Shown here: positions 1 to 64,000 of the stretch, one piece after another | Numbering within the stretch: the first letter of the stretch is position 1 | How the letters are laid out: the number at the start of each line of letters is the position of its first letter | Source of the DNA: Dermatophagoides farinae | Taxonomy: Eukaryota; Arthropoda; Arachnida; Sarcoptiformes; Pyroglyphidae | Assembly: GCF_024713945.1 (NCBI RefSeq) | Contig: NC_134678.1 | Span: forward strand, 1-64,000 | DNA: 64,000 nt | Direction: 5' to 3' | The notes under the pieces: model-generated | The model's input: only the letters and a program-made list of their open reading frames with translations | Told to the model about the DNA's origin: nothing | Databases searched by the model: none | Made by a program: the position numbers and the translations under genes

Positions 1-2259
1 TGAATTAAATGTCAATCATTCAGTTTTTAGCAAAGAATGTCGATTATGGATATTGACACGAGCCCTAAATGTGCAATTTGATTTGTTATTTGGAACAAAT
101 TTTGGTCATTTCGATTATTTACAACTTTATCATGACAACTTATTGTAAATTTGTGATCTAATATGTTTTGATTTTTATTTGCCCCTTTATATTATGCAAT
201 AGGGGTTGTCTCTGTTTAATAAAATTTCAATTTCAATGTAACTAATGTTCAGATGGAATTATACTGTAGGCTGTTCTTTCCATTCTTGGTATATAATTGC
301 AAAAAGAATGGCAACAAAAATGATGTATGTGAATGTACAATGAACGAATGTACTAGAGATTTATTGTTCAAATTGATAAAATGATGATCGGGTTCAATCA
401 AAAGAAATAAAATGATACAGATGTGACAAATGACATGATGAGATGATTACATTTGACAAAAGAAAAGAGATTATTTTGTTTGTATTTGTTATGTGTCGTA
501 CAAGCCAAAAAACAACAAACCACTTTCTGATTTATTTAGTGCTTTTTCAATATTATAAACGGTAATCTTTAACAATAATTTCATTCGAGACAAATGCGAG
601 ATACGATTTCGAGAAAAAATATCTCACGTGAACAACTTCATGTTTATAAATTCATTCATTAATAATAGTTTAACGAAACCACAAGCTGCATTTTATCAAG
701 ATTTCTGCTTGAGTGGAATAAAAATTTCAATTAACAAGTTGTAAAAATGCTCATCATTATCATTCCACTTACCGAGTACTGCTAATCAAATGGATACTTG
801 AATGGAAATGATACTCTGCATTGCTTGGCCACTTTGTTGATAAATCAACACATCACCACTTGGCAAAACATATGATCACTGTTAAATCAATAACGTTGCT
901 TGTGAAAGGTCGTCGGAGTGTGCCATGCGCCCATGTGTGCATAAATCCATGCCGCTGCTGATCGCGCGGCGGGAAGCATTCATCACACAGAACGAGTGAA
1001 ACATCATGCATGCATTTTTCATTAAATCCAGTAGCAACGTTCACTGCAAGTCATGATCCGTTAGAATACGTACGTGGCCTTTTTATTACCCCACCGCCGA
1101 ATCATCATCAATCATCAACTTGATTTAAAATCAATAATTCAAATTCCAAGGAAAAGGTTCGTGTGTGTGTATTCAATTACAATCAAACAAACATTTCAAT
1201 TTCAACGTCATTATTGTGTGTGTGTGTGTGTGCACAAGGTGGACAATCATCTTACAGTGATTGATTAGGAAAAATTATCGATAATTTGCAAATTATGTGA
1301 CAACCGTGCATTTGGAAATTTTTTCCTCATCATCTCCGAATGACCAACACACACCATACACAACAACGCATCTTGTCTTGTGTATCCACATATAGCAGCA
1401 AATATAGATCACATTTCAATCATCATCATGATTCGAATTGGAGCAATCACGCAAAATCCAACCAAAATCGCCTGATCTTAGGGCCATTATCATTTCCACC
1501 ACCACCACAACCACGCCACAGTCGTGTGTTGTATAGATATGTATAGACATAGCTAGAGCATTGGCTCCAATTCAAACGGGAATACCATGCTATGACAACC
1601 CAAGGAGGATCCGAACGATATTCACACACAATTTACACACGACACACGCACGCATTCAAACTGCACTCAATTCCGAGCATAGCATGATGTAGGTTTTTTG
1701 CCAAGAATCATTGGCGAATCACTATATCAACTGCTGCTAATGAATCAGAGTATATCATCGTCATCATCAGCAAAATTCATGCTTCACGATGATGATGATG
1801 ATGATATTCAATCGAAACCGGTTACTGTTACAATATGCAGAGTGTGTGTGTGTGTGTGTGAATTTAGAATTTATTAAATTTTCAAATTAAATTGACCATA
1901 TCTACTCACATTATTAATGACAACAATCATCAGTCAGTCGATAAAATGCCAATTTTCCTTGAACCACTGAAAGTCGCGTTGATAATCACCGAATAAAATT
2001 GAAATTTGGACATCTACAATATCCAATATCCAATTTTCCTAAACCAACATCGTATCGATTACATGATTATAATTTGAATAAATAAATATATGCTTGACTA
2101 TTATTGATTACCAATTTATCATTTTTTCAGTTTGATATTTATTACCACCACCAATCAAGAAGCAAACAATCGCTCAAGGAACAAACTAGTAATAATCATC
2201 AGAGCAAAAACAAACGACTCGACCATTTCATCTCGTCATTTTCAAATTGGATTCACTCG
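1..2259. other. Non-coding flank and 5' leader of the acyl-CoA synthetase gene
   Basis: No credible coding exon is visible on either strand. An AATAAA-type signal near 219-226 could be the 3' end of a plus-strand gene lying left of the window. The stretch carries microsatellites: (TG)n at about 1215-1232, (GAT)n at about 1787-1805 and (TG)n at about 1841-1860. A pyrimidine tract ending in CAG near 2130 could be the acceptor of a 5' UTR intron for the downstream gene. Confidence 0.5.
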
Positions 2260-5025
2260 ATGCTAGAGATGGCTTTCAACGTTTTGATCGCTATCACCAT
2301 ATCGGTGGTAACCATTTATTTCTACGTTAACCGCAAGAAATTGTCCCAATCCATAATACAGTTCCAACGCGTCTGCAACAAATACAACTATGACAAACAA
2401 TCCATCGAACACAAGGTCAGTCACTTGATTCGTTGATTGATTTCGTTTGATTCAGTTTTTTTTTTTTTTTTTTTTGGTTCAACACCACCACTCTAGACCC
2501 CGAACGGAGAAGTGGTTCGCTATTCGAAATACGTGCCGAAAGACGCCAACGATCCACTCAACGACCAACCACCCAACGACCCACTCAAGCTAAATTACAT
2601 CACTCACTACTACGACCAGTGTCGTACCATGAACGACGTTCTCACCACCGGAGCCAAACTCAGTAGTAAGTTGATCAATTATTACACAATTACATGATCA
2701 ATGATTCAATCACTTTTGTTACAGTTGACGGCAACTGCGTTGGATCCATCAACAAGGCCAGAAATGGCGTCGACTGGTTCACATTCGAACAGGTACTGGT
2801 TCGCAACAAACACTTTGGCGACGGCTTGCTTCAGCTGGGTCTCAAGCCGAAACTGACGTTTGGTATATATTCGATGAACACGCCAGAATACACGATTGCC
2901 GAATATGCATGCTACCGCCACTCGATCGTCGTCATACCGATCTACGAAACGTTGGGCTCCAACATTTGTGCTTTCATCGCCAAACAGGCCGAACTGAGCA
3001 CCATTTTTTGTGATACTCTTGATCGTGTGGTCAACGTTCTTAACAACGCGAGCGACTTTCAATTTCTCAAACATATCATCGTCTCGCATCATGATGACGA
3101 GTCCATTTCCGCCTGGTCCGATAATCAACAGCATCTGGAGACTCTGAAATCAAAGGCCCAATCGCTTGGTCTCACACGTATGTTCAGCATCATACCGGTT
3201 GTGCTAGTGGCGAATGAGAATAACAGCCAAAATTCTTTTGCTTTTGTGTTCCACTCAAAAAATCAGTTCACTCGATGAAACAGGTGGAACAATTGGGCCA
3301 GCAAAATGCCCAACAGGACCATCCGCCAGGACCGGACGATTTGGCCGTCATCTGCTACACGAGTGGCACGACCGACGCTCCAAAAGGCGTCATGTTGTCA
3401 CACGAAAACATTGTGGCCAACTTTTCGACCATCATGTTTCATCTGGACGAATATCATATCGCCAACACTGACGTGTTGATATCGTATTTACCTCTGGGTC
3501 ACATGTTTGAAAGAGTTTGCGAGGTATACAACACCCCCCACCACCACCACCACTGCACTATGCTCATGTTTTCACTCATTCACTAATTGCTTCACTAGGC
3601 TGGTACATTGGCTGCTGGTGGAAAAATTGGCTACTTTAGCGGTGACATCAAGCGTCTGTCGGACGATATGAAAATCATCAAGCCAACATTCTTCCCTTGC
3701 GTTCCTCGAGTGCTCAATAAAATCTACAGCAAAATTCACGAAAACGTCAGCTCGAGTGCCATCAAGTCGTGGCTACTGAAAACGGCTTTCGAGTCTAAAC
3801 TGCGTCAATATGAAAACGGAATCTTTGATAACAACACTTTTTGGGACCTGTTGATTTTCAACAAAATTCGCGCTCTCTTTGGCGGCCACGTTCGCCTCAT
3901 TCCGGTCGGATCGGCTCCAATCAACGGAAAAGTGCTCAACTTTTTGCGTTGTGCACTCGGCTGCCATGTGAGTGTTTTTTTGTTGTTCATTATTTTTATC
4001 AATTATGTTCACACAACAATCCTAACATTCTCTTTATCACTGATCACCAATAACAAGATCCTGGAAGGATATGGCCAAACAGAATGCGTGTCTGCTGCTA
4101 CAGTGACCTCCATCGGTCATTACGAAACTGATCACGTGGGCGTACCGTTGAACGCTGCCTGCATCAAATTGGTGGATGTTCCCGACATGGATTATCTGGT
4201 ATCCCAAGGAAAGGGTGAAGTGCTCATCAAAGGATCGATCGTTTGCAAAGGCTACTACAAGGATCCGAAAAAGACACAGGCCACTATCGACCAAGATGGC
4301 TGGCTCTACACTGGCGACATTGGCAAATTCAACGAGGTGTAACACAACTACCATTAAAGTGATTTTGTTATCACACACACACATTAATCATCTATCATCT
4401 ATTTTTGTTGTTGCTACAGAACGGAACAATCAAAATAATCGACAGGAAAAAGGACATTTTCAAGCTGGCACAGGGTGAATACATTGCGCCCAGCAAGATT
4501 GAGGATATTCACATGCAGTCGCCGTACATTATGCAGATATTCGTCTATGGTGATAGCTACAAGTCCTGTTTGATTGCAGTTGTCGTGCCCAATCTGGCTC
4601 TCATCCAGGAAGTGTTTAAAACACGGGGCAAAATTCTCGACTTGAACAACAACGATGAATTACGAGCAAACAAGGTACGTGTTGACAACCAACCAACCAA
4701 CCAACCAACAACAACAATCATTCAATCAATAATCAATCCTACACAACAGGAAATCAAACAATTCATCATGGAAGAGATGCAAAAGTGGAACGGAATCGCC
4801 AAACTGAAATCGTTCGAAAAGGTTCGCGATGTCTACATCTACCCCGAAGGATTCACCATCGAAGAAGGATTACTTACGCCGACGTTGAAAAACAGAGTGA
4901 GTGCTAACCCACCCCCACCATTCATTGTTGCTTCATCTCATTAATTCATTCATTAATTTCAGAGATTCGCCTTGAAAAATCACTTTAAACAACAGATTGT
5001 AGATCTCTACAGCAAACTGGAATAA
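2260..5025 (+). CDS. ACSL: Long-chain-fatty-acid--CoA ligase (ACSL family)
   Basis: This enzyme activates long-chain fatty acids to acyl-CoA using ATP, normally on ER or outer mitochondrial membranes. Nine exons join in frame: 2260-2415, 2497-2665, 2725-3177, 3267-3523, 3599-3967, 4058-4336, 4420-4674, 4750-4896 and 4963-5025. They give 715 residues, close to the usual ACSL1/5/6 length of about 700. A hydrophobic anchor occupies residues 5-24. The AMP-binding P-loop is at about 291-300 ([10 protein letters not shown]), the adenylate motif GYGQTE at 472-477, GWLYTGD at 549-555, and the DRKKDIFKL hinge from 569. The P-loop is odd: the usual Gly after SGTT is Asp. ATG 2260 is the first in-frame ATG before the anchor; a second lies at 2269. 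A poly-T tract sits in the first intron. Confidence 0.95.
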
Positions 5026-5246
5026 CGCGACTTGTCTCGATTGAAATTGTCGTCCATGCTTAATAATTAATAATTTATAATTTAATGATGATTATTAATA
5101 AGATTATTATTATTATATTAATTATATTTCTGATTTACGATTGATTGATTGTCAACATTGATTCATATGAATGAATGAATTAATCAATCAATCAATCGAT
5201 CAATGTTTAGTTCTTTTTTAATAATAAATTATAATATAATATAATT

Positions 5247-5834
5247 TCAACACTGACAAAAACATTTGTACGCTTTCATGCCGGATTCAGCCAGTGCATG
5301 GTATCTGCTGCTCGTCAGCTGACTGGCCACGTAGTTGGCATTGTCCGTGACCTTGAGGTCGAACCACCATCCAGGCAGATATCGACTGAGATTGTCGTCC
5401 ACATTCTGACAGGCCGTCAGTTTTGGCCGAGCATTGCATGCGGCCACATTCGAATCGCCGATATTCAACAGTTGACGAAACAGCGTCTGAAACGTTCCCA
5501 ACACTTCACTTTGGCGAACATTCTGCTGGTGATTATGGTGGTATTGGCCAAACATTCGATCCACAAGGCCTTCCGGAATGACTGCATTGACAAATCGTTG
5601 ATCAATTCGACGACGACCAACAGCAGCAGCGGCTGCGGCTGTTTCGGCCGACGAAATCATGCCAAATTTTTCAGCCGTACTGGTCATGTGTCTGGCGAAA
5701 TCCATACAATTCATGAAATTGAAACTTGCCATCGATGATAGTGCATCACCTTGTTGTTGTTGTTGTTGCTGGCCTCTGAAAAATGTGACCAGCACCAAGA
5801 ATAAAAGCCACAAATTACTCAGCGACAAGTTCAT
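5247..5834 (-). CDS. Small secreted protein with six cysteines, function unknown
   Basis: An intronless ORF of 195 residues starts at ATG 5834 and stops at 5247. The N-terminus is a clear signal peptide (basic-free, Leu/Val/Phe-rich, about 21 residues) followed by a seven-Gln run. The mature part has a seven-Ala run and six cysteines, three of them packed at the extreme C-terminus (CFCQC), so three disulfides are possible. I recognise no family. It is convergent with the acyl-CoA synthetase gene (222 nt between stop codons) and lies just downstream of another intronless secreted-protein gene on the same strand. The lack of introns, unlike most neighbours, suggests a specialised secreted product, but that is inference. 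Confidence 0.75.
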   Translation of the reverse strand: MNLSLSNLWLLFLVLVTFFRGQQQQQQQGDALSSMASFNFMNCMDFARHMTSTAEKFGMISSAETAAAAAAVGRRRIDQRFVNAVIPEGLVDRMFGQYHHNHQQNVRQSEVLGTFQTLFRQLLNIGDSNVAACNARPKLTACQNVDDNLSRYLPGWWFDLKVTDNANYVASQLTSSRYHALAESGMKAYKCFCQC

Positions 5835-6171
5835 TGTGATTATGATGATGACAAAGTGAGAATGACAACAAAATGGTTCTCAATTCACCAAATGGTCACG
5901 TACATGATCGATTATTATTTGGTAGAGAAGCAATGTGTTTGTTTAATAATAATGGTAAACAGAATGCAATACTGGTATTCAAATTCAAATAAAATCATGG
6001 GCAATCATAGCAAATCATGGGAAGGGCGATACACAAAATGATAATTTAATGCAACTCATTATGTTTGTTTCTGGTGGATTGATGGGAAATTTTCAAAAAA
6101 AATTATTCCGAAAAAATTATTTTACAAAATAAATATTAAATGCAAATGCAAATGCAGGTCGTCATTCTTCA
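5835..6171. other. Spacer between two secreted-protein genes
   Basis: A 337-nt AT-rich spacer that should hold the promoter of the 195-residue protein and the 3' end of the 838-residue gene. No other feature is seen. Confidence 0.4.
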
Positions 6172-8688
6172 TCAAGTCTTGAATACTGGTCTCCATTCAT
6201 TATTAATCTGGTCACTCTTTGGAAATACACCACCACCACTGTGGCGATATGATCGCATCATTCTGTGCGTTTGGTAAGCAGCAGTTTGATTAGCAGCAGC
6301 AGCAGCAGGACGTTCAATGGCTACACTGGTGGAATTTAGTTTCGTCACGTACATTGGTTCACTGTACTTGTTGATTGCCACGGTAGAATTAGTAGAATTA
6401 GCAGAATTGTCCACTCGTTTGTTGACCACTTTTTCTGGTCGACGCGACAACGGTCCGATTCGATGTCTCAACATTGGAATCTGTGTCATTGCTGTTGTCG
6501 GCAGGATTGGATACGATAATGGCGCTGTTGCAATTGGAGAAAATGCAACTCGCACAGGGTAAAGCGAACTGGCTGCAGTGACCAACGAATTGAATGCCGC
6601 CGACTGATGGCCGTATGGACCACCAGATACACGATACGGCGCAATCGGACTGTGAATCGGCGCTGTCGAGGGAAAATACGGCGACATGTATGGCAATGAT
6701 GATCGATATCGTTGCATATGGTAATATTGATTGATTGGCGGGAAAAACATTGGCCGCATCATGCTACCGGCAGCTGCCATCATGGAATTGGGTCGAGGAT
6801 AGTTGTACAGCAGCTGCTGATTAGAGTGTGGATAATAACCGCCCAACAACGATGGCCACGATGGACGGTTACCGTACAACTGTGAATGGTCGGCCAATGG
6901 TGCAGGTGCTTCGGTTGGACGCATAAACGGCATGTATTCCGTGGCCGTGGTTGGGTTCAACAACGAATTGGCAGCAGAATAATGATACGACGGTACGACG
7001 TTCCGCAGACGTGGATTCATCGGCTTGACGCTCGGCCCAAAGAATGCTGGATACCAGTTGTCCACTTCTGCAGCATCAGAATATGGCCGAGGTCGCGTTA
7101 ATGACAATGTGGAAGCAGGCGATCGAAAATTTGTAGGAAACGGAGGTCGACGCATACTACTCGCAGCAAAGCCATTAACCGGATTGACCACTCCTCTCAA
7201 GCCCTGGTTATTATTGCCATTGAAATGAGGTTGTTGGTAAAAGTCATTGTTGTTGTTGTTGTTGTGATTGTTGTGGTTGTGGTTGTGGTTGTTGATGATG
7301 TTTGATTGTTCACCATAGTCTTCGCCGGAATGATGATGTTGCCATCCATTGTCGGCCGCCACATCATTCACCAGATGATGATCATTGTGTTGAACTCCGC
7401 CACCGTCACCACCATTGATGTGGTTGTGGTTGAGGTTGTCGTCACCATCATCCATGTGACCATCGTTGGCCATCTTGGTGTCCTGGTGATGATGGTCTGG
7501 ATCGTCGACAGCCTCGCCTGAATTGTCGAAATCATGGTATCGATGTTCTCGTTGATCTCTTGGTGGCTTCACTCGATTGCCGTACAAAGTCTGCGCTGAC
7601 GCATACAAATCGTTGGGATAGACATTCTGTTGACTGGCCCCACGATTGGATTGAAAATCCAATTTCATTGTCGACGGCGGAAGAATCTGATTCGTAGTTT
7701 GCGATTCTGGCGTTCGCATGAATACCGGCTGCTGCAGAAACAGACTCGAGCTCAATGGAGGTGGCGCAAACGATGACCAGGTATTCTGAGGCAGATACCA
7801 AGAACTGGGCAACGGTATCGAGGAAATGTTGTGCTTCGGTGTGATCAGATCGATCGTATCGACCACTGAGGATGATGACAATCCCAACAACTTGGACGGT
7901 TTAATATCGTTCAACAGTTTGGGAAATGATTTGAATGCTCGAGTCGCTTTTTCTGCACTGGTCGAAACCAGTTCACCAATTCGACGTCCCAGTCCGATGG
8001 TCGTCTTGTTCTTGTTGTTGTTGTTGTTGTTACTATTGCTATTACGAATCACATGATTTTGCTGGTAACTTGTCGACGGCAACAGAGTGCCCAAATCCAC
8101 CGGATATAATGAACCAGCAGCAGCAGCAGCAGCAGCAGTGGATGGTGACAGAAAGTAATTGGAATAAAAGGGCACGTAATCGCCATTGTCCACGAAATTC
8201 GTGTAGTTTCCAGCATCCATCAATAGATTATCGACCGATATCGGCGCTGCCGTTGAAGATGTTGCCGACACAGATGATATGGTCGTCGTCGGCGTCGTGC
8301 TACTCAATGTAGTGGATGGTGGTGGATTCAGCTGAGACTGTCTCTGTTTGCTGTTTCCATTAACAAAATGGCCTGATGAATCGACGGCAGACGCAATGAC
8401 AGCAGCCACGATACTGTTGAAATCGCTGGCTGATTCGGTCAAGTCTGTTAATGGTTTCTGTTGTGAATTGCTTTTCGACGGTACGGCAGAATAAAACGGA
8501 ATCGGGGCATTCAACAACGAACGTGGTTGCTGATGATGGTGGTAATGATTCTGGTGACCATTAGAACATTTGCTGGTGGCCACTGTGACCACCGGTGATA
8601 AACAGCAGCAGCAGCAGCATACAACAACAATCAATATCAAGGTTATTGGCGGTGTGCACACAATAAATGTGCTGTGATTATGGGCCAT
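6172..8688 (-). CDS. Large secreted low-complexity protein, function unknown
   Basis: An uninterrupted ORF of 838 residues begins at ATG 8688; the upstream in-frame codons include no other ATG. Residues 1-35 form a signal peptide with a long Ile/Leu/Val core followed by a run of six cysteines. The rest is mostly low complexity: an eight-Ala run, His/Asn-rich stretches in the middle, and a Pro/Tyr/Met/Ser-rich C-terminal third with many aromatic residues. Mature cysteines are almost absent. No enzyme or known domain is recognisable. The composition would suit a structural extracellular material (cuticle, eggshell or silk-like), but nothing proves it. The absence of introns over 2.5 kb stands out against the intron-rich neighbours. 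Confidence 0.75.
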   Translation of the reverse strand: MAHNHSTFIVCTPPITLILIVVVCCCCCCLSPVVTVATSKCSNGHQNHYHHHQQPRSLLNAPIPFYSAVPSKSNSQQKPLTDLTESASDFNSIVAAVIASAVDSSGHFVNGNSKQRQSQLNPPPSTTLSSTTPTTTISSVSATSSTAAPISVDNLLMDAGNYTNFVDNGDYVPFYSNYFLSPSTAAAAAAAGSLYPVDLGTLLPSTSYQQNHVIRNSNSNNNNNNKNKTTIGLGRRIGELVSTSAEKATRAFKSFPKLLNDIKPSKLLGLSSSSVVDTIDLITPKHNISSIPLPSSWYLPQNTWSSFAPPPLSSSLFLQQPVFMRTPESQTTNQILPPSTMKLDFQSNRGASQQNVYPNDLYASAQTLYGNRVKPPRDQREHRYHDFDNSGEAVDDPDHHHQDTKMANDGHMDDGDDNLNHNHINGGDGGGVQHNDHHLVNDVAADNGWQHHHSGEDYGEQSNIINNHNHNHNNHNNNNNNDFYQQPHFNGNNNQGLRGVVNPVNGFAASSMRRPPFPTNFRSPASTLSLTRPRPYSDAAEVDNWYPAFFGPSVKPMNPRLRNVVPSYHYSAANSLLNPTTATEYMPFMRPTEAPAPLADHSQLYGNRPSWPSLLGGYYPHSNQQLLYNYPRPNSMMAAAGSMMRPMFFPPINQYYHMQRYRSSLPYMSPYFPSTAPIHSPIAPYRVSGGPYGHQSAAFNSLVTAASSLYPVRVAFSPIATAPLSYPILPTTAMTQIPMLRHRIGPLSRRPEKVVNKRVDNSANSTNSTVAINKYSEPMYVTKLNSTSVAIERPAAAAANQTAAYQTHRMMRSYRHSGGGVFPKSDQINNEWRPVFKT

Positions 8689-11472
8689 TTTATCTGTAAA
8701 AGTGCACAAAAAGAAAGAAAAAAGAAAAAGACAACATTTATTTGTAGTTGTAACATTAATCGATTGTGGCTGACAACCCTTCGTTTTAATGATATTTTGT
8801 CAAACACAATCGTGCCTCTCTGTCCAGTCACGCTTGCCATTGTCACCATCAATGGTGAATCAATCACAATTTTTGCACATACAAAGAAAATATCTAGTCT
8901 TTTCTTTTCTTTTCTTGTTGTTAATAGTCGATAGTGGATTCAATTACATTCAGATTCAGATTTATTTATAGAACGATCATCATCATCAAGGATGATCAAA
9001 GGATTTTGTTGCCATTCACTCATTCATCCAGCGAATGAATGAAACATTTGTCATCAGGTGATAATAGACAATGGGCAAACAAATCGATATGCATGGCTGT
9101 TTGGCCATTGCATTATATACCGTGTGAAGAATGTCATCATCATCATCATCATCATCTTGCCATAATTGAATCGGTTAACTGTGTGTATGTGTGTTTTGTA
9201 TATATAGAAAATAATTCACCAAACGACAACATGAGAACCGGAATGCACACAAAAAGCAATCTTTCCGCTAAATGGTCACACATAAACACAAACACACACA
9301 CAGAACCTACATTATTTGACAAAACTGACCAACAGCAGCAGATGATGATGACAATCTAATGATAATCATTTGTTTATCCATGTAAGGATGATGGTCCGTT
9401 GATCATGGTAACGTGCTTGGTCATCATCACTATAATTAACTGGACAATGAGAGCATGTGAACAACTGGACCAATGCAAATCAATGGAAACCAATGGAAAT
9501 GATGAAAATGACCTCAGGAAATTATCAGTTTGTTTCGGTTCATGGAATGGTATGGACGCCTAAAATAGATTACCATTACTATTTGTCCATCCTGTGAAAG
9601 TATTTCATTCAACATTGTTTCAATGTATCGATTACCTGATTACTCGCCAATCAATTACACTGTTGAACCAACTGTCGACAACATTCATTCAGTCATTCAA
9701 CCGTGAAACAAGTGACAAACCGTTTCGTTTCGACATTTCTGGCTCAACGTACCATCCACTGATGATCATCATTGATGATTGATTCACCGACTACGACGAC
9801 GACGACGACGGCCACGATCATCATCTCGATTTAAGGTCAACTATTCACTACTACACTGATCACATCACAAAACCAGCACAATTTTAGATCAAACAATGCT
9901 AAATCGACGCTAATGGGATACCGAATGTCACAGTGCACGATAGATGATCCACACAACAATGCCCTTCAAAATCATTACTGGATAATAATCCAGGTTAATC
10001 ACTCGCACAACAACTGATGCTTACCTTGTTTCAATGTCCACAATATCCAAGTTGCAGTGTTCAATGATCAAGTGTAGATAAACAATATTCGGTTGAAGAA
10101 TCGAAAAGGATTATCATATGAAAATGTTTCATTCAAAGCAATATTGACGATACTTCGGGTAACATTTTGTTCATTACACAGATACACACACACACACACA
10201 CATACACACACACACGGACACACATGTATACAGACGAATGAACCGTCTTCAACGACGACCAGATCGTTTTTGGCTCTCGATCTGGGTCTTGCTTGATCTC
10301 GTCGTCGGTGACACAAGATGATCATGTTCACTCCTAATGCTTTTGACTCTTTCTCCTTGTGCAGAAAGAGAACGACGGTAGAAATATAGATTATAGAGGA
10401 GAATAGAGAAATGTCTAAAATAAAATGCCTAAAAGAGAACCAGATTGTCACCTTTGTTGAATCGATTATCGTCATCGTCATCATATAAAGATTATGATCA
10501 TTTTTATCATATTTATCGGTCACGATTTTTCGCTTCGTCATATGTGTCATTCATTCATGCAAACAATAACGCCGGCCATCCAATTCAATCATCGGTGATT
10601 AGGTCAAAAATTGATACCGCCGCCGCCGTCAAGATCATCATCATCCCGACATTGTTTTGCTCTTTCCATTCCATTCAACCACCTGACCAATCACCACACA
10701 TACACACACACACTGGACACTATTGTCTTGGATAATTGTTTAGCCATGGGCATCGTACGTCCATCATCTTTCAATGAATAAATCGCACACTCGGTCATTA
10801 TATTGTCACATGAATGCATGGAGGATTAAATGGTCTGCAGGCAGCAGGCAGGTTCAATTCCATGATTAGTCATCCATGTGATCAGATATGAATGATGCAT
10901 GAATGATTATCATCATCATCATCATCATCATCATCTGCAATCATTCAATGCAAATCATTATTATGATTAGCCAAACACGCGATGCAAAGACAATGCTTTG
11001 GTTCAACGTAATTACTCGGATTGAATCCGGTTAATAATAATTAATCAAACAATGTATTGTGATGACTGCTGAACCAAGCCCTTTGACCGTATTTCATTGT
11101 TTTGTTGAATTCCAGGTTAATATCTAGTTGACTATAATCACAAATTTCATTTAATGTGACATATTTGCATTGTCATCGCATCCGATCATCTCCATTCATT
11201 GCCAATGTCGTTGATCATTAATCGGTGGCTAAAGTTATTGCTCTCACCATACTAATCAATCGCTGATAGATTGAATATTTGCTCTACGACGACATATCCA
11301 ACCAATGAGCACTGAGCAGTTGGTTCGATCTGCTGCCTTTTATCATCAATATGATAAGTCATCGATTAATTTCAAGGAAAACAAAATACAACAATCTTTT
11401 ATTTTAATCAAATACAACTACCATATAATTATAGAATGACAGATATTCAGATACATTCAGACATTCAGATAT
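8689..11472. other. 2.8-kb non-coding interval with microsatellites
   Basis: No supported gene. The ORFs here are short, lack family resemblance and run through simple repeats: (CA)n near 10182-10214, (ATC)n near 9136-9156 and 10910-10935, and (GAC)n near 9793-9810. The right end carries the 3' flank of the Argonaute-like gene. The left end is the promoter side of the 838-residue secreted protein. Confidence 0.5.
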
Positions 11473-13393
11473 TCAGATATTCAGGTTATTGAGTGACATG
11501 AATTCCTTGGTATTCATCGTTTGAATGCGCAACTTGGCCATATCGTCGGCCAATTCCAGACAAACAGGCACATCGTTGACAAAAAAGGATTGCACCTTGT
11601 AATGACACAACGCGAAACAGAATTGAGCCAGAACAGAAACAGGCAACTGCATCTGGTCCCGAATGACGTGATATTTAGTCGGTCGCAACAGCTTCAGTCC
11701 ATAGTTGGAATTGTCGGCAAACAGGCAAAACGATTTGTATCCAACAATCAGACTCCGTTTAAAGGGAGCTTCGGCCATCGTACCGTACATTGTACCACCA
11801 CCACTACCTTTCATGAGACATTCGCGAGGCTTCTTCTCGACCAGCAAACAGGTCAGCTTGGTGTTGGTCATATCCAATTTGGTCATCACATCCTGAATGA
11901 TCGAGATCATCGCTTCAAAGTGTACGTTGGGCAGCCTTTCGAATGACAACAGGTTTCGAAACAAAAAAATGAAATTCGGATACTCGTCGTTCGTTTGTTT
12001 GAATTGTTCCATTGCCTTGACCATCTGTTCCAATGTGAGACCATCAGTCCACTTGACAGCTTTGTTCATTCGGTCGTCCAATGAAACCCAGAAACCGGTC
12101 GCCGACTTTTGGCCCTCTTTCCGGTGGTAACAACCAATCACCATAGTGCGACCAATGTCAAACGATGGACAATGAAGCTTCATCACTTGATGATTCAGGT
12201 AATCACAATCGACAATGTTCACCGACCCATTGAACGTACGACAAAGTTTGATCACCACTCGATCAATCAATACATCACCACCATTATCGCCAAGCAATTC
12301 GTGGGAAGCGAAATTGAAGCAGGAGAAATTATTTTTCCGGGCCAAGTACTCGGACAAGTTGAACACTGTTTGAGCATTGTGGACATTTGCCAATGAGATA
12401 CCTGAATGATAATGATAATAATAATAATAAAAAAAAAACAAAATGATCATCATCATCATCATCATTATGAAGCTTAATAATGGCCCATTTATCTCATATT
12501 GAGAGAGAGAGAGCCACCACCATTTTGCTCGTCGTCACGGTCCAACGAGATTACAACAACAAACCTTCATTGATGAGCACTATGGCCAATCGTATTTGAT
12601 CATTCGTGGCCAATCGGGAAAAATAGCAACCCATTTCTTGAGGTGAATTGATTCGAATCGATTGACATTGGACACAGTCCTCTTTCGAAAGCGCTCTGCT
12701 CATTCCATATTTCACAGCCTTCGCAATGATCCCATCTCTGAATGATGTCAATATCGATTCATCGTCTTCGAATCGTTTGTCGTTCAACGAGATGATTGCC
12801 CATTTGCACGGTTCAAAATCAGTATCGTAGAATTGCCCACAATGGTCACCATCTGGCGGCAATAATCGGGGCTGTGGCAAAATCCTGGCCTCGTATTCAA
12901 TCGGATTCAAATCGATGACAATTTGTTTATAGCGAACCAATTCAGCCAAATAACGGGCATAGTTTCGTATCTTTTCGAAACATTTATCGGCCGACACACT
13001 GGCCTGATGACGCAATATGTCTCGATAAGTGTGCGACAGTTTGTCGTACATAAACGGACTGAATCCAGCATCCAGAGTAAACAATTTGGCGTTGATATTC
13101 AACAAAAAGGGCTGCGAACCGTCCTCTTGATAGGGTCGACATATTTCAATCGTGAAACCGGCCACAATCTGAAAATAGCAGCTTGAATTGTCTACCTCAT
13201 TATTATTGTCGTTCACATAGATTACATCATTCTTGTCGATGAATCTGCCTTTGCGATACAAAAATCCCAGCTTCAGGTGCTGATTTATGGTGCTGAGCAA
13301 AAGACGTTCAGAAATTGGATTCGCAGCGAATGAAATGGTAAAATAATTGGATGTCAATGCGAAACACGAATCGTCGTCTGTTGTTGAATCCAT
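11473..13393 (-). CDS. Divergent Argonaute-like protein lacking PAZ and slicer residues
   Basis: Two exons, 12565-13393 and 11473-12401, join in phase to give 585 residues, far below the usual 850-1000. Order of regions: N/L1-like with GFTIEICRPYQ at 80-90 and an L1-type LNI segment at 98-111; then directly an L2-like segment (EARILPQPRLL, 168-178); MID from about 197 (CKWAIISL) to 290; PIWI from about 315 to the end. The strongest PIWI matches are TKLTCLLVEKK (457-467) and the end block PTKYHVIRDQMQLP with LCHYKVQSFFVNDVP. The roughly 130-residue PAZ domain that should lie between L1 and L2 is missing. By alignment to classical Argonautes the catalytic positions are changed: GAD reads GCY (366-368), YRDG reads FRNL (Asn 426), and the final His falls on Glu 559. 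It may bind protein partners or act as a decoy. Family call is from motif recall, not a search. Confidence 0.8.
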
Positions 13394-13562
13394 TTTTGAA
13401 CCAATTTTTCAATCACTTTACTCATTACTCACTTTACTCACAACAAAACAATTGCGAAAACGGAAAACAATTTGATCAAACAAAAAACTTGCTGCCCTTC
13501 ATAGAGTACGTGACGATTTGAATTTACAAAAAAAAATCCAAACTTTTCAAATCCGAGTTTAT

Positions 13563-15409
13563 TCAAAGCTCGACCCTATTACGACGACGACTAGTGAGAT
13601 TACCCTTGACCGCATGACAAACGTTGAGCTCGTGACACACCAAAAGGGCAACATTCTTGGCACCGATAAGACTCATTTCGATGGCACTGGCCGCCCATTC
13701 GATCGCGTTCAGATAATAGACGCCAGCACGAAGACGAAACGGCGGCAATGGCTGCCCGACCGATCGATAATCAGGATATGCGAACCAATTGATTTGCTGG
13801 ATGTCATCGATCTGTTCAAACAAGCCATACAATTCATGAGGATCCAGTTGCCGATTGCTAAACACTTTGTAAACACTTTGCTGCTTGCCTGCTGCTTCGC
13901 TGTTCACTGGTTTGATTCGATTCTGGACAGGCATCAGTTTCGACAACGAAGTGAAAAACGATCCACCACGGCCAATATCACAGCTGAGAATGGAGAGATC
14001 TTTGTACTTGTTCAACACTTGACCTTTGACGAATGTGGCCACCGTACGGTGCATGTGGTACTTGTCGAATATATCGTTGATCAACTCGTTCCGTTTGGTC
14101 AGATTATTGAATTGAATGGAATTTGTCTGGCTGGCCAACGGTGTGGCAATGATGACATGATCATAAATGTCGGATTGTACTGAGTGGTTGTTGTTGACCA
14201 CAACACCATCAAGTCTCTTGGAATCGATTCGAAATCGATGATCGCCCATGTAGTTAATGCTAACCACTTTGGTGTTGAGCATCATTCGAGCTTGTGAGAA
14301 ATGGGCCAAATGTAATGGCAACAATTTGTTGCCACCTTCGATCGCATACAATTGACTGCCTGCGCCGGCAAACGAAACCATACCCACCAATGCCGGTATC
14401 GAGATGGTTTGGCCATAATTCACCAACGATATCGATTGCACTATCTGACTGATGAATTGCTCAGACAGTTTGTATTCGGAATCCAGCATGTGTTTGTACG
14501 ATGTTCGTGTCAGATTGTAGATGAGCGAATCCATTGCCGTGAGCAGATCGCTCACCTGGTCATAGGCATGCTGTTCACTTTGTAATCGATAAATCCTAGA
14601 TCATCAATCATATATAATTATAATCAATATATAATCGGCAATTCACGATATATATAGTATACTCACCTTTCAAAGTGGTCAATCACTTTGGTCACCTGTT
14701 TCTGTAACCGTATCAGATCGAGGCCATAGTATCGCAGTAACCGTATCAATGTGACAATATCCCAGGAACTTTCACAAAACACGAATCGTTCGCCATTGTA
14801 GATGCACAAACGATCATCCGATCGCAGGGCTCGTCTCTTCAGTCCTAAGAGGGAGAATATGTTCAAGTTGAACAACAAATAATAACACAAACAACACACA
14901 CACACATGACTTGATTACCGAATTTTGCCATCAGATCGGCAGCATATTTGTTTCGTTCATGAATGATCGAACCGCCAGCTTCATAATGGTTGTTGTCCAC
15001 GTTGACCGTATGTAGTCGTCCACCGAGACGATAATTTTTCTCGTAAATAGTAATCTCGTGCCGTAGATCACTTTGCTGTTGTTTGGAAAGCAATTCGTTG
15101 AGGAAATATGCCGCTGCAGTACCGCCAACACCACCACCGATTACAGCTAGTCATCATATATGGTGGACAAATTGTAATGGCGCACAGTTAAACAACAGGC
15201 AATCAAGTCAAACTCTCACCTATTCGAATGGTTCGCTGTTGTTGTTCTTGTTGTTGTTGTTGTTGTAGTTTTTCATCGGTCGTCGTCAACAATTGGTCCC
15301 GATGATGAGCATTAAAGGAGCCATCACTTGATTTGATGTCGCTGTACGTGAATGGCAGCAACTGAATGAGCACCAGAGCCGCCGCAACAATGGCTTGTCT
15401 GTTGGTCAT
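13563..15409 (-). CDS. PCYOX1: Prenylcysteine oxidase
   Basis: FAD-dependent thioether oxidase that cleaves prenylcysteines in the lysosome. Four exons, 15220-15409, 14919-15146, 14667-14844 and 13563-14595, join in frame to 542 residues (human protein about 505). The N-terminus is a signal peptide (to about residue 23) followed by a polar, Gln-rich insert. The FAD-binding fold starts at about residue 64 with AVIGGGVGGTAAAYF. Next come the family-typical acidic/GGR region (YEKNYRLGGR), YEAGGSIIH, the GGNKLLPL segment, and a C-terminal YYLNAIEWAASAIEMS block that matches the family. An upstream non-ATG extension exists, but ATG 15409 places the signal peptide correctly. The stop lies 169 nt upstream of the Argonaute-like ATG on the same strand. 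Confidence 0.93.
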
Positions 15410-15677
15410 GGCCAAATGCTGCGAAACGCTGAATCGGCAACAAAATAAATAACGAGCATTTTTTCTCTTGAACAAGACCAAAAACAAAAACAAAAACAAT
15501 ATAAATCAATTAAAAAACTTTTGCCCGTGCTAGTGCTATAGCAAACGTCATATATGACGGGTTGTGTTATAGACTCCTCCCATTATGTATTTTTTTTAAC
15601 TCGATTTCAACTTTGGTTGTACAAAGTCTACCCCAAAAATGGGCGTCTATTTTTTCTTCTGCAAGAGAAAAAAATGG

Positions 15678-15872
15678 TGGCAGAGGTGGGATTCGAACCC
15701 ACGCCCCCGGAGAGACTGGTGCTTTAATCAACACAGCTGAGAAGGTATGAAGGGTACGCGTACTCGCGCGTACCGTGTGTGTAAACCGTTTTTAACCGTT
15801 TCTAAACCGTTTTTAACTGTTTGTAAACTGTTTTCCTTAAACCAGCGCCTTAGACCGCTCGGCCACTCTACC
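15678..15872 (-). tRNA. tRNA-Leu(AAG) with a 113-nt intron
   Basis: Read on the minus strand, a complete class II tRNA folds from G1 at 15872 to the discriminator A at 15678. The acceptor arm pairs GGTAGAG with CTCTGCC (one G-T pair). The D-arm/box A is TGGCCGAGCGG, the anticodon stem is CTGGT/ACCAG, there is a long variable arm, and the T-arm/box B is GGTTCGAATCC. The loop TTAAGG plus C gives anticodon AAG. An intron of 113 nt (15722-15834) interrupts the gene after position 37, leaving an 82-nt mature tRNA. The intron has an 8-bp hairpin (ggtacgcg/cgcgtacc, 15753-15774) and several AACCGTTT-like repeats. The gene is followed by CCA in the DNA and then seven T residues (15668-15674 on the plus strand), a pol III terminator. 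Confidence 0.93.
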
Positions 15873-16064
15873 TGAATAATAGGAAATACGGATACCAACC
15901 GGGATAAACCAATGCATGACGAACCTCGATAAATTTTGTAAACAAAAAAAAATCCATTCCAAATAGACGCTTTATCAAGAGTACTGCATGCACAAATTGA
16001 TCTCAATGAACGAATGAATGAATGAATTATATAGTCGACAACAACAACAACAACAGACTGTAAA

Positions 16065-17918
16065 ATGCTTTGCATTAAACACACACATATGCCATATACC
16101 ATGATCGTTGTCCTGACTGTGATTGCGTTATTATCATTCACCATTCATCCATCATCGTCCACAACATTCAACATTACCGAACATTCGTTCAATGACAATG
16201 ACCCCGAAGCATCATCCGATTGGCATTGTTGGAACACGTTGTTTGTCAATCCACTAAACAACAAACATGAATGCAACTGTTTCATCAATGTCACCTGCAC
16301 CAACCAACCATCACTACTGATCAACGAAAACAACAACAACAACCATGAATTCATAGACAATTCTTCTTTGGTCTGGCTTCGTTGCTACAATCTCCAATCG
16401 GTTGATGACTCCATCACGTTGAGTCAATTTCATAAAACTTTGCCTCGAAAGCTGTTGGAATTGGTGGTGGCTAAAGATGCTAGTAGAAGATGTATGCCGC
16501 AACAAAACGATATCGTCAGTAGTAGTCTGCTGCTCGTCCCGCTACGAACGGATTTCATACGCTGTGACCAGAATATTGTCAACAATTTCCTCGGCCAACT
16601 GGTCCAAAGTGGCCACTACTACTGGCTACTGAAATCTTTGACCATCAGTGAATCTGGACTGGACAAAATACCGGACAATCTGCCTAACCACTTCAAATCT
16701 CTACACACGCTAAATCTGACAGCAAATCAATTGACCAAATTTGACTCGAACGACGCAATCATCGACCAATCATCATCATCATCATCAATCGAGACAATCG
16801 ACCTGAGCAACAATCAATTGGAACGGGTGGATCTGAGCCATTTCACAGCACTACGAACAATCAATCTGTCACAAAACAATCTGTCCACACTGTCCCGCAA
16901 CAACTTGCACGCACAAACAGTGGATGTGAACATTGGCAACAATCCCTGGAATTGTGACCACCGGATAGATTGGCTCATTGATATGATTGCCGAAATTGTC
17001 GAAAAGAATGGTCGGTCATATTTCTTTGAATCCACCTCGAATCAATTGATGAACAACGTCAACAATCACGTCGATCTATTCCAGACAAACGAACCGGAAT
17101 GCAATCAGCCCATCGAAGCCAAAATGTTTCCCTTTTCAGTGTGGAAATCGGTAAAAGAATCGAGCATATGTCAAACATGCAATTGCTACCTCAAAGACAA
17201 ATACGCCAAAGTCGGTTATCGGTATGTGTCGATCAACTGCACGAACCGCAATCTTGTATCGTTGCCTAGTCGTCTGCCAAAAAACACAAAAATACTGGAT
17301 CTATCGGCAAATCAGATCCGTAACCTGAATCCGCTTAGCAAATACCATCACGGTGAGCTGTCGAAATGGGCAAACATCAACAAGATCATTTTGAGCAACA
17401 ATCTGCTCGAATCATTGGACGGACTTGAATCGATACGTTCGATTGTGTTTCTGGACATATCGGGCAACCTGCTCACCGAGATTCCGTATCATATCGTCAA
17501 CAAGGTGCTGTCCAGCAACAAGATTGATAAATTTCGAATCGGCAACAATCCGTACGTCTGTGATTGCAACACGGTCAAGTTTCAGAAATGGCTACACAAT
17601 AATTACCGCATCATACTGGACATTAAACAAGTTCGTTGTGGCCATCTTCGTGACGAATTGCTGCTGCACAATCAATCGTTTTATGTCGGCGGTCCGATGA
17701 TCCAACAGGCTCGTCAAAGTCGATTCTTCAACAAGGAAATCCTGCAAATCAACAGTCTACATTTGTGTCCAATTGCCGATACGGTGGTCGATGCATTGGA
17801 CCTCATCAACATTGTGTTGGCCGTATCCATTATGTTGTTGATCATCAAAGTTGGCTACGATTTCTTGTGGCAGAAACGTACGGGCAAATTGCCTCGATTC
17901 TTTAAACTAAACATTTGA
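16065..17918 (+). CDS. Toll-like leucine-rich-repeat membrane protein without TIR domain
   Basis: Single-exon ORF of 617 residues from ATG 16065. Signal peptide about 1-32. Leucine-rich repeats run from about 185 to 290, ending in an LRRCT cap (NNPWNCDHRIDWL, 292-304). A second cysteine-cluster cap of LRRNT type follows (CQTCNCYLKD, 369-378), then more repeats (LDLSANQI at 411), a second LRRCT (NNPYVCDCN, 494-502), a transmembrane segment (about 577-600) and a 15-residue basic tail. The order LRRCT, LRRNT, short LRR block, LRRCT, TM is the juxtamembrane architecture of Toll receptors. The protein stops where Toll would continue into the TIR domain. It could be a decoy or co-receptor, or a TIR-less paralogue. 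It is convergent with the canopy-family gene, 83 nt apart. Confidence 0.85.
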   Translation: MLCIKHTHMPYTMIVVLTVIALLSFTIHPSSSTTFNITEHSFNDNDPEASSDWHCWNTLFVNPLNNKHECNCFINVTCTNQPSLLINENNNNNHEFIDNSSLVWLRCYNLQSVDDSITLSQFHKTLPRKLLELVVAKDASRRCMPQQNDIVSSSLLLVPLRTDFIRCDQNIVNNFLGQLVQSGHYYWLLKSLTISESGLDKIPDNLPNHFKSLHTLNLTANQLTKFDSNDAIIDQSSSSSSIETIDLSNNQLERVDLSHFTALRTINLSQNNLSTLSRNNLHAQTVDVNIGNNPWNCDHRIDWLIDMIAEIVEKNGRSYFFESTSNQLMNNVNNHVDLFQTNEPECNQPIEAKMFPFSVWKSVKESSICQTCNCYLKDKYAKVGYRYVSINCTNRNLVSLPSRLPKNTKILDLSANQIRNLNPLSKYHHGELSKWANINKIILSNNLLESLDGLESIRSIVFLDISGNLLTEIPYHIVNKVLSSNKIDKFRIGNNPYVCDCNTVKFQKWLHNNYRIILDIKQVRCGHLRDELLLHNQSFYVGGPMIQQARQSRFFNKEILQINSLHLCPIADTVVDALDLINIVLAVSIMLLIIKVGYDFLWQKRTGKLPRFFKLNI

Positions 17919-18001
17919 CAGAGCGATTCATTTCTGCTTATCTTTATCAAATATCAACAGCAATGACAATAAAATGCATAATATAATCCACTCAGCTACT
18001 A

Positions 18002-18707
18002 CTACAGTTCCTCTTTCGATGGCAGTGTTGTTTCGGTCAGACAAGCGGCTGTATCACTATGATGATTGTCGTTTGGCAACACTCGATCCTGGCACAGATA
18101 TTGAATCAACGACTGTTGTTGTTGATGATGATAGTACCACTGTTCAATGTCGGCTTCGTGTTTTTCCATCATGTCTTCACATTGCGTTTTCAGATTCGTT
18201 ATTTCGGCCGATGGTTTGTCCCAAAGATCGTATGGAATGCCCAGATCCACTTTGACACCCTTGTCCACCAGACCATGAAGTGTCTGGAACGTCGTACTCA
18301 TTCCTTTTGCGAATCGATTGCTGTCCTTTCGTTCCTTGTGAATGTTGTATTCCAACATCACGTCACATATTCCGTCCATGGATTCAATCAATCGAAGTTC
18401 GCTGTTGTTCGTATAAATCAAATATATTATTTTCACCCTAATAACACAACAAACAAAAAGACACTTACGAGGCTTTGTATTGTTTTTTGGCACGTTGGTC
18501 ACTGTCGAACGTGTATCCAGTCTCAATCACATCGTGTGACTTGGCCGTATCATGAAATCGATTCTCCAACTCTAATGCGAGAATCTTGCACACTTCACAA
18601 GCTGTTGCATATCGAACGCCATAATGTTCCTCTTCCACTGATGATGCGCTTATCAATAATGCTGGTACAAAAAACAGCAACATCAAAAGAGATGTGCAGC
18701 ACAACAT
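18002..18707 (-). CDS. CNPY: Canopy-family ER protein (CNPY3/4-like)
   Basis: Two exons, 18469-18707 and 18002-18401, give 212 residues. Canopy proteins are saposin-like ER factors that assist receptor maturation; CNPY3 acts on Toll-like receptors in vertebrates. Signal peptide about 1-21. The family block YGVRYATACEVCKILALELE follows from about residue 29. A strongly conserved central block contains NIHKERKDSNRFAKGMS and VDLGIPYDLWDKPSAEI, with the later cysteines of the saposin fold (TQCEDM, LCQD, ACLTET). The C-terminus is KEEL, a KDEL-type ER retrieval signal. The ATG is preceded immediately by a long pyrimidine-rich tract ending in ACAG, so the first coding exon probably begins right at a splice acceptor. 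The upstream same-strand gene stops only 86 nt away. Confidence 0.93.
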
Positions 18708-18793
18708 CTGTCAAATAAACAAACAAACAAACAAACATACGAAAATTAACATGTACTGGGGGTCTATTGATCGATAATATTAATTGGATCAAT

Positions 18794-20737
18794 TTAATGC
18801 AACCAATGCCAACGTTGACTAGAATTATCAGAACATTTAGTGAATAAAAAGCCTTTTTCGGGCCAATAATCCAGACAATACGTGGACACAATCAACTGTT
18901 GATTGTTGTTGTCGTAGTGCCAGGATTTAGACAAATCTTGTCGGCAATCATCACTCAATTGGATTTGATTCGAAACCAAATTCGGTATGAGACATTCAAC
19001 ACCGTAAAACAGTTGATTTTCTTGATTCAAACGCAACAATCGACCACGAGGATTACTACTACTACTACTGGCAGCACTACAATAGGAACCAATCATGACA
19101 ACTTGATTCTTCAATTTTTCGGGAGCCATACACACAGCGTACGCCACGTTGACCAATTGACCAAACTCAACATTACGTGGTGGTGGCCATCCAGATCGAA
19201 AAGTTTGCAATTCAATCGAATCATTGTCCACGGTGACATGTTCTCGAGCTTTTTCTGGTCGATGGGAACATGTTGCTGCTTCTGCTGCTGCAGTAGATGA
19301 TGGTGGACAATCGAGTATTGGATAGTGAACGTAGAATGCATGCAACAGCACGTTTGGATCCAGAAATTCGATGGCAAATTGTCTACGAAGACAGTCAGGT
19401 TCGTATTGATAATTGAATGCTCGATGCGTCCGATCGACAACTTGTCCCATCGAATGGACCATCAGCTTGGGCAGTTCGTAGATGAGCGAACACGGTATGA
19501 CCAGGATACGACCACCACCACCACCACATTTTCGGATTTTGTACGTATAATCCCAGATTACGTGACCGGCATTCGGATTGACCACATGATCGGAATCAAA
19601 TAGGCCAATCTGCTCGGCATATGATCGAGCTATCGCAAATTGAACCTGGCTCAGAAGATCAACTTTTCTTGGAAATGTTCGAATCGTTTCATTTTTCTTC
19701 CATCGATTGACAAAGTGATAATCGGCAACTTGATCCAAGCGAACTTTTCGGGTCTTGAGTGCCCCATCCCAATACACTGCGGATGGAGATTCAACAGAAA
19801 AGTAGAAATTATGACGATCGATTTGACCTAAAACCGGTACGGCAACTGTACGTTCGTTTTGGACGATTGGCGCCAATAATGGTATGAGCCAATTGGCCGA
19901 CACTTCCACATGAGAAGTGAGGACAACCAATACATCACCAGTCACCTGGCTCAATACGTTATGGATGGAACGAGACCAACCAAATCGTTCTTGCGTCTTG
20001 AACACTCGAACCTTGCCGTGTTGTACGTTCTCGCCAAACAATAGTGGCAAATATTCCAGGAATAATTCCACCGAAAACATGCGAAATATCTCAATATTGT
20101 TGAGCAAGTGTTGTTGGTGGCGGTTGGAATAGATTTCTGAATTCAGATAAGAAAGCGTACCATTCGTGTATTGATTGCAGCAGCCATCGGCCATGACAAT
20201 CACCTCTTTCAATATTGACCGTGGACTGTTCAACAGCACCGAAAAGATGGTTCGAGTAAGAACGATCATATCTTCTTCATGGAACGGAATGATGACGCTC
20301 ACTTTGGGCATCACTCTTGGATCATAGTGCCAATGGCGACATTTCCACGGTCTTTCGTCTGAGGCACGACGATCGTATGGAACACGGCGGTTTGTTTTGT
20401 CATTCACGCCGAAAGCATTCAATTTGTCTTTACTTGACCAGCCAAACATGTCGAAAATACCGTACGGCAGTTTTCCATACACCGATTGCTCAAATCGACT
20501 CAAATCGGTCCATTCGTAGAGATTTTCCAGACGTTCAGAATAGAACATTGTTTGATTGACATCCAGTACAAATCTCAATGATTCTCGAAGATTGGCCACC
20601 GCTTCACCCACAGGCACTATGTCCGATGCATTATGATGATGATGATGGTTACACAATAATAATAACCACAATAATACAACAACAACCACAATAACATTCA
20701 TTGTAACAATGGGACAGAACACAGATGACAAGAACAT
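18794..20737 (-). CDS. GalNAc-transferase-like protein with lost catalytic motifs
   Basis: Intronless ORF of 647 residues. A hydrophobic N-terminal segment (14-29) precedes a His run, consistent with a Golgi type II anchor or a signal peptide; ATG 20701 (residue 13) is an alternative start. The fold is that of polypeptide GalNAc-transferases: KVSVIIPFHEED (145-156), the SPRSILKEVIVMADG block (171-185), a GT-A core, the Gal/GalNAc-T region around IRKCGGGGG (401-409), and a C-terminal ricin-type lectin domain ending in SQRWHWLH. In active enzymes the metal motif is DxH within a FLDAHCE-like block; here it is TSH (274-276). The later SHVGH histidines read SLIYE (417-421). Both losses suggest a pseudoenzyme or lectin. 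An unusual sugar donor or metal requirement is the alternative. Confidence 0.85.
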   Translation of the reverse strand: MFLSSVFCPIVTMNVIVVVVVLLWLLLLCNHHHHHNASDIVPVGEAVANLRESLRFVLDVNQTMFYSERLENLYEWTDLSRFEQSVYGKLPYGIFDMFGWSSKDKLNAFGVNDKTNRRVPYDRRASDERPWKCRHWHYDPRVMPKVSVIIPFHEEDMIVLTRTIFSVLLNSPRSILKEVIVMADGCCNQYTNGTLSYLNSEIYSNRHQQHLLNNIEIFRMFSVELFLEYLPLLFGENVQHGKVRVFKTQERFGWSRSIHNVLSQVTGDVLVVLTSHVEVSANWLIPLLAPIVQNERTVAVPVLGQIDRHNFYFSVESPSAVYWDGALKTRKVRLDQVADYHFVNRWKKNETIRTFPRKVDLLSQVQFAIARSYAEQIGLFDSDHVVNPNAGHVIWDYTYKIRKCGGGGGRILVIPCSLIYELPKLMVHSMGQVVDRTHRAFNYQYEPDCLRRQFAIEFLDPNVLLHAFYVHYPILDCPPSSTAAAEAATCSHRPEKAREHVTVDNDSIELQTFRSGWPPPRNVEFGQLVNVAYAVCMAPEKLKNQVVMIGSYCSAASSSSSNPRGRLLRLNQENQLFYGVECLIPNLVSNQIQLSDDCRQDLSKSWHYDNNNQQLIVSTYCLDYWPEKGFLFTKCSDNSSQRWHWLH

Positions 20738-21071
20738 ATTTTATAACACTGCTATTTTATTTTCAAATTGCTACTTACCTCGAGATCGAACTTGGCTACT
20801 GTCGAAAAAAAAATTCGAAATTCAATGTATCAAAAAGTGTACACACGCACACACAAAATTGTAACAATCACAAAGATTGCATGGAAAATTTACCAAGCCA
20901 ATATTTCCGTGAAATTTCTGATTCAAATTGAGAGAAAACAAACACAAACACACAACTTTGGAAAAGAAAGAAAACTTTATTCTTTATTAGTAATAATATA
21001 ATATAATAACAAGACAAACTCAAATGGGATTCTATTTACAACAAGGAAACAACAACCACAACAAAATCAAA

Positions 21072-21243
21072 TCAAACATAAACATGATTCGGATCTTCGT
21101 CGCTTGAAAAGAGGACTTCATCTTGGTCATCGGCGATAGAATTCCAGAATGCAATGGCCACTTGTTCCGCATAACGTTTACGTTCTGCTTCATCCTCCAT
21201 TTTCGATGCTTTCTCTGTTCGTAGATAGTGACAATGTCTGAGA

Positions 21244-21275
<32 letters not shown>

Positions 21276-22342
21276 TAACCTTTCATTTGCGTAAATTTGG
21301 ACAACATGCTCTCGAACCTGTCAGCTTCTTGTTCGGTAGTAATGTTTGGCTGCTCGTCGTCACCAGGCTGATGACATGTAGAGCTTGATGCAAGACCACT
21401 ATTCGTCGAGCATTTCAATGTTTCATCACCACCGCAATGCAGCCTATTGATCTGTGTGATGAGCGTATCGCTTGATCCAGATGATATGATGTTGTATGAT
21501 GAGGAATGTTTCTCTAAGCAACAAAACAAACATTACAATCACAAACAATTTATATATGACACTTATATTTACAGACCTTTGTAGTTGAGATTGGGCCAAA
21601 CATATGCCTGGATGACCTTGTATAATCGTTCAAAGCTATCCTGTTCACGCAATTCATCCGCATCACTTTGTTCAGCAATATGGTGGTCGTCGGGTGCCAG
21701 CTCGACTAGCTCGAATCCTTTATCGATGCAATAGTTTTGAATGTCTATCCGTCGAACAACACCTTGTTCGCTGGCATTCTCACAGGAAAGAATCCTGATT
21801 GCACAGTTCTCCATCAGATCAATGTACTCGGTCCATTTGTCCAGATTGTTGAGACAATGTTCATCATTGTTGTCCATATAGATTATGATGCCGTGAATGT
21901 AATCATAAAATCGATCCGGCAATTCGAGCGGCTCATTCAGTTCGACTAGATAGATTTGAGTGGTATAATACTTGTTATCCAGCATGGCACAGTGACACTG
22001 AATCGGTGCAATCTTTTTGGCTCCCAGGTCCAGATTATTGCTATCGAAACGCAACGTTTTCTCGCCATTCTCGAGAACCGGTCGAAATTCGAGATTTGAT
22101 TTGTCTATCGAATTTTCAATGATTCCTGAAGAAAATTGAAATCACCATTTTCATTCATCACCAAATTCAATAATAAAATATTGACATTTACTTTTGATCC
22201 AATCGGATGATGACAATTTGGACGTAGAACTGACGACCAGTATGCCTTGAAATAGATTCTCATCCAGATGGCTGAACATTAACGAATCGTGCATTTCGCT
22301 GGATTGATTCATCAATTCACCAAAAGCGACAAAAATAATCAT
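21072..22342 (-). CDS. AAGAB: Alpha- and gamma-adaptin-binding protein p34
   Basis: Four exons, 22192-22342, 21577-22125, 21280-21513 and 21072-21214, give 358 residues (human 315). AAGAB is a cytosolic chaperone for AP-1 and AP-2 adaptor assembly. The N-terminal GTPase-like half contains the DNKYYTTQIYLVEL block seen in the family. The middle ends in RLYKVIQAYVWPNLNYK. The C-terminal hallmark is the ESMLSKFTQMK segment followed, across the last intron, by RKRYAEQVAIAFWNSI and an acidic end. The start is uncertain: 22342 is the first in-frame ATG, and ATGs at 22312 and 22294 would also place the conserved beta-strand ILVVSSTS near the N-terminus. ARPC1 ends 341 nt upstream on the same strand. 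Confidence 0.9.
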
Positions 22343-22683
22343 TCGCAGCTCACACACAAAATCGAATCTGATGGACAATTTTTGTCAACAAACCACTCTT
22401 CTCACTGTAATGAATATACTTTACTTTAATTCAAACGCCATCTACTGCAAATTGACAAAGCAAAAATTGTATTTATACATTGTAAGTGTGATGGAATTTT
22501 TTTTTGTTTGGCTGCAAAGAATACACATGTCTGTGGGGATATAGCAAGGCACATTTGAGATGGGTGAAAAAAATCATCTAATCTCTGTGTGTGTTTGTGT
22601 ACATACAACTAATTCAATGATCAAGGAGATAATATATTGATGCAATGATGAGAGAAATTGAAACACAACATCTCATGGAACAC

Positions 22684-24220
22684 TCATTTGATTTTCATGT
22701 TGGCCAACGAAGATTCAATCGACTAAAAGAAATATACAACATTAATATCCAATGTGTGTTTGTGGTGTTTGCTTGATCCAATCTTACCTTGAGATCCCAA
22801 ATGACCATTTTGCCGTCAACGCCGATGGTCGATATTTGCTCGGTTTTCCTTAGTTTCGAATCGAAATCCGAATAGAGACGAACCTCGAGTATGGTGTTCT
22901 GGTGGACCGTATCGAGCATCGTGTTTGACACGGTATTCTCGACCAATGCACGCTTGTCCATATCACGAAATTTTCTCATTGCACTGCATTCATTCATTCA
23001 TTGATTAATAAATAAATTGAAATTCAATGAAAAGCAACACTCACCTGAAACCGTCGGCTTCTCTCTTTGTCGATTTATCAATTTTGGCCAGAAATCGAAT
23101 TTCGCCGCTATAATCATCGTAGCAGTAGAGCATGGGACAGCAATCATGACCCTGGTTTTAATCATTGCATTAGCATTCCATATTCACCAAACGTAATGAA
23201 ATTGAAACTTACCGCTGTGACGAGCAGATTGTCCGAACACCAAACGCACGATAGGAATGGCAAAAATGTGGTTCGCACGTTGATCGGATGCATGCTTTTA
23301 CGAGAATCGACCACCGAAACACTTGAATCATGAGACACCCAAGCCAATCGAGTACCGTCGGGCGAAAAAGCCACACAATGAACCCAGCCTCCTAGAACCA
23401 ACAATGATTGATGAACAACAGTCAATAATCAACAACAACAACAAACCTCCGCCTTGTGACGAGTGAAATTCGGCCAACATTGTGCCGATATCTGTTTTTC
23501 CATTCCACGTGGCTTTCACTTCATCAGCATTGATTGAATTATCCACGTCACGGACATAAGCTGTGAATACTCGCGTCCGGAAATCGGTAGAACCACATGC
23601 CAACAGGGCATTGTTTGGATGCCAATCAATACTTGTTACCGTTGATTTTATCGATTTTTTTATGTGTTTGCTCACCCACCAGTCATTTTGTTCTTCAAAG
23701 TAACAGACCGATATCAGTTTCGCACCACAACCAACAGCTAACTTGTCCTCCTTGGGTGACCACCGAACACAAGTCGCAGCCCGATTTATACGAAGTAAAA
23801 CCAACGTCGGCTTCCATACGCCATCCACCAGCGTCCAAACGTAGCCGTTCCGGTCCTTGGGACAATTGTGGTCAGACAATCTCACAAACAGTCATACACA
23901 CACACACACACACAGAATACTTACGGCCGAACAGGTCACGATTCGATTTGTTCGTTTGGCCCAATCAATACTGGTCACTCGAAGATCATGTTGGCCCAAA
24001 GAACTATTCAGATTCCATTTGCCACCACCTTCTTTGTGATAAATGTGCACTTCATTATTGTTTGGCGATACGGCCAATTCTGTAATTACAAAAAACCGTT
24101 AGCTTATTAAATATTAAAAAAAATTCATTATTAAAGTCACTTACTGTCTTTGTTTGAATTGAACGCGTGAGAAGTGATTGGCTGGACGCCGAACGTGTGA
24201 ATTTCACTGTTACTCATCAT
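22684..24220 (-). CDS. ARPC1: Actin-related protein 2/3 complex subunit 1
   Basis: WD40 beta-propeller subunit of the Arp2/3 complex, which nucleates branched actin. Seven exons, 24145-24220, 23925-24079, 23447-23855, 23213-23391, 23045-23151, 22788-22983 and 22684-22722, total 386 residues (human about 370). Nearly every family block is present: [105 protein letters not shown] and IWDLKSIESS. The N-terminus ([20 protein letters not shown]) fits the usual start, and two successive ATGs are available. The start codon lies 608 nt head to head from the CutA gene. Confidence 0.97.
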
Positions 24221-24828
24221 CTATTAATACGATACGACGATCGATCCAGGATTCTTCACTAAATCGTATGACTTGATTAACAATCCAAATAAACACACAC
24301 ACAACAGCAGCAACAACAGTAGTTAGTGACGTAAACAAATGGGATTGACAGGAAAAGCGAGATATATGAGATGGCGAAACCACCAAACAATGATTGCATG
24401 CAGTAACTGTTACTGCTGTGACACATCAATGTAATGGCCAATTTAAGCTCAAAAGATGTTCACATTACGCCCGATCAACACTAATAACTCACCACCAACG
24501 CCGACAACAACAAAGATTCTTTTCGACAACCAAAAGTCAATGAATCACGAACAAACTGAACTACGCCCACCAGATGGATTACCGGTGTTGGGAACTAATC
24601 TTTTTTTTTCTGTAAAGACAAAGATGATGATGATCAAGACTCATTCATCACTAAACACACTACACATACGCATGCGCGCCACGAAGGGTGAGGTCCACCC
24701 CCCACTAAAACATATGATATCCATTCATAGAAAACGTATGGCCATGGGATTTGAATCCAATTATCCAATTAACCCATTTAAAGGAATTATTATTATTATT
24801 ATAACAATTAATTAGCCCAGATGTATAA
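24221..24828. promoter_or_regulatory. Shared upstream region of ARPC1 and CutA
   Basis: A 608-nt interval between two divergent start codons, so promoters of both genes must lie here. It has no convincing ORF. No core promoter motif is identified with confidence. Confidence 0.4.
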
Positions 24829-25372
24829 ATGGAAATCGTAATCGTAGAGCACACAATCAAAGAGATGGCAGCCGAATTTTCCATCCTCTATGTGACCTTT
24901 CCAAACATGGAAATGGGCAGGAAAATCGCTCAGTAAGTTTCGACATTTCATTCCATCATCAACTATCCATTCATTGATTACCCATCAAAGTGAACTTTTA
25001 GAAAAGCGATTGGCTTCTTTCATCAATCTGATCCCTTCGGTGATGACCATGTATCATGAAGCGGAAAATGTGGCTGCAACCAAAATCAAAACCACCAAAA
25101 ACAAACAAACAGAACAAATCGATGCAGAGATTCTGATGATGGCCAAGATTCGTTCGACGTTGGCACCGAAAATCCTAGATTTGATGGATCGATTGCATCC
25201 ATATGACCTACCCGAAATGTATACCGTACGAGTAGGTATCATTATCATCATCATTCAATATATAGTGCACTAATACTACTCACACCATTCATCATCATAT
25301 GTCTCGTAGATCGATCAAATGAATGGCACATTACGGGACTATTTGGATGCCAATTTGGCCAGAAACATTTAA
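24829..25372 (+). CDS. CUTA: CutA divalent-cation-tolerance homologue
   Basis: Three exons, 24829-24932, 24991-25231 and 25310-25372, give 135 residues. CutA proteins are small ferredoxin-like trimers; animal forms are linked to acetylcholinesterase processing, bacterial ones to copper tolerance. Family features seen are FSILYVTFPN (first strand), the ALxERRLASFINLIP-type helix (ELLEKRLASFINLIPSV), MMAKIRSTLAPKI and the hallmark HPYDLPEMYTVRI (usual HPYExPE). The usual YEWKGKI segment is changed to YHEAENV and is followed by a Lys/Thr-rich insertion. There is no signal peptide. ATG 24865 (MAAEFSILYV) is an alternative start. The gene is convergent with paxillin, with stop codons 158 nt apart. 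Confidence 0.93.
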
Positions 25373-25530
25373 CCAGTGACCAATTATTATTGTCCAATGT
25401 ACACATTAAACGTTCATAGTGTTGTTCACTTACTCGGTTATTATTTATTGTTAAAGGGCTTTATGTGTGTGTGTATGAGTCATTCTGTTATATCGTGATC
25501 CTAATTGGAAAAGGAAGGGGGCAAACAATG

Positions 25531-28500
25531 TCAGGCAAATAGTTTATCAAAGCACGAATGGCAATAAGGCTTTTCGTTGTGCTTTTTGAAGGTTCCTTTG
25601 TTTAATTGTTTCAGGCAAAACGAACAGGTAAAATGTTCCGGGTGATACTTCTGGAACATGGCTGTTATACAACGGCCCGTGATCGGCTGACGACATGATG
25701 CACACAGGTTACCTCGTTTGTCGTGATAATGTGGTTCACAGTAAGGTCGTCCCTCAAAATCGAAATAACTTTTGCCCTCGGTAAATGGCGATTTGCAGTC
25801 CTGCAACACACAACACAACATTCATGAATCAATTAGCACACGCACACACACACACACATACCCGGCATACAAAACAATCCTGGTGCCATTGGCCTCCCAA
25901 TGCGGTTACATAATTGTCCTCGATCGGTTTGGCACAACCCGAACATTTCGGCGCGAATAGTTTGAAAAAATCTTCTCGACAGTAAGCATTACCGGCCTTT
26001 TCATGATAGCCTTCATCACCGAAATTTTTGCCGCAATGCGAACAACAAAAGTGTTCCGGATGCCAGGTTTTATCCAATGCAGTGATACATCTCTGAATGA
26101 AAGAATCAATCAATCAATGAACAGTGGATGGCATAAAGCAACTCACATCATAGATGGGTTTATTGCAATAATGGCACTTGGGCGAAAACAAACGGTGATA
26201 ATCCTGTTCACAATAGGCAACACCATCTCGTTCGAAAAAGGTGCTATCACCGAGTTGTTGTTGACATTTGGCACAAACAAAATGTTCTGGATGCCATGTA
26301 GTGCCCAAAGCGGTAACCACTTGACCGATGATAGCACGACCACAAGCTTGACAATCACCTTTGGTCGCAGTGGACACACCTTGTTTGTTGAGGTCAATCT
26401 CTAGATTGCCAATCATTGAATCCAAATCAGCGCTTAGAATTGGCGCATATCCTTTGTTGGGCACCTGAATCTTTCCCAATGCCATGTAGTTGGCTTTGTT
26501 GGTGGTGGCCGTCGTTTTGATCTGGTTGAGCTGCAACGATCAAAACGATCGTGAGTGACACAAAGGTGACACAAAAAACAAACACTCACCTTAAAGTCGG
26601 ACAATGAGGCCATCAAATCGTCAAGTTCGCGGGTTGCATGCGATACAGGACCGTGACCGCCAGATGGTAACGGAACTTGAATCACTGGATTCTCATTCAT
26701 CTGAGCTTTCTGTGGTGTGATATTCACCAATTGTCGATTGTATTCGGAAACGGGCTCAATTCGAGCTTGTTGTGGCCGATTACCGCCGTCGTCATACATG
26801 ACTGTCGTAGTGCCTCCAACACCACCATTAATGCTAGGTTTGCTTCATATTACAAACACACACACACATACACACCCAATCAATGAAGAACAAGAACAAG
26901 AACATGAACGAGGCAAACTTACTTGTATGCTGATGATGATGATGATGGGGAAGTTGTTGCGTTTTGCAGATTGTACTCCAGATTTCTAATCAAATCATTC
27001 ACCTGATCACTGTCGGTCGAACGTTCTCTTTGTTGGCGAGAAGCGTTGCCATTCGTCAGATAAGGACTGGTAGCACCGTTCGTTATGGCTGTATTGTAAA
27101 CGAATGGGAAAAAAAGTATGGTAAAAATCCACAAGTCACAATCGATAATGAATAGTATATAAGGGGACAGGAAATGACGCCAGGACGCGGCGGCAACCAG
27201 AACCTTGAAAAGTGATCATCATCGTTTTTTGCAATGTCTTGTACGAAGCAAAAAAGCAGTTGTGTTGTTGAACGTAATGTGTGTGTGTGTATAACTGAAT
27301 GAATAAAATCATTGTCTGGATGGCTTGCTCATTTTTGTGCAATCAACAACCACACTTCCTACACTAAATAGCGATGACCATTTCGGGGATATGGTTGCAA
27401 AAACAAGAGTAGGCATCACTACACACACACGCACACACACAAGTGCACATAACACATGTGTCCATAAAAGGCAAAAATTCAAAAGCAAAGCAAAGCAAAC
27501 ATGCCTGCATTGGAATTGGCTTGCCGTTCCAAGCTTCTATTGTGGTGGTGGCCGTGGCGACCGGATTCGGCTGATGCTTTTCTACCATTAAGTTCATAGC
27601 TCAAACGGGCTGCATCCAAATCATCAAGCAAATTGTTAATCATGCTGATCTTTTCCGTTATGACATCAACATCGCCATCGGTCGAATTTGGTTGATTATG
27701 GTTGTTCTTGGTGGTCGTCGTCGTTGTCGTTGAATAGATACCTTCATAGATGGGTGATGTACCATTGCGTCCATTTATCGGTGCATAATCGTGATCGGCT
27801 GATCCTCTGGCTAACATTTGTTCATTCTGGTACAGAGGCTGTGTGTGTGTGTGTGAATGATCAACAGTTAGTAAGAGTAATCAAAGTAAAATAGTTGGAT
27901 TCTACATACTTCGTCGTTAACGTAATACTGGGGACTGTAGTGTTTGGCCACTTTGGCTGTACTGTAAGCTGGTTGTGAAGATATTGTCGGATCATGCGGT
28001 TTGCTCAGCTTCCACGTCCCACCGCCACTACCGCCAATCGGATGCGTCTTCAATGTGGATGTGGCTCGCTCCAAATCCTGTAGTAACGAATCTAAACATT
28101 GAACGTTTAATTAACAAACAGTGAGTGTGTGTCTGGTAAATTGACGAAAAAAAGTTTCCATCGGATAATATAAACAATCCATCACTCATCAAACACACAT
28201 CAAACACACATCAGACAGACAGACAGACAGACCTTGGATTCGTTCCATGCCTTTTTTCCGATACATTATTGATCAATTGATGATGATCACACGGAAGCAA
28301 ATGAACAACAAAAACAAACTTGGTCACTACTGCTCTGCCGACTCCAGGACCAATGTGCAAGTCCAGAGACAGAGATGAGATTAATGCTTTATGCACACAC
28401 AACCAAAGTCAAACGCAATTCTTTGCCCACCAAAAATAAGGTTGTATTCGATGGATTCACTGATGGTTATTGCCAGCCGATGTGCAAAATACACACACAC

Positions 28501-29249
28501 ACACACACATTCCTATCGGCCAAATGGCGGCAATAACGAACTACGAATGAATGATATTTCTCCAACAACAACAACAACTGTGAATTTCACATTCACTTTA
28601 ATTCTATTTATAGAATCCAACCTCTCTGAACACAAACACACACGCACACATCTCTCTTTTTCCCTGCCAAACTGTCTTTACAAATTAGCAACCATCAACA
28701 AATCATCAAACAACAACATCGATTGTATTAGATTCGTGGTAGAATGTGTGTACAACACCCATAAACCAAACAGGCATAGGGCGTCATTTTCCGATTCGAT
28801 TCGGGTATCGAAATTTCGGGTATTTTCCACCATATACCATAATCATCATTTTCACTTGCTTTTTGTTCTGATCTAACGGTCATCCTAAATCGATGAATGC
28901 ATGTTTGTATGTGTGGCAATAATCAAAGTGAAGCCTACATTTAATTGCCAAAATTGGATAGCTGTCAATGACGACTGAGCGAAGCATCAAGGCATTCTCA
29001 ATAATCAACAATTCAATTAGTTCAATCAATCACATCAACAGAGTTCTAAAGATTTGATGGCCAAATTTGACCGATACATTCATATAATAAATTCAAATTC
29101 ATTATATGAGTAATGAGCAAACATTGACAATTTGCTCTCGATTCGTTTGGGCAAACGTCCAAATAACCGAGCAGATGTTTGCCAATCATTCATTCATTCA
29201 TTCATACAGTTCAGAGAATTCGCAAGCTTGACTTACCCAAATCATCCAT
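25531..29249 (-). CDS. PXN: Paxillin
   Basis: Focal-adhesion scaffold. Eight coding exons, 29237-29249, 27910-28091, 27505-27838, 26923-27088, 26590-26833, 26147-26530, 25862-26092 and 25531-25800, total 607 residues. The first coding exon carries only 13 nt; across a 1,145-nt intron it forms the LD1 motif [16 protein letters not shown]. Further LD motifs are [42 protein letters not shown] (LD4, near-identical to vertebrates) and [18 protein letters not shown] (LD5). Four LIM zinc domains follow, the last ending in CHSCFDKLF. The intron between exons 3 and 4 (27089-27504) only keeps frame with a GC donor (CAG/GCATGT), so it appears to be a GC-AG intron. The long first intron holds CA repeats and could host an alternative promoter. 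Confidence 0.96.
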
Positions 29250-30363
29250 ATTCGTGAATACTACTCTATTAGTGAGGCAAAAACTTTTGTCACTTTGATG
29301 TGTTTTGAGTGTTGTCGGCCTCGAAATTTTCTCTCCCAAAATGATGACTACGATTATAGCTCACGGTCTCTGTTGATGTATGTTGTTGTCACATATGATG
29401 ATGGTGATGATGTGTTTTTACACAATCAACAACATTAACACGAACAAATTAAATTCTGAGATATGAGATAATCAATGTCCAAATCAATTGGATATCCAAG
29501 ATGGATGGTCAATTCGTTCAAACATACGATGCTCGCAATTTTCATTGTTTGCATATACGATTTTTGTAGTCTAGGAAACCAAAATCAAAATCAATGTACA
29601 ACGTATTTGAGCAATTACATAGTATTAGTATTAGCATACACACACACACACATATATATGTGAAAATAACAACAAGTTAACAAACACACTCAATGATGCC
29701 TTTTATTTGCTCATCTATTTGGTTTGATCATCATTGATTCACCGATTCACCACATGACGACAATTACAATGACCACTTGGACAGTTTTATCAATAATAAA
29801 AATTTGTCAAAACAAACAGTGTAGCCATCTAGCGTTGTTAGGCATGTTGTTAGACATTCAAACCGAACGATAACCAGTAAAGACGGTAAATGAGCTAACC
29901 CGTCCATGAAACCTTGATGTCGAATGTTGAAGGGAATGTTGTTCTCACCCAACCGAATGTTGCTATCCACTCTCGACATTGATAGAGTTGAACTTGTCCG
30001 ACGCCACAAACCGGAAAGACAAGATTATTGAATTTACATTGACCGTCGCCATCCTACGCACGCACCACAATATCTTTGACCAAATTTGGCTCAATACAAC
30101 TTCAGACAACCCGTCCCGACAATGCATGAGCAGATTTATTTATACCTGGCCTCATTTCAAGACGCCCACATACACCTATGTGTGTCATGATGAGAAAAAA
30201 GAAACATTTCTTTATTCAAGTAGATTATGATGATGATGATTAAACATTAGACAAACGAAATACGCGCTATGTGTGTGGTTGTGATTACAATGATGAGACA
30301 ATGCGCTAAAAAATGATCAATAACATCATGCTGTCAATTAGTAATGGGAAAGGGCTAATTAAT
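29250..30363. other. Interval between paxillin promoter and FET gene 3' end
   Basis: About 1.1 kb without a supported gene. It holds the paxillin promoter side, a (CA)n/(TA)n tract near 29638-29659 and short overlapping ORFs at 29764-30230 that resemble no family I know. The FET gene 3' UTR is at the right end. Confidence 0.4.
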
Positions 30364-32997
30364 TCAGTATGGCTTTGGTCGTCGGTCGCTCATCGGTGGA
30401 CCACGCATAGGTCCAAAATCGCCACGGCCACCACGTGGTGGACCACCACCACCACGCCCTCTCATTGGCGGCCGATTTCCGCCACGCATCGGTGGACGAT
30501 CACCAGGAGGACCACGCATTCCATGCGGACCCATTGGCGGTCCATCTCGTCGACCAGGTCCGCCGCCCATCATTGGAGGACCACCACCACCACCACGTCG
30601 ATCCATCGATGGAACAGGAACATCGCCCGGTCTTGGAGCTTTGCATCGATTACATTGATCCCGCCATGAAAAGTTGTTGTTGTTACAGCCAGGACAGCGC
30701 CAATCGCCTTGTCGAACGAAACCGTTATCTCGATTACGACCACCACCTCTATCACCACCACCACCGCCGCCGCCACCACGTGGTGGCCCTCCTCTTCCGC
30801 CGCGTCCACCTTTGTAATCACCACCTGCAGGCAATTTACGCTGGGCAAATTCCACGTTCAATATTTTCCCGGTTCCAGGCAATTCTTTGCCATGAAACCA
30901 TTGAATGGCCGATTTGGCTGTATGTGGATCTTCATAGGTTAAGGTAGCTTCGCCTTTTCCTTCTCCAGTTACTTTGTCGCGATAAATCCAAATCTTGTGT
31001 TTCTGCGATCTATCTGTCTATATATTTATGGTAATAAAAACAGACATGATTATTAGACATTTATTATCCACATCCAATGAGTGACACTTACCTTGATGAT
31101 ACCGATAGACCCAAAATGACTTGACAATTGATCTTCGGTCACGTCGAGTGGCATTCCCGAAATGAAAATTGTATCATTCTCGACATCGGTCGGTTGGGCC
31201 ATATAACCACCACCACCACCACTACCGACAGCCGATGGCGGAGGCGGCGGTGGTCCTCCATTTCGACCAGGGGGTGGAGGTCCAGCTTGATCAGGAAATT
31301 GAACAAGAATTAGTCAATTTAATCACCATAATTAGTTTCATCATGCATATCTTTCTGTTTGTTTCTCTCACTCTCTGCTTGTGTGTGTGTGTGTGTGTGT
31401 GTGTTTGTATGATTGTGAAAACTACACAATGTCAACAATCAACCCATTCACAGTGATGGTAGTTGTAAATTAAACCGAATGATCATGATAAACCATAATT
31501 GCATAACATTGTTTACCTTTGAAACCACCTGGGCCTGAATTACGGCCACCACCCATTGGTCCACCTCTGTTTTTTCATGTGTCATTACACCAAGCACACA
31601 CACAATACACACCACGTCATCAAAATCATTTGATTGAACAATTGTCATTGATGTATTGATTGATAGATAGATAGATCCCGTTATGGATGTCATAAATAAA
31701 TAAATAGAGAGAGAGAGAGAAAAAAAGTTATGAAGATAAAACACACACAATTAGATTGACCATAATACACATAACATCAACACTGGTCATGTGTGTTTTG
31801 TTTTTGAAAACCCAGTTATATATACACCACAATTATTTAGTGAAATGAAGTGTGCCGCGTGTTTGATTACACTTGATTGATGATGTTATCACCGTGATGT
31901 TAAACATTGACCCAATTCAATACTCAAAATACACTTAATACCCGGACTGTGAAAGAGACGCAAGTTAGTTATAACAACAATACAAAGAGAATCAGACGAC
32001 ATACATGTCAATTTGATAAATACCTTTGTGTAAACAAACAAAACATATTCTTCTATATGGCAATCAACAGCCAAACACTCTTTTTTCTTGATTGACAAAT
32101 GAACCTTTTCAATGAACCCAAGTGTGATTGATTCATCTTCATAGAGACAACAACTGTCGTTCATATTCTCGCAGTGTAAGTGGTAATTTCAAAAACCCAT
32201 GTCCAGTTATAATGTTTGAAATAGAATTTACCTGAAATTTCCTGGACCAGGCGGTGGTGGTCCATTTGGTCCGCTAGGGGGAATTCCTCGATTCATGCCA
32301 TTGCCAGCGTATCCACCACTATAGCCATTTGGTCCTGATCCATAATTGGATTGAGGTCCAGGAGGAGGAGGGGGACCGCCACTTGGTTGCCATCCTACTG
32401 CTTGTGCATTTGGTGCGTTCGGACCTTGTGGTGCATTTCCATATTGAGCCTGATATGGTGCTGGTGGTTGTGCTGGATTTGGATTCGAACCAGGTTGACT
32501 TTGGTAATAAGTGTTGGCGCCATAAGCTTCCGATCCAGTAGCGGCTCCATATCCAGTAGATGCAGGTGGTGGTGGTTGTGGAACAGCATTCGATGCTGCA
32601 TTGGGTGGTGCAACATTAGCATTTGCAGCTTGTGCATACCCCATATATGCCTGTTGTTGGTTTTTCGTATCTATTTTGTGTCAAAATGATATCGGTCAGC
32701 AACATGGTCAATGGTCATCATATCATCATTACCGTAAGATGGCTGAGTTGTTGTATACGAAGAATATTGATCCGAAGTGGGTGCATGTTGTGGATATGAA
32801 CTGCCGTATGGATTGTTGGCACCTGTTCCATATGCAGGAACTGCATTAGCTGCCGTACCTTGTGGGGGTGGCGGTGGTTGACCGGCTGGATTCGAGTAAT
32901 ATCCAGCGGTTGCAGGATAACCTCCATAACTAAACAGTAATCATCAGTATCAATATAAAAATCCATGCGACAAACAAACTTACCCTGTGTTTTGCAT
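30364..32997 (-). CDS. caz: FET-family RNA-binding protein (FUS/EWS/TAF15, cabeza-like)
   Basis: Nuclear RNA/DNA-binding protein in transcription and splicing. Six exons, 32984-32997, 32733-32929, 32232-32670, 31517-31566, 31092-31285 and 30364-31017, give 515 residues. Residues 1-230 are a low-complexity Tyr/Gly/Gln/Pro prion-like region. An RRM spans about 271-355, beginning DTIFISGMPLDVTEDQLSSH and containing the FET-type lysine-rich loop. A RanBP2-type zinc finger lies at about 402-428 with Cys at 406, 409, 420 and 423 (C-x2-C-x10-C-x2-C). RGG/GGP-rich arms flank it, and the protein ends DRRPKPY, a PY-type nuclear localisation signal as in FUS. The first coding exon is only 14 nt. The start codon is 567 nt head to head from the FHA-repeat gene. 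Confidence 0.96.
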
Positions 32998-33564
32998 GAT
33001 GAACAAATCTAAATTGATAACGGAAAGAAAAAATTATCTGATTGAATTCGATTTAAGCAATTGCGATCATCTATTAATGAGAACTCGAGCGAAAATGAAA
33101 CAATGGAATGAAAACAACACATGAGCACATGAGCACAACGAACGAGTGGACTCGTCCGCCGTTCATGAACGACGTGCTCTTCATCAATATACCGTGGTAC
33201 TTCGGTTAATTTATATTGCCGAAAACCTAAACATTGCCATACTTTGGATATCTCAACAGGAAATTGTGTTGACATTCAACAATGAAAAAAAAAATTGAAA
33301 AATCGTCATATTCAAATTTACCAGTGAACTATGATAATCTCTCACAAGTCAGCAACAACATTACTAAGCAACAAACCATGATGCCACTATGTTTGAATGG
33401 GTAGGATAAATTCACTGTAATATAAAATTCATCATTTGGCGCGCTCATTTTGACCGTTGAATTGTATAAACACTGTGTGCGAAAATAGTAACTAGATCAC
33501 TAGATTTTGTTTGAATTTGTCATTGCGTCTATCACCAGACATTATCAATCAATCAATTTTCATT
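32998..33564. promoter_or_regulatory. Shared upstream region of the FET gene and the FHA-repeat gene
   Basis: A 567-nt interval between divergent start codons. It must carry the promoters and 5' UTRs of both genes. No clear TATA or initiator was assigned, and no coding region is seen. Confidence 0.4.
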
Positions 33565-36446
33565 ATGGAAGATAATTTATTTTACGGTTATCTTAGTTAT
33601 CATCGCAAAGATTCCAAAAAGAATTATTCGATACGCAAACGAAACATTACAATCGGTAGCCAAAAAACAAATGACATACGGTTAAAAAAAGGTATATCTG
33701 ATCGGAAATATCTTCAACTATCGATCGTGAATGAATGCAATTATAAACTGGACATTTGTACATGTAAGCATGTTGTTGTCATTATATGATGATTGTTGTA
33801 ATCTGAAATTTTTCCCAACATAGCTGTTCCAACTGTTCGAGAGAACATCGCAATCGATGATGCAAAAGTTTTTCTTGAGCACGAATCCATTCAATTAAAA
33901 GATGGCAATGTTCTATCAATTTTTGGACTAAATTTTACATTCGTCGCCAATAAAGCTGATAATAAATCAAACATTACTAAATCAGCATCGAAAATTCCTG
34001 TCTTGAACAAGTTGAATCTTTATTCCGATAAATCATGTGGTTCACCAAACAAAAATCTGGCTACAAGTTTTCCATTGGTTTGTTCGACATTGGCACAAAA
34101 TTCAAAGATTCCAGTGTCCGTTCATACACCCAAATTGATTAATTTGAATGATGATACGTGTACACCTTCACTGGCCATATCCAGTCACGAAAATAATGAT
34201 TCAACATTGCAAAATGATCAACAATCTTGCGTTGCACATATGGATGATAATGATGATAACGACTCAGATAATAATGAAAGAACTTTCGAAATAGATCGGG
34301 ACGAATCAATGCTGCTAAAGTTTAATACACCATCTTCTTCGAAAATTGGCTCCAAATCCTTGAAATCCTTATTGAAAACGGCAACACCAATAAATATGGA
34401 AACAACAAATCGGAAATCGGTTGTTTTCAATGAGCTTGTGGAAGAAAATCACAGTGAATATGATAGTCGTACTGGACAATTATTTTCTTCAACAAAAATG
34501 TCCAGAAAACTATTCCCCATTTCACCTGATCAACAAACATCGAATGATGAACAAGATGAACTGAGTGTTTTTCTACAACATGCGGAAATTGACTCGTTCA
34601 AAGAACAATCAACACTCTATCAGGATGCCGTCACCGAAGTGTCGATTACAAGTCAGGACTTTGTCTCATTCATTGACAGCACTATGACTAAAGAGCAATC
34701 AGGTAATTGGTTAATCTTTTAATCTCTAATAACAACAATCGTTTCAATTTAAACATCTAGATTCCGAATCAGATGAACTTGGTCAACTTTCACTAACGAT
34801 AAGCAATCATGATGAATGCAAAGTTGATGGTAAACCTGACATACTTGTCGAAAAACAACTTGGCACCCCAGTAGCTGATTATGATTCGAATGTCGATTAT
34901 GGTGTAAAAAAACTACAGCAACCGACAACACCGATGGCTGATTACGAATCAAATGTCGATTATGGTGTAAAAAAACTACAACAACCGACAACACCAATGG
35001 CTGACTATGATTCGAATGTCGATTATGGTGTGAAAAAACTTCAACAACCGACAACACCAATGGCTGACTATGATTCGAATGTCGATTATGGTGTGAAAAA
35101 ACTTCAACAACCGACAACACCAATGGCTGACTATGATTCGAATGTCGATTATGGTGTGAAAAAACTTCAACAACCGACAACACCAATGGCTGACTATGAT
35201 TCGAATGTCGATTATGGTGTGAAAAAACTACAGCAACCGACAACACCGATGGCTGATTATGAATCAAATGTTGACTATGCCATCAAGAAATTACAGCAAC
35301 CAACAACACCGTTGGCTGATTATGAATCAAATGTCGATTATGGTGTAAAAAAACTTCAACAACCGACAACACCGTTGGCTAATTACGAATCAAATGTTGA
35401 CTATGCCATCAAGAAATTACAGCAACCGACAACACCGATGGCTAATTACGAATCAAATGTTGACTATGCCATCAAGAAATTACAGCAACCGACAACACCG
35501 ATGGCTGACTATGTAACATACATTGATTTTGGTATCAAAAAACTTCAAAAAAGCATTACACCCTTACCTGAATATGATGGCAATCTATCCGGATTCGAGA
35601 ATCTTTTCTCAGTCGACGACTCTAATATGATTACGCCAATCAAGCCAAGAGGTAGAGGACGTCGACCTAGACAGGTACAAAGAATTGAAGATAGTGAAAA
35701 TCGAATTCTAACACGTAGTGCAGCAAAGAATAAAAACAAGAATGAAGAAAAAGAACCATCAACGGAAAAATCGGCAAAATGTAAAAAACAATCAACCGGC
35801 AACAAACGACGTCGTAAAATTGACAAAGATGAGATTGGTCTTCTCATTGATAGCGATAATGGAATTGGTTGTATTAATATTCTCCTTATTTTATCAAACC
35901 CAATTTATCGTTTTTTCTTTTGTTTCAGAATCTGATGAAGTTGATATAGAAAAGATTCGAGAATTGGCCGCAATCAATTCTAAAAAACCACATGTGGATC
36001 ATTTTCGAAAACGTTCTCGTGGCTCCAGAAAACAATCAGCAAATAATGATAGATTGCAAACAATCGACATCGAACTGGATGACTATCAGTTAATGGATGC
36101 AATGACTAAAACGCCGATAACTAGTAAAAAGACTAAAGTGAAAAATGCAACTCGCAAGAGAAAAACAGCAACGACAATGGATGAATCGACGTCCAAAAAC
36201 AAAACCATCAAAAGCAAGCGCAAAACTAAAGCCAAAACCAATGATGATCATGACCATGATGAAGATTCTAACAACGAAGCCAAGGAAAATCTTAAAAATG
36301 TCGTCAATTGTGAGCCAAAACCGAATGAACCTAGAAAATATCGGTACATATTGCCGGAAGTGGATTTTTCCATGCGATTGGAACAGAAAGAACCGAATGG
36401 AGCCAAAGGAGTTGTAACACGGTCGCGTGCCAAACATATCGAATGA
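33565..36446 (+). CDS. FHA-domain protein with eleven 21-residue repeats (Ki-67-like candidate)
   Basis: Four exons, 33565-33763, 33824-34702, 34761-35867 and 35929-36446, give 900 residues. Residues 1 to about 120 look like an FHA phosphothreonine-binding domain (RNITIGSQKTNDIRLK, then HESIQLKDGNVLSIFGLNF). A linker follows with KSVVF (264-268), which fits the PP1-docking RVxF pattern. Residues 397-627 are eleven tandem 21-mers of consensus [MLV]A[DN]Y[DE]SNVDYGVKKLQQPTTP, each with a Thr-Pro site. After them come LSGFENLF, an AT-hook-like KPRGRGRRPRQ (about 652-662) and a long Lys-rich tail. FHA, then a PP1 motif, then TP-bearing repeats, then a basic chromatin-binding end is the plan of Ki-67. 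No BRCT is present, which argues against MDC1/Mu2. The Ki-67 assignment is inference. Confidence 0.85.
34871..35563 (+). repeat. Tandem coding repeat, 11 copies of 63 bp
   Basis: Eleven head-to-tail 63-bp units, exactly 693 bp, all in frame inside exon 3 of the FHA gene. The units starting at 34997, 35060 and 35123 are identical at DNA level, which points to recent expansion or homogenisation. Outer copies have diverged (the last reads YVTYIDFGIKKLQKSITP). There are no spacers, so it is not a CRISPR-like array. Confidence 0.97.
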
Positions 36447-37188
36447 AGACGAAACAAATCATCGACCACCATATTCCATAGAACATAAGTTAATTTGAAA
36501 CAAATTTCATTATTCTCTGCCAATACATCATTGTTAAACATTTATTGATGATTACATGCACGTTTTTTAATAATAAAATAAGTTATTATACATGACACTA
36601 TACAATCAATCATTATTTAGGGAAATCCTACAGTTTGAGTGTCGTAACGGATGAATAGGCACGAATCGATTGATTACATTTCCTATGCATTTTATTAAGA
36701 ATGAACTGGAATCCTTGTTGATTTATGCAACAGATGCTGCATTCAACTGGACAAAACTCAACAAATCAATGTCAACATCAACACAATTGAATTGAATTGA
36801 ATTGAATGATTTTGTTGATTTTTTTCTTTCGAAGCACTTGTTACACTACGGTTTCAGGTTTCCATATGCAAACACGTTATCTTTTCGTTTTTACAATTTT
36901 ACAATTTCAAGTGTCTATGAAAGCTGACAAAAAAAATGTTAACCATAAGCGATAAACTTTTTTGCTATTGCCATAAAATGAAAATCATAAATTTTGATAA
37001 ATAATTTTGTGGTCGCAATAAGTGAATTTCGTTGCCACACTCACACATTGATTGGTAGAGTGTAGGGATAAAGTTTCATTTTTTTCCTGTTGCAAATCAT
37101 CATCATCATCATCATAACCATAAAATCAACAAATCAGAATTGCCTCTTTCTTCATTCATTCATCATCGTCATCAGAGAATCGTACAAA
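36447..37188. other. Intergenic spacer before the nucleoside transporter
   Basis: A 742-nt AT-rich interval with the FHA gene's 3' UTR (AATAAAATAA near 36570) and short (AATTG)n and (ATC)n repeats. No gene is seen. Confidence 0.4.
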
Positions 37189-38953
37189 ATGAATGACAAC
37201 AATAATCGACATTATTATCCATTGGATAAGTAAGTCAATTATCGATTGATTGGAGATTATCTGATCAGGCTAATTTGCTAATCAATCATTATTAGATGGC
37301 ATCTAATCAAAATTGTATTCATACTGCACGGAATATCAGCTCTATTACCATGGAATATGCTCATCAACGCAGACAGTGTAAGACATTTTGCTCTAAAACT
37401 TCATTTGAACACATTCATTAATTCAAAGGCAATGTGCAATAGTATTTTGTCGATTACAAATTAGTTCGGCCAAATCAAACGACAACAGCGCCGTTTTCGT
37501 TGGACAATGTTGATGCTGGATTGAATATAACGGAAATTATTCATTCGGATTTATTGGAAAATTATCGACAAAATTTTCTACCATATCTAAGTACAGGTAA
37601 GATTTGAATGACATTGCAATTTTCTGCTAGCAGTTAAATAATCACTTGACAATCAAGCATCAAAAGTGCCAAACATTATCTTTCAATTGGTCAATCTATT
37701 GTTTAGTTCAAGGTAATAGACCCACTTGTCATAGACATAACACATAGTTTCATAGCATCATCATTGAATTCTAGTCCGCGATCGTATCGAATTCGAATGA
37801 ATGTGTCATTCTTGGTGCAGATTGCTTTGTTCATCATAATGATTGGATTGGCTTTCATCGATACAAGTGAATGGCCGGTAGTGTTTTTCTGGATCACAAT
37901 GATCATTGCCGTTCTATTCAATACGGTCAATGGAATCTTTCAAAGTTGTATATATGGGTTTGTGGCCAAATTTCCAATGAAATATATCAACTTTGTCACT
38001 TTTGGATTCAGCTTTAGCGGCACCATTGCATCCATCTTCCTGATTGTCTCGTTAATGTTATCACCTCATCCAAGAACGGTTGCATTGTACTATTTTTCTT
38101 TTGCAACCGCATTCATGATTCTCTGCTATGTCAATGAAATATTTCTCACCAAAAACGTATGTGAAACCAGTGATGATCGATTCCTAATTAACAATGACAA
38201 CCAATTATAGCGTTTCTTTAGGTATTATTTCTATGGACACGCAAATCAAAAATTAGCAGCCCACGATAATCCATTACAAGTACAGGCCAAGAACGGAGAT
38301 TTGCAAATGGACAATGTCAACAACATTATTCAACATGAAAATGAGAAAAATGAGAAAATGACAATCAAAACATTCAAATTGGTGTGGAACAAATGCTGGA
38401 TTCAGCTGATGAACTCGGTTCTCATCTACTTTTCAACGTTTGTCATATTTCCGGCCATCCAAGCGGCAATCAAACCACTTGATTCGATCGTCGAACAAAA
38501 ATTCTTTGCACCTGTGTTTTGTTTTCTATTTTTCAATACGTTCGCTTCCATCGGTAACTATGTGGCCGAAAGGATACGTAGACCAGAACCAGCTGGTCTT
38601 ATATATCTGGTTGCCATTCGATTTCTGTTCATACCATTCTTTCTGTTCTGCAACTATATTCCTGATCGACGAACATGGCCAGTATTGATCCAAAGTGATT
38701 ATGTTTACATTCTTGGCTCGGCATCACTAGCATTCTCCAATGGTTATGCATCTAGTCTAGCAATGATGTATGCACCGAAATGTGTGCCGCAACAATATGC
38801 TCCCATCAGTGGAATGATGGCTTCAGCAGCCGTCATCATCGGTAAGCATTACATATTCACAATCATCACTCTCTCATCATTCATCATTGATTTTCAACAG
38901 GCATCATAATTGGAGTTCAATGTTCCATGCTGTTTCAAGCATTAATAACATGA
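37189..38953 (+). CDS. ENT: Equilibrative nucleoside transporter (SLC29 family)
   Basis: Plasma-membrane carrier for nucleosides. Seven exons, 37189-37229, 37296-37377, 37443-37596, 37658-37712, 37775-38156, 38211-38841 and 38901-38953, give 465 residues, the usual size of ENT1/2. Family marks are the first TM ending ISALLPWNMLI followed by YF, a glycosylated-type first loop with two Asn sites, SKVPNIIFQLVNLLF in TM2, the GIFQSCIYGFVAKFP motif in TM4, the membrane exit RFFRYYF, a long polar loop between TM6 and TM7, and SNGYASSLAMMYAP near the C-terminus. The exon 6 start was chosen at 38211 because it restores both phase and the conserved FxRYY motif. The protein ends within the last TM, leaving almost no tail. 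Confidence 0.93.
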
Positions 38954-39238
38954 ACAACTATTTTTCAATAATAAACTTGGACATAGACATATTCAATGAT
39001 ATTTAATTTTGCAATTTTCGATAATAAAAAAGAAATTTGATTTGATTTGATTTGATTTGATAGATATCATCGATAAGTGAGAGATTCGATATAATACTAT
39101 TGGATGATTACAATACATGAGCATGCTCCCATCCATCCATCCATCCATCCATCCATACGGTTATTTTGTTTGGCTTCGGCTATTTTTATTTTTATCATCT
39201 ATATCTATATTGATTGATGATTGAAAACACGTGAGTAA

Positions 39239-39860
39239 ATGGCCAAAATAAAATTGTTAATTGTAATGGGACCGAGCGGCTGTGGCAAGAGTACCATTGC
39301 CAAAGAGTTGGCCAATCGTCTTAGCAATGGTAGTTATGTGGAAGGTGATCAATTACATCCAAAATGTAATGTGGACAAAATGTCTAATGGTACTGTATGT
39401 AGTTCATTCAATTCATTTCAATCCAACATAACCCAATTATTGCATAGCAATTCCTCTTGATGATGATGATCGTTGGCCATGGTTACAATTGATTCGTGAA
39501 CATTGTGAAAACAAAGCCATTGAAATCAACGATGAATTGGATAATGATGATCGAGATCGAGAACACTTTATAATTGTAACATGTTCGGCGTTGAAAAAAA
39601 TCTATCGGGATCGATTACGACAAATTCAACATGTAGAGTGGATCAAATTCATCTTTCCAAATGGATCACAGCACTTGGTTAGAGAAAGAATCAGCCAACG
39701 AAAGAATCATTATATGAAATGCAACATGCTAGCATCGCAATACGCGTGTTTAGAATCACCTGTCGAATCCAACGAAAACGATGTCATCCAAGTCGATATA
39801 GAACAATCAATTGATACGATCGTTGAGGCAATTATCAATCATCATCAATTGTGTGACTAG
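39239..39860 (+). CDS. IDNK: Gluconokinase
   Basis: Phosphorylates gluconate to 6-phosphogluconate, feeding the pentose phosphate pathway. Two exons, 39239-39389 and 39448-39860, give 187 residues, the same length as human IDNK. The P-loop GPSGCGKST is at 11-19, then YVEGDQLHP, and across the intron KMSNAIPLDDDDRWPWL. The middle has VTCSALKKIYRDRLR, and the lid region is RISQRKNHYMKCNMLASQ, matching the family pattern R..RxxHFM...LLxSQ. I chose the donor at 39390 because it alone reproduces the family spacing KMSxxIPL; a donor at 39399 would insert three residues. The stop lies 20 nt from the stop of NPAT on the other strand. Confidence 0.95.
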
Positions 39861-39880
39861 TAAATGTAAAATCTATACGT

Positions 39881-42264
39881 TTATTTTGACAAATTGCCTC
39901 CTTGTCTATCTTTTTTGTTGTGATAATTTACCAAAAATTCTTCAATATTTGAGCCTAAAATTTTCTGAATGAAATAAATTCTAAATTATCCATCTAATCA
40001 TCTTATTATATCATTATCTAGTATTAATTATTAATATATTTACCTCAACTTTTTTATCCACCATTGATGCACGTTTGGAATTGCGGAGAGAATCGTCAGA
40101 ACTTGCGGATATTCTTCTTTTTTGTTGATTAACATTATTTTGTTGTTGATGATTATGAGAGGAAATTTTTTGCAATTGCATATCGGATTTGCGTCTATTC
40201 GTAGATTGTGATTGATGATTACCAGTCAATACTTGTTGATTGGATGGAGGATGGATCGTTGAGCTATTAGTCTGTATCTGCCTGTTTTGTGAATCACTAA
40301 TCCGTTGATGTCTTTTTCCTTTGCTCAGAATACTAGGAACGGCTCGAAGTGACTCGATACGACTGTTTTGTTTTGACTGCTGTGTTGATTCTTCTTGGAC
40401 AATACTTGGATTCATCATTGATTGATGATTGTCAACAACAACGGCCGTCGGCAAATTGATCGTCGGTTTTGTATCAGTAATGACTGTATCGGTGCTACAA
40501 GTTGTTATTGCATTTGTGGTCAGCGCCGAAGATAGATGATTTATGTTGGATGAATCGATGTAATAGATTGTTTCCTGCGTAGTAGTAGCAGTAGTAGTGG
40601 GATAGGATAGATAGACTACACCTTGTTGATCACTCCATGCTATCGTCTGATTATTCGGAATTATGACTGGTTGCGTGAGATTCGTATTGGGTGCTGACCA
40701 ATTCTGTATGGACAAAACTTCCACATTCGAATCCGATTGTGGTGGACAAGTTTGAGCTGTAGCTTGAGTAGTCATTGTTGCTGCTGGCTTTGGTTTATTA
40801 TTATCATCATCATTATCATCATCATCACCACCACCATTAACCAATTCAATGGTTGTTGTCAATGCTTTTTTATCGTCATTATTCTTATTGAAAGTGTTGT
40901 TGTTGTTGTTCATTGTGGCTGAACAATTTTTCAATGCTTCTTGAACCTCTTTTTGTTTATTATTGATTCGACTGAATTTTGACACAAAATTATGATTCTG
41001 AAAGATTGGCTTGATTTTCGTGCAAGAACTAGCTGCTGGATTATTATTATTAGTAATAGTAGTAGTATTAGTAGTGATGCACTCATTAGCAGATGATGTA
41101 TTGTTAGATCTATTAGCGATAACCGACCCTCTATCCGGTGTCTTTAGCTCGTTTATCAAATTTTTCACAGGCATCACTTGGCTTTGATTTTTCACCTTTG
41201 AATTTTGCTCACTACTTGTCGGCGTCATAAACATATTGGGCGTATTCAACGATGAGTTCGAAGTACAACTTGGCGTGTTCAAGTGAATTGATTTAAAGGG
41301 CGTATTGGCAATTTCCTTTTCCACCACTATGTGCACGAAATCCTGAAATTCAGGCTCGTCGGCCAGTGAACTCAATAATTCGTCCATCGTTTCGATTGGA
41401 AGCAGATCATTTTCAATATCACCAATCTTATTCTCTGAATCGGCTGAACTTTTGAGCTCTTCAGATCTTTTAATGCTTTCATCGTTCTCTTGTTGTTGAT
41501 TCACATTCTGAACATCATTCGGATTATCTTTGACATCGATAATTTTCTGAATGGTATTGGCAACTTTATCTTGCAATGGACGATATTTCAGTAGTTCATC
41601 AAAGATAATTTGTGGTTGGACTTCGATATCGATTTCAGACGATTCACAAGCCATCGAGGAGATTGGCGATGAACTGGCCACCTGTTGAATCGGATCAGAT
41701 GACCGGCAATGAACCGATAAATCCGAATGAAATTGTTGCTGTTGCCTTTGATATGGATGTTGATTCAACAATCGTTTGGGTGTTGCACTTTTTCGTCGAG
41801 GAGAATAGGCATTCAAATTTCTTGATTGGAGAATTTTGTGCCTAGAGTTTGAGTGTGTGGAAAAACCAACTTAAATGCATTGAAGTGAATATAAACGACA
41901 CTTACTTTGGTGTGGATAAATGGTTAACGTTTCGAGGTTGTGATTCCATGGTAATACCATCTTTGACATTCGTTTGATGATACAAACCATCATACGAATA
42001 AGTGGTAATATTTGGAAAATCCATCATTGTTTGTACAGGCTGAATGGTGCCAAGTCGTGAGAATTTTCCATTAAGCGTTTCGACCAATGACATATTATAT
42101 GGTTTCGTTGAATACTGATAGCCACTTTTGATACCTTGAGCAAATTCACGTAGATAAGGTGATTCATCAAGAAAAAGTTGAGCTGTTCGCACACAATTCG
42201 TTTCGAGTAGATAGCCATATGTTAATCGGGCTATATCCGATGGCATAAGACATTCATTAGACAT
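39881..42264 (-). CDS. NPAT: NPAT/Mxc histone-locus-body coactivator
   Basis: NPAT (Drosophila Mxc) organises histone locus bodies and activates replication-dependent histone genes under cyclin E-CDK2. Three exons, 41906-42264, 40044-41841 and 39881-39964, give 746 residues. The N-terminal LisH domain (MPSDIARLTYGYLLETNCVR, 7-26) is the best match. Later conserved islands are DELLKYRPLQDKVANTIQKI (about 201-220), an acidic block around DELLSSLADEPEFQDF (about 273-288) and VPSILSKGKRHQR. The last exon adds only 27 residues with the SNIEEFLVNYH ending, which resembles the conserved C-terminal DxFLxxLHY motif of NPAT. Skipping it would leave a 13-codon readthrough to a stop at 40014. The rest is disordered and Asn/Thr/Gln-rich. 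Confidence 0.85.
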
Positions 42265-42936
42265 TTTGTTTCACAATGATCCACATCATATGCGTGTGTG
42301 ATGTGATGGATACAAAATGATTTTTGAAATGTGAAATCCACACTCAAACAAACAAACAAACAAAATTGTAGACAAACAAAGCAGTAGCAAATGATACAAT
42401 CGAAATTGGAAAAAATGATACAATCGATACATGAAAACTCGACTATCCAGCCATCTATACTCTGGACAGTGGGAAAAAATATTCAAATTTCCAATTAAAT
42501 AATTCCAAACCAATATATATTTTTATTAATTAATTATGGCTGATGATATGAATGACAAAAGAATTATTCAGTGAATCAGTGTTTCCATTTCAGTAGATGG
42601 GAAAAAGTCTGTGACCGACGACGAAAAATCGGCCATTGGATCAAATCAAGTTTATACAATAAAAAAAAATTATTAAATCCACGATTCAATAATTGTATGA
42701 AAAAAATAATTGATTGGTTATCAATAAATCAATAAATCAATAATAAATAAATAATGAATGAATAAATAATCATGATTGTTTGTTCATTGAGTGTGTGGAG
42801 AGAAAAAGTGACAAAAAATTGTTCGTATCACGAAAAAGTTAAGAGTTTGTTGGTGTTGTTCTCTCGTTAAAATGTAGATGATGAAAATGAGCTAAATGAG
42901 TCGAACGTAAATGATCAAAGTAATGATTTGAGTAAT
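42265..42936. other. Spacer between NPAT promoter and the PAN-ZP gene
   Basis: A 672-nt AT-rich interval with (ATAA)n and (AATC)n-type repeats. It holds the NPAT promoter and the PAN-ZP 3' UTR. No gene is seen. Confidence 0.4.
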
Positions 42937-45782
42937 TTATCGAATGTATTTGAGATGGGCTGGTGTATGCCATCGTTTTCGTGTGAAATAGATGATTGTA
43001 AATATGTACATGACAATCAAAAAGGCAAACAATATTGCCATTGCATAGATTGATGTTCTTGATGCACATTGCTGTTGTAGATTCAACATGACAGAATCGG
43101 TTTTGTATACGGTCGTGTCTAATTTTAATAAATAAATTCATTATTACAATCAAATATCGATAATCGATAGCAAACAACAACAACAACAACACTTACTGTT
43201 CATTGGATTGAGATTTTCGTTGACATCGAGAACAAGAATTTCTTTACTTAGAGTCATTTCATCATCGGTGTCCTGATTGGATAAGGAAACTGAACGGCGT
43301 CTTCTTCCCCATGATTCAACATTATCTCGGCCCACACCACAGATGACTGGTTCACATTTTCCAATACAATATTTGACATTGCATTGGAATATGACGCCAT
43401 ACGATTCAGTGAATCTGAACGCTTCATAGGTGCTTTCCAATGCATTACCAATTTGATAAAAACTTGGGAAAATCGAGTTATCCACAGGACAACTAAACAA
43501 ACACATTGACGGTGAGCAAAACAAAGTCAATCAATCAATCAATCAATCAATGGTCAAACACACTCTTACCCATGCTCATCGATGATTTCGAATGTACTTC
43601 GTGAATCTTTAGCCATTGCCACACAACTTCGAGCAAATATTCCATAGGGTGTGCTTTCCGGTATTTCGATACGGAACGAAAGTCGATCACCAATGCGAAC
43701 GGTCGATGCTTCACGACCATCACTGCCGAAAATGGTAATCTTTGGCAATGGAGCTTCTGGTGCCGAAGTGATTTGCAATGTATCAGGATCTCTGACTGGC
43801 ATCATTCCGAATGTAACATTTCTGGATGTCGTTTCATATGTACATCGTACATGATAGACTTTATCCGCTTTGGTGAGAACAACATTATGGTGTTGTAGTA
43901 CCACAGTGTTCGTGTACATTCCACCCAACGATTGTGTATTACAATCTTGGCCACCCAATGAAATGTCCAGTGTGAATTGCTGACTATTACGAACATTTAG
44001 ATTACAAGTTTCACTGCGACCTAATGCATAGATACGGCCATGAAATGGTCGACTTGTCTGTACGTTCACAACGATTTTCGTGTCCGTACATTTCAATGCC
44101 ACATCATAGCAAACACCATACGAATCACAGGATGGTTCAGATCCTTCCTGTACGATGGGAACATTTGAAATTGTTGATATGGTGGGCGGTAATGTTGCTA
44201 TCGTCGATATGACAGATGGTTTGCCATTCGTACTGCTCATTGAAGATGATGCCATCGATGTGGTCGTCATAGATGATTGCTGTTGTTGTACATTTTTATT
44301 ATTTGTATCATCTACATGAAAAACAGAAAATCATTCATTCATTCATTCAGTCATTCAATAGACAATCATACTTGCACATCCAGCTTCGAAATAAGTGGCA
44401 CTAGAATCACCACTATCCAACAATGGTATCGGACTAGGAGTGGCGAACGTATCTAAACCATCGGGAAATGTTTTATGATCAAGATGATAAAGGGCACAAT
44501 TCGGTTGGCCAGGTTTGAAACTTGGCCGATAAAGCACAGAACGACATATAAATTCGTTTTCAATTGTACAGGCTCGAAGACATCCTCCTTGTGATTTAAC
44601 CTATTCAACATGAATAACATTCCTATTCACATATATGGTTCAACATTGTGCTATACATACCAGTAGTTCTTTATCTGGATAATAATTTAATTCAACATAA
44701 TGAGCAACCTTATTGAATGCCATTCCAACTTTGGCGTAATCATAGATACGTTGATCTGGACATACTTGTTCGGCTATCCAAAAAAAACAATCCTTTATTC
44801 GCTCTATATCTACTTATTATCATCAACAAACACTTACATCGTAGACAAGAGTTTTCAAAATAATCGATTCCTTGCACATCGACCAGATCTTGTGGGAATC
44901 CAATCGGACTACGACGATCATATTCACTTAGATGACATTGTAATGTCAGATAATTGAATTCTACCGAACGGCAAACAAAACGACCCTAATTATTGAACAA
45001 AACAAAATTCATCAGTCAGTCAGTCAGTCAGTCAATCAGTAAGTCAATCAGTACCTCACTAAGACAAGCAGAAAGACAGGCTTCACGATTCGATGTATAG
45101 ATGATTGCATTGTCTAGGCCACGCATCATTTTATTGGGAAATCTTTCAAATGACCACAGACGATTACAAAGATTGTCGGAACGTAATTGCATTTTGGTAA
45201 AGAAATACATGTTGACAGCTTTCTGCAGTGATGTACTTGAATATGAACCACTTGGTTGCTGTTGAAGATTATTATTACCGGATACGGATACCGGTTTCTT
45301 GGCTAATGTTTCGTTCTGTAAAAGACACGTTGTCTCCTGTATTGGCGTCAATGGATTCACAACAAAACTGAATGCAGCTGCCGTACAATCATCTTCATCA
45401 CGACACCATCCAAGACATTCGTAAAGGGAGACATTGCGTATTGTGTAGTAGATTGTTCCCGGATAGTCACGGTTAGTCATCTTGTCAAACGTGATTCGAC
45501 CTATAAAGAACAAAACAGAATTATCATCCATTCACTGTTCTGGTTGTGTTATCATTCTCTCACTGTATATATCAATGATCATCCTCAACATGATGAATAA
45601 GTAATCGAAAATCGAAAATCAATAATCAATAATCAATACTAACCGTAAGTGAAGACGAATAAATTGGCCAAAATGATCATGATTGACAGTGAATAATAAT
45701 AATTGCTTCTTTTATCATCATTCCATGTCCTCCTTCGTATGGACAGGCTCAATAATTTCATTAATATCCCATTCATTGTCAT
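42937..45782 (-). CDS. PAN/apple and zona-pellucida-domain membrane protein
   Basis: Extracellular-matrix or apical-membrane protein of the arthropod PAN-ZP group (NompA/Trynity/Nyobe type), usually involved in linking cuticle to epithelium or sense organs. Eight exons, 45644-45782, 45055-45500, 44838-44985, 44661-44773, 44372-44600, 43570-44311, 43197-43492 and 42937-43118, give 764 residues. The N-terminal hydrophobic stretch near 33-46 is preceded by basic residues. PAN-type cysteine modules fill about 50-360 (LYECLGWCRDEDDC, NREACLSACLSE, CLRACTIENEFICRS). The ZP domain runs from about 400 (YGVCYDVALKC) to 660, with a furin-like RRRR at 669-672, then a TM at 730-749 and a 15-residue basic tail. 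The furin site between ZP and TM is typical and permits shedding and polymerisation. Confidence 0.93.
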
Positions 45783-46047
45783 GTGAGAGATGAGAGATGC
45801 AGCAATGAATCAATTATATCTAAACAAAACGGTAAAAAGAAAAATGAATCAAGTATAGAGATCATCAATAATCAATTAAGAATGAAGAAAAAAGACAATG
45901 GTCTCTCTCTCTCTCTTAAATGAAACTAGAGCATTGTTATAAATCTAATGATGAAAAATGATTTATGATCATCGCATAATTCACATTTGTCAATTTGTCA
46001 ATCACATTCTTATAGTCTGAATGTCCACTATCGAACAAAATTTTATC

Positions 46048-46070
46048 AAAAAAAAAAAAAAAAAAAAAAA
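46048..46070 (+). repeat. Poly-A homopolymer
   Basis: A run of about 23 A residues. There is no adjacent SINE-like body or target-site duplication that I can see, so it is treated as a simple repeat. Confidence 0.85.
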
Positions 46071-46511
46071 TCTTTATCGACACGCATGACTTGACAACAG
46101 ACAAAACGAGATGGAAAAAAATGTCATGTTCTGAATTGGTTTGCTCGATCGAATAAATGCATGTTAATGACACACACATAGATAAACAGTTGGATTAACT
46201 ATAGACCACCTAGCAAACAGACAGCTTATTAATCAAAAGTTGTCTTGTTTTGTTCATTGTCAAGTTAGATCAGATGATCAGACGATAATCATTCACAACA
46301 ACAACATTTATAAATCAAACATTCATTCATTCATTCATTTATGCTACACATCCTCAATCAATAGAACAATAGACAAAGTTGTTGTGCATTCTATATCAAT
46401 TGTGAATTGTAATTTATATCGGATTCATTTCCATCCATCCATCCATCTATATCGGTGTCATTATCATTGTATCAGCATCATCATTCAATCACGATAATCA
46501 TTCAATGTCCG

Positions 46512-46682
46512 ATGCTGCTGCCAATCAATCTTTTTGTTTTGTTTTGTTTTGTTTTGATAGCGACTAATTTGTTATCCGATCAATCGTGTTGGCGGTTATA
46601 TGGTGGTGGTGCTTTGGCTCGGCTCTACCCCATAATTATCATCAACAATCAATTGTTGTTTGTCGGTTGGTGTATCAAATAA
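46512..46682 (+). CDS. Possible short secreted peptide
   Basis: A 56-residue ORF begins with a textbook signal peptide (MLLPINLFVLFCFVLIATN, then LLSDQ) and continues into a short mature part containing CWRLYGGGALARLYP and ending in VGWCIK. The stop codon is followed at once by AATAAA, a polyadenylation signal. It could be a neuropeptide-like or antimicrobial precursor, or the first exon of one. It could equally be chance in AT-rich DNA, because no family is recognised and there is no dibasic cleavage site. Confidence 0.25.
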   Translation: MLLPINLFVLFCFVLIATNLLSDQSCWRLYGGGALARLYPIIIINNQLLFVGWCIK

Positions 46683-49600
46683 TAAACAACGATGGATTGA
46701 TAGATATCGCGCATCCTACACACTGGAAACACCAATAAAAACTGATCAATGTTTGACAGTGAAAAAAGCAAACAGCAGCCAGATCACCCATGAAAAAGAG
46801 TGATGGATTCTAAAATTAATACTTTCGTTCATTGATCAAACAAGATGGTTCTTTTAGAATTGGGAATTGATATGCACATCATTCTTTATATCATTCTGCA
46901 AGAGCACTCGATTTTCAACACATAAAAATCGTGAGAGATTGGAACCTTGACCTAATGTCAATGTGATGAGTCTAGTGAGAAAAAAATCGATTATCAAAGT
47001 AAAGTAACCAAAATTGATTTTCTTACAATCAGATCGGATTGTCATTTGGTGAATAAATTGAATTTCAAAATCACAAATGTCAGCTTCTGTTCTGTCATCA
47101 ACATTGAATATCAAATTGGAATAATAAAAATCTCCCATTCCGATTGTTCTAGTTTTTCACTTTTGGAGACAATAAAAACAGCTCTTAACCCATCAAAAGT
47201 TTGCTTGTTACGCTTTGGTGGACAACATTGGTGGTAATAAAAATTCGTAAGCACAAAAAACGATTTAAATCAAGCGAAACATTTTCACAACCATCAACAT
47301 GGATGGACGGATAAGTCAGCGCTTTGGAAAAGATTATTGCATTTTCCTCGATCAGAAGAAAATTGTTTAATCGATTCCATCCAAGAGAGATGGGAATCGA
47401 CAATCGAAAATGGTGATTTTATGACCATTTGCCAGCTATTATGGAATATTATCTCTCAAATACGAATGATCGAATCACGAAATCGAATAAATAACATCAA
47501 CATCAACACAAATTGGTGGCTGTATCTCTTTTTTAACGATTAATGACTATTTAATCGACAAGGCTTGCTGTATCCAATGCTACTGTACATCTCTACACAT
47601 CGTATGAATCGATGATTAGATTTAGATGATGATTTGATGGATGATAATGATGAATGAATGAATGAATGAATGAATGAATGATGATGATGATGATCAAATT
47701 AAATTATCGATGTCTTGTTTTATATATATCATGATAATCAATCAAAATAGTTACCCTAATTACGACGTGTATGTATGGCAAATTATTCAACCACAAAACG
47801 ATTATTGATTTTTATTGATTATATGATGAGCATGAGATTAAAACATTTCAAGATGGCAAAACATAAAATTTCAATGTCAAGGTCAAAAAATAGATGAATA
47901 AAACAAAATAGAATCACAATCATCAACAACCAGAAACACAGAGGAAATAAGAAAATTCAAACAAACATGGCAAACACACAGGAACATGAACACGATCTGG
48001 AAATGTAAGAAAAATCATTCTGATATATCAGGCAGACACTTTCGCTCTGGCTTTTTATACGAACCAACATTCTGGTCAAAACTGATTGTGTGTGTGTGTG
48101 TGTGTGTGCTCGATACTCTCTCGATACGCTAAAAGTAAGGTCAACCATTAAGTTTGTGCGAGTGTTCAGAATAACGGTTCCTGTTACCCTGTTACTTATT
48201 CCTTTAAGGAACTGGTAAAGAGAGAAAAACAATTCAGACAGACAGAGAGACAGAGAGAGAAACAGATAAAGCAAACAGGTATCAAAAAGAGATGGTAGCT
48301 AGCCCAAAATTGTCCATTGTTTTCTGTATATTGGGTGATATTCACCTATTCCGATCATCATCATAATAAAAAAAAGTAGGAGGTCATTCGGCGCCATTCT
48401 ATCTCTCTTAGTACTGCTAGATAGTGAACAATAAAAATGGTAATCATGACATATAACAATGATGATGATATACCATGATTCAAGTCAGTCAGTCAGTCAC
48501 TGAGTCACTGTATTTCTCTCTCTATCTGTCTTCTCTGCGAGTTATATTCCATTGTCTGTTACCGTTATCGTTTCTTTCAAGTCAGAGGGTAGCAAAATGG
48601 TGTCTCTCTTTTTCCTTGCTTTGGAATCAAAATACGTGGATTCGGTTCGTTTTTAGGTGTCATAAAAAATCTAATGACTGATGATGATATGAACGAATTT
48701 TGTTCGCCTCACTGTTTCGGGCACCGGTTTTCATCCATCGCATCCTTGAATCGAATCGAATGTCATGTGTAGTATGCATCCGTGTTTGTCCAAATCTATC
48801 CATCCATACCGAGCGGCCACAACCTTGGTGTGTTTTTCATTGTTTAAAATTTTTTTACATCCATCTTCACCATTAATCGTATTCGATGGATACGATTCAT
48901 CTGGAGCAATGTGCATATTGTGTATATATTGTGTTCATTCTTTTCCTTATTCATTCATTCCAACTATTCATTTTATACTGCTCTTGCTTGCTTCACATTT
49001 GAATGCACAGAAAACAAGTAAAAAATCTAAACACAAGATATCTTTGAACAAGCCAACGGAATGTGATTTGATGGGCTAGCAACATTGATGCGTAATACAC
49101 ACATAACATTCTTTGGCCATAATAAATAAAATACAGCGAGAAGGGGGTAATGAAAATGATGGTCCAATGCAAAAGTAGAGTGATTTTGCTTTGCCTGATT
49201 GGCTGACTATGATCATTATTATTTCATTCATTCATTCATTCAAACAAACAAACAAACAATCATCTAGCTAATGAACTAACCAACGATCGAACTGACCGAG
49301 ATTGCCATGCCAATGTCTATGGTTAGATCAGTATAATGATACTGTTAATGTTGTCCAATTTATGTCTCTCTTTTCCAACCTGAAAATTTCTAGAGCTAAA
49401 AGATTCTGATTCAAGAATTTTTCTGTTATCCGGATGTAAAATTCAAGTCCAGATTTATAATGAGTAAGCGAATAGAAAGACAAAAAACATGCTCATTCAT
49501 TAAGAACAAACAACTAAATCTTAGAGAAGCAGAAAACAAACACAAGACACAGAGACAAATTATCAAGTCAGTGACGGTGACACAATATGTACCACCACCG

Positions 49601-50916
49601 TTATAATCATCATCATAAGAATGACATGTCATCATTAAACATTTCATTTCATAATAATAATCATGGCCATTGTTTGAATAAAACAAGTTGACTTGAGACT
49701 ACTTGGACAATAATTATGTTGTTTTGGTTGGTCAGTTGGTCGGTTTCATAAACAATAAATAAATGAATGAATGGATGGATGGATGGATGAATGGATGGCA
49801 CCATTTTTTCACAATGACACACACACACACACATGAAAGGGGTTGACATTAACTCATAATCTTTGTATGTTTATCATGTTCAAGATATAATCATGAAATA
49901 ATGGGCAATCAGACATAAAGACGGTAAATAATCATTTCTTGATTCCTTGGACAATCATCGTCGTCTTTTAGGTCAACTCCAATACAGTCAAGAGTGGATA
50001 AACTACTTTTCATTTTTCAATGAATGGTTCATTGCTTGATTGTGATTGGTGAGAAGAAAAGAAACCAAAATAATTAATTAACAAGTGAACCAACAAGGTA
50101 GGCAGAAAGGCAGAAAGGCTAAATCCAATTTTCATTCTTCAACAATCGATTTGTCATTGAACGAAAATCTGGCATATTCTCCCAGCAGCAGCAACAATGA
50201 TAATGTTTAGCAATGCCAACATTGTAAATGAGAAAACTGGACTAATCGAATCCATTGAGAAAGATTTGTTTTGTCTGTCTGATGGTCAATGGTTGATCCA
50301 ATCCAAGGGAAGGGGTTTTTGAATAATGAATGATGTTTGCAGTTTTCGCTGCTGACCTTTGTTCTTTCGTACACTTGCGTGCTATTAAATCTCATCCATT
50401 CATCTACAAGGAGTGCCTTTCATTCATGTAGCCCAAATGATTTCGAGTTGGCTGGCCCGATTTTCACAATCTTTCTTATGTAATGCTTGTATTTATGTGT
50501 GTGTGTGTGTGTGTGTGTGTATGCGGGCAATCAGTCTTCAATTCAATCATGATAATAAAATTCAAAATCCAATAATAATAACATGCCAATGAATCAACAA
50601 CCAACCATTTAATGTTGTTGTTGTTTGGCGAATTAGAGCATTTTTTTTTTTGCTACAAAATTGTCTTATCTCATGTTGTTGATTTTATACGTTATTCAAT
50701 TTGATTATGATCAGCATGTTTTTGTTTTCAATTAACACCTATATCCATAAGCATTCATTCATTCTTCATCATCATCATCTTAATTGAGTAATATTTACAC
50801 AATTTGGTTCATTATTCAAACATTCATCATCATTCAGTTCAATCAAGGATTAAATGAATGGATGGTCTAAACATTTATTTATAGCAACCAACAAAAACAA
50901 CCATAATAGTCCAATA

Positions 50917-50917
<1 letters not shown>

Positions 50918-50954
<37 letters not shown>
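50918..50954 (+). repeat. (TC)n microsatellite
   Basis: About 18 uninterrupted TC dinucleotides, one of the longest pure repeats of the window, inside the gene desert. Confidence 0.9.
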
Positions 50955-50957
<3 letters not shown>

Positions 50958-53900
50958 TGGTCAACTAGGCCAATGTCAAAGTGACAATGAATGTAATGAA
51001 AAATTTTCTCATGCTGTCAAACCATGATGATTATCATGATAATGAATGAATGGTCAAAACAAATTGGAGCAAAAGATTATATCACAATCCAATCATATAA
51101 CGTTTGTTTGTTTGTTTGCCATCCATTCATTCATTTCCGATCAATCTCTCATAACTGTTGAGCACACTGGTGTTGCAGATAATGATCCCATTTTATCATT
51201 GACCATATCTCTATCTCTCTCTCTCTCCTTATCTATACACCCACACCCACCCACACACACATACATCACGTTCATTTTATCTTCCTAATGATGTTCCTCA
51301 TGTGCACACAAAACAGATCTGTTCACAAATTCACATCCACATGATCATCAACAACATCATTATCATCATGAAATGGCATCATTATAGATTAATTCAGCAT
51401 CATCATCATGATGAATAAAATCGTGTATGGATATGGATGACAAAAATGATGACAATCAAGCAATTTAATGAACACAAATGGTATCCATTCTGAAAAAAAT
51501 GATCTCATCATCATATCGGTATCAAGCTGAAAAGGGTATCAGCCACGACAACCACACACCAAACAAATAACAAAACAATAGCCTGATCCTATCTCAACAA
51601 TTTCTTGCAAAACCCACTAGAATGACTGTATAGTGCATGCACAATATAAAATGTCCGATTCAATTGTAAAAATTTGTTCAAATATGGAATGGCAAAAAAT
51701 TTTCAGTTCTGGTCGAATGACAATCACATATTTCAATGTTCTCTACTTTCGGCACTAGTTATCGAATGAACCAAAAAAAAACTGCAAAACTATTCATTAG
51801 GTAATTGTGTGAAATTGTCATGTTGAATTCTTCATTTTCTTCGCGAAAAATGGGTTTCAATAATTTGGAAAAAATTATTGAAAACATTTAACACAGATTT
51901 GACTCGTCTACCTCATAATGATCATCGTCATTGTAATGACAGACTTGACTTGAATTCTAGCCAACAAACAAAATTGGGTCACAATTCAAGGTTCAAGGGT
52001 GACAATTTTTTTCCTTGATTACAGATTGATTTCGGTTGATTGGTTAAACAAACAAACGAATGAATTTTATTGTCGATTTGCCAACAATGTTCATCCAATA
52101 AATAAATACGGTAATATGGACAGCGAATTCGATAGCTTTCAAAAAAAAGGATCAAATGTCAGAAGAACAATCAAAACAACAACGTATATCAATCGTATTG
52201 AGTGGATCATTATTATCATCATATACAACAACCACAACAACAAGAAAATATCATTGATAATCAAAGTAAATTATAATCATTGTTCCCGATTGAAACGGAA
52301 AAAAATCCAATTGATGCGCGCCAATTTCACAATGAATGAATGAAAAGTAACGGTTTCGATCAATAGTAATCTGGTGCTATGGGAAAATGTTGTTGTTGTT
52401 GTTGTTGTTTGATTTACTTCTTGCTCAAATGCATCGACAACGACAACGACAACGAAAACAAAACAAATTCCATGTCATGCCACTCATTATGATGAATGAT
52501 TGCAAAAAATAATTCAACAACAAGGAACAAAATAAAACCAGATGTACCCAAATTTAAGAAGCTTGAAATTGAATTGCCAAAAGCACACACATTTGAGTTG
52601 AGAAAATGACAACAGGCAAATGTGGCGGCATTGGGTGATGCCCATTCAAAAAAAGATGAAATCAATGAATCAATTGAATAGTTTCCATCAATGACACAAT
52701 AGATTCGATAATCTTTCCCAGCACAAATGGGTAACTTGATCATCAACATTCAATGATAAGTAATGTTCGGCTCAACAATAGATTGAATGGATGGAATCCA
52801 ATTATGATTCCCCATCACCCCGGTCATATAGTGATTGAACTCGATCAATGGCGGTCACTATTACAGCAAAGTGTGTGTGTGCGTGTGCACAATGCAATTG
52901 ACCATTCCATTTCCATTTTGATTATTATTATTGACAACATTGACCTACACACACTGAATAAGGATATTTCAAACAACCCAACAACAATCAAATGGTTCTT
53001 TAATTGACAATGATCATTATGATCAAGCATTATGAACAAGCCATTACAACAAATGGTAGAAGAAACCGGTCAATTTAAAATCTTTTCTTTGGTGGTCATT
53101 GGAAAAAATAGACATTACACTTCTGCCAAGTGATGCTTGTCATCGGTCGATCCATGTGTGCAAATCGTTATGATTTGTCCTAATATCATCCTCATATTCA
53201 TCAAATAAGAAAAAAAAATTTTCACTTTGGCAGATTTAGGGAGATGATGAAAAAATTTTGATTGAACTAGAGCATTCCGTCTGGCTCATCATAATATTCC
53301 GGTCTATTAACTTTAACATGTTCGATTGATACATCATCCATCGATCGATCGAGCAAACGACAATAATAACCAAGATTAGATGATGATGATCATGATGATG
53401 ATGATGATGGAAGATTTTTTCATTTTTCTGACCATATTACATTATATTACATTATCATTACATTATCATTGTCGATCAATCGATCGATGGATTTAGATAT
53501 CGGACAAATTGCCGGTGCCAAAATATCAACCAGAACATAATCAAGCGATTAGATGAGATTATTATAGCCATCAATCAATCAAGATTTTTCGATATGATTT
53601 ATGATCACTTTTTTCAATCAATTCAATTGCAAACAACTTTTAATGACAACTAAATTATCCACTGTTGCGACATATCAAATAATGATAGTTTTACCCGAAT
53701 CAATCGAATCAATAATCTTTCGACCAGGTACAATTTCAATCATTTAGTCAGCTCATTCGATACAATGTATGTAAATAGGCCGGTCACATACAATGGATGT
53801 CCATTTTTCAAATGATAAAAATGTGAATCAAAATTCAGAATCGAGGCCATATCACAATACACAATACAATCTAGAATGAATGATCTAAGATCATTCGCTG

Positions 53901-56900
53901 ATGATTAACAAATTATGCAATCTACAAAAAATAAAATCCAAATATTCGGAGCAAAACAATCGATGCAAAGATGCCCGTCGTTTGCCATCCAAAAAAATGT
54001 ATTGTTGGTGTGTGTGTGTGTGAAGGGAATCTCATTTCCTTCCTTTCATTCTTGTATCAACACAAGGAAATGCGAGAAAAAAGATTTTTATTTTTTGATC
54101 AAAACAAATCAAGATCGTGATGGAAGATCGCGCACACCACAACTCTACTGACAAAATGTGACAATTGTAATCATCATGGCATTTCTTTCTCTCCCTCAAT
54201 CTCTGTTTATAGTTACCGAGAAGCGAAAAAAAAACAAAACACAGAACGAACAATTTTCGAATAGCTAATATCAAAATGATGATAGTAGAATGTGTGGCAG
54301 CAAGACAATAGCCACGAACGCTGATGATGATCAACAATAATAATAATAAGGTGGAAAAGAGATTCGATTCGGATTGACATCTCTCATCAAAGTACCTCTC
54401 TGTTACTCAATATCATCAACATCATCAGCGAGAATGACAATGAAAGAGGGTTAATTAGACAATCTTCAAAGCTGCGTGTGTGTGTGTGTTTGTGTATGTG
54501 TGTGTGTGGGATGACGAGCAACAGTAATATTTAAATATAGCTCTTATACTACAAATTCAGCAATGTTCCTGGTACGATATAACAACAGAAAAGGTGTTAT
54601 CAATTTGGTTGTCACATCCACCACAACAACGAATGAATGTTGAATAATCATTATTCTGCCAATGACAGCTATTATCTACCTATAACACTATATCCGGTAC
54701 TTGATCGAAAATTTCATGTCAAACGTGAGTGTGTGTGTGATGAAACAACGCCATAAACAGTGTTCATGTCAATCATTCCATAACATGAGTATTGGCCATC
54801 ATTATCATTATCGTTACCGGTATCTAATGACATATTCTTTTCCATCACCGGTAGTTTATATTCTGTGTTGGTTGAATAATAAATTCAACTCGTTTCCATC
54901 AAAAAAAAACAGTTAAAAAATTGTCATCATCAAATCAAATCGTGTCTTATGGATTACTGAAATCAACAACAACACAACGGGAAATGAATAAATGGATAAT
55001 ACCGACCTAACGATCAAGATAATCGCATTTTCGATTTGTTTCGTACCAAGTCAAAGAAAAAGAAGCAAACAAAATATGACAAAAAATCATGCATATGTCA
55101 TACACCTTACTTTCATAGATAATGACTTGAGACTCATGTTAACGATGTGAAATGTCCAATATGAATGAATGATGAATATGAATATCATCACTCTGTTCAT
55201 GCATATCTAACAAAATTGTGCGGGGCATTCGGTTGGTCATTCGAATTATAATAATAAAAAAAACTTCAGATTTCTTTCAGTTGCAGCAAACAAGCAGAAA
55301 AAATGAGAGCAAAACAATGGCTATAATTTCGATAATTTATCGTCTTTCTATCCATCCGTATGTCCATGTTCATCATATCACCATCAAATTAATCCTGTCC
55401 ATAGGCAAACTTATTCCCCATTCACAAGGATTACACTTTGTTGTGTGATTTTATAACCCAGTCACCTAATGAAAAGAGAATGAAATCCATTCGAGATCAT
55501 TCCTTCCTTTGTTTTTTATTATCGTAACTCTTCTACGACCGACCGAATAACCGAATGTCATGAGAATTCTGAGCTTATCGATTCGTTGGGGTAATGGGCA
55601 AAAAAAACATTCATTCATTGGTATTAACTTGTCATATCATAACTATTATTACAACCATCAAAAAAGTATCAAACTTTTTTTCGCTCGTCGATTCACTTTT
55701 TGCCAATCAGAAAATACAGAAAATAAAACAAAACCTCAGATCCTTAGATCAACATTTTTTTCGGACAAAAATTTAGCCAATTTTAGTGCTGTTCATCCAT
55801 TCATTTAATCTCATTGTTTCGAGGTTCATTTGACCACAAACTTATTACTGGCACATAAATAATATGACCAGGTGAAAAGAAATCACGGGTGTAACTTTGA
55901 ATTTATCTGCTAAAATGTACATATTTTTACATTCCATCACGATCATGTATGAAATGTGATGACTTGGGATCAAATCCGATATATATTGCCAATGCAATGA
56001 TCAACAATTTTTGAAACGAAAATTTAAAAATTTGAAAAAATCCACATTTGCTAATATTTTCACTAGCTACTTGTTGCAAACAGACACACACACACTGCTA
56101 CTACTGCTGAAAATTGACTTTTTAGTGGGAAAAATTCAAAAATTGACTGACCAGAAAATGGTTTTAACAAAAATTTAACACTTTGAAAACGATGCTTTCA
56201 TTTTGCTATATGGGGTTATAAATAACAAGGTAATAGACAAATTGATTGACCAATGATGAATCTTTTGCCATTTTGTTCAATGCTATGATAATGATATTCA
56301 TTACAACAAGAAATGATGATGGTGGTTTATAATCATAATTATATGTGGTGAGAAAATTTATCATCAACAACAACAACAATTCTAATTGAATTGCAGTTCA
56401 TTTCATTTCATTTCATTTTTTGCAGATGAAAAATGTGTGAATTTTCAACAATCATGAGGATGATGGTCGATCAGAAATTGGTTGAACGAATTTTTTTCGT
56501 TCATCACTCATCATTATCCATGGACTATTCAATTCGATTGAATGAGAGAATCTAAACCCTAACTATATAATGAGAACCGAGCAAAGAAAAAAATAACGAT
56601 CATCATCATCATCATCATCGTGATGGACTGTGCATTTTTTCATTTCGTTTCGTTTCGTTTTGTTTTGTTTTGTTTTTCACATTCTCATCTCATACTTGTT
56701 GTTCATGGTTATTCCATACACACACGCAATCTCATCCATTCACATCTCTGTGTTCATTGATGAAACAAAACTAAACTGGAGATAGATGGAAAAATGAGGC
56801 TAATTTGTAAACAGATTCATTCATGAAAAGCTGGACATAATTTAAGGTCAGTGGTGTTCACTCACCAATATGAGTTATGGATGCAAATATGGATTCAAAC

Positions 56901-59900
56901 GAAACCATCCTACATTCTTTCAATGTTCATCGTATGGAGATTACAAGTGATCTGTCGCTAAAATAATTAATACACTCAATTAGCAAGTCAGCCACAAACC
57001 AATTACCGTTCATCATCATCTTGATGATAATAATGTTGATGGCCGGTGAATAACACGCCCTTATAACCACAGATGACACATCCTAATGACCGAATTACTT
57101 AACATTTGATGATGAATCAAATTAAATTCAATTGAATAAAGTTTTTAATGAAAAAAAGTAAAGCAAAATTTCCGGTATTATAATCGACAACAAAAATGGA
57201 TATTAAGCCGGTATCTTTCTATCCATATCACGAAAATGTCATCACGCATATCTCCTAATAGTACGATTGTATTATGTTGTTGTTTGCTTGAATTTTTTAC
57301 ATTTGAAAATCTAACCTGTGTGTTTATTGTCTTATTGTTATGTGCTGAACTTGTCTATTTGAATCGTAATTCAAGTGAATGAATGTATAATAAACAACAA
57401 CGACAACAACTTGTTCGGCATGGAATTTTGAATCATTTGACTGTATTTGCACAACAATCTTGCCATAATCATTGTTGGTTTTTCACATTACTATATATCC
57501 ATTGCGCAAACAAATTGATTGGTTCAAGTGTTCATAATGTTTACAAATGTAACCAAATTATTATAATTCTCATTGAGAAATTCACATAAAACACAAGTGG
57601 CTCAAAATCAAAATCAATCACAAATCATTGTTCGCTTATTGAATTTCAATCAACATCAGGAACCTTACTCTCAAACTTTTCATTCGAAATTCTCTCATCA
57701 TCATCATCATCGACCGAGTGGAGTTTGTGTCCAAATTAGTTTAGAGAAATGAATTGAAGCATTGACGGAATCTTCGATTGTTCAATCAAGTTTTGTGGAT
57801 TTATTATTTAGCTCAATCAAATTCATTCTCCAAATGATACCATCCAGTACTGGCTCACTACATCACAAGTTTTGCATGGTACAACTAATTTTCTTTTGAG
57901 AAAAAATTTTGATATGTGCTGCCTCATTTCTTTTATTGAAGCAAAAAGGAATTTGAAAATTCTCACAGGCAAACTATGTTTGGATCGAAAAGCAAAAGAA
58001 GAGGGTTATTACCCACATTATTATTTCGTCCACCAATGTGTTTGGTAAAGAAAAACAAAAATAGCTCACAAATATCAACAAAAACAACAAAAACAACAAA
58101 ATATGCAATATGCACAGTCAGTTTATGGTAATTTCTCGAGATGAGAACAAGATTATAGCCTTGCACATTTCATCATCTGTTTAAATATCAATCTGGTGGC
58201 TTGTTTTAGTTTGTCTTTTTTCCGATTCAGTCAATTCATTTCGATCAATTTTGTTTTGTGCAAAAAACAAAAACAAAAAAAAAATTTGATTCGATTCTAT
58301 GCACCATTGAGTGTTGAATGTGCAAGTTTAAATTTTCTTTTTTCACCGGCCAACAACAACAACAACAATGATGATGACAGAATGAAAATTACAATTACCT
58401 TCATGTCAATAGACAATGGATTGACTGACTGACTGACTGACTGATCAGATAGATGATGATAGGCAAGTTGAGATCAAATAACCCAATAGGATCGAATAAC
58501 AAAATAACAAAATCAACAGCAAATTATCTCATGTGTGCCAAATGTGTGCCAATCGTATATCCAACAGGTTAGAGCTAATTCGATAGCGAATAAAACAACA
58601 ACAGAAAATTGATCAATTTATTAATTGTCAAATTCATAGATTCATTCTTGTTCAACATATCGATTTATTCGCATCATCATCATCATTATAATAATCATCA
58701 ATTCAAAGGAAACATAGACCCCATCTGGTCAATGAAGAAGAAATGGATGAATGACAATGGTGACAACCATTTCGAATCACCATTGGTCATGCTATTTGGC
58801 CATTCATTCTATCTCATCACAATCACAATCACAATCATCATCATTAACAAGAAATGAAATTCATCTTCAAAAGAGGTTGAGGGGGTTAATCTGTGTTTTA
58901 AAACAAGGATAGCCTCATGATTAATGACCTCATTACTGGTCAACAACAGTAGTAGTATGAGCACATTCATGAATTCGAGATGATATTTAATCCTCTCCTA
59001 ATATCCAAAGCATATAGAATTCGTTTATGATCATCATTTAATTAATACAACGACAACATTAATATGACTGAGTGTGAATGTGTCTGATAAAACAAAATTA
59101 TTATTGATCATAATGAGCCAACCATTGCTTTTTGTCAATATACAAAATCGTTGAAAATTGAATTTGGCATCACAGAAGAAAGCAGACACACACACACACA
59201 CACACATAGACATAGAGACACGAGAATGGCTTAGGTTACACTTACTTGGATAAATTTATTCCTTTTCCTAGCTTGATTAGATTTGCTCATTTTCATCGTG
59301 ATCATGATACATTGTGTATAGATGATGATGATGATGATTATGATTATGGTGGTGGTTGTTGTTGTGCTCAATGTAAACATATAGATCATTTATTAGAAAC
59401 GATTGTTTATACATTATGGCAATGTTCAATTTCATTTTACTACCGGTGGTCGACCACACTTGCATGTCGTGTGTGTTTGTCTTTGTATACGGTTGAGCGA
59501 CCATGAAATTTGGTCATCAAAATTCTACCCTTCTTCGTTTTCGTCTTTCCATTATTATTATGAACGATACAGCAAATCACCGTCAACAATGGTGAAGATG
59601 TGGTAAGAAAAAAAAATGCTTCTTTCAATATCAAAATGTCAATGGTTTATGAGCAAATTTATTTTCTGGTCGCGACCCATCACTAATTGGTCATCATCAT
59701 CTGATCTTTGTTGTTTGTGAAAATAGCTGGAATAATAAAAAAAACATCAGTGGGGAAAGCATGTGATAAGATAATATGTGACCAGCGAAAAATGTTCTTT
59801 GCTGCTTACTGAATACTTACAATAAAATAAAACGTTTTTTCTTCTTCTTCTGGGGAGCAGGGATAATCATCATGATCATCATCATAATGATTAAATTGCA

Positions 59901-60246
59901 ATTAATCGTTCTTGATAAATGCAAACAATTATAATGATAATGACGATGATGATGATGTTTTATGTTTTATTTGAAAAAGGACAAACAAATTAAACACTTT
60001 TTTCACATTTTCACATTTTCACAAAAATTTGATTCACAAACACTGAGTAATGATCAAATGAACAAAATAATTACTATTTCAACAAATCGAATGTACAATA
60101 GAGAATAGTCATCATTATACAACGTAACGTATCGTATGAACAGTCATGATGTTTGGATACATGGATCACATGTGATAATCGTCTGTTTTTATAAATTAAA
60201 AGTGATCAGAATCTTGTGTTTGTATGTATGGAATTTGAAAATCAAA

Positions 60247-60921
60247 ATGCCCGACAACAATACTGAACAATCGTCGATGAATGTTCATCCGTTGGTTGGA
60301 TACATGCAACGAATAGCGGATAGATTTCGATTCGAATCCATCGAACAGGTTCAAGTGCCAATCGATCCAAATGAAACTGGATGGCAACGAATAAAGAAAA
60401 GTTGGCAATCATTCAATCGTGGTGAGAGTAATGTTGAATTTCAAATCATCACCAATGCAATCAGTATGGGTGCATTCAGCGGTTTCGTTTTGGGTGCCAT
60501 CACACAAAATCGACAAGTTTTCCAGTCATTTGTTCAGAAACATAATGCAAACGTTTTTCGTGGTAAACATCAAGCAAATCGTCAATTAACCGATACAATA
60601 TACATTGAATTATTTACCCGAAGTACGAAACATGCCATTCGATATGGATTGTTTGCCGGAACATTTGTTGGCTCATTAGTAATGGCCGCCACTTATCGGA
60701 ATGATTTATATTATCCAGATTGTGCCATGGCCGGTGCTATGACTGGTGTGATTTGGAAAGCACATCTTGGACTACGTGCAACAATTGTCAATGCAACACT
60801 TGGCTGTATTTTTGGCCTTTCGTTTGCCGCTATCATGAGATTAAGTATGAAACTTTCGGGCACATCCATCCGTCAGATGCGCTATGTCCAAGAAATTGGT
60901 GATGATTTTCGTTCAAGTTAA
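60247..60921 (+). CDS. TIMMDC1: Complex I assembly factor TIMMDC1
   Basis: Inner-mitochondrial-membrane protein of the Tim17/22/23 fold group that helps build the membrane arm of respiratory complex I. Intronless ORF of 224 residues from ATG 60247. The family core is visible from about residue 75: FQIITNAISMGAFSGFVLG, a helix with the QxxFxxxF pattern, TRSTKHAIRYGLFAGTFVGS, then CAMAGAMTGVIWKAHLGLRA and TLGCIFGLSFAAIMRLSMKL, together four Gly/Ala-rich membrane segments. An upstream in-frame ATG at 60136 would add 37 residues of unusual hydrophobic/basic composition that I judge to be leader. A polyadenylation signal (AATAAATAAA) follows 20 nt after the stop. Confidence 0.85.
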   Translation: MPDNNTEQSSMNVHPLVGYMQRIADRFRFESIEQVQVPIDPNETGWQRIKKSWQSFNRGESNVEFQIITNAISMGAFSGFVLGAITQNRQVFQSFVQKHNANVFRGKHQANRQLTDTIYIELFTRSTKHAIRYGLFAGTFVGSLVMAATYRNDLYYPDCAMAGAMTGVIWKAHLGLRATIVNATLGCIFGLSFAAIMRLSMKLSGTSIRQMRYVQEIGDDFRSS

Positions 60922-61121
60922 TTACAATCAATTAGTGTAAATAAATAAAAAGAGGTTATTATTTCATATTTCATATACCACTCTCATGAGGCTTGGCCAC
61001 AATACAGATCATTCATCAATTACCTGATCAAATATCAATGGCCCAACCCCAATCATCTGAATTGTTTGTCTGTTTTTATAACGATACAATATACAATTGC
61101 ACAATATACAGTCCAATATCC

Positions 61122-61153
<32 letters not shown>

Positions 61154-61579
61154 ACCGAAAAAGAGGGAAAGAAAAAAAATAGAAAATTTTCTCATCCGCC
61201 ACAGTGGCTTTCGATTGTTATTGTCGTCGTCGTCGTCTGTCCATAGCCGAGATTTGTGAATTAATCGAAATGATGATTATTGATGTGATGGACGACTATG
61301 AACATTATTGTTCGAATGAATTGGAGCACAAATATTTTTTCTTCTTCTCATTGCGATTATTTTCCAGGAAAAAAAACCATCACACAACACATCGATCGAG
61401 ATGATCTAAATCTCACTAGATCGATCGATTCGTCTCAATCACATATGGCAATCATAAATCGATTGAATGACACCTGTTATTATTGGGCAAAATTGTATTT
61501 ATTATTAGATTTTCGTTTCGATTCAATTGCTCAATTGGAAATTAATCAGAACACGAAATGAAAATAAAAATATCCAAGG
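60922..61579. other. Spacer with possible small unrecognised plus-strand gene
   Basis: Between TIMMDC1 and the PSMB7 stop. Plus-strand ORF segments at about 61220-61340 (with MDDYEHYCSNELEHK) and 61368-61561 (with RLNDTCYYWAKLYLLLDF) are separated by a pyrimidine-rich tract ending in CAG at 61367 and could be exons of a small gene ending at 61561. I could not find a consistent start or a family. An (AATC)n repeat lies at about 61122-61152. Confidence 0.25.
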
Positions 61580-62674
61580 CTATGATGAAGTATCCATTGA
61601 TTCTACTCCAATCGCAATTGTTTGAGTGGATTCCACTTCAATCGGTATGGTTCGTGGTTGTCCAATTATGGCTGTTGTATTTCGAACAAATTGATAGGTT
61701 CCTTCTCTGTAGGGAAAAATAGAACATATAGATATTCAATAAAGAGGTCAATGTGAAAGAATGATCAAAAAATACCGTTTTCCTTTAACATTAGCTTCAT
61801 CATATGGTCGCAAATATTGGGCCTCGTGTCTGGTAATGACACACAAATCCACGTTACTACCAGAGCCAAGATCATTGAAAATGCCAGATGCGATTGCATC
61901 GCGAACCAATTTTTTACCTTCTTCCAACTGGGATTTATCATCAAAGAAAATGAAACAAAAATCAACAACCATTAATCATCATTGAAGGGTCAAACACACA
62001 TACACTTAAATCGGGTTTCCAACGAGATTCGAATACAGCCATGGCTGCTAACGAACCGGAACCCATGGTTGTATAGGGTATTTTATCTGTCGAACCATGT
62101 GGGTGAATACAATAGAGAGTAGGACCGAATTTGTCCACACCACCCAAAACCAAAGCAGCGCCAATATATCCTTGGTACCTATATGAAGCAAAGCTTGGGT
62201 TAAACATTCGGTACCGAAATAATCATCTTACCGGTAAAGATATTGTTTCAGCAAACGATTCGCAACGCACACAGGCACTTGTTTGCCAGTATTCAAACGT
62301 AATAATTCTAATTGTGAACTAATCATTTTTGTAGTATAGTCCGTATCAGCAGCTGTACCGGCACCACAGCAATACATATTCTTGGCAAGGAAATGAATTT
62401 TCGCACAATTCTTATCGGCCACAACGTTACCCGATGTTGCACGAGTATCGGCACCCAATATTACACCATCTTTGAAAATGATTCCAGCAATAGTGGTGCC
62501 AGTTTTCTGCACTTTAGGAATGGGAAAACCTTTTTGTTTCAAATACTCATTCCTTGTAGATAAAAAATTTAATCAAATTAATCGTACAAATTTAGATATC
62601 GATAAATCGTACCTTTCAAAATTTTCAAAATTAAATCCACCAGTTGGTATTTCGGGCAAGATTGCCGAAGACAT
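61580..62674 (-). CDS. PSMB7: Proteasome subunit beta type-7 (beta-2)
   Basis: Catalytic subunit with the trypsin-like activity of the 20S proteasome. Five exons, 62613-62674, 62232-62552, 62004-62178, 61776-61927 and 61580-61706, give 278 residues (human 277). The propeptide has the beta-2-type [11 protein letters not shown] segment and ends KVQKTG, so autocatalytic cleavage would free the catalytic Thr40 ([20 protein letters not shown]). The catalytic lysine sits in [12 protein letters not shown]. Downstream are [23 protein letters not shown] and [11 protein letters not shown], then the long C-terminal arm ([10 protein letters not shown]... IPIEVE) that wraps beta-3. All active-site elements are intact. 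Confidence 0.97.
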
Positions 62675-63078
62675 GTCGATCGATTTTTGGTAATAGTAAT
62701 TAGTATTAGTAGTAATTATTTAAAATTCTAAATCAATAAAAAAATAAACACTTTTCTACATTTGACAATCCAAGCTTTTATATGCGATAGGCAATGACTC
62801 GGCTAAATCCAATTCTCCAGCTTTGTTGACTAGAGCGTGTGTGATTCGAAAGATATCGATACAATCGATATCTTACAGAATTAGTGATTGTTAAACCACG
62901 TAAACATTCAATTCAGATTCAGATGAGTGATAATCGTCGTTTCATTCTCTGTAAATAGAATCAAAATTATTAATGGTATATAATGGTATTTTAATTTGAA
63001 TTGAATTGAATTGATTGAATAAATAGATTCAACTCCGTATCGTAATCGTAAATAATAATATATTTATTGTATTCAACA
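62675..63078. promoter_or_regulatory. Shared upstream region of PSMB7 and the bZIP gene
   Basis: A 404-nt AT-rich interval between divergent start codons. It holds both promoters and a short near-palindrome around ATCGATAC/GTATCGAT-like sequence (about 62852-62871). No gene is seen. Confidence 0.4.
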
Positions 63079-64000
63079 ATGGTCGATATAAATATTCTGT
63101 GTAAGTACTATTTGATTTCTTCTGTCTAAATCTAATTTTTATTATATCTCACATTCGCAGCTGATAATCATTTCGGTATACTACCATCTTATCAGGATAC
63201 TTGTTGTCAAATAACCAACGATTATCTGGGAAATATTGATGAAAGTGATTTAATCACATTCACGGATAATGATACATTCGATACATCACCGCCATCGGAT
63301 CAATATTTCATTGATACACCACCCGAAACACCAGTTAATAATCATACCTGTTCCATTACTAGCAACGGAAACGATATTCTCAATAATAATTTTAGCACCA
63401 TCAATACTGTGTTATTCGGTGAAAATGTGCTGGATTTCAATCAAAATTTTAATGAAATCAACAAACATTCACCATCAATAAATCATCAAAGCGATAGTGA
63501 CAATAGTAACAACACTTCAATCACCACGAATACAACGATTCCATTGACCATTACTTGTCCTACGATTCTATGTTCAAACGAAACCGATACAGTATCATCA
63601 TTGTCATCATCCTCATTCATAGTAAATGGCTATAATCGTGTGTTTGATAGTAAAATATCTAATGGTCATCATAATAATATTCAACCGAAAACTATATTAC
63701 CTAGCAAAGTTTCTAATCACAGACTGAAAGAACGTGACAATTTACATAAACAAAAAATTGAAGCACGTAAATTACGTAATCGAGAAGCTGCATTAAATTC
63801 TCGGCTAAAAAAGAAAGAATATCTGGACAATTTAGAATCGCAAGTCAAACGATTGGGCAAAGAAAATACCGATCTAATGCTAGAGAATGCATTGTTGAAG
63901 CAGAAAATTGTTGATCTAGAACAGGAAATCGGAAAATTCAGACTTTTAGATGCGAATGGCAATTTTACAGATGCAGCGAGCAGCAGAAAAAAGGCTAAAA
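63079..64000 (+). CDS. bZIP transcription factor, ATF6/CREB3 type (partial, runs off window)
   Basis: Exon 1 is 63079-63100 (22 coding nt) and exon 2 begins at 63161 and continues past the window end. About 287 residues are visible. Residues 1-190 are an acidic, Ser/Thr/Asn-rich activation region with a PPETP motif. The basic region RKLRNREAALNSRLKKKEYL (210-229) carries the invariant N..AA..SR pattern, and the KKKEYxxxLE extension is characteristic of ATF6 and CREB3 proteins. It is followed by a leucine zipper rich in Glu/Asn (ENTDLMLENALLKQKI). ATF6-type proteins are ER-anchored stress sensors; the expected transmembrane segment would lie beyond 64000, so the subfamily cannot be settled here. 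Confidence 0.9.

Follow-up and report, generated by a model that had tools for sequence, protein, structure and literature searches.

Argonautes predicted to lack PAZ in the mite Dermatophagoides farinae: a probable branch of the DEDD clade

Mite Argonautes and Argonautes that lack PAZ

In well-studied animal Argonautes the guide is held between two domains, its 3′ end by PAZ and its 5′ phosphate by a pocket in MID, and a catalytic tetrad cuts. The gene described here raises the question of what use an Argonaute has once its cutting ability is gone. Dermatophagoides farinae has been reported to have eight Argonautes, six of them in a DEDD clade (DfaAgo3-8), and no PIWI protein, and in related mites piRNAs have been lost and transposons are controlled by an siRNA-like pathway (PMC5805368). 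In psoroptid mites, gene knockdown by soaking the animals in dsRNA is reported to be effective (PMC5805368). Psoroptes ovis, the source of the DEDD-clade members PsoAgo8-12, has an extra divergent clade designated ‘P. ovis-specific’ with six members (PsoAgo1-6; five consecutive gene numbers), four of which carry the atypical slicer motif S[E/K]HE (PMC6211577). The main text of that paper contains 0 occurrences of ‘PAZ’. Two P. ovis genes annotated ‘Argonaute protein’ are down in drug-exposed resistant mites (PMC12364353).

Mite Argonautes that are poor in domains and catalytically altered are already on record, from domain look-ups (PMC7659050). According to that survey, Varroa, Metaseiulus and Tropilaelaps have Piwi-family homologues with a PIWI domain only, several of the parasitiform PIWI-only proteins, Ago3 included, are without catalytic residues, and D. 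pteronyssinus has DDD Argonautes. The gene in our window is, like them, a domain-poor and catalytically altered member of the Argonaute family in a mite. Unlike it, however, they belong to the Piwi family and to parasitiform mites, and they were found by looking up domains in annotated proteins, with no control guarding against overlooked exons or diverged domains (PMC7659050). None of the literature matches listed describes a PAZ-less branch of Argonaute-family genes in mites. New here are four further PAZ-less Argonaute genes in the genome that holds the window gene: a tandem trio, PL_A, PL_B and PL_C (C2:6491704-6501434), and a single gene, PL_D (C5:4129416-4131519, 653 residues), which was found by a search with PL_B.

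By analogy, the closest architecture to that predicted for the window protein is that of the PAZ-less long-B prokaryotic Argonautes. The AfAgo/AfAgo-N complex has an N-terminal part, L2, MID and an inactive PIWI, is structurally without PAZ, and binds target DNA via an RNA guide (PMC10954474); it differs in being made of two chains and in that guide, and no common descent with the window gene is suggested. The preliminary description had named the short prokaryotic Argonautes as the closest analogy. These also combine MID with an inactive PIWI, but they consist of MID and PIWI only, whereas the window protein keeps L2 (residues 123-181) and 122 residues ahead of it; the short-Argonaute analogy is therefore not the best one, and AfAgo is closer. 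The Leishmania PIWI-like protein, too, is eukaryotic, Argonaute-like and without PAZ, but it is a mainly mitochondrial protein of an RNAi-negative protozoan (PMC3528672), whereas the mite genome has eight PAZ-bearing Argonautes, RdRP and the five PAZ-less genes.

The window gene and the absence of PAZ

The window, 64 kb long, stands at the start of contig C2 in a genome of 62,435,336 bases and 22 contigs. The gene lies on its minus strand (11473-13393) and has two exons that encode 585 residues plus a stop. Exon 1 (13393-12565, 829 nt) carries residues 1-276 and the first base of codon 277, ending in phase 1; a GT-AG, phase-1 intron of 163 nt (12564-12402) falls at the MID/PIWI border; and exon 2 (12401-11473) runs from the remainder of codon 277 through residues 278-585 to the stop. 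The two stop-to-stop frames measure 285 and 353 codons, compared with a longest stop-free run of 258 codons among 300 copies of the strand (1921 bases) randomised by a first-order Markov model. The full-length, in-frame, cleanly spliced two-exon gene originally described holds up. An AATAAA on the same strand 70 nt past the stop (11398-11403) is weak evidence, because 11% of random 150-nt windows contain one. The next gene upstream is an open frame of the prenylcysteine lyase family (13563-14600, minus; PF07156, E 5.5e-75), which lies on the same strand and stops 170 bases short of the start codon of the window gene.

A Pfam check for PF02171 (Piwi), proposed in the preliminary description, returned a significant match that exceeds the curated cut-off (E 2.9e-9, residues 350-569; 11524-12183, minus), and besides this no family matched the window protein at E<=1. 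Pfam is likewise silent on MID and L2 in the PAZ-bearing control AgoD_C2. To gain sensitivity we used domain profiles cut from an alignment of this genome's eight PAZ-bearing Argonautes, and scans from which one of the eight was omitted at a time served as controls; before alignment the low-complexity N-termini of all eight and the C-terminal tail of Ago2_C9 were trimmed, and the Ago1_C3 model enters without its last exon. These profiles place L2 at residues 123-181 (12851-13027, minus; E 4e-4), MID at residues 197-273 (12575-12805, minus; E 1.9e-5) and PIWI at residues 399-565 (E 1.2e-14), which bears out the assignment of the C-terminal half to MID-PIWI. All three match every one of the five PAZ-less proteins, the weakest match being L2 in PL_D (E 0.0035).

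The region ahead of L2 is less clear. In the window protein the L1 and N profiles score at noise level (E 2.7 and 5.2, respectively). The L1 profile recovers seven of its eight controls and none of the five PAZ-less proteins, and the N profile recognises PL_A and PL_C (E 2e-6 and 7e-6), with the other three at 0.09 or above. When a profile of the five PAZ-less proteins is compared with those of the PAZ-bearing set, N is matched (E 1.6e-6) and L1 falls in the correct order without significance (E 0.04-0.1); against the eight whole Argonautes the match has an E of 7e-47 and extends from template position 327, close to the PAZ/L2 border, to the end. Of the earlier reading that L1-like sequence runs directly into L2-like sequence, the L2 half is thus supported by profile, and L1 is unconfirmed. 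Single-sequence AlphaFold models of exons 1 and 2, made separately, reached pLDDT values of 35 and 38 and were useless for a fold search.

A PAZ profile built from the same genome recovered all eight left-out controls (worst E 4.5e-13) and none of the five PAZ-less proteins: three, the window protein among them, gave no match, and two gave noise (E 3.3 and 6.1). Searching the genome with PF02170 at E<=10 returned nothing at the window gene, the trio or PL_D; its 12 rows of matches fall on the eight PAZ-bearing Argonautes and on three other places, which are presumably Dicers. In profile-profile comparison, PAZ alone met the five-protein profile at E 0.12-0.14. Between L1 and L2 anchors picked by eye, the window protein has 72 residues, and the five PAZ-less proteins have 72, 72, 73, 73 and 106, compared with 181-221 in all eight PAZ-bearing Argonautes. 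The match of a whole-Argonaute profile to the window protein does not begin until model position 329, and by column count L2 starts at about position 331; spacing and profile start together put the expected site of PAZ at residues of about 108-122, just ahead of L2 (13028-13072, minus). The gene leaves no space in which a PAZ exon could hide, because the stretch from the N-terminus to MID is one unbroken exon and the sole intron is 163 nt long; PL_B and PL_D are each likewise a single unbroken exon from the N-terminus through MID. On these sequence grounds the window protein is PAZ-less, in agreement with the preliminary description, which saw no space for the domain.

Kinship with the divergent Argonautes and the state of the paralogues

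A Piwi-family search of the genome, together with searches using the proteins themselves, identified an Ago1-like (C3), an Ago2-like (C9) and six divergent PAZ-bearing Argonautes (one each on C10 and C2, two each on C4 and C8). PAZ-less genes number at least five, at three loci, a lower bound because the searches score just the top candidates. In a tree of the L2 end, MID and PIWI (14 rows, 448 columns; PAZ columns unused) the five form one branch (support 100/99, starred), and the five with the six divergent Argonautes form another (100/99, starred). No order is supported within the PAZ-less branch; the window gene and PL_D are long branches, and the end branch of the window gene measures 2.29 changes per column. 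When PL_D was dropped the window gene stayed with PL_A-C (100/99, starred), and when PL_B was dropped as well the grouping held at 97/98 (starred); with PL_B or PL_D as the only other PAZ-less row kept, support was 81/88 and 83/86, respectively, unstarred and with long-branch warnings. A tree of the PIWI half with PIWI-clade references (18 rows) recovers the PAZ-less branch at 91/99, its union with the divergent Argonautes at only 67/51.

By BLASTP the window protein matches PL_C (E 3e-20), PL_A (7e-19), AgoD_C10 (7e-19) and PL_D (0.003). The PL_C match spans the PAZ junction (residues 76-566), whereas that to AgoD_C10 starts only at residue 162; upstream of residue 124 comparably strong matches are confined to the trio, and those to PL_A and PL_C begin at residue 76. 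At the MID/PIWI border the window gene, PL_B, PL_D and five of the six PAZ-bearing divergent Argonautes all have a candidate phase-1 intron, those of the relatives being the best-scoring candidates predicted from DNA. The simplest reading, though not a proven one, would be that a divergent mite Argonaute lost PAZ once; more than one loss may have occurred, because the window protein is nearly equally similar to AgoD_C10 and to PL_A and PL_C and matches PL_D far more weakly.

The window gene is thus very probably a highly diverged yet still intact gene belonging to a PAZ-less branch of the mite-specific divergent (DEDD) Argonautes. These are described from dust, scab and scabies mites (PMC5805368; PMC6211577) and form a clade with which we equated the six divergent Argonautes of this genome by motif, not by sequence comparison. 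Like most of these six it has the phase-1 intron, and like them it has an Asp at the fourth catalytic position. Unlike them it is without PAZ, three of the four slicer residues and the second PIWI intron, and its 5′-phosphate pocket is altered.

The paralogues differ in condition. PL_B looks intact. PL_A has lost a donor GT that its near-copy PL_C retains, and in PL_C the reading frame shifts within a run of eight A, where an assembly error is possible. PL_A and PL_C are 86% identical, with dN 0.071 and dS 0.124 (ratio 0.57); dN is below dS (Fisher P 0.004). A lone fragment of the C-terminal exon of PL_D at C5:4285132-4285263 (76% identical over 25 residues), considered as a sixth PAZ-less gene, is a C-terminal fragment only and, by its sequence, the trace of a past copy. 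Because PL_A and PL_C carry likely defects and this fragment exists, the PAZ-less lineage appears prone to decay. PL_D has no Pfam match at E<=0.1, and surveys that depend on Pfam models can miss such genes. A search of collections of genome contigs and of viral contigs with the PAZ-less alignment confirmed no relatives. We claim no transposon beside PL_C, since the adjoining open frame, helicase-like by eye, has no Pfam match. RdRP is matched at four sites of the genome, one of which (C5:4164563-4166141) shares a contig with PL_D at a distance of about 33 kb.

Slicer, 5′-phosphate pocket and possible roles

We take the slicer positions of AGO2 to be D597, E637, D669 and H807, and its 5′-phosphate pocket to be Y529, K533, Q545, K566, K570 and R812. 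All six divergent Argonautes of the genome have D,E,D,D at the slicer positions. In the window protein the alignment puts GCY (residues 366-368; 12127-12135, minus) at the site of the first catalytic Asp, which is absent; the glutamate-finger segment is an alignment gap; Asn426 (11953-11955, minus) stands at the Asp of YRDG; and Asp562 (11545-11547, minus) occupies the fourth position, where AGO2 has His and the divergent mite Argonautes have Asp (row -,-,N,D). The segment ‘VPVCLELAD’ aligns without gaps with ‘IPTPIRYAD’ of a divergent mite Argonaute and so puts the DEDD-clade Asp, not a Glu, at this position. The replacement of GAD by GCY and of YRDG by FRNL, read previously from the sequence, is upheld by alignment, but the terminal Glu is not, and the claim that all slicer positions are substituted has to be narrowed to three of four lost.

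The other PAZ-less proteins read S,E,G,Q (PL_A), S,K,G,H (PL_C), D,-,K,Y (PL_B) and N,-,N,I (PL_D) at these positions, and by eye an N in PL_A and an H in PL_C are alternative readings of the third position. If the Glu of ‘LELA’ is taken as the fourth residue, again by eye, PL_A becomes S-E-N-E and PL_C S-K-H-E, resembling the S[E/K]HE of PsoAgo1-6 (PMC6211577); in our alignment other residues fall at positions three and four, and the comparison is one of motif and gene numbers. Because PL_A and PL_C roughly fit that motif, they probably belong to the same lineage as PsoAgo1-6, in which case part of the PAZ-less lineage has been counted before (PMC6211577).

At the six pocket positions the window protein has H,T,N,K,T,L, retaining K566 alone, as expected from the altered 5′-phosphate-binding residues noted at the outset. 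The His at 529 tells little, because the PAZ-bearing, Ago2-like Ago2_C9 has it too. At Y529, K533, Q545, K566 and K570, PL_B retains all five residues, PL_A and PL_C have F,K,Q,K,K and PL_D has H,K,Q,K,R; R812 is altered in all five PAZ-less proteins. In two PAZ-bearing, DEDD-complete Argonautes, AgoD_C8a and AgoD_C2, the pocket is altered as well (K533 to Ser, K566 to Glu and R812 to Lys, and in C2 also K570 to Asn), whereas AgoD_C10 has an intact pocket. The preliminary description suggested a regulator, a decoy or a guide-free scaffold, any of which would be compatible with the loss of most pocket residues in the window protein. For a GW182 decoy we aligned the residues taken to form the tryptophan pocket. 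That model is weakened because these residues are mostly altered even in the six PAZ-bearing divergent Argonautes.

The window protein would no longer be a guide-loaded slicer, because PAZ is absent, the slicer is mostly lost and the pocket is largely altered. The best explanation overall, which we hold with something short of even confidence, is that a PAZ-less Argonaute of the DEDD branch has been kept as a non-cutting, probably guide-independent partner of the siRNA machinery. According to this model the MID-PIWI shell would be retained for contacts with other proteins and would act without cutting, most probably by modulating the PAZ-bearing divergent Argonautes or this genome's RdRP/Dicer siRNA machinery. 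Its relative PL_B, with Y,K,Q,K,K in the pocket, may still hold a guide 5′ end. That the protein is itself a guide-independent regulator is a tentative part of the model, and one we consider somewhat less assured than the whole.

The most serious alternative, although on balance unlikely, is that the gene is a functionless relic, the product of an Argonaute duplication that, with constraint relaxed, lost PAZ, pocket and slicer but has so far escaped a stop codon. A very long branch of 2.29 changes per column, the disappearance of most functional residues, changes that look disabling in PL_A and PL_C among the four paralogues, the PL_D fragment and the weak constraint on PL_A and PL_C (dN/dS 0.57) would all be in keeping with decay. 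However, a neutral gene so diverged should hold many stops and indels, whereas the 585-codon frame of the window gene is intact despite that branch, as are its splice sites; dN is significantly below dS in PL_A and PL_C; and L2, MID and PIWI are each still recognisable. The original summary of the gene as PAZ-less, catalytically dead and not simply decayed therefore draws support from its anatomy and from the four PAZ-less paralogues, but its last element has decay as a serious rival.

Rather improbable, in our judgement, is a PAZ-less, guide-loaded but non-cutting Argonaute that silences by binding its target, in the manner of AfAgo with its N-L1-L2 partner. The AfAgo complex does bind target DNA with an RNA guide (PMC10954474), and the pockets of PL_B (Y,K,Q,K,K) and of PL_A and PL_C (F,K,Q,K,K) would be compatible with such a role. 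In the window protein, however, Y529, K533, Q545, K570 and R812 are all altered. Much less probable still is that the window gene is all that remains of the PIWI clade in a mite lineage from which that clade is presumed lost. A single-sequence search of the PDB finds PIWIL1 (E 0.015) and, more strongly, Siwi (E 2.5e-5), with no AGO at E<=10; some local motifs are PIWI-like by eye, and in the PIWI-half tree joining the gene to the PIWI references is not rejected (p-AU 0.22). Against this, profile bits for its PIWI half favour the mite groups (PAZ-less trio 62.4, divergent mite Argonautes 48.5, PIWI 41.3, AGO 23.5), the best trees put it among the PAZ-less mite genes, and its phase-1 intron is common to divergent mite Argonautes. 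Finally, an artefact of the gene model, with a PAZ exon overlooked, is very improbable, with nothing found in its favour, being refuted for the locus as assembled by the unbroken exon and the 163-nt intron, with PAZ missing alike in five genes at three loci.

Retention of the pocket forms a series, being kept in PL_B, nearly kept in PL_A and PL_C, partly kept in PL_D and hardly kept in the window gene. We raise the speculative and rather doubtful idea that a multigene PAZ-less branch gave up guide use stepwise, its MID-PIWI body coming to regulate, without a guide, the siRNA system by which piRNAs were replaced in related mites. If so, the scaffold role of an Argonaute would be separable from small RNAs in animals. 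A PAZ-less family running from pocket-intact to pocket-altered within one genome would offer a natural series for what guide binding needs. Because related mites control transposons by an siRNA-like pathway (PMC5805368), the PAZ-less proteins may also bear on how piRNAs were replaced. Elsewhere in the genome, the one gene compared out of seven ML-domain places resembles Der p 2 (E 1.4e-30) but is not identical to it, and at C6:4883001-4888000 three tandem papain-family genes carry CGSCAVFS, where other papain-family genes here (L025, L026) carry CGSCWAFS.
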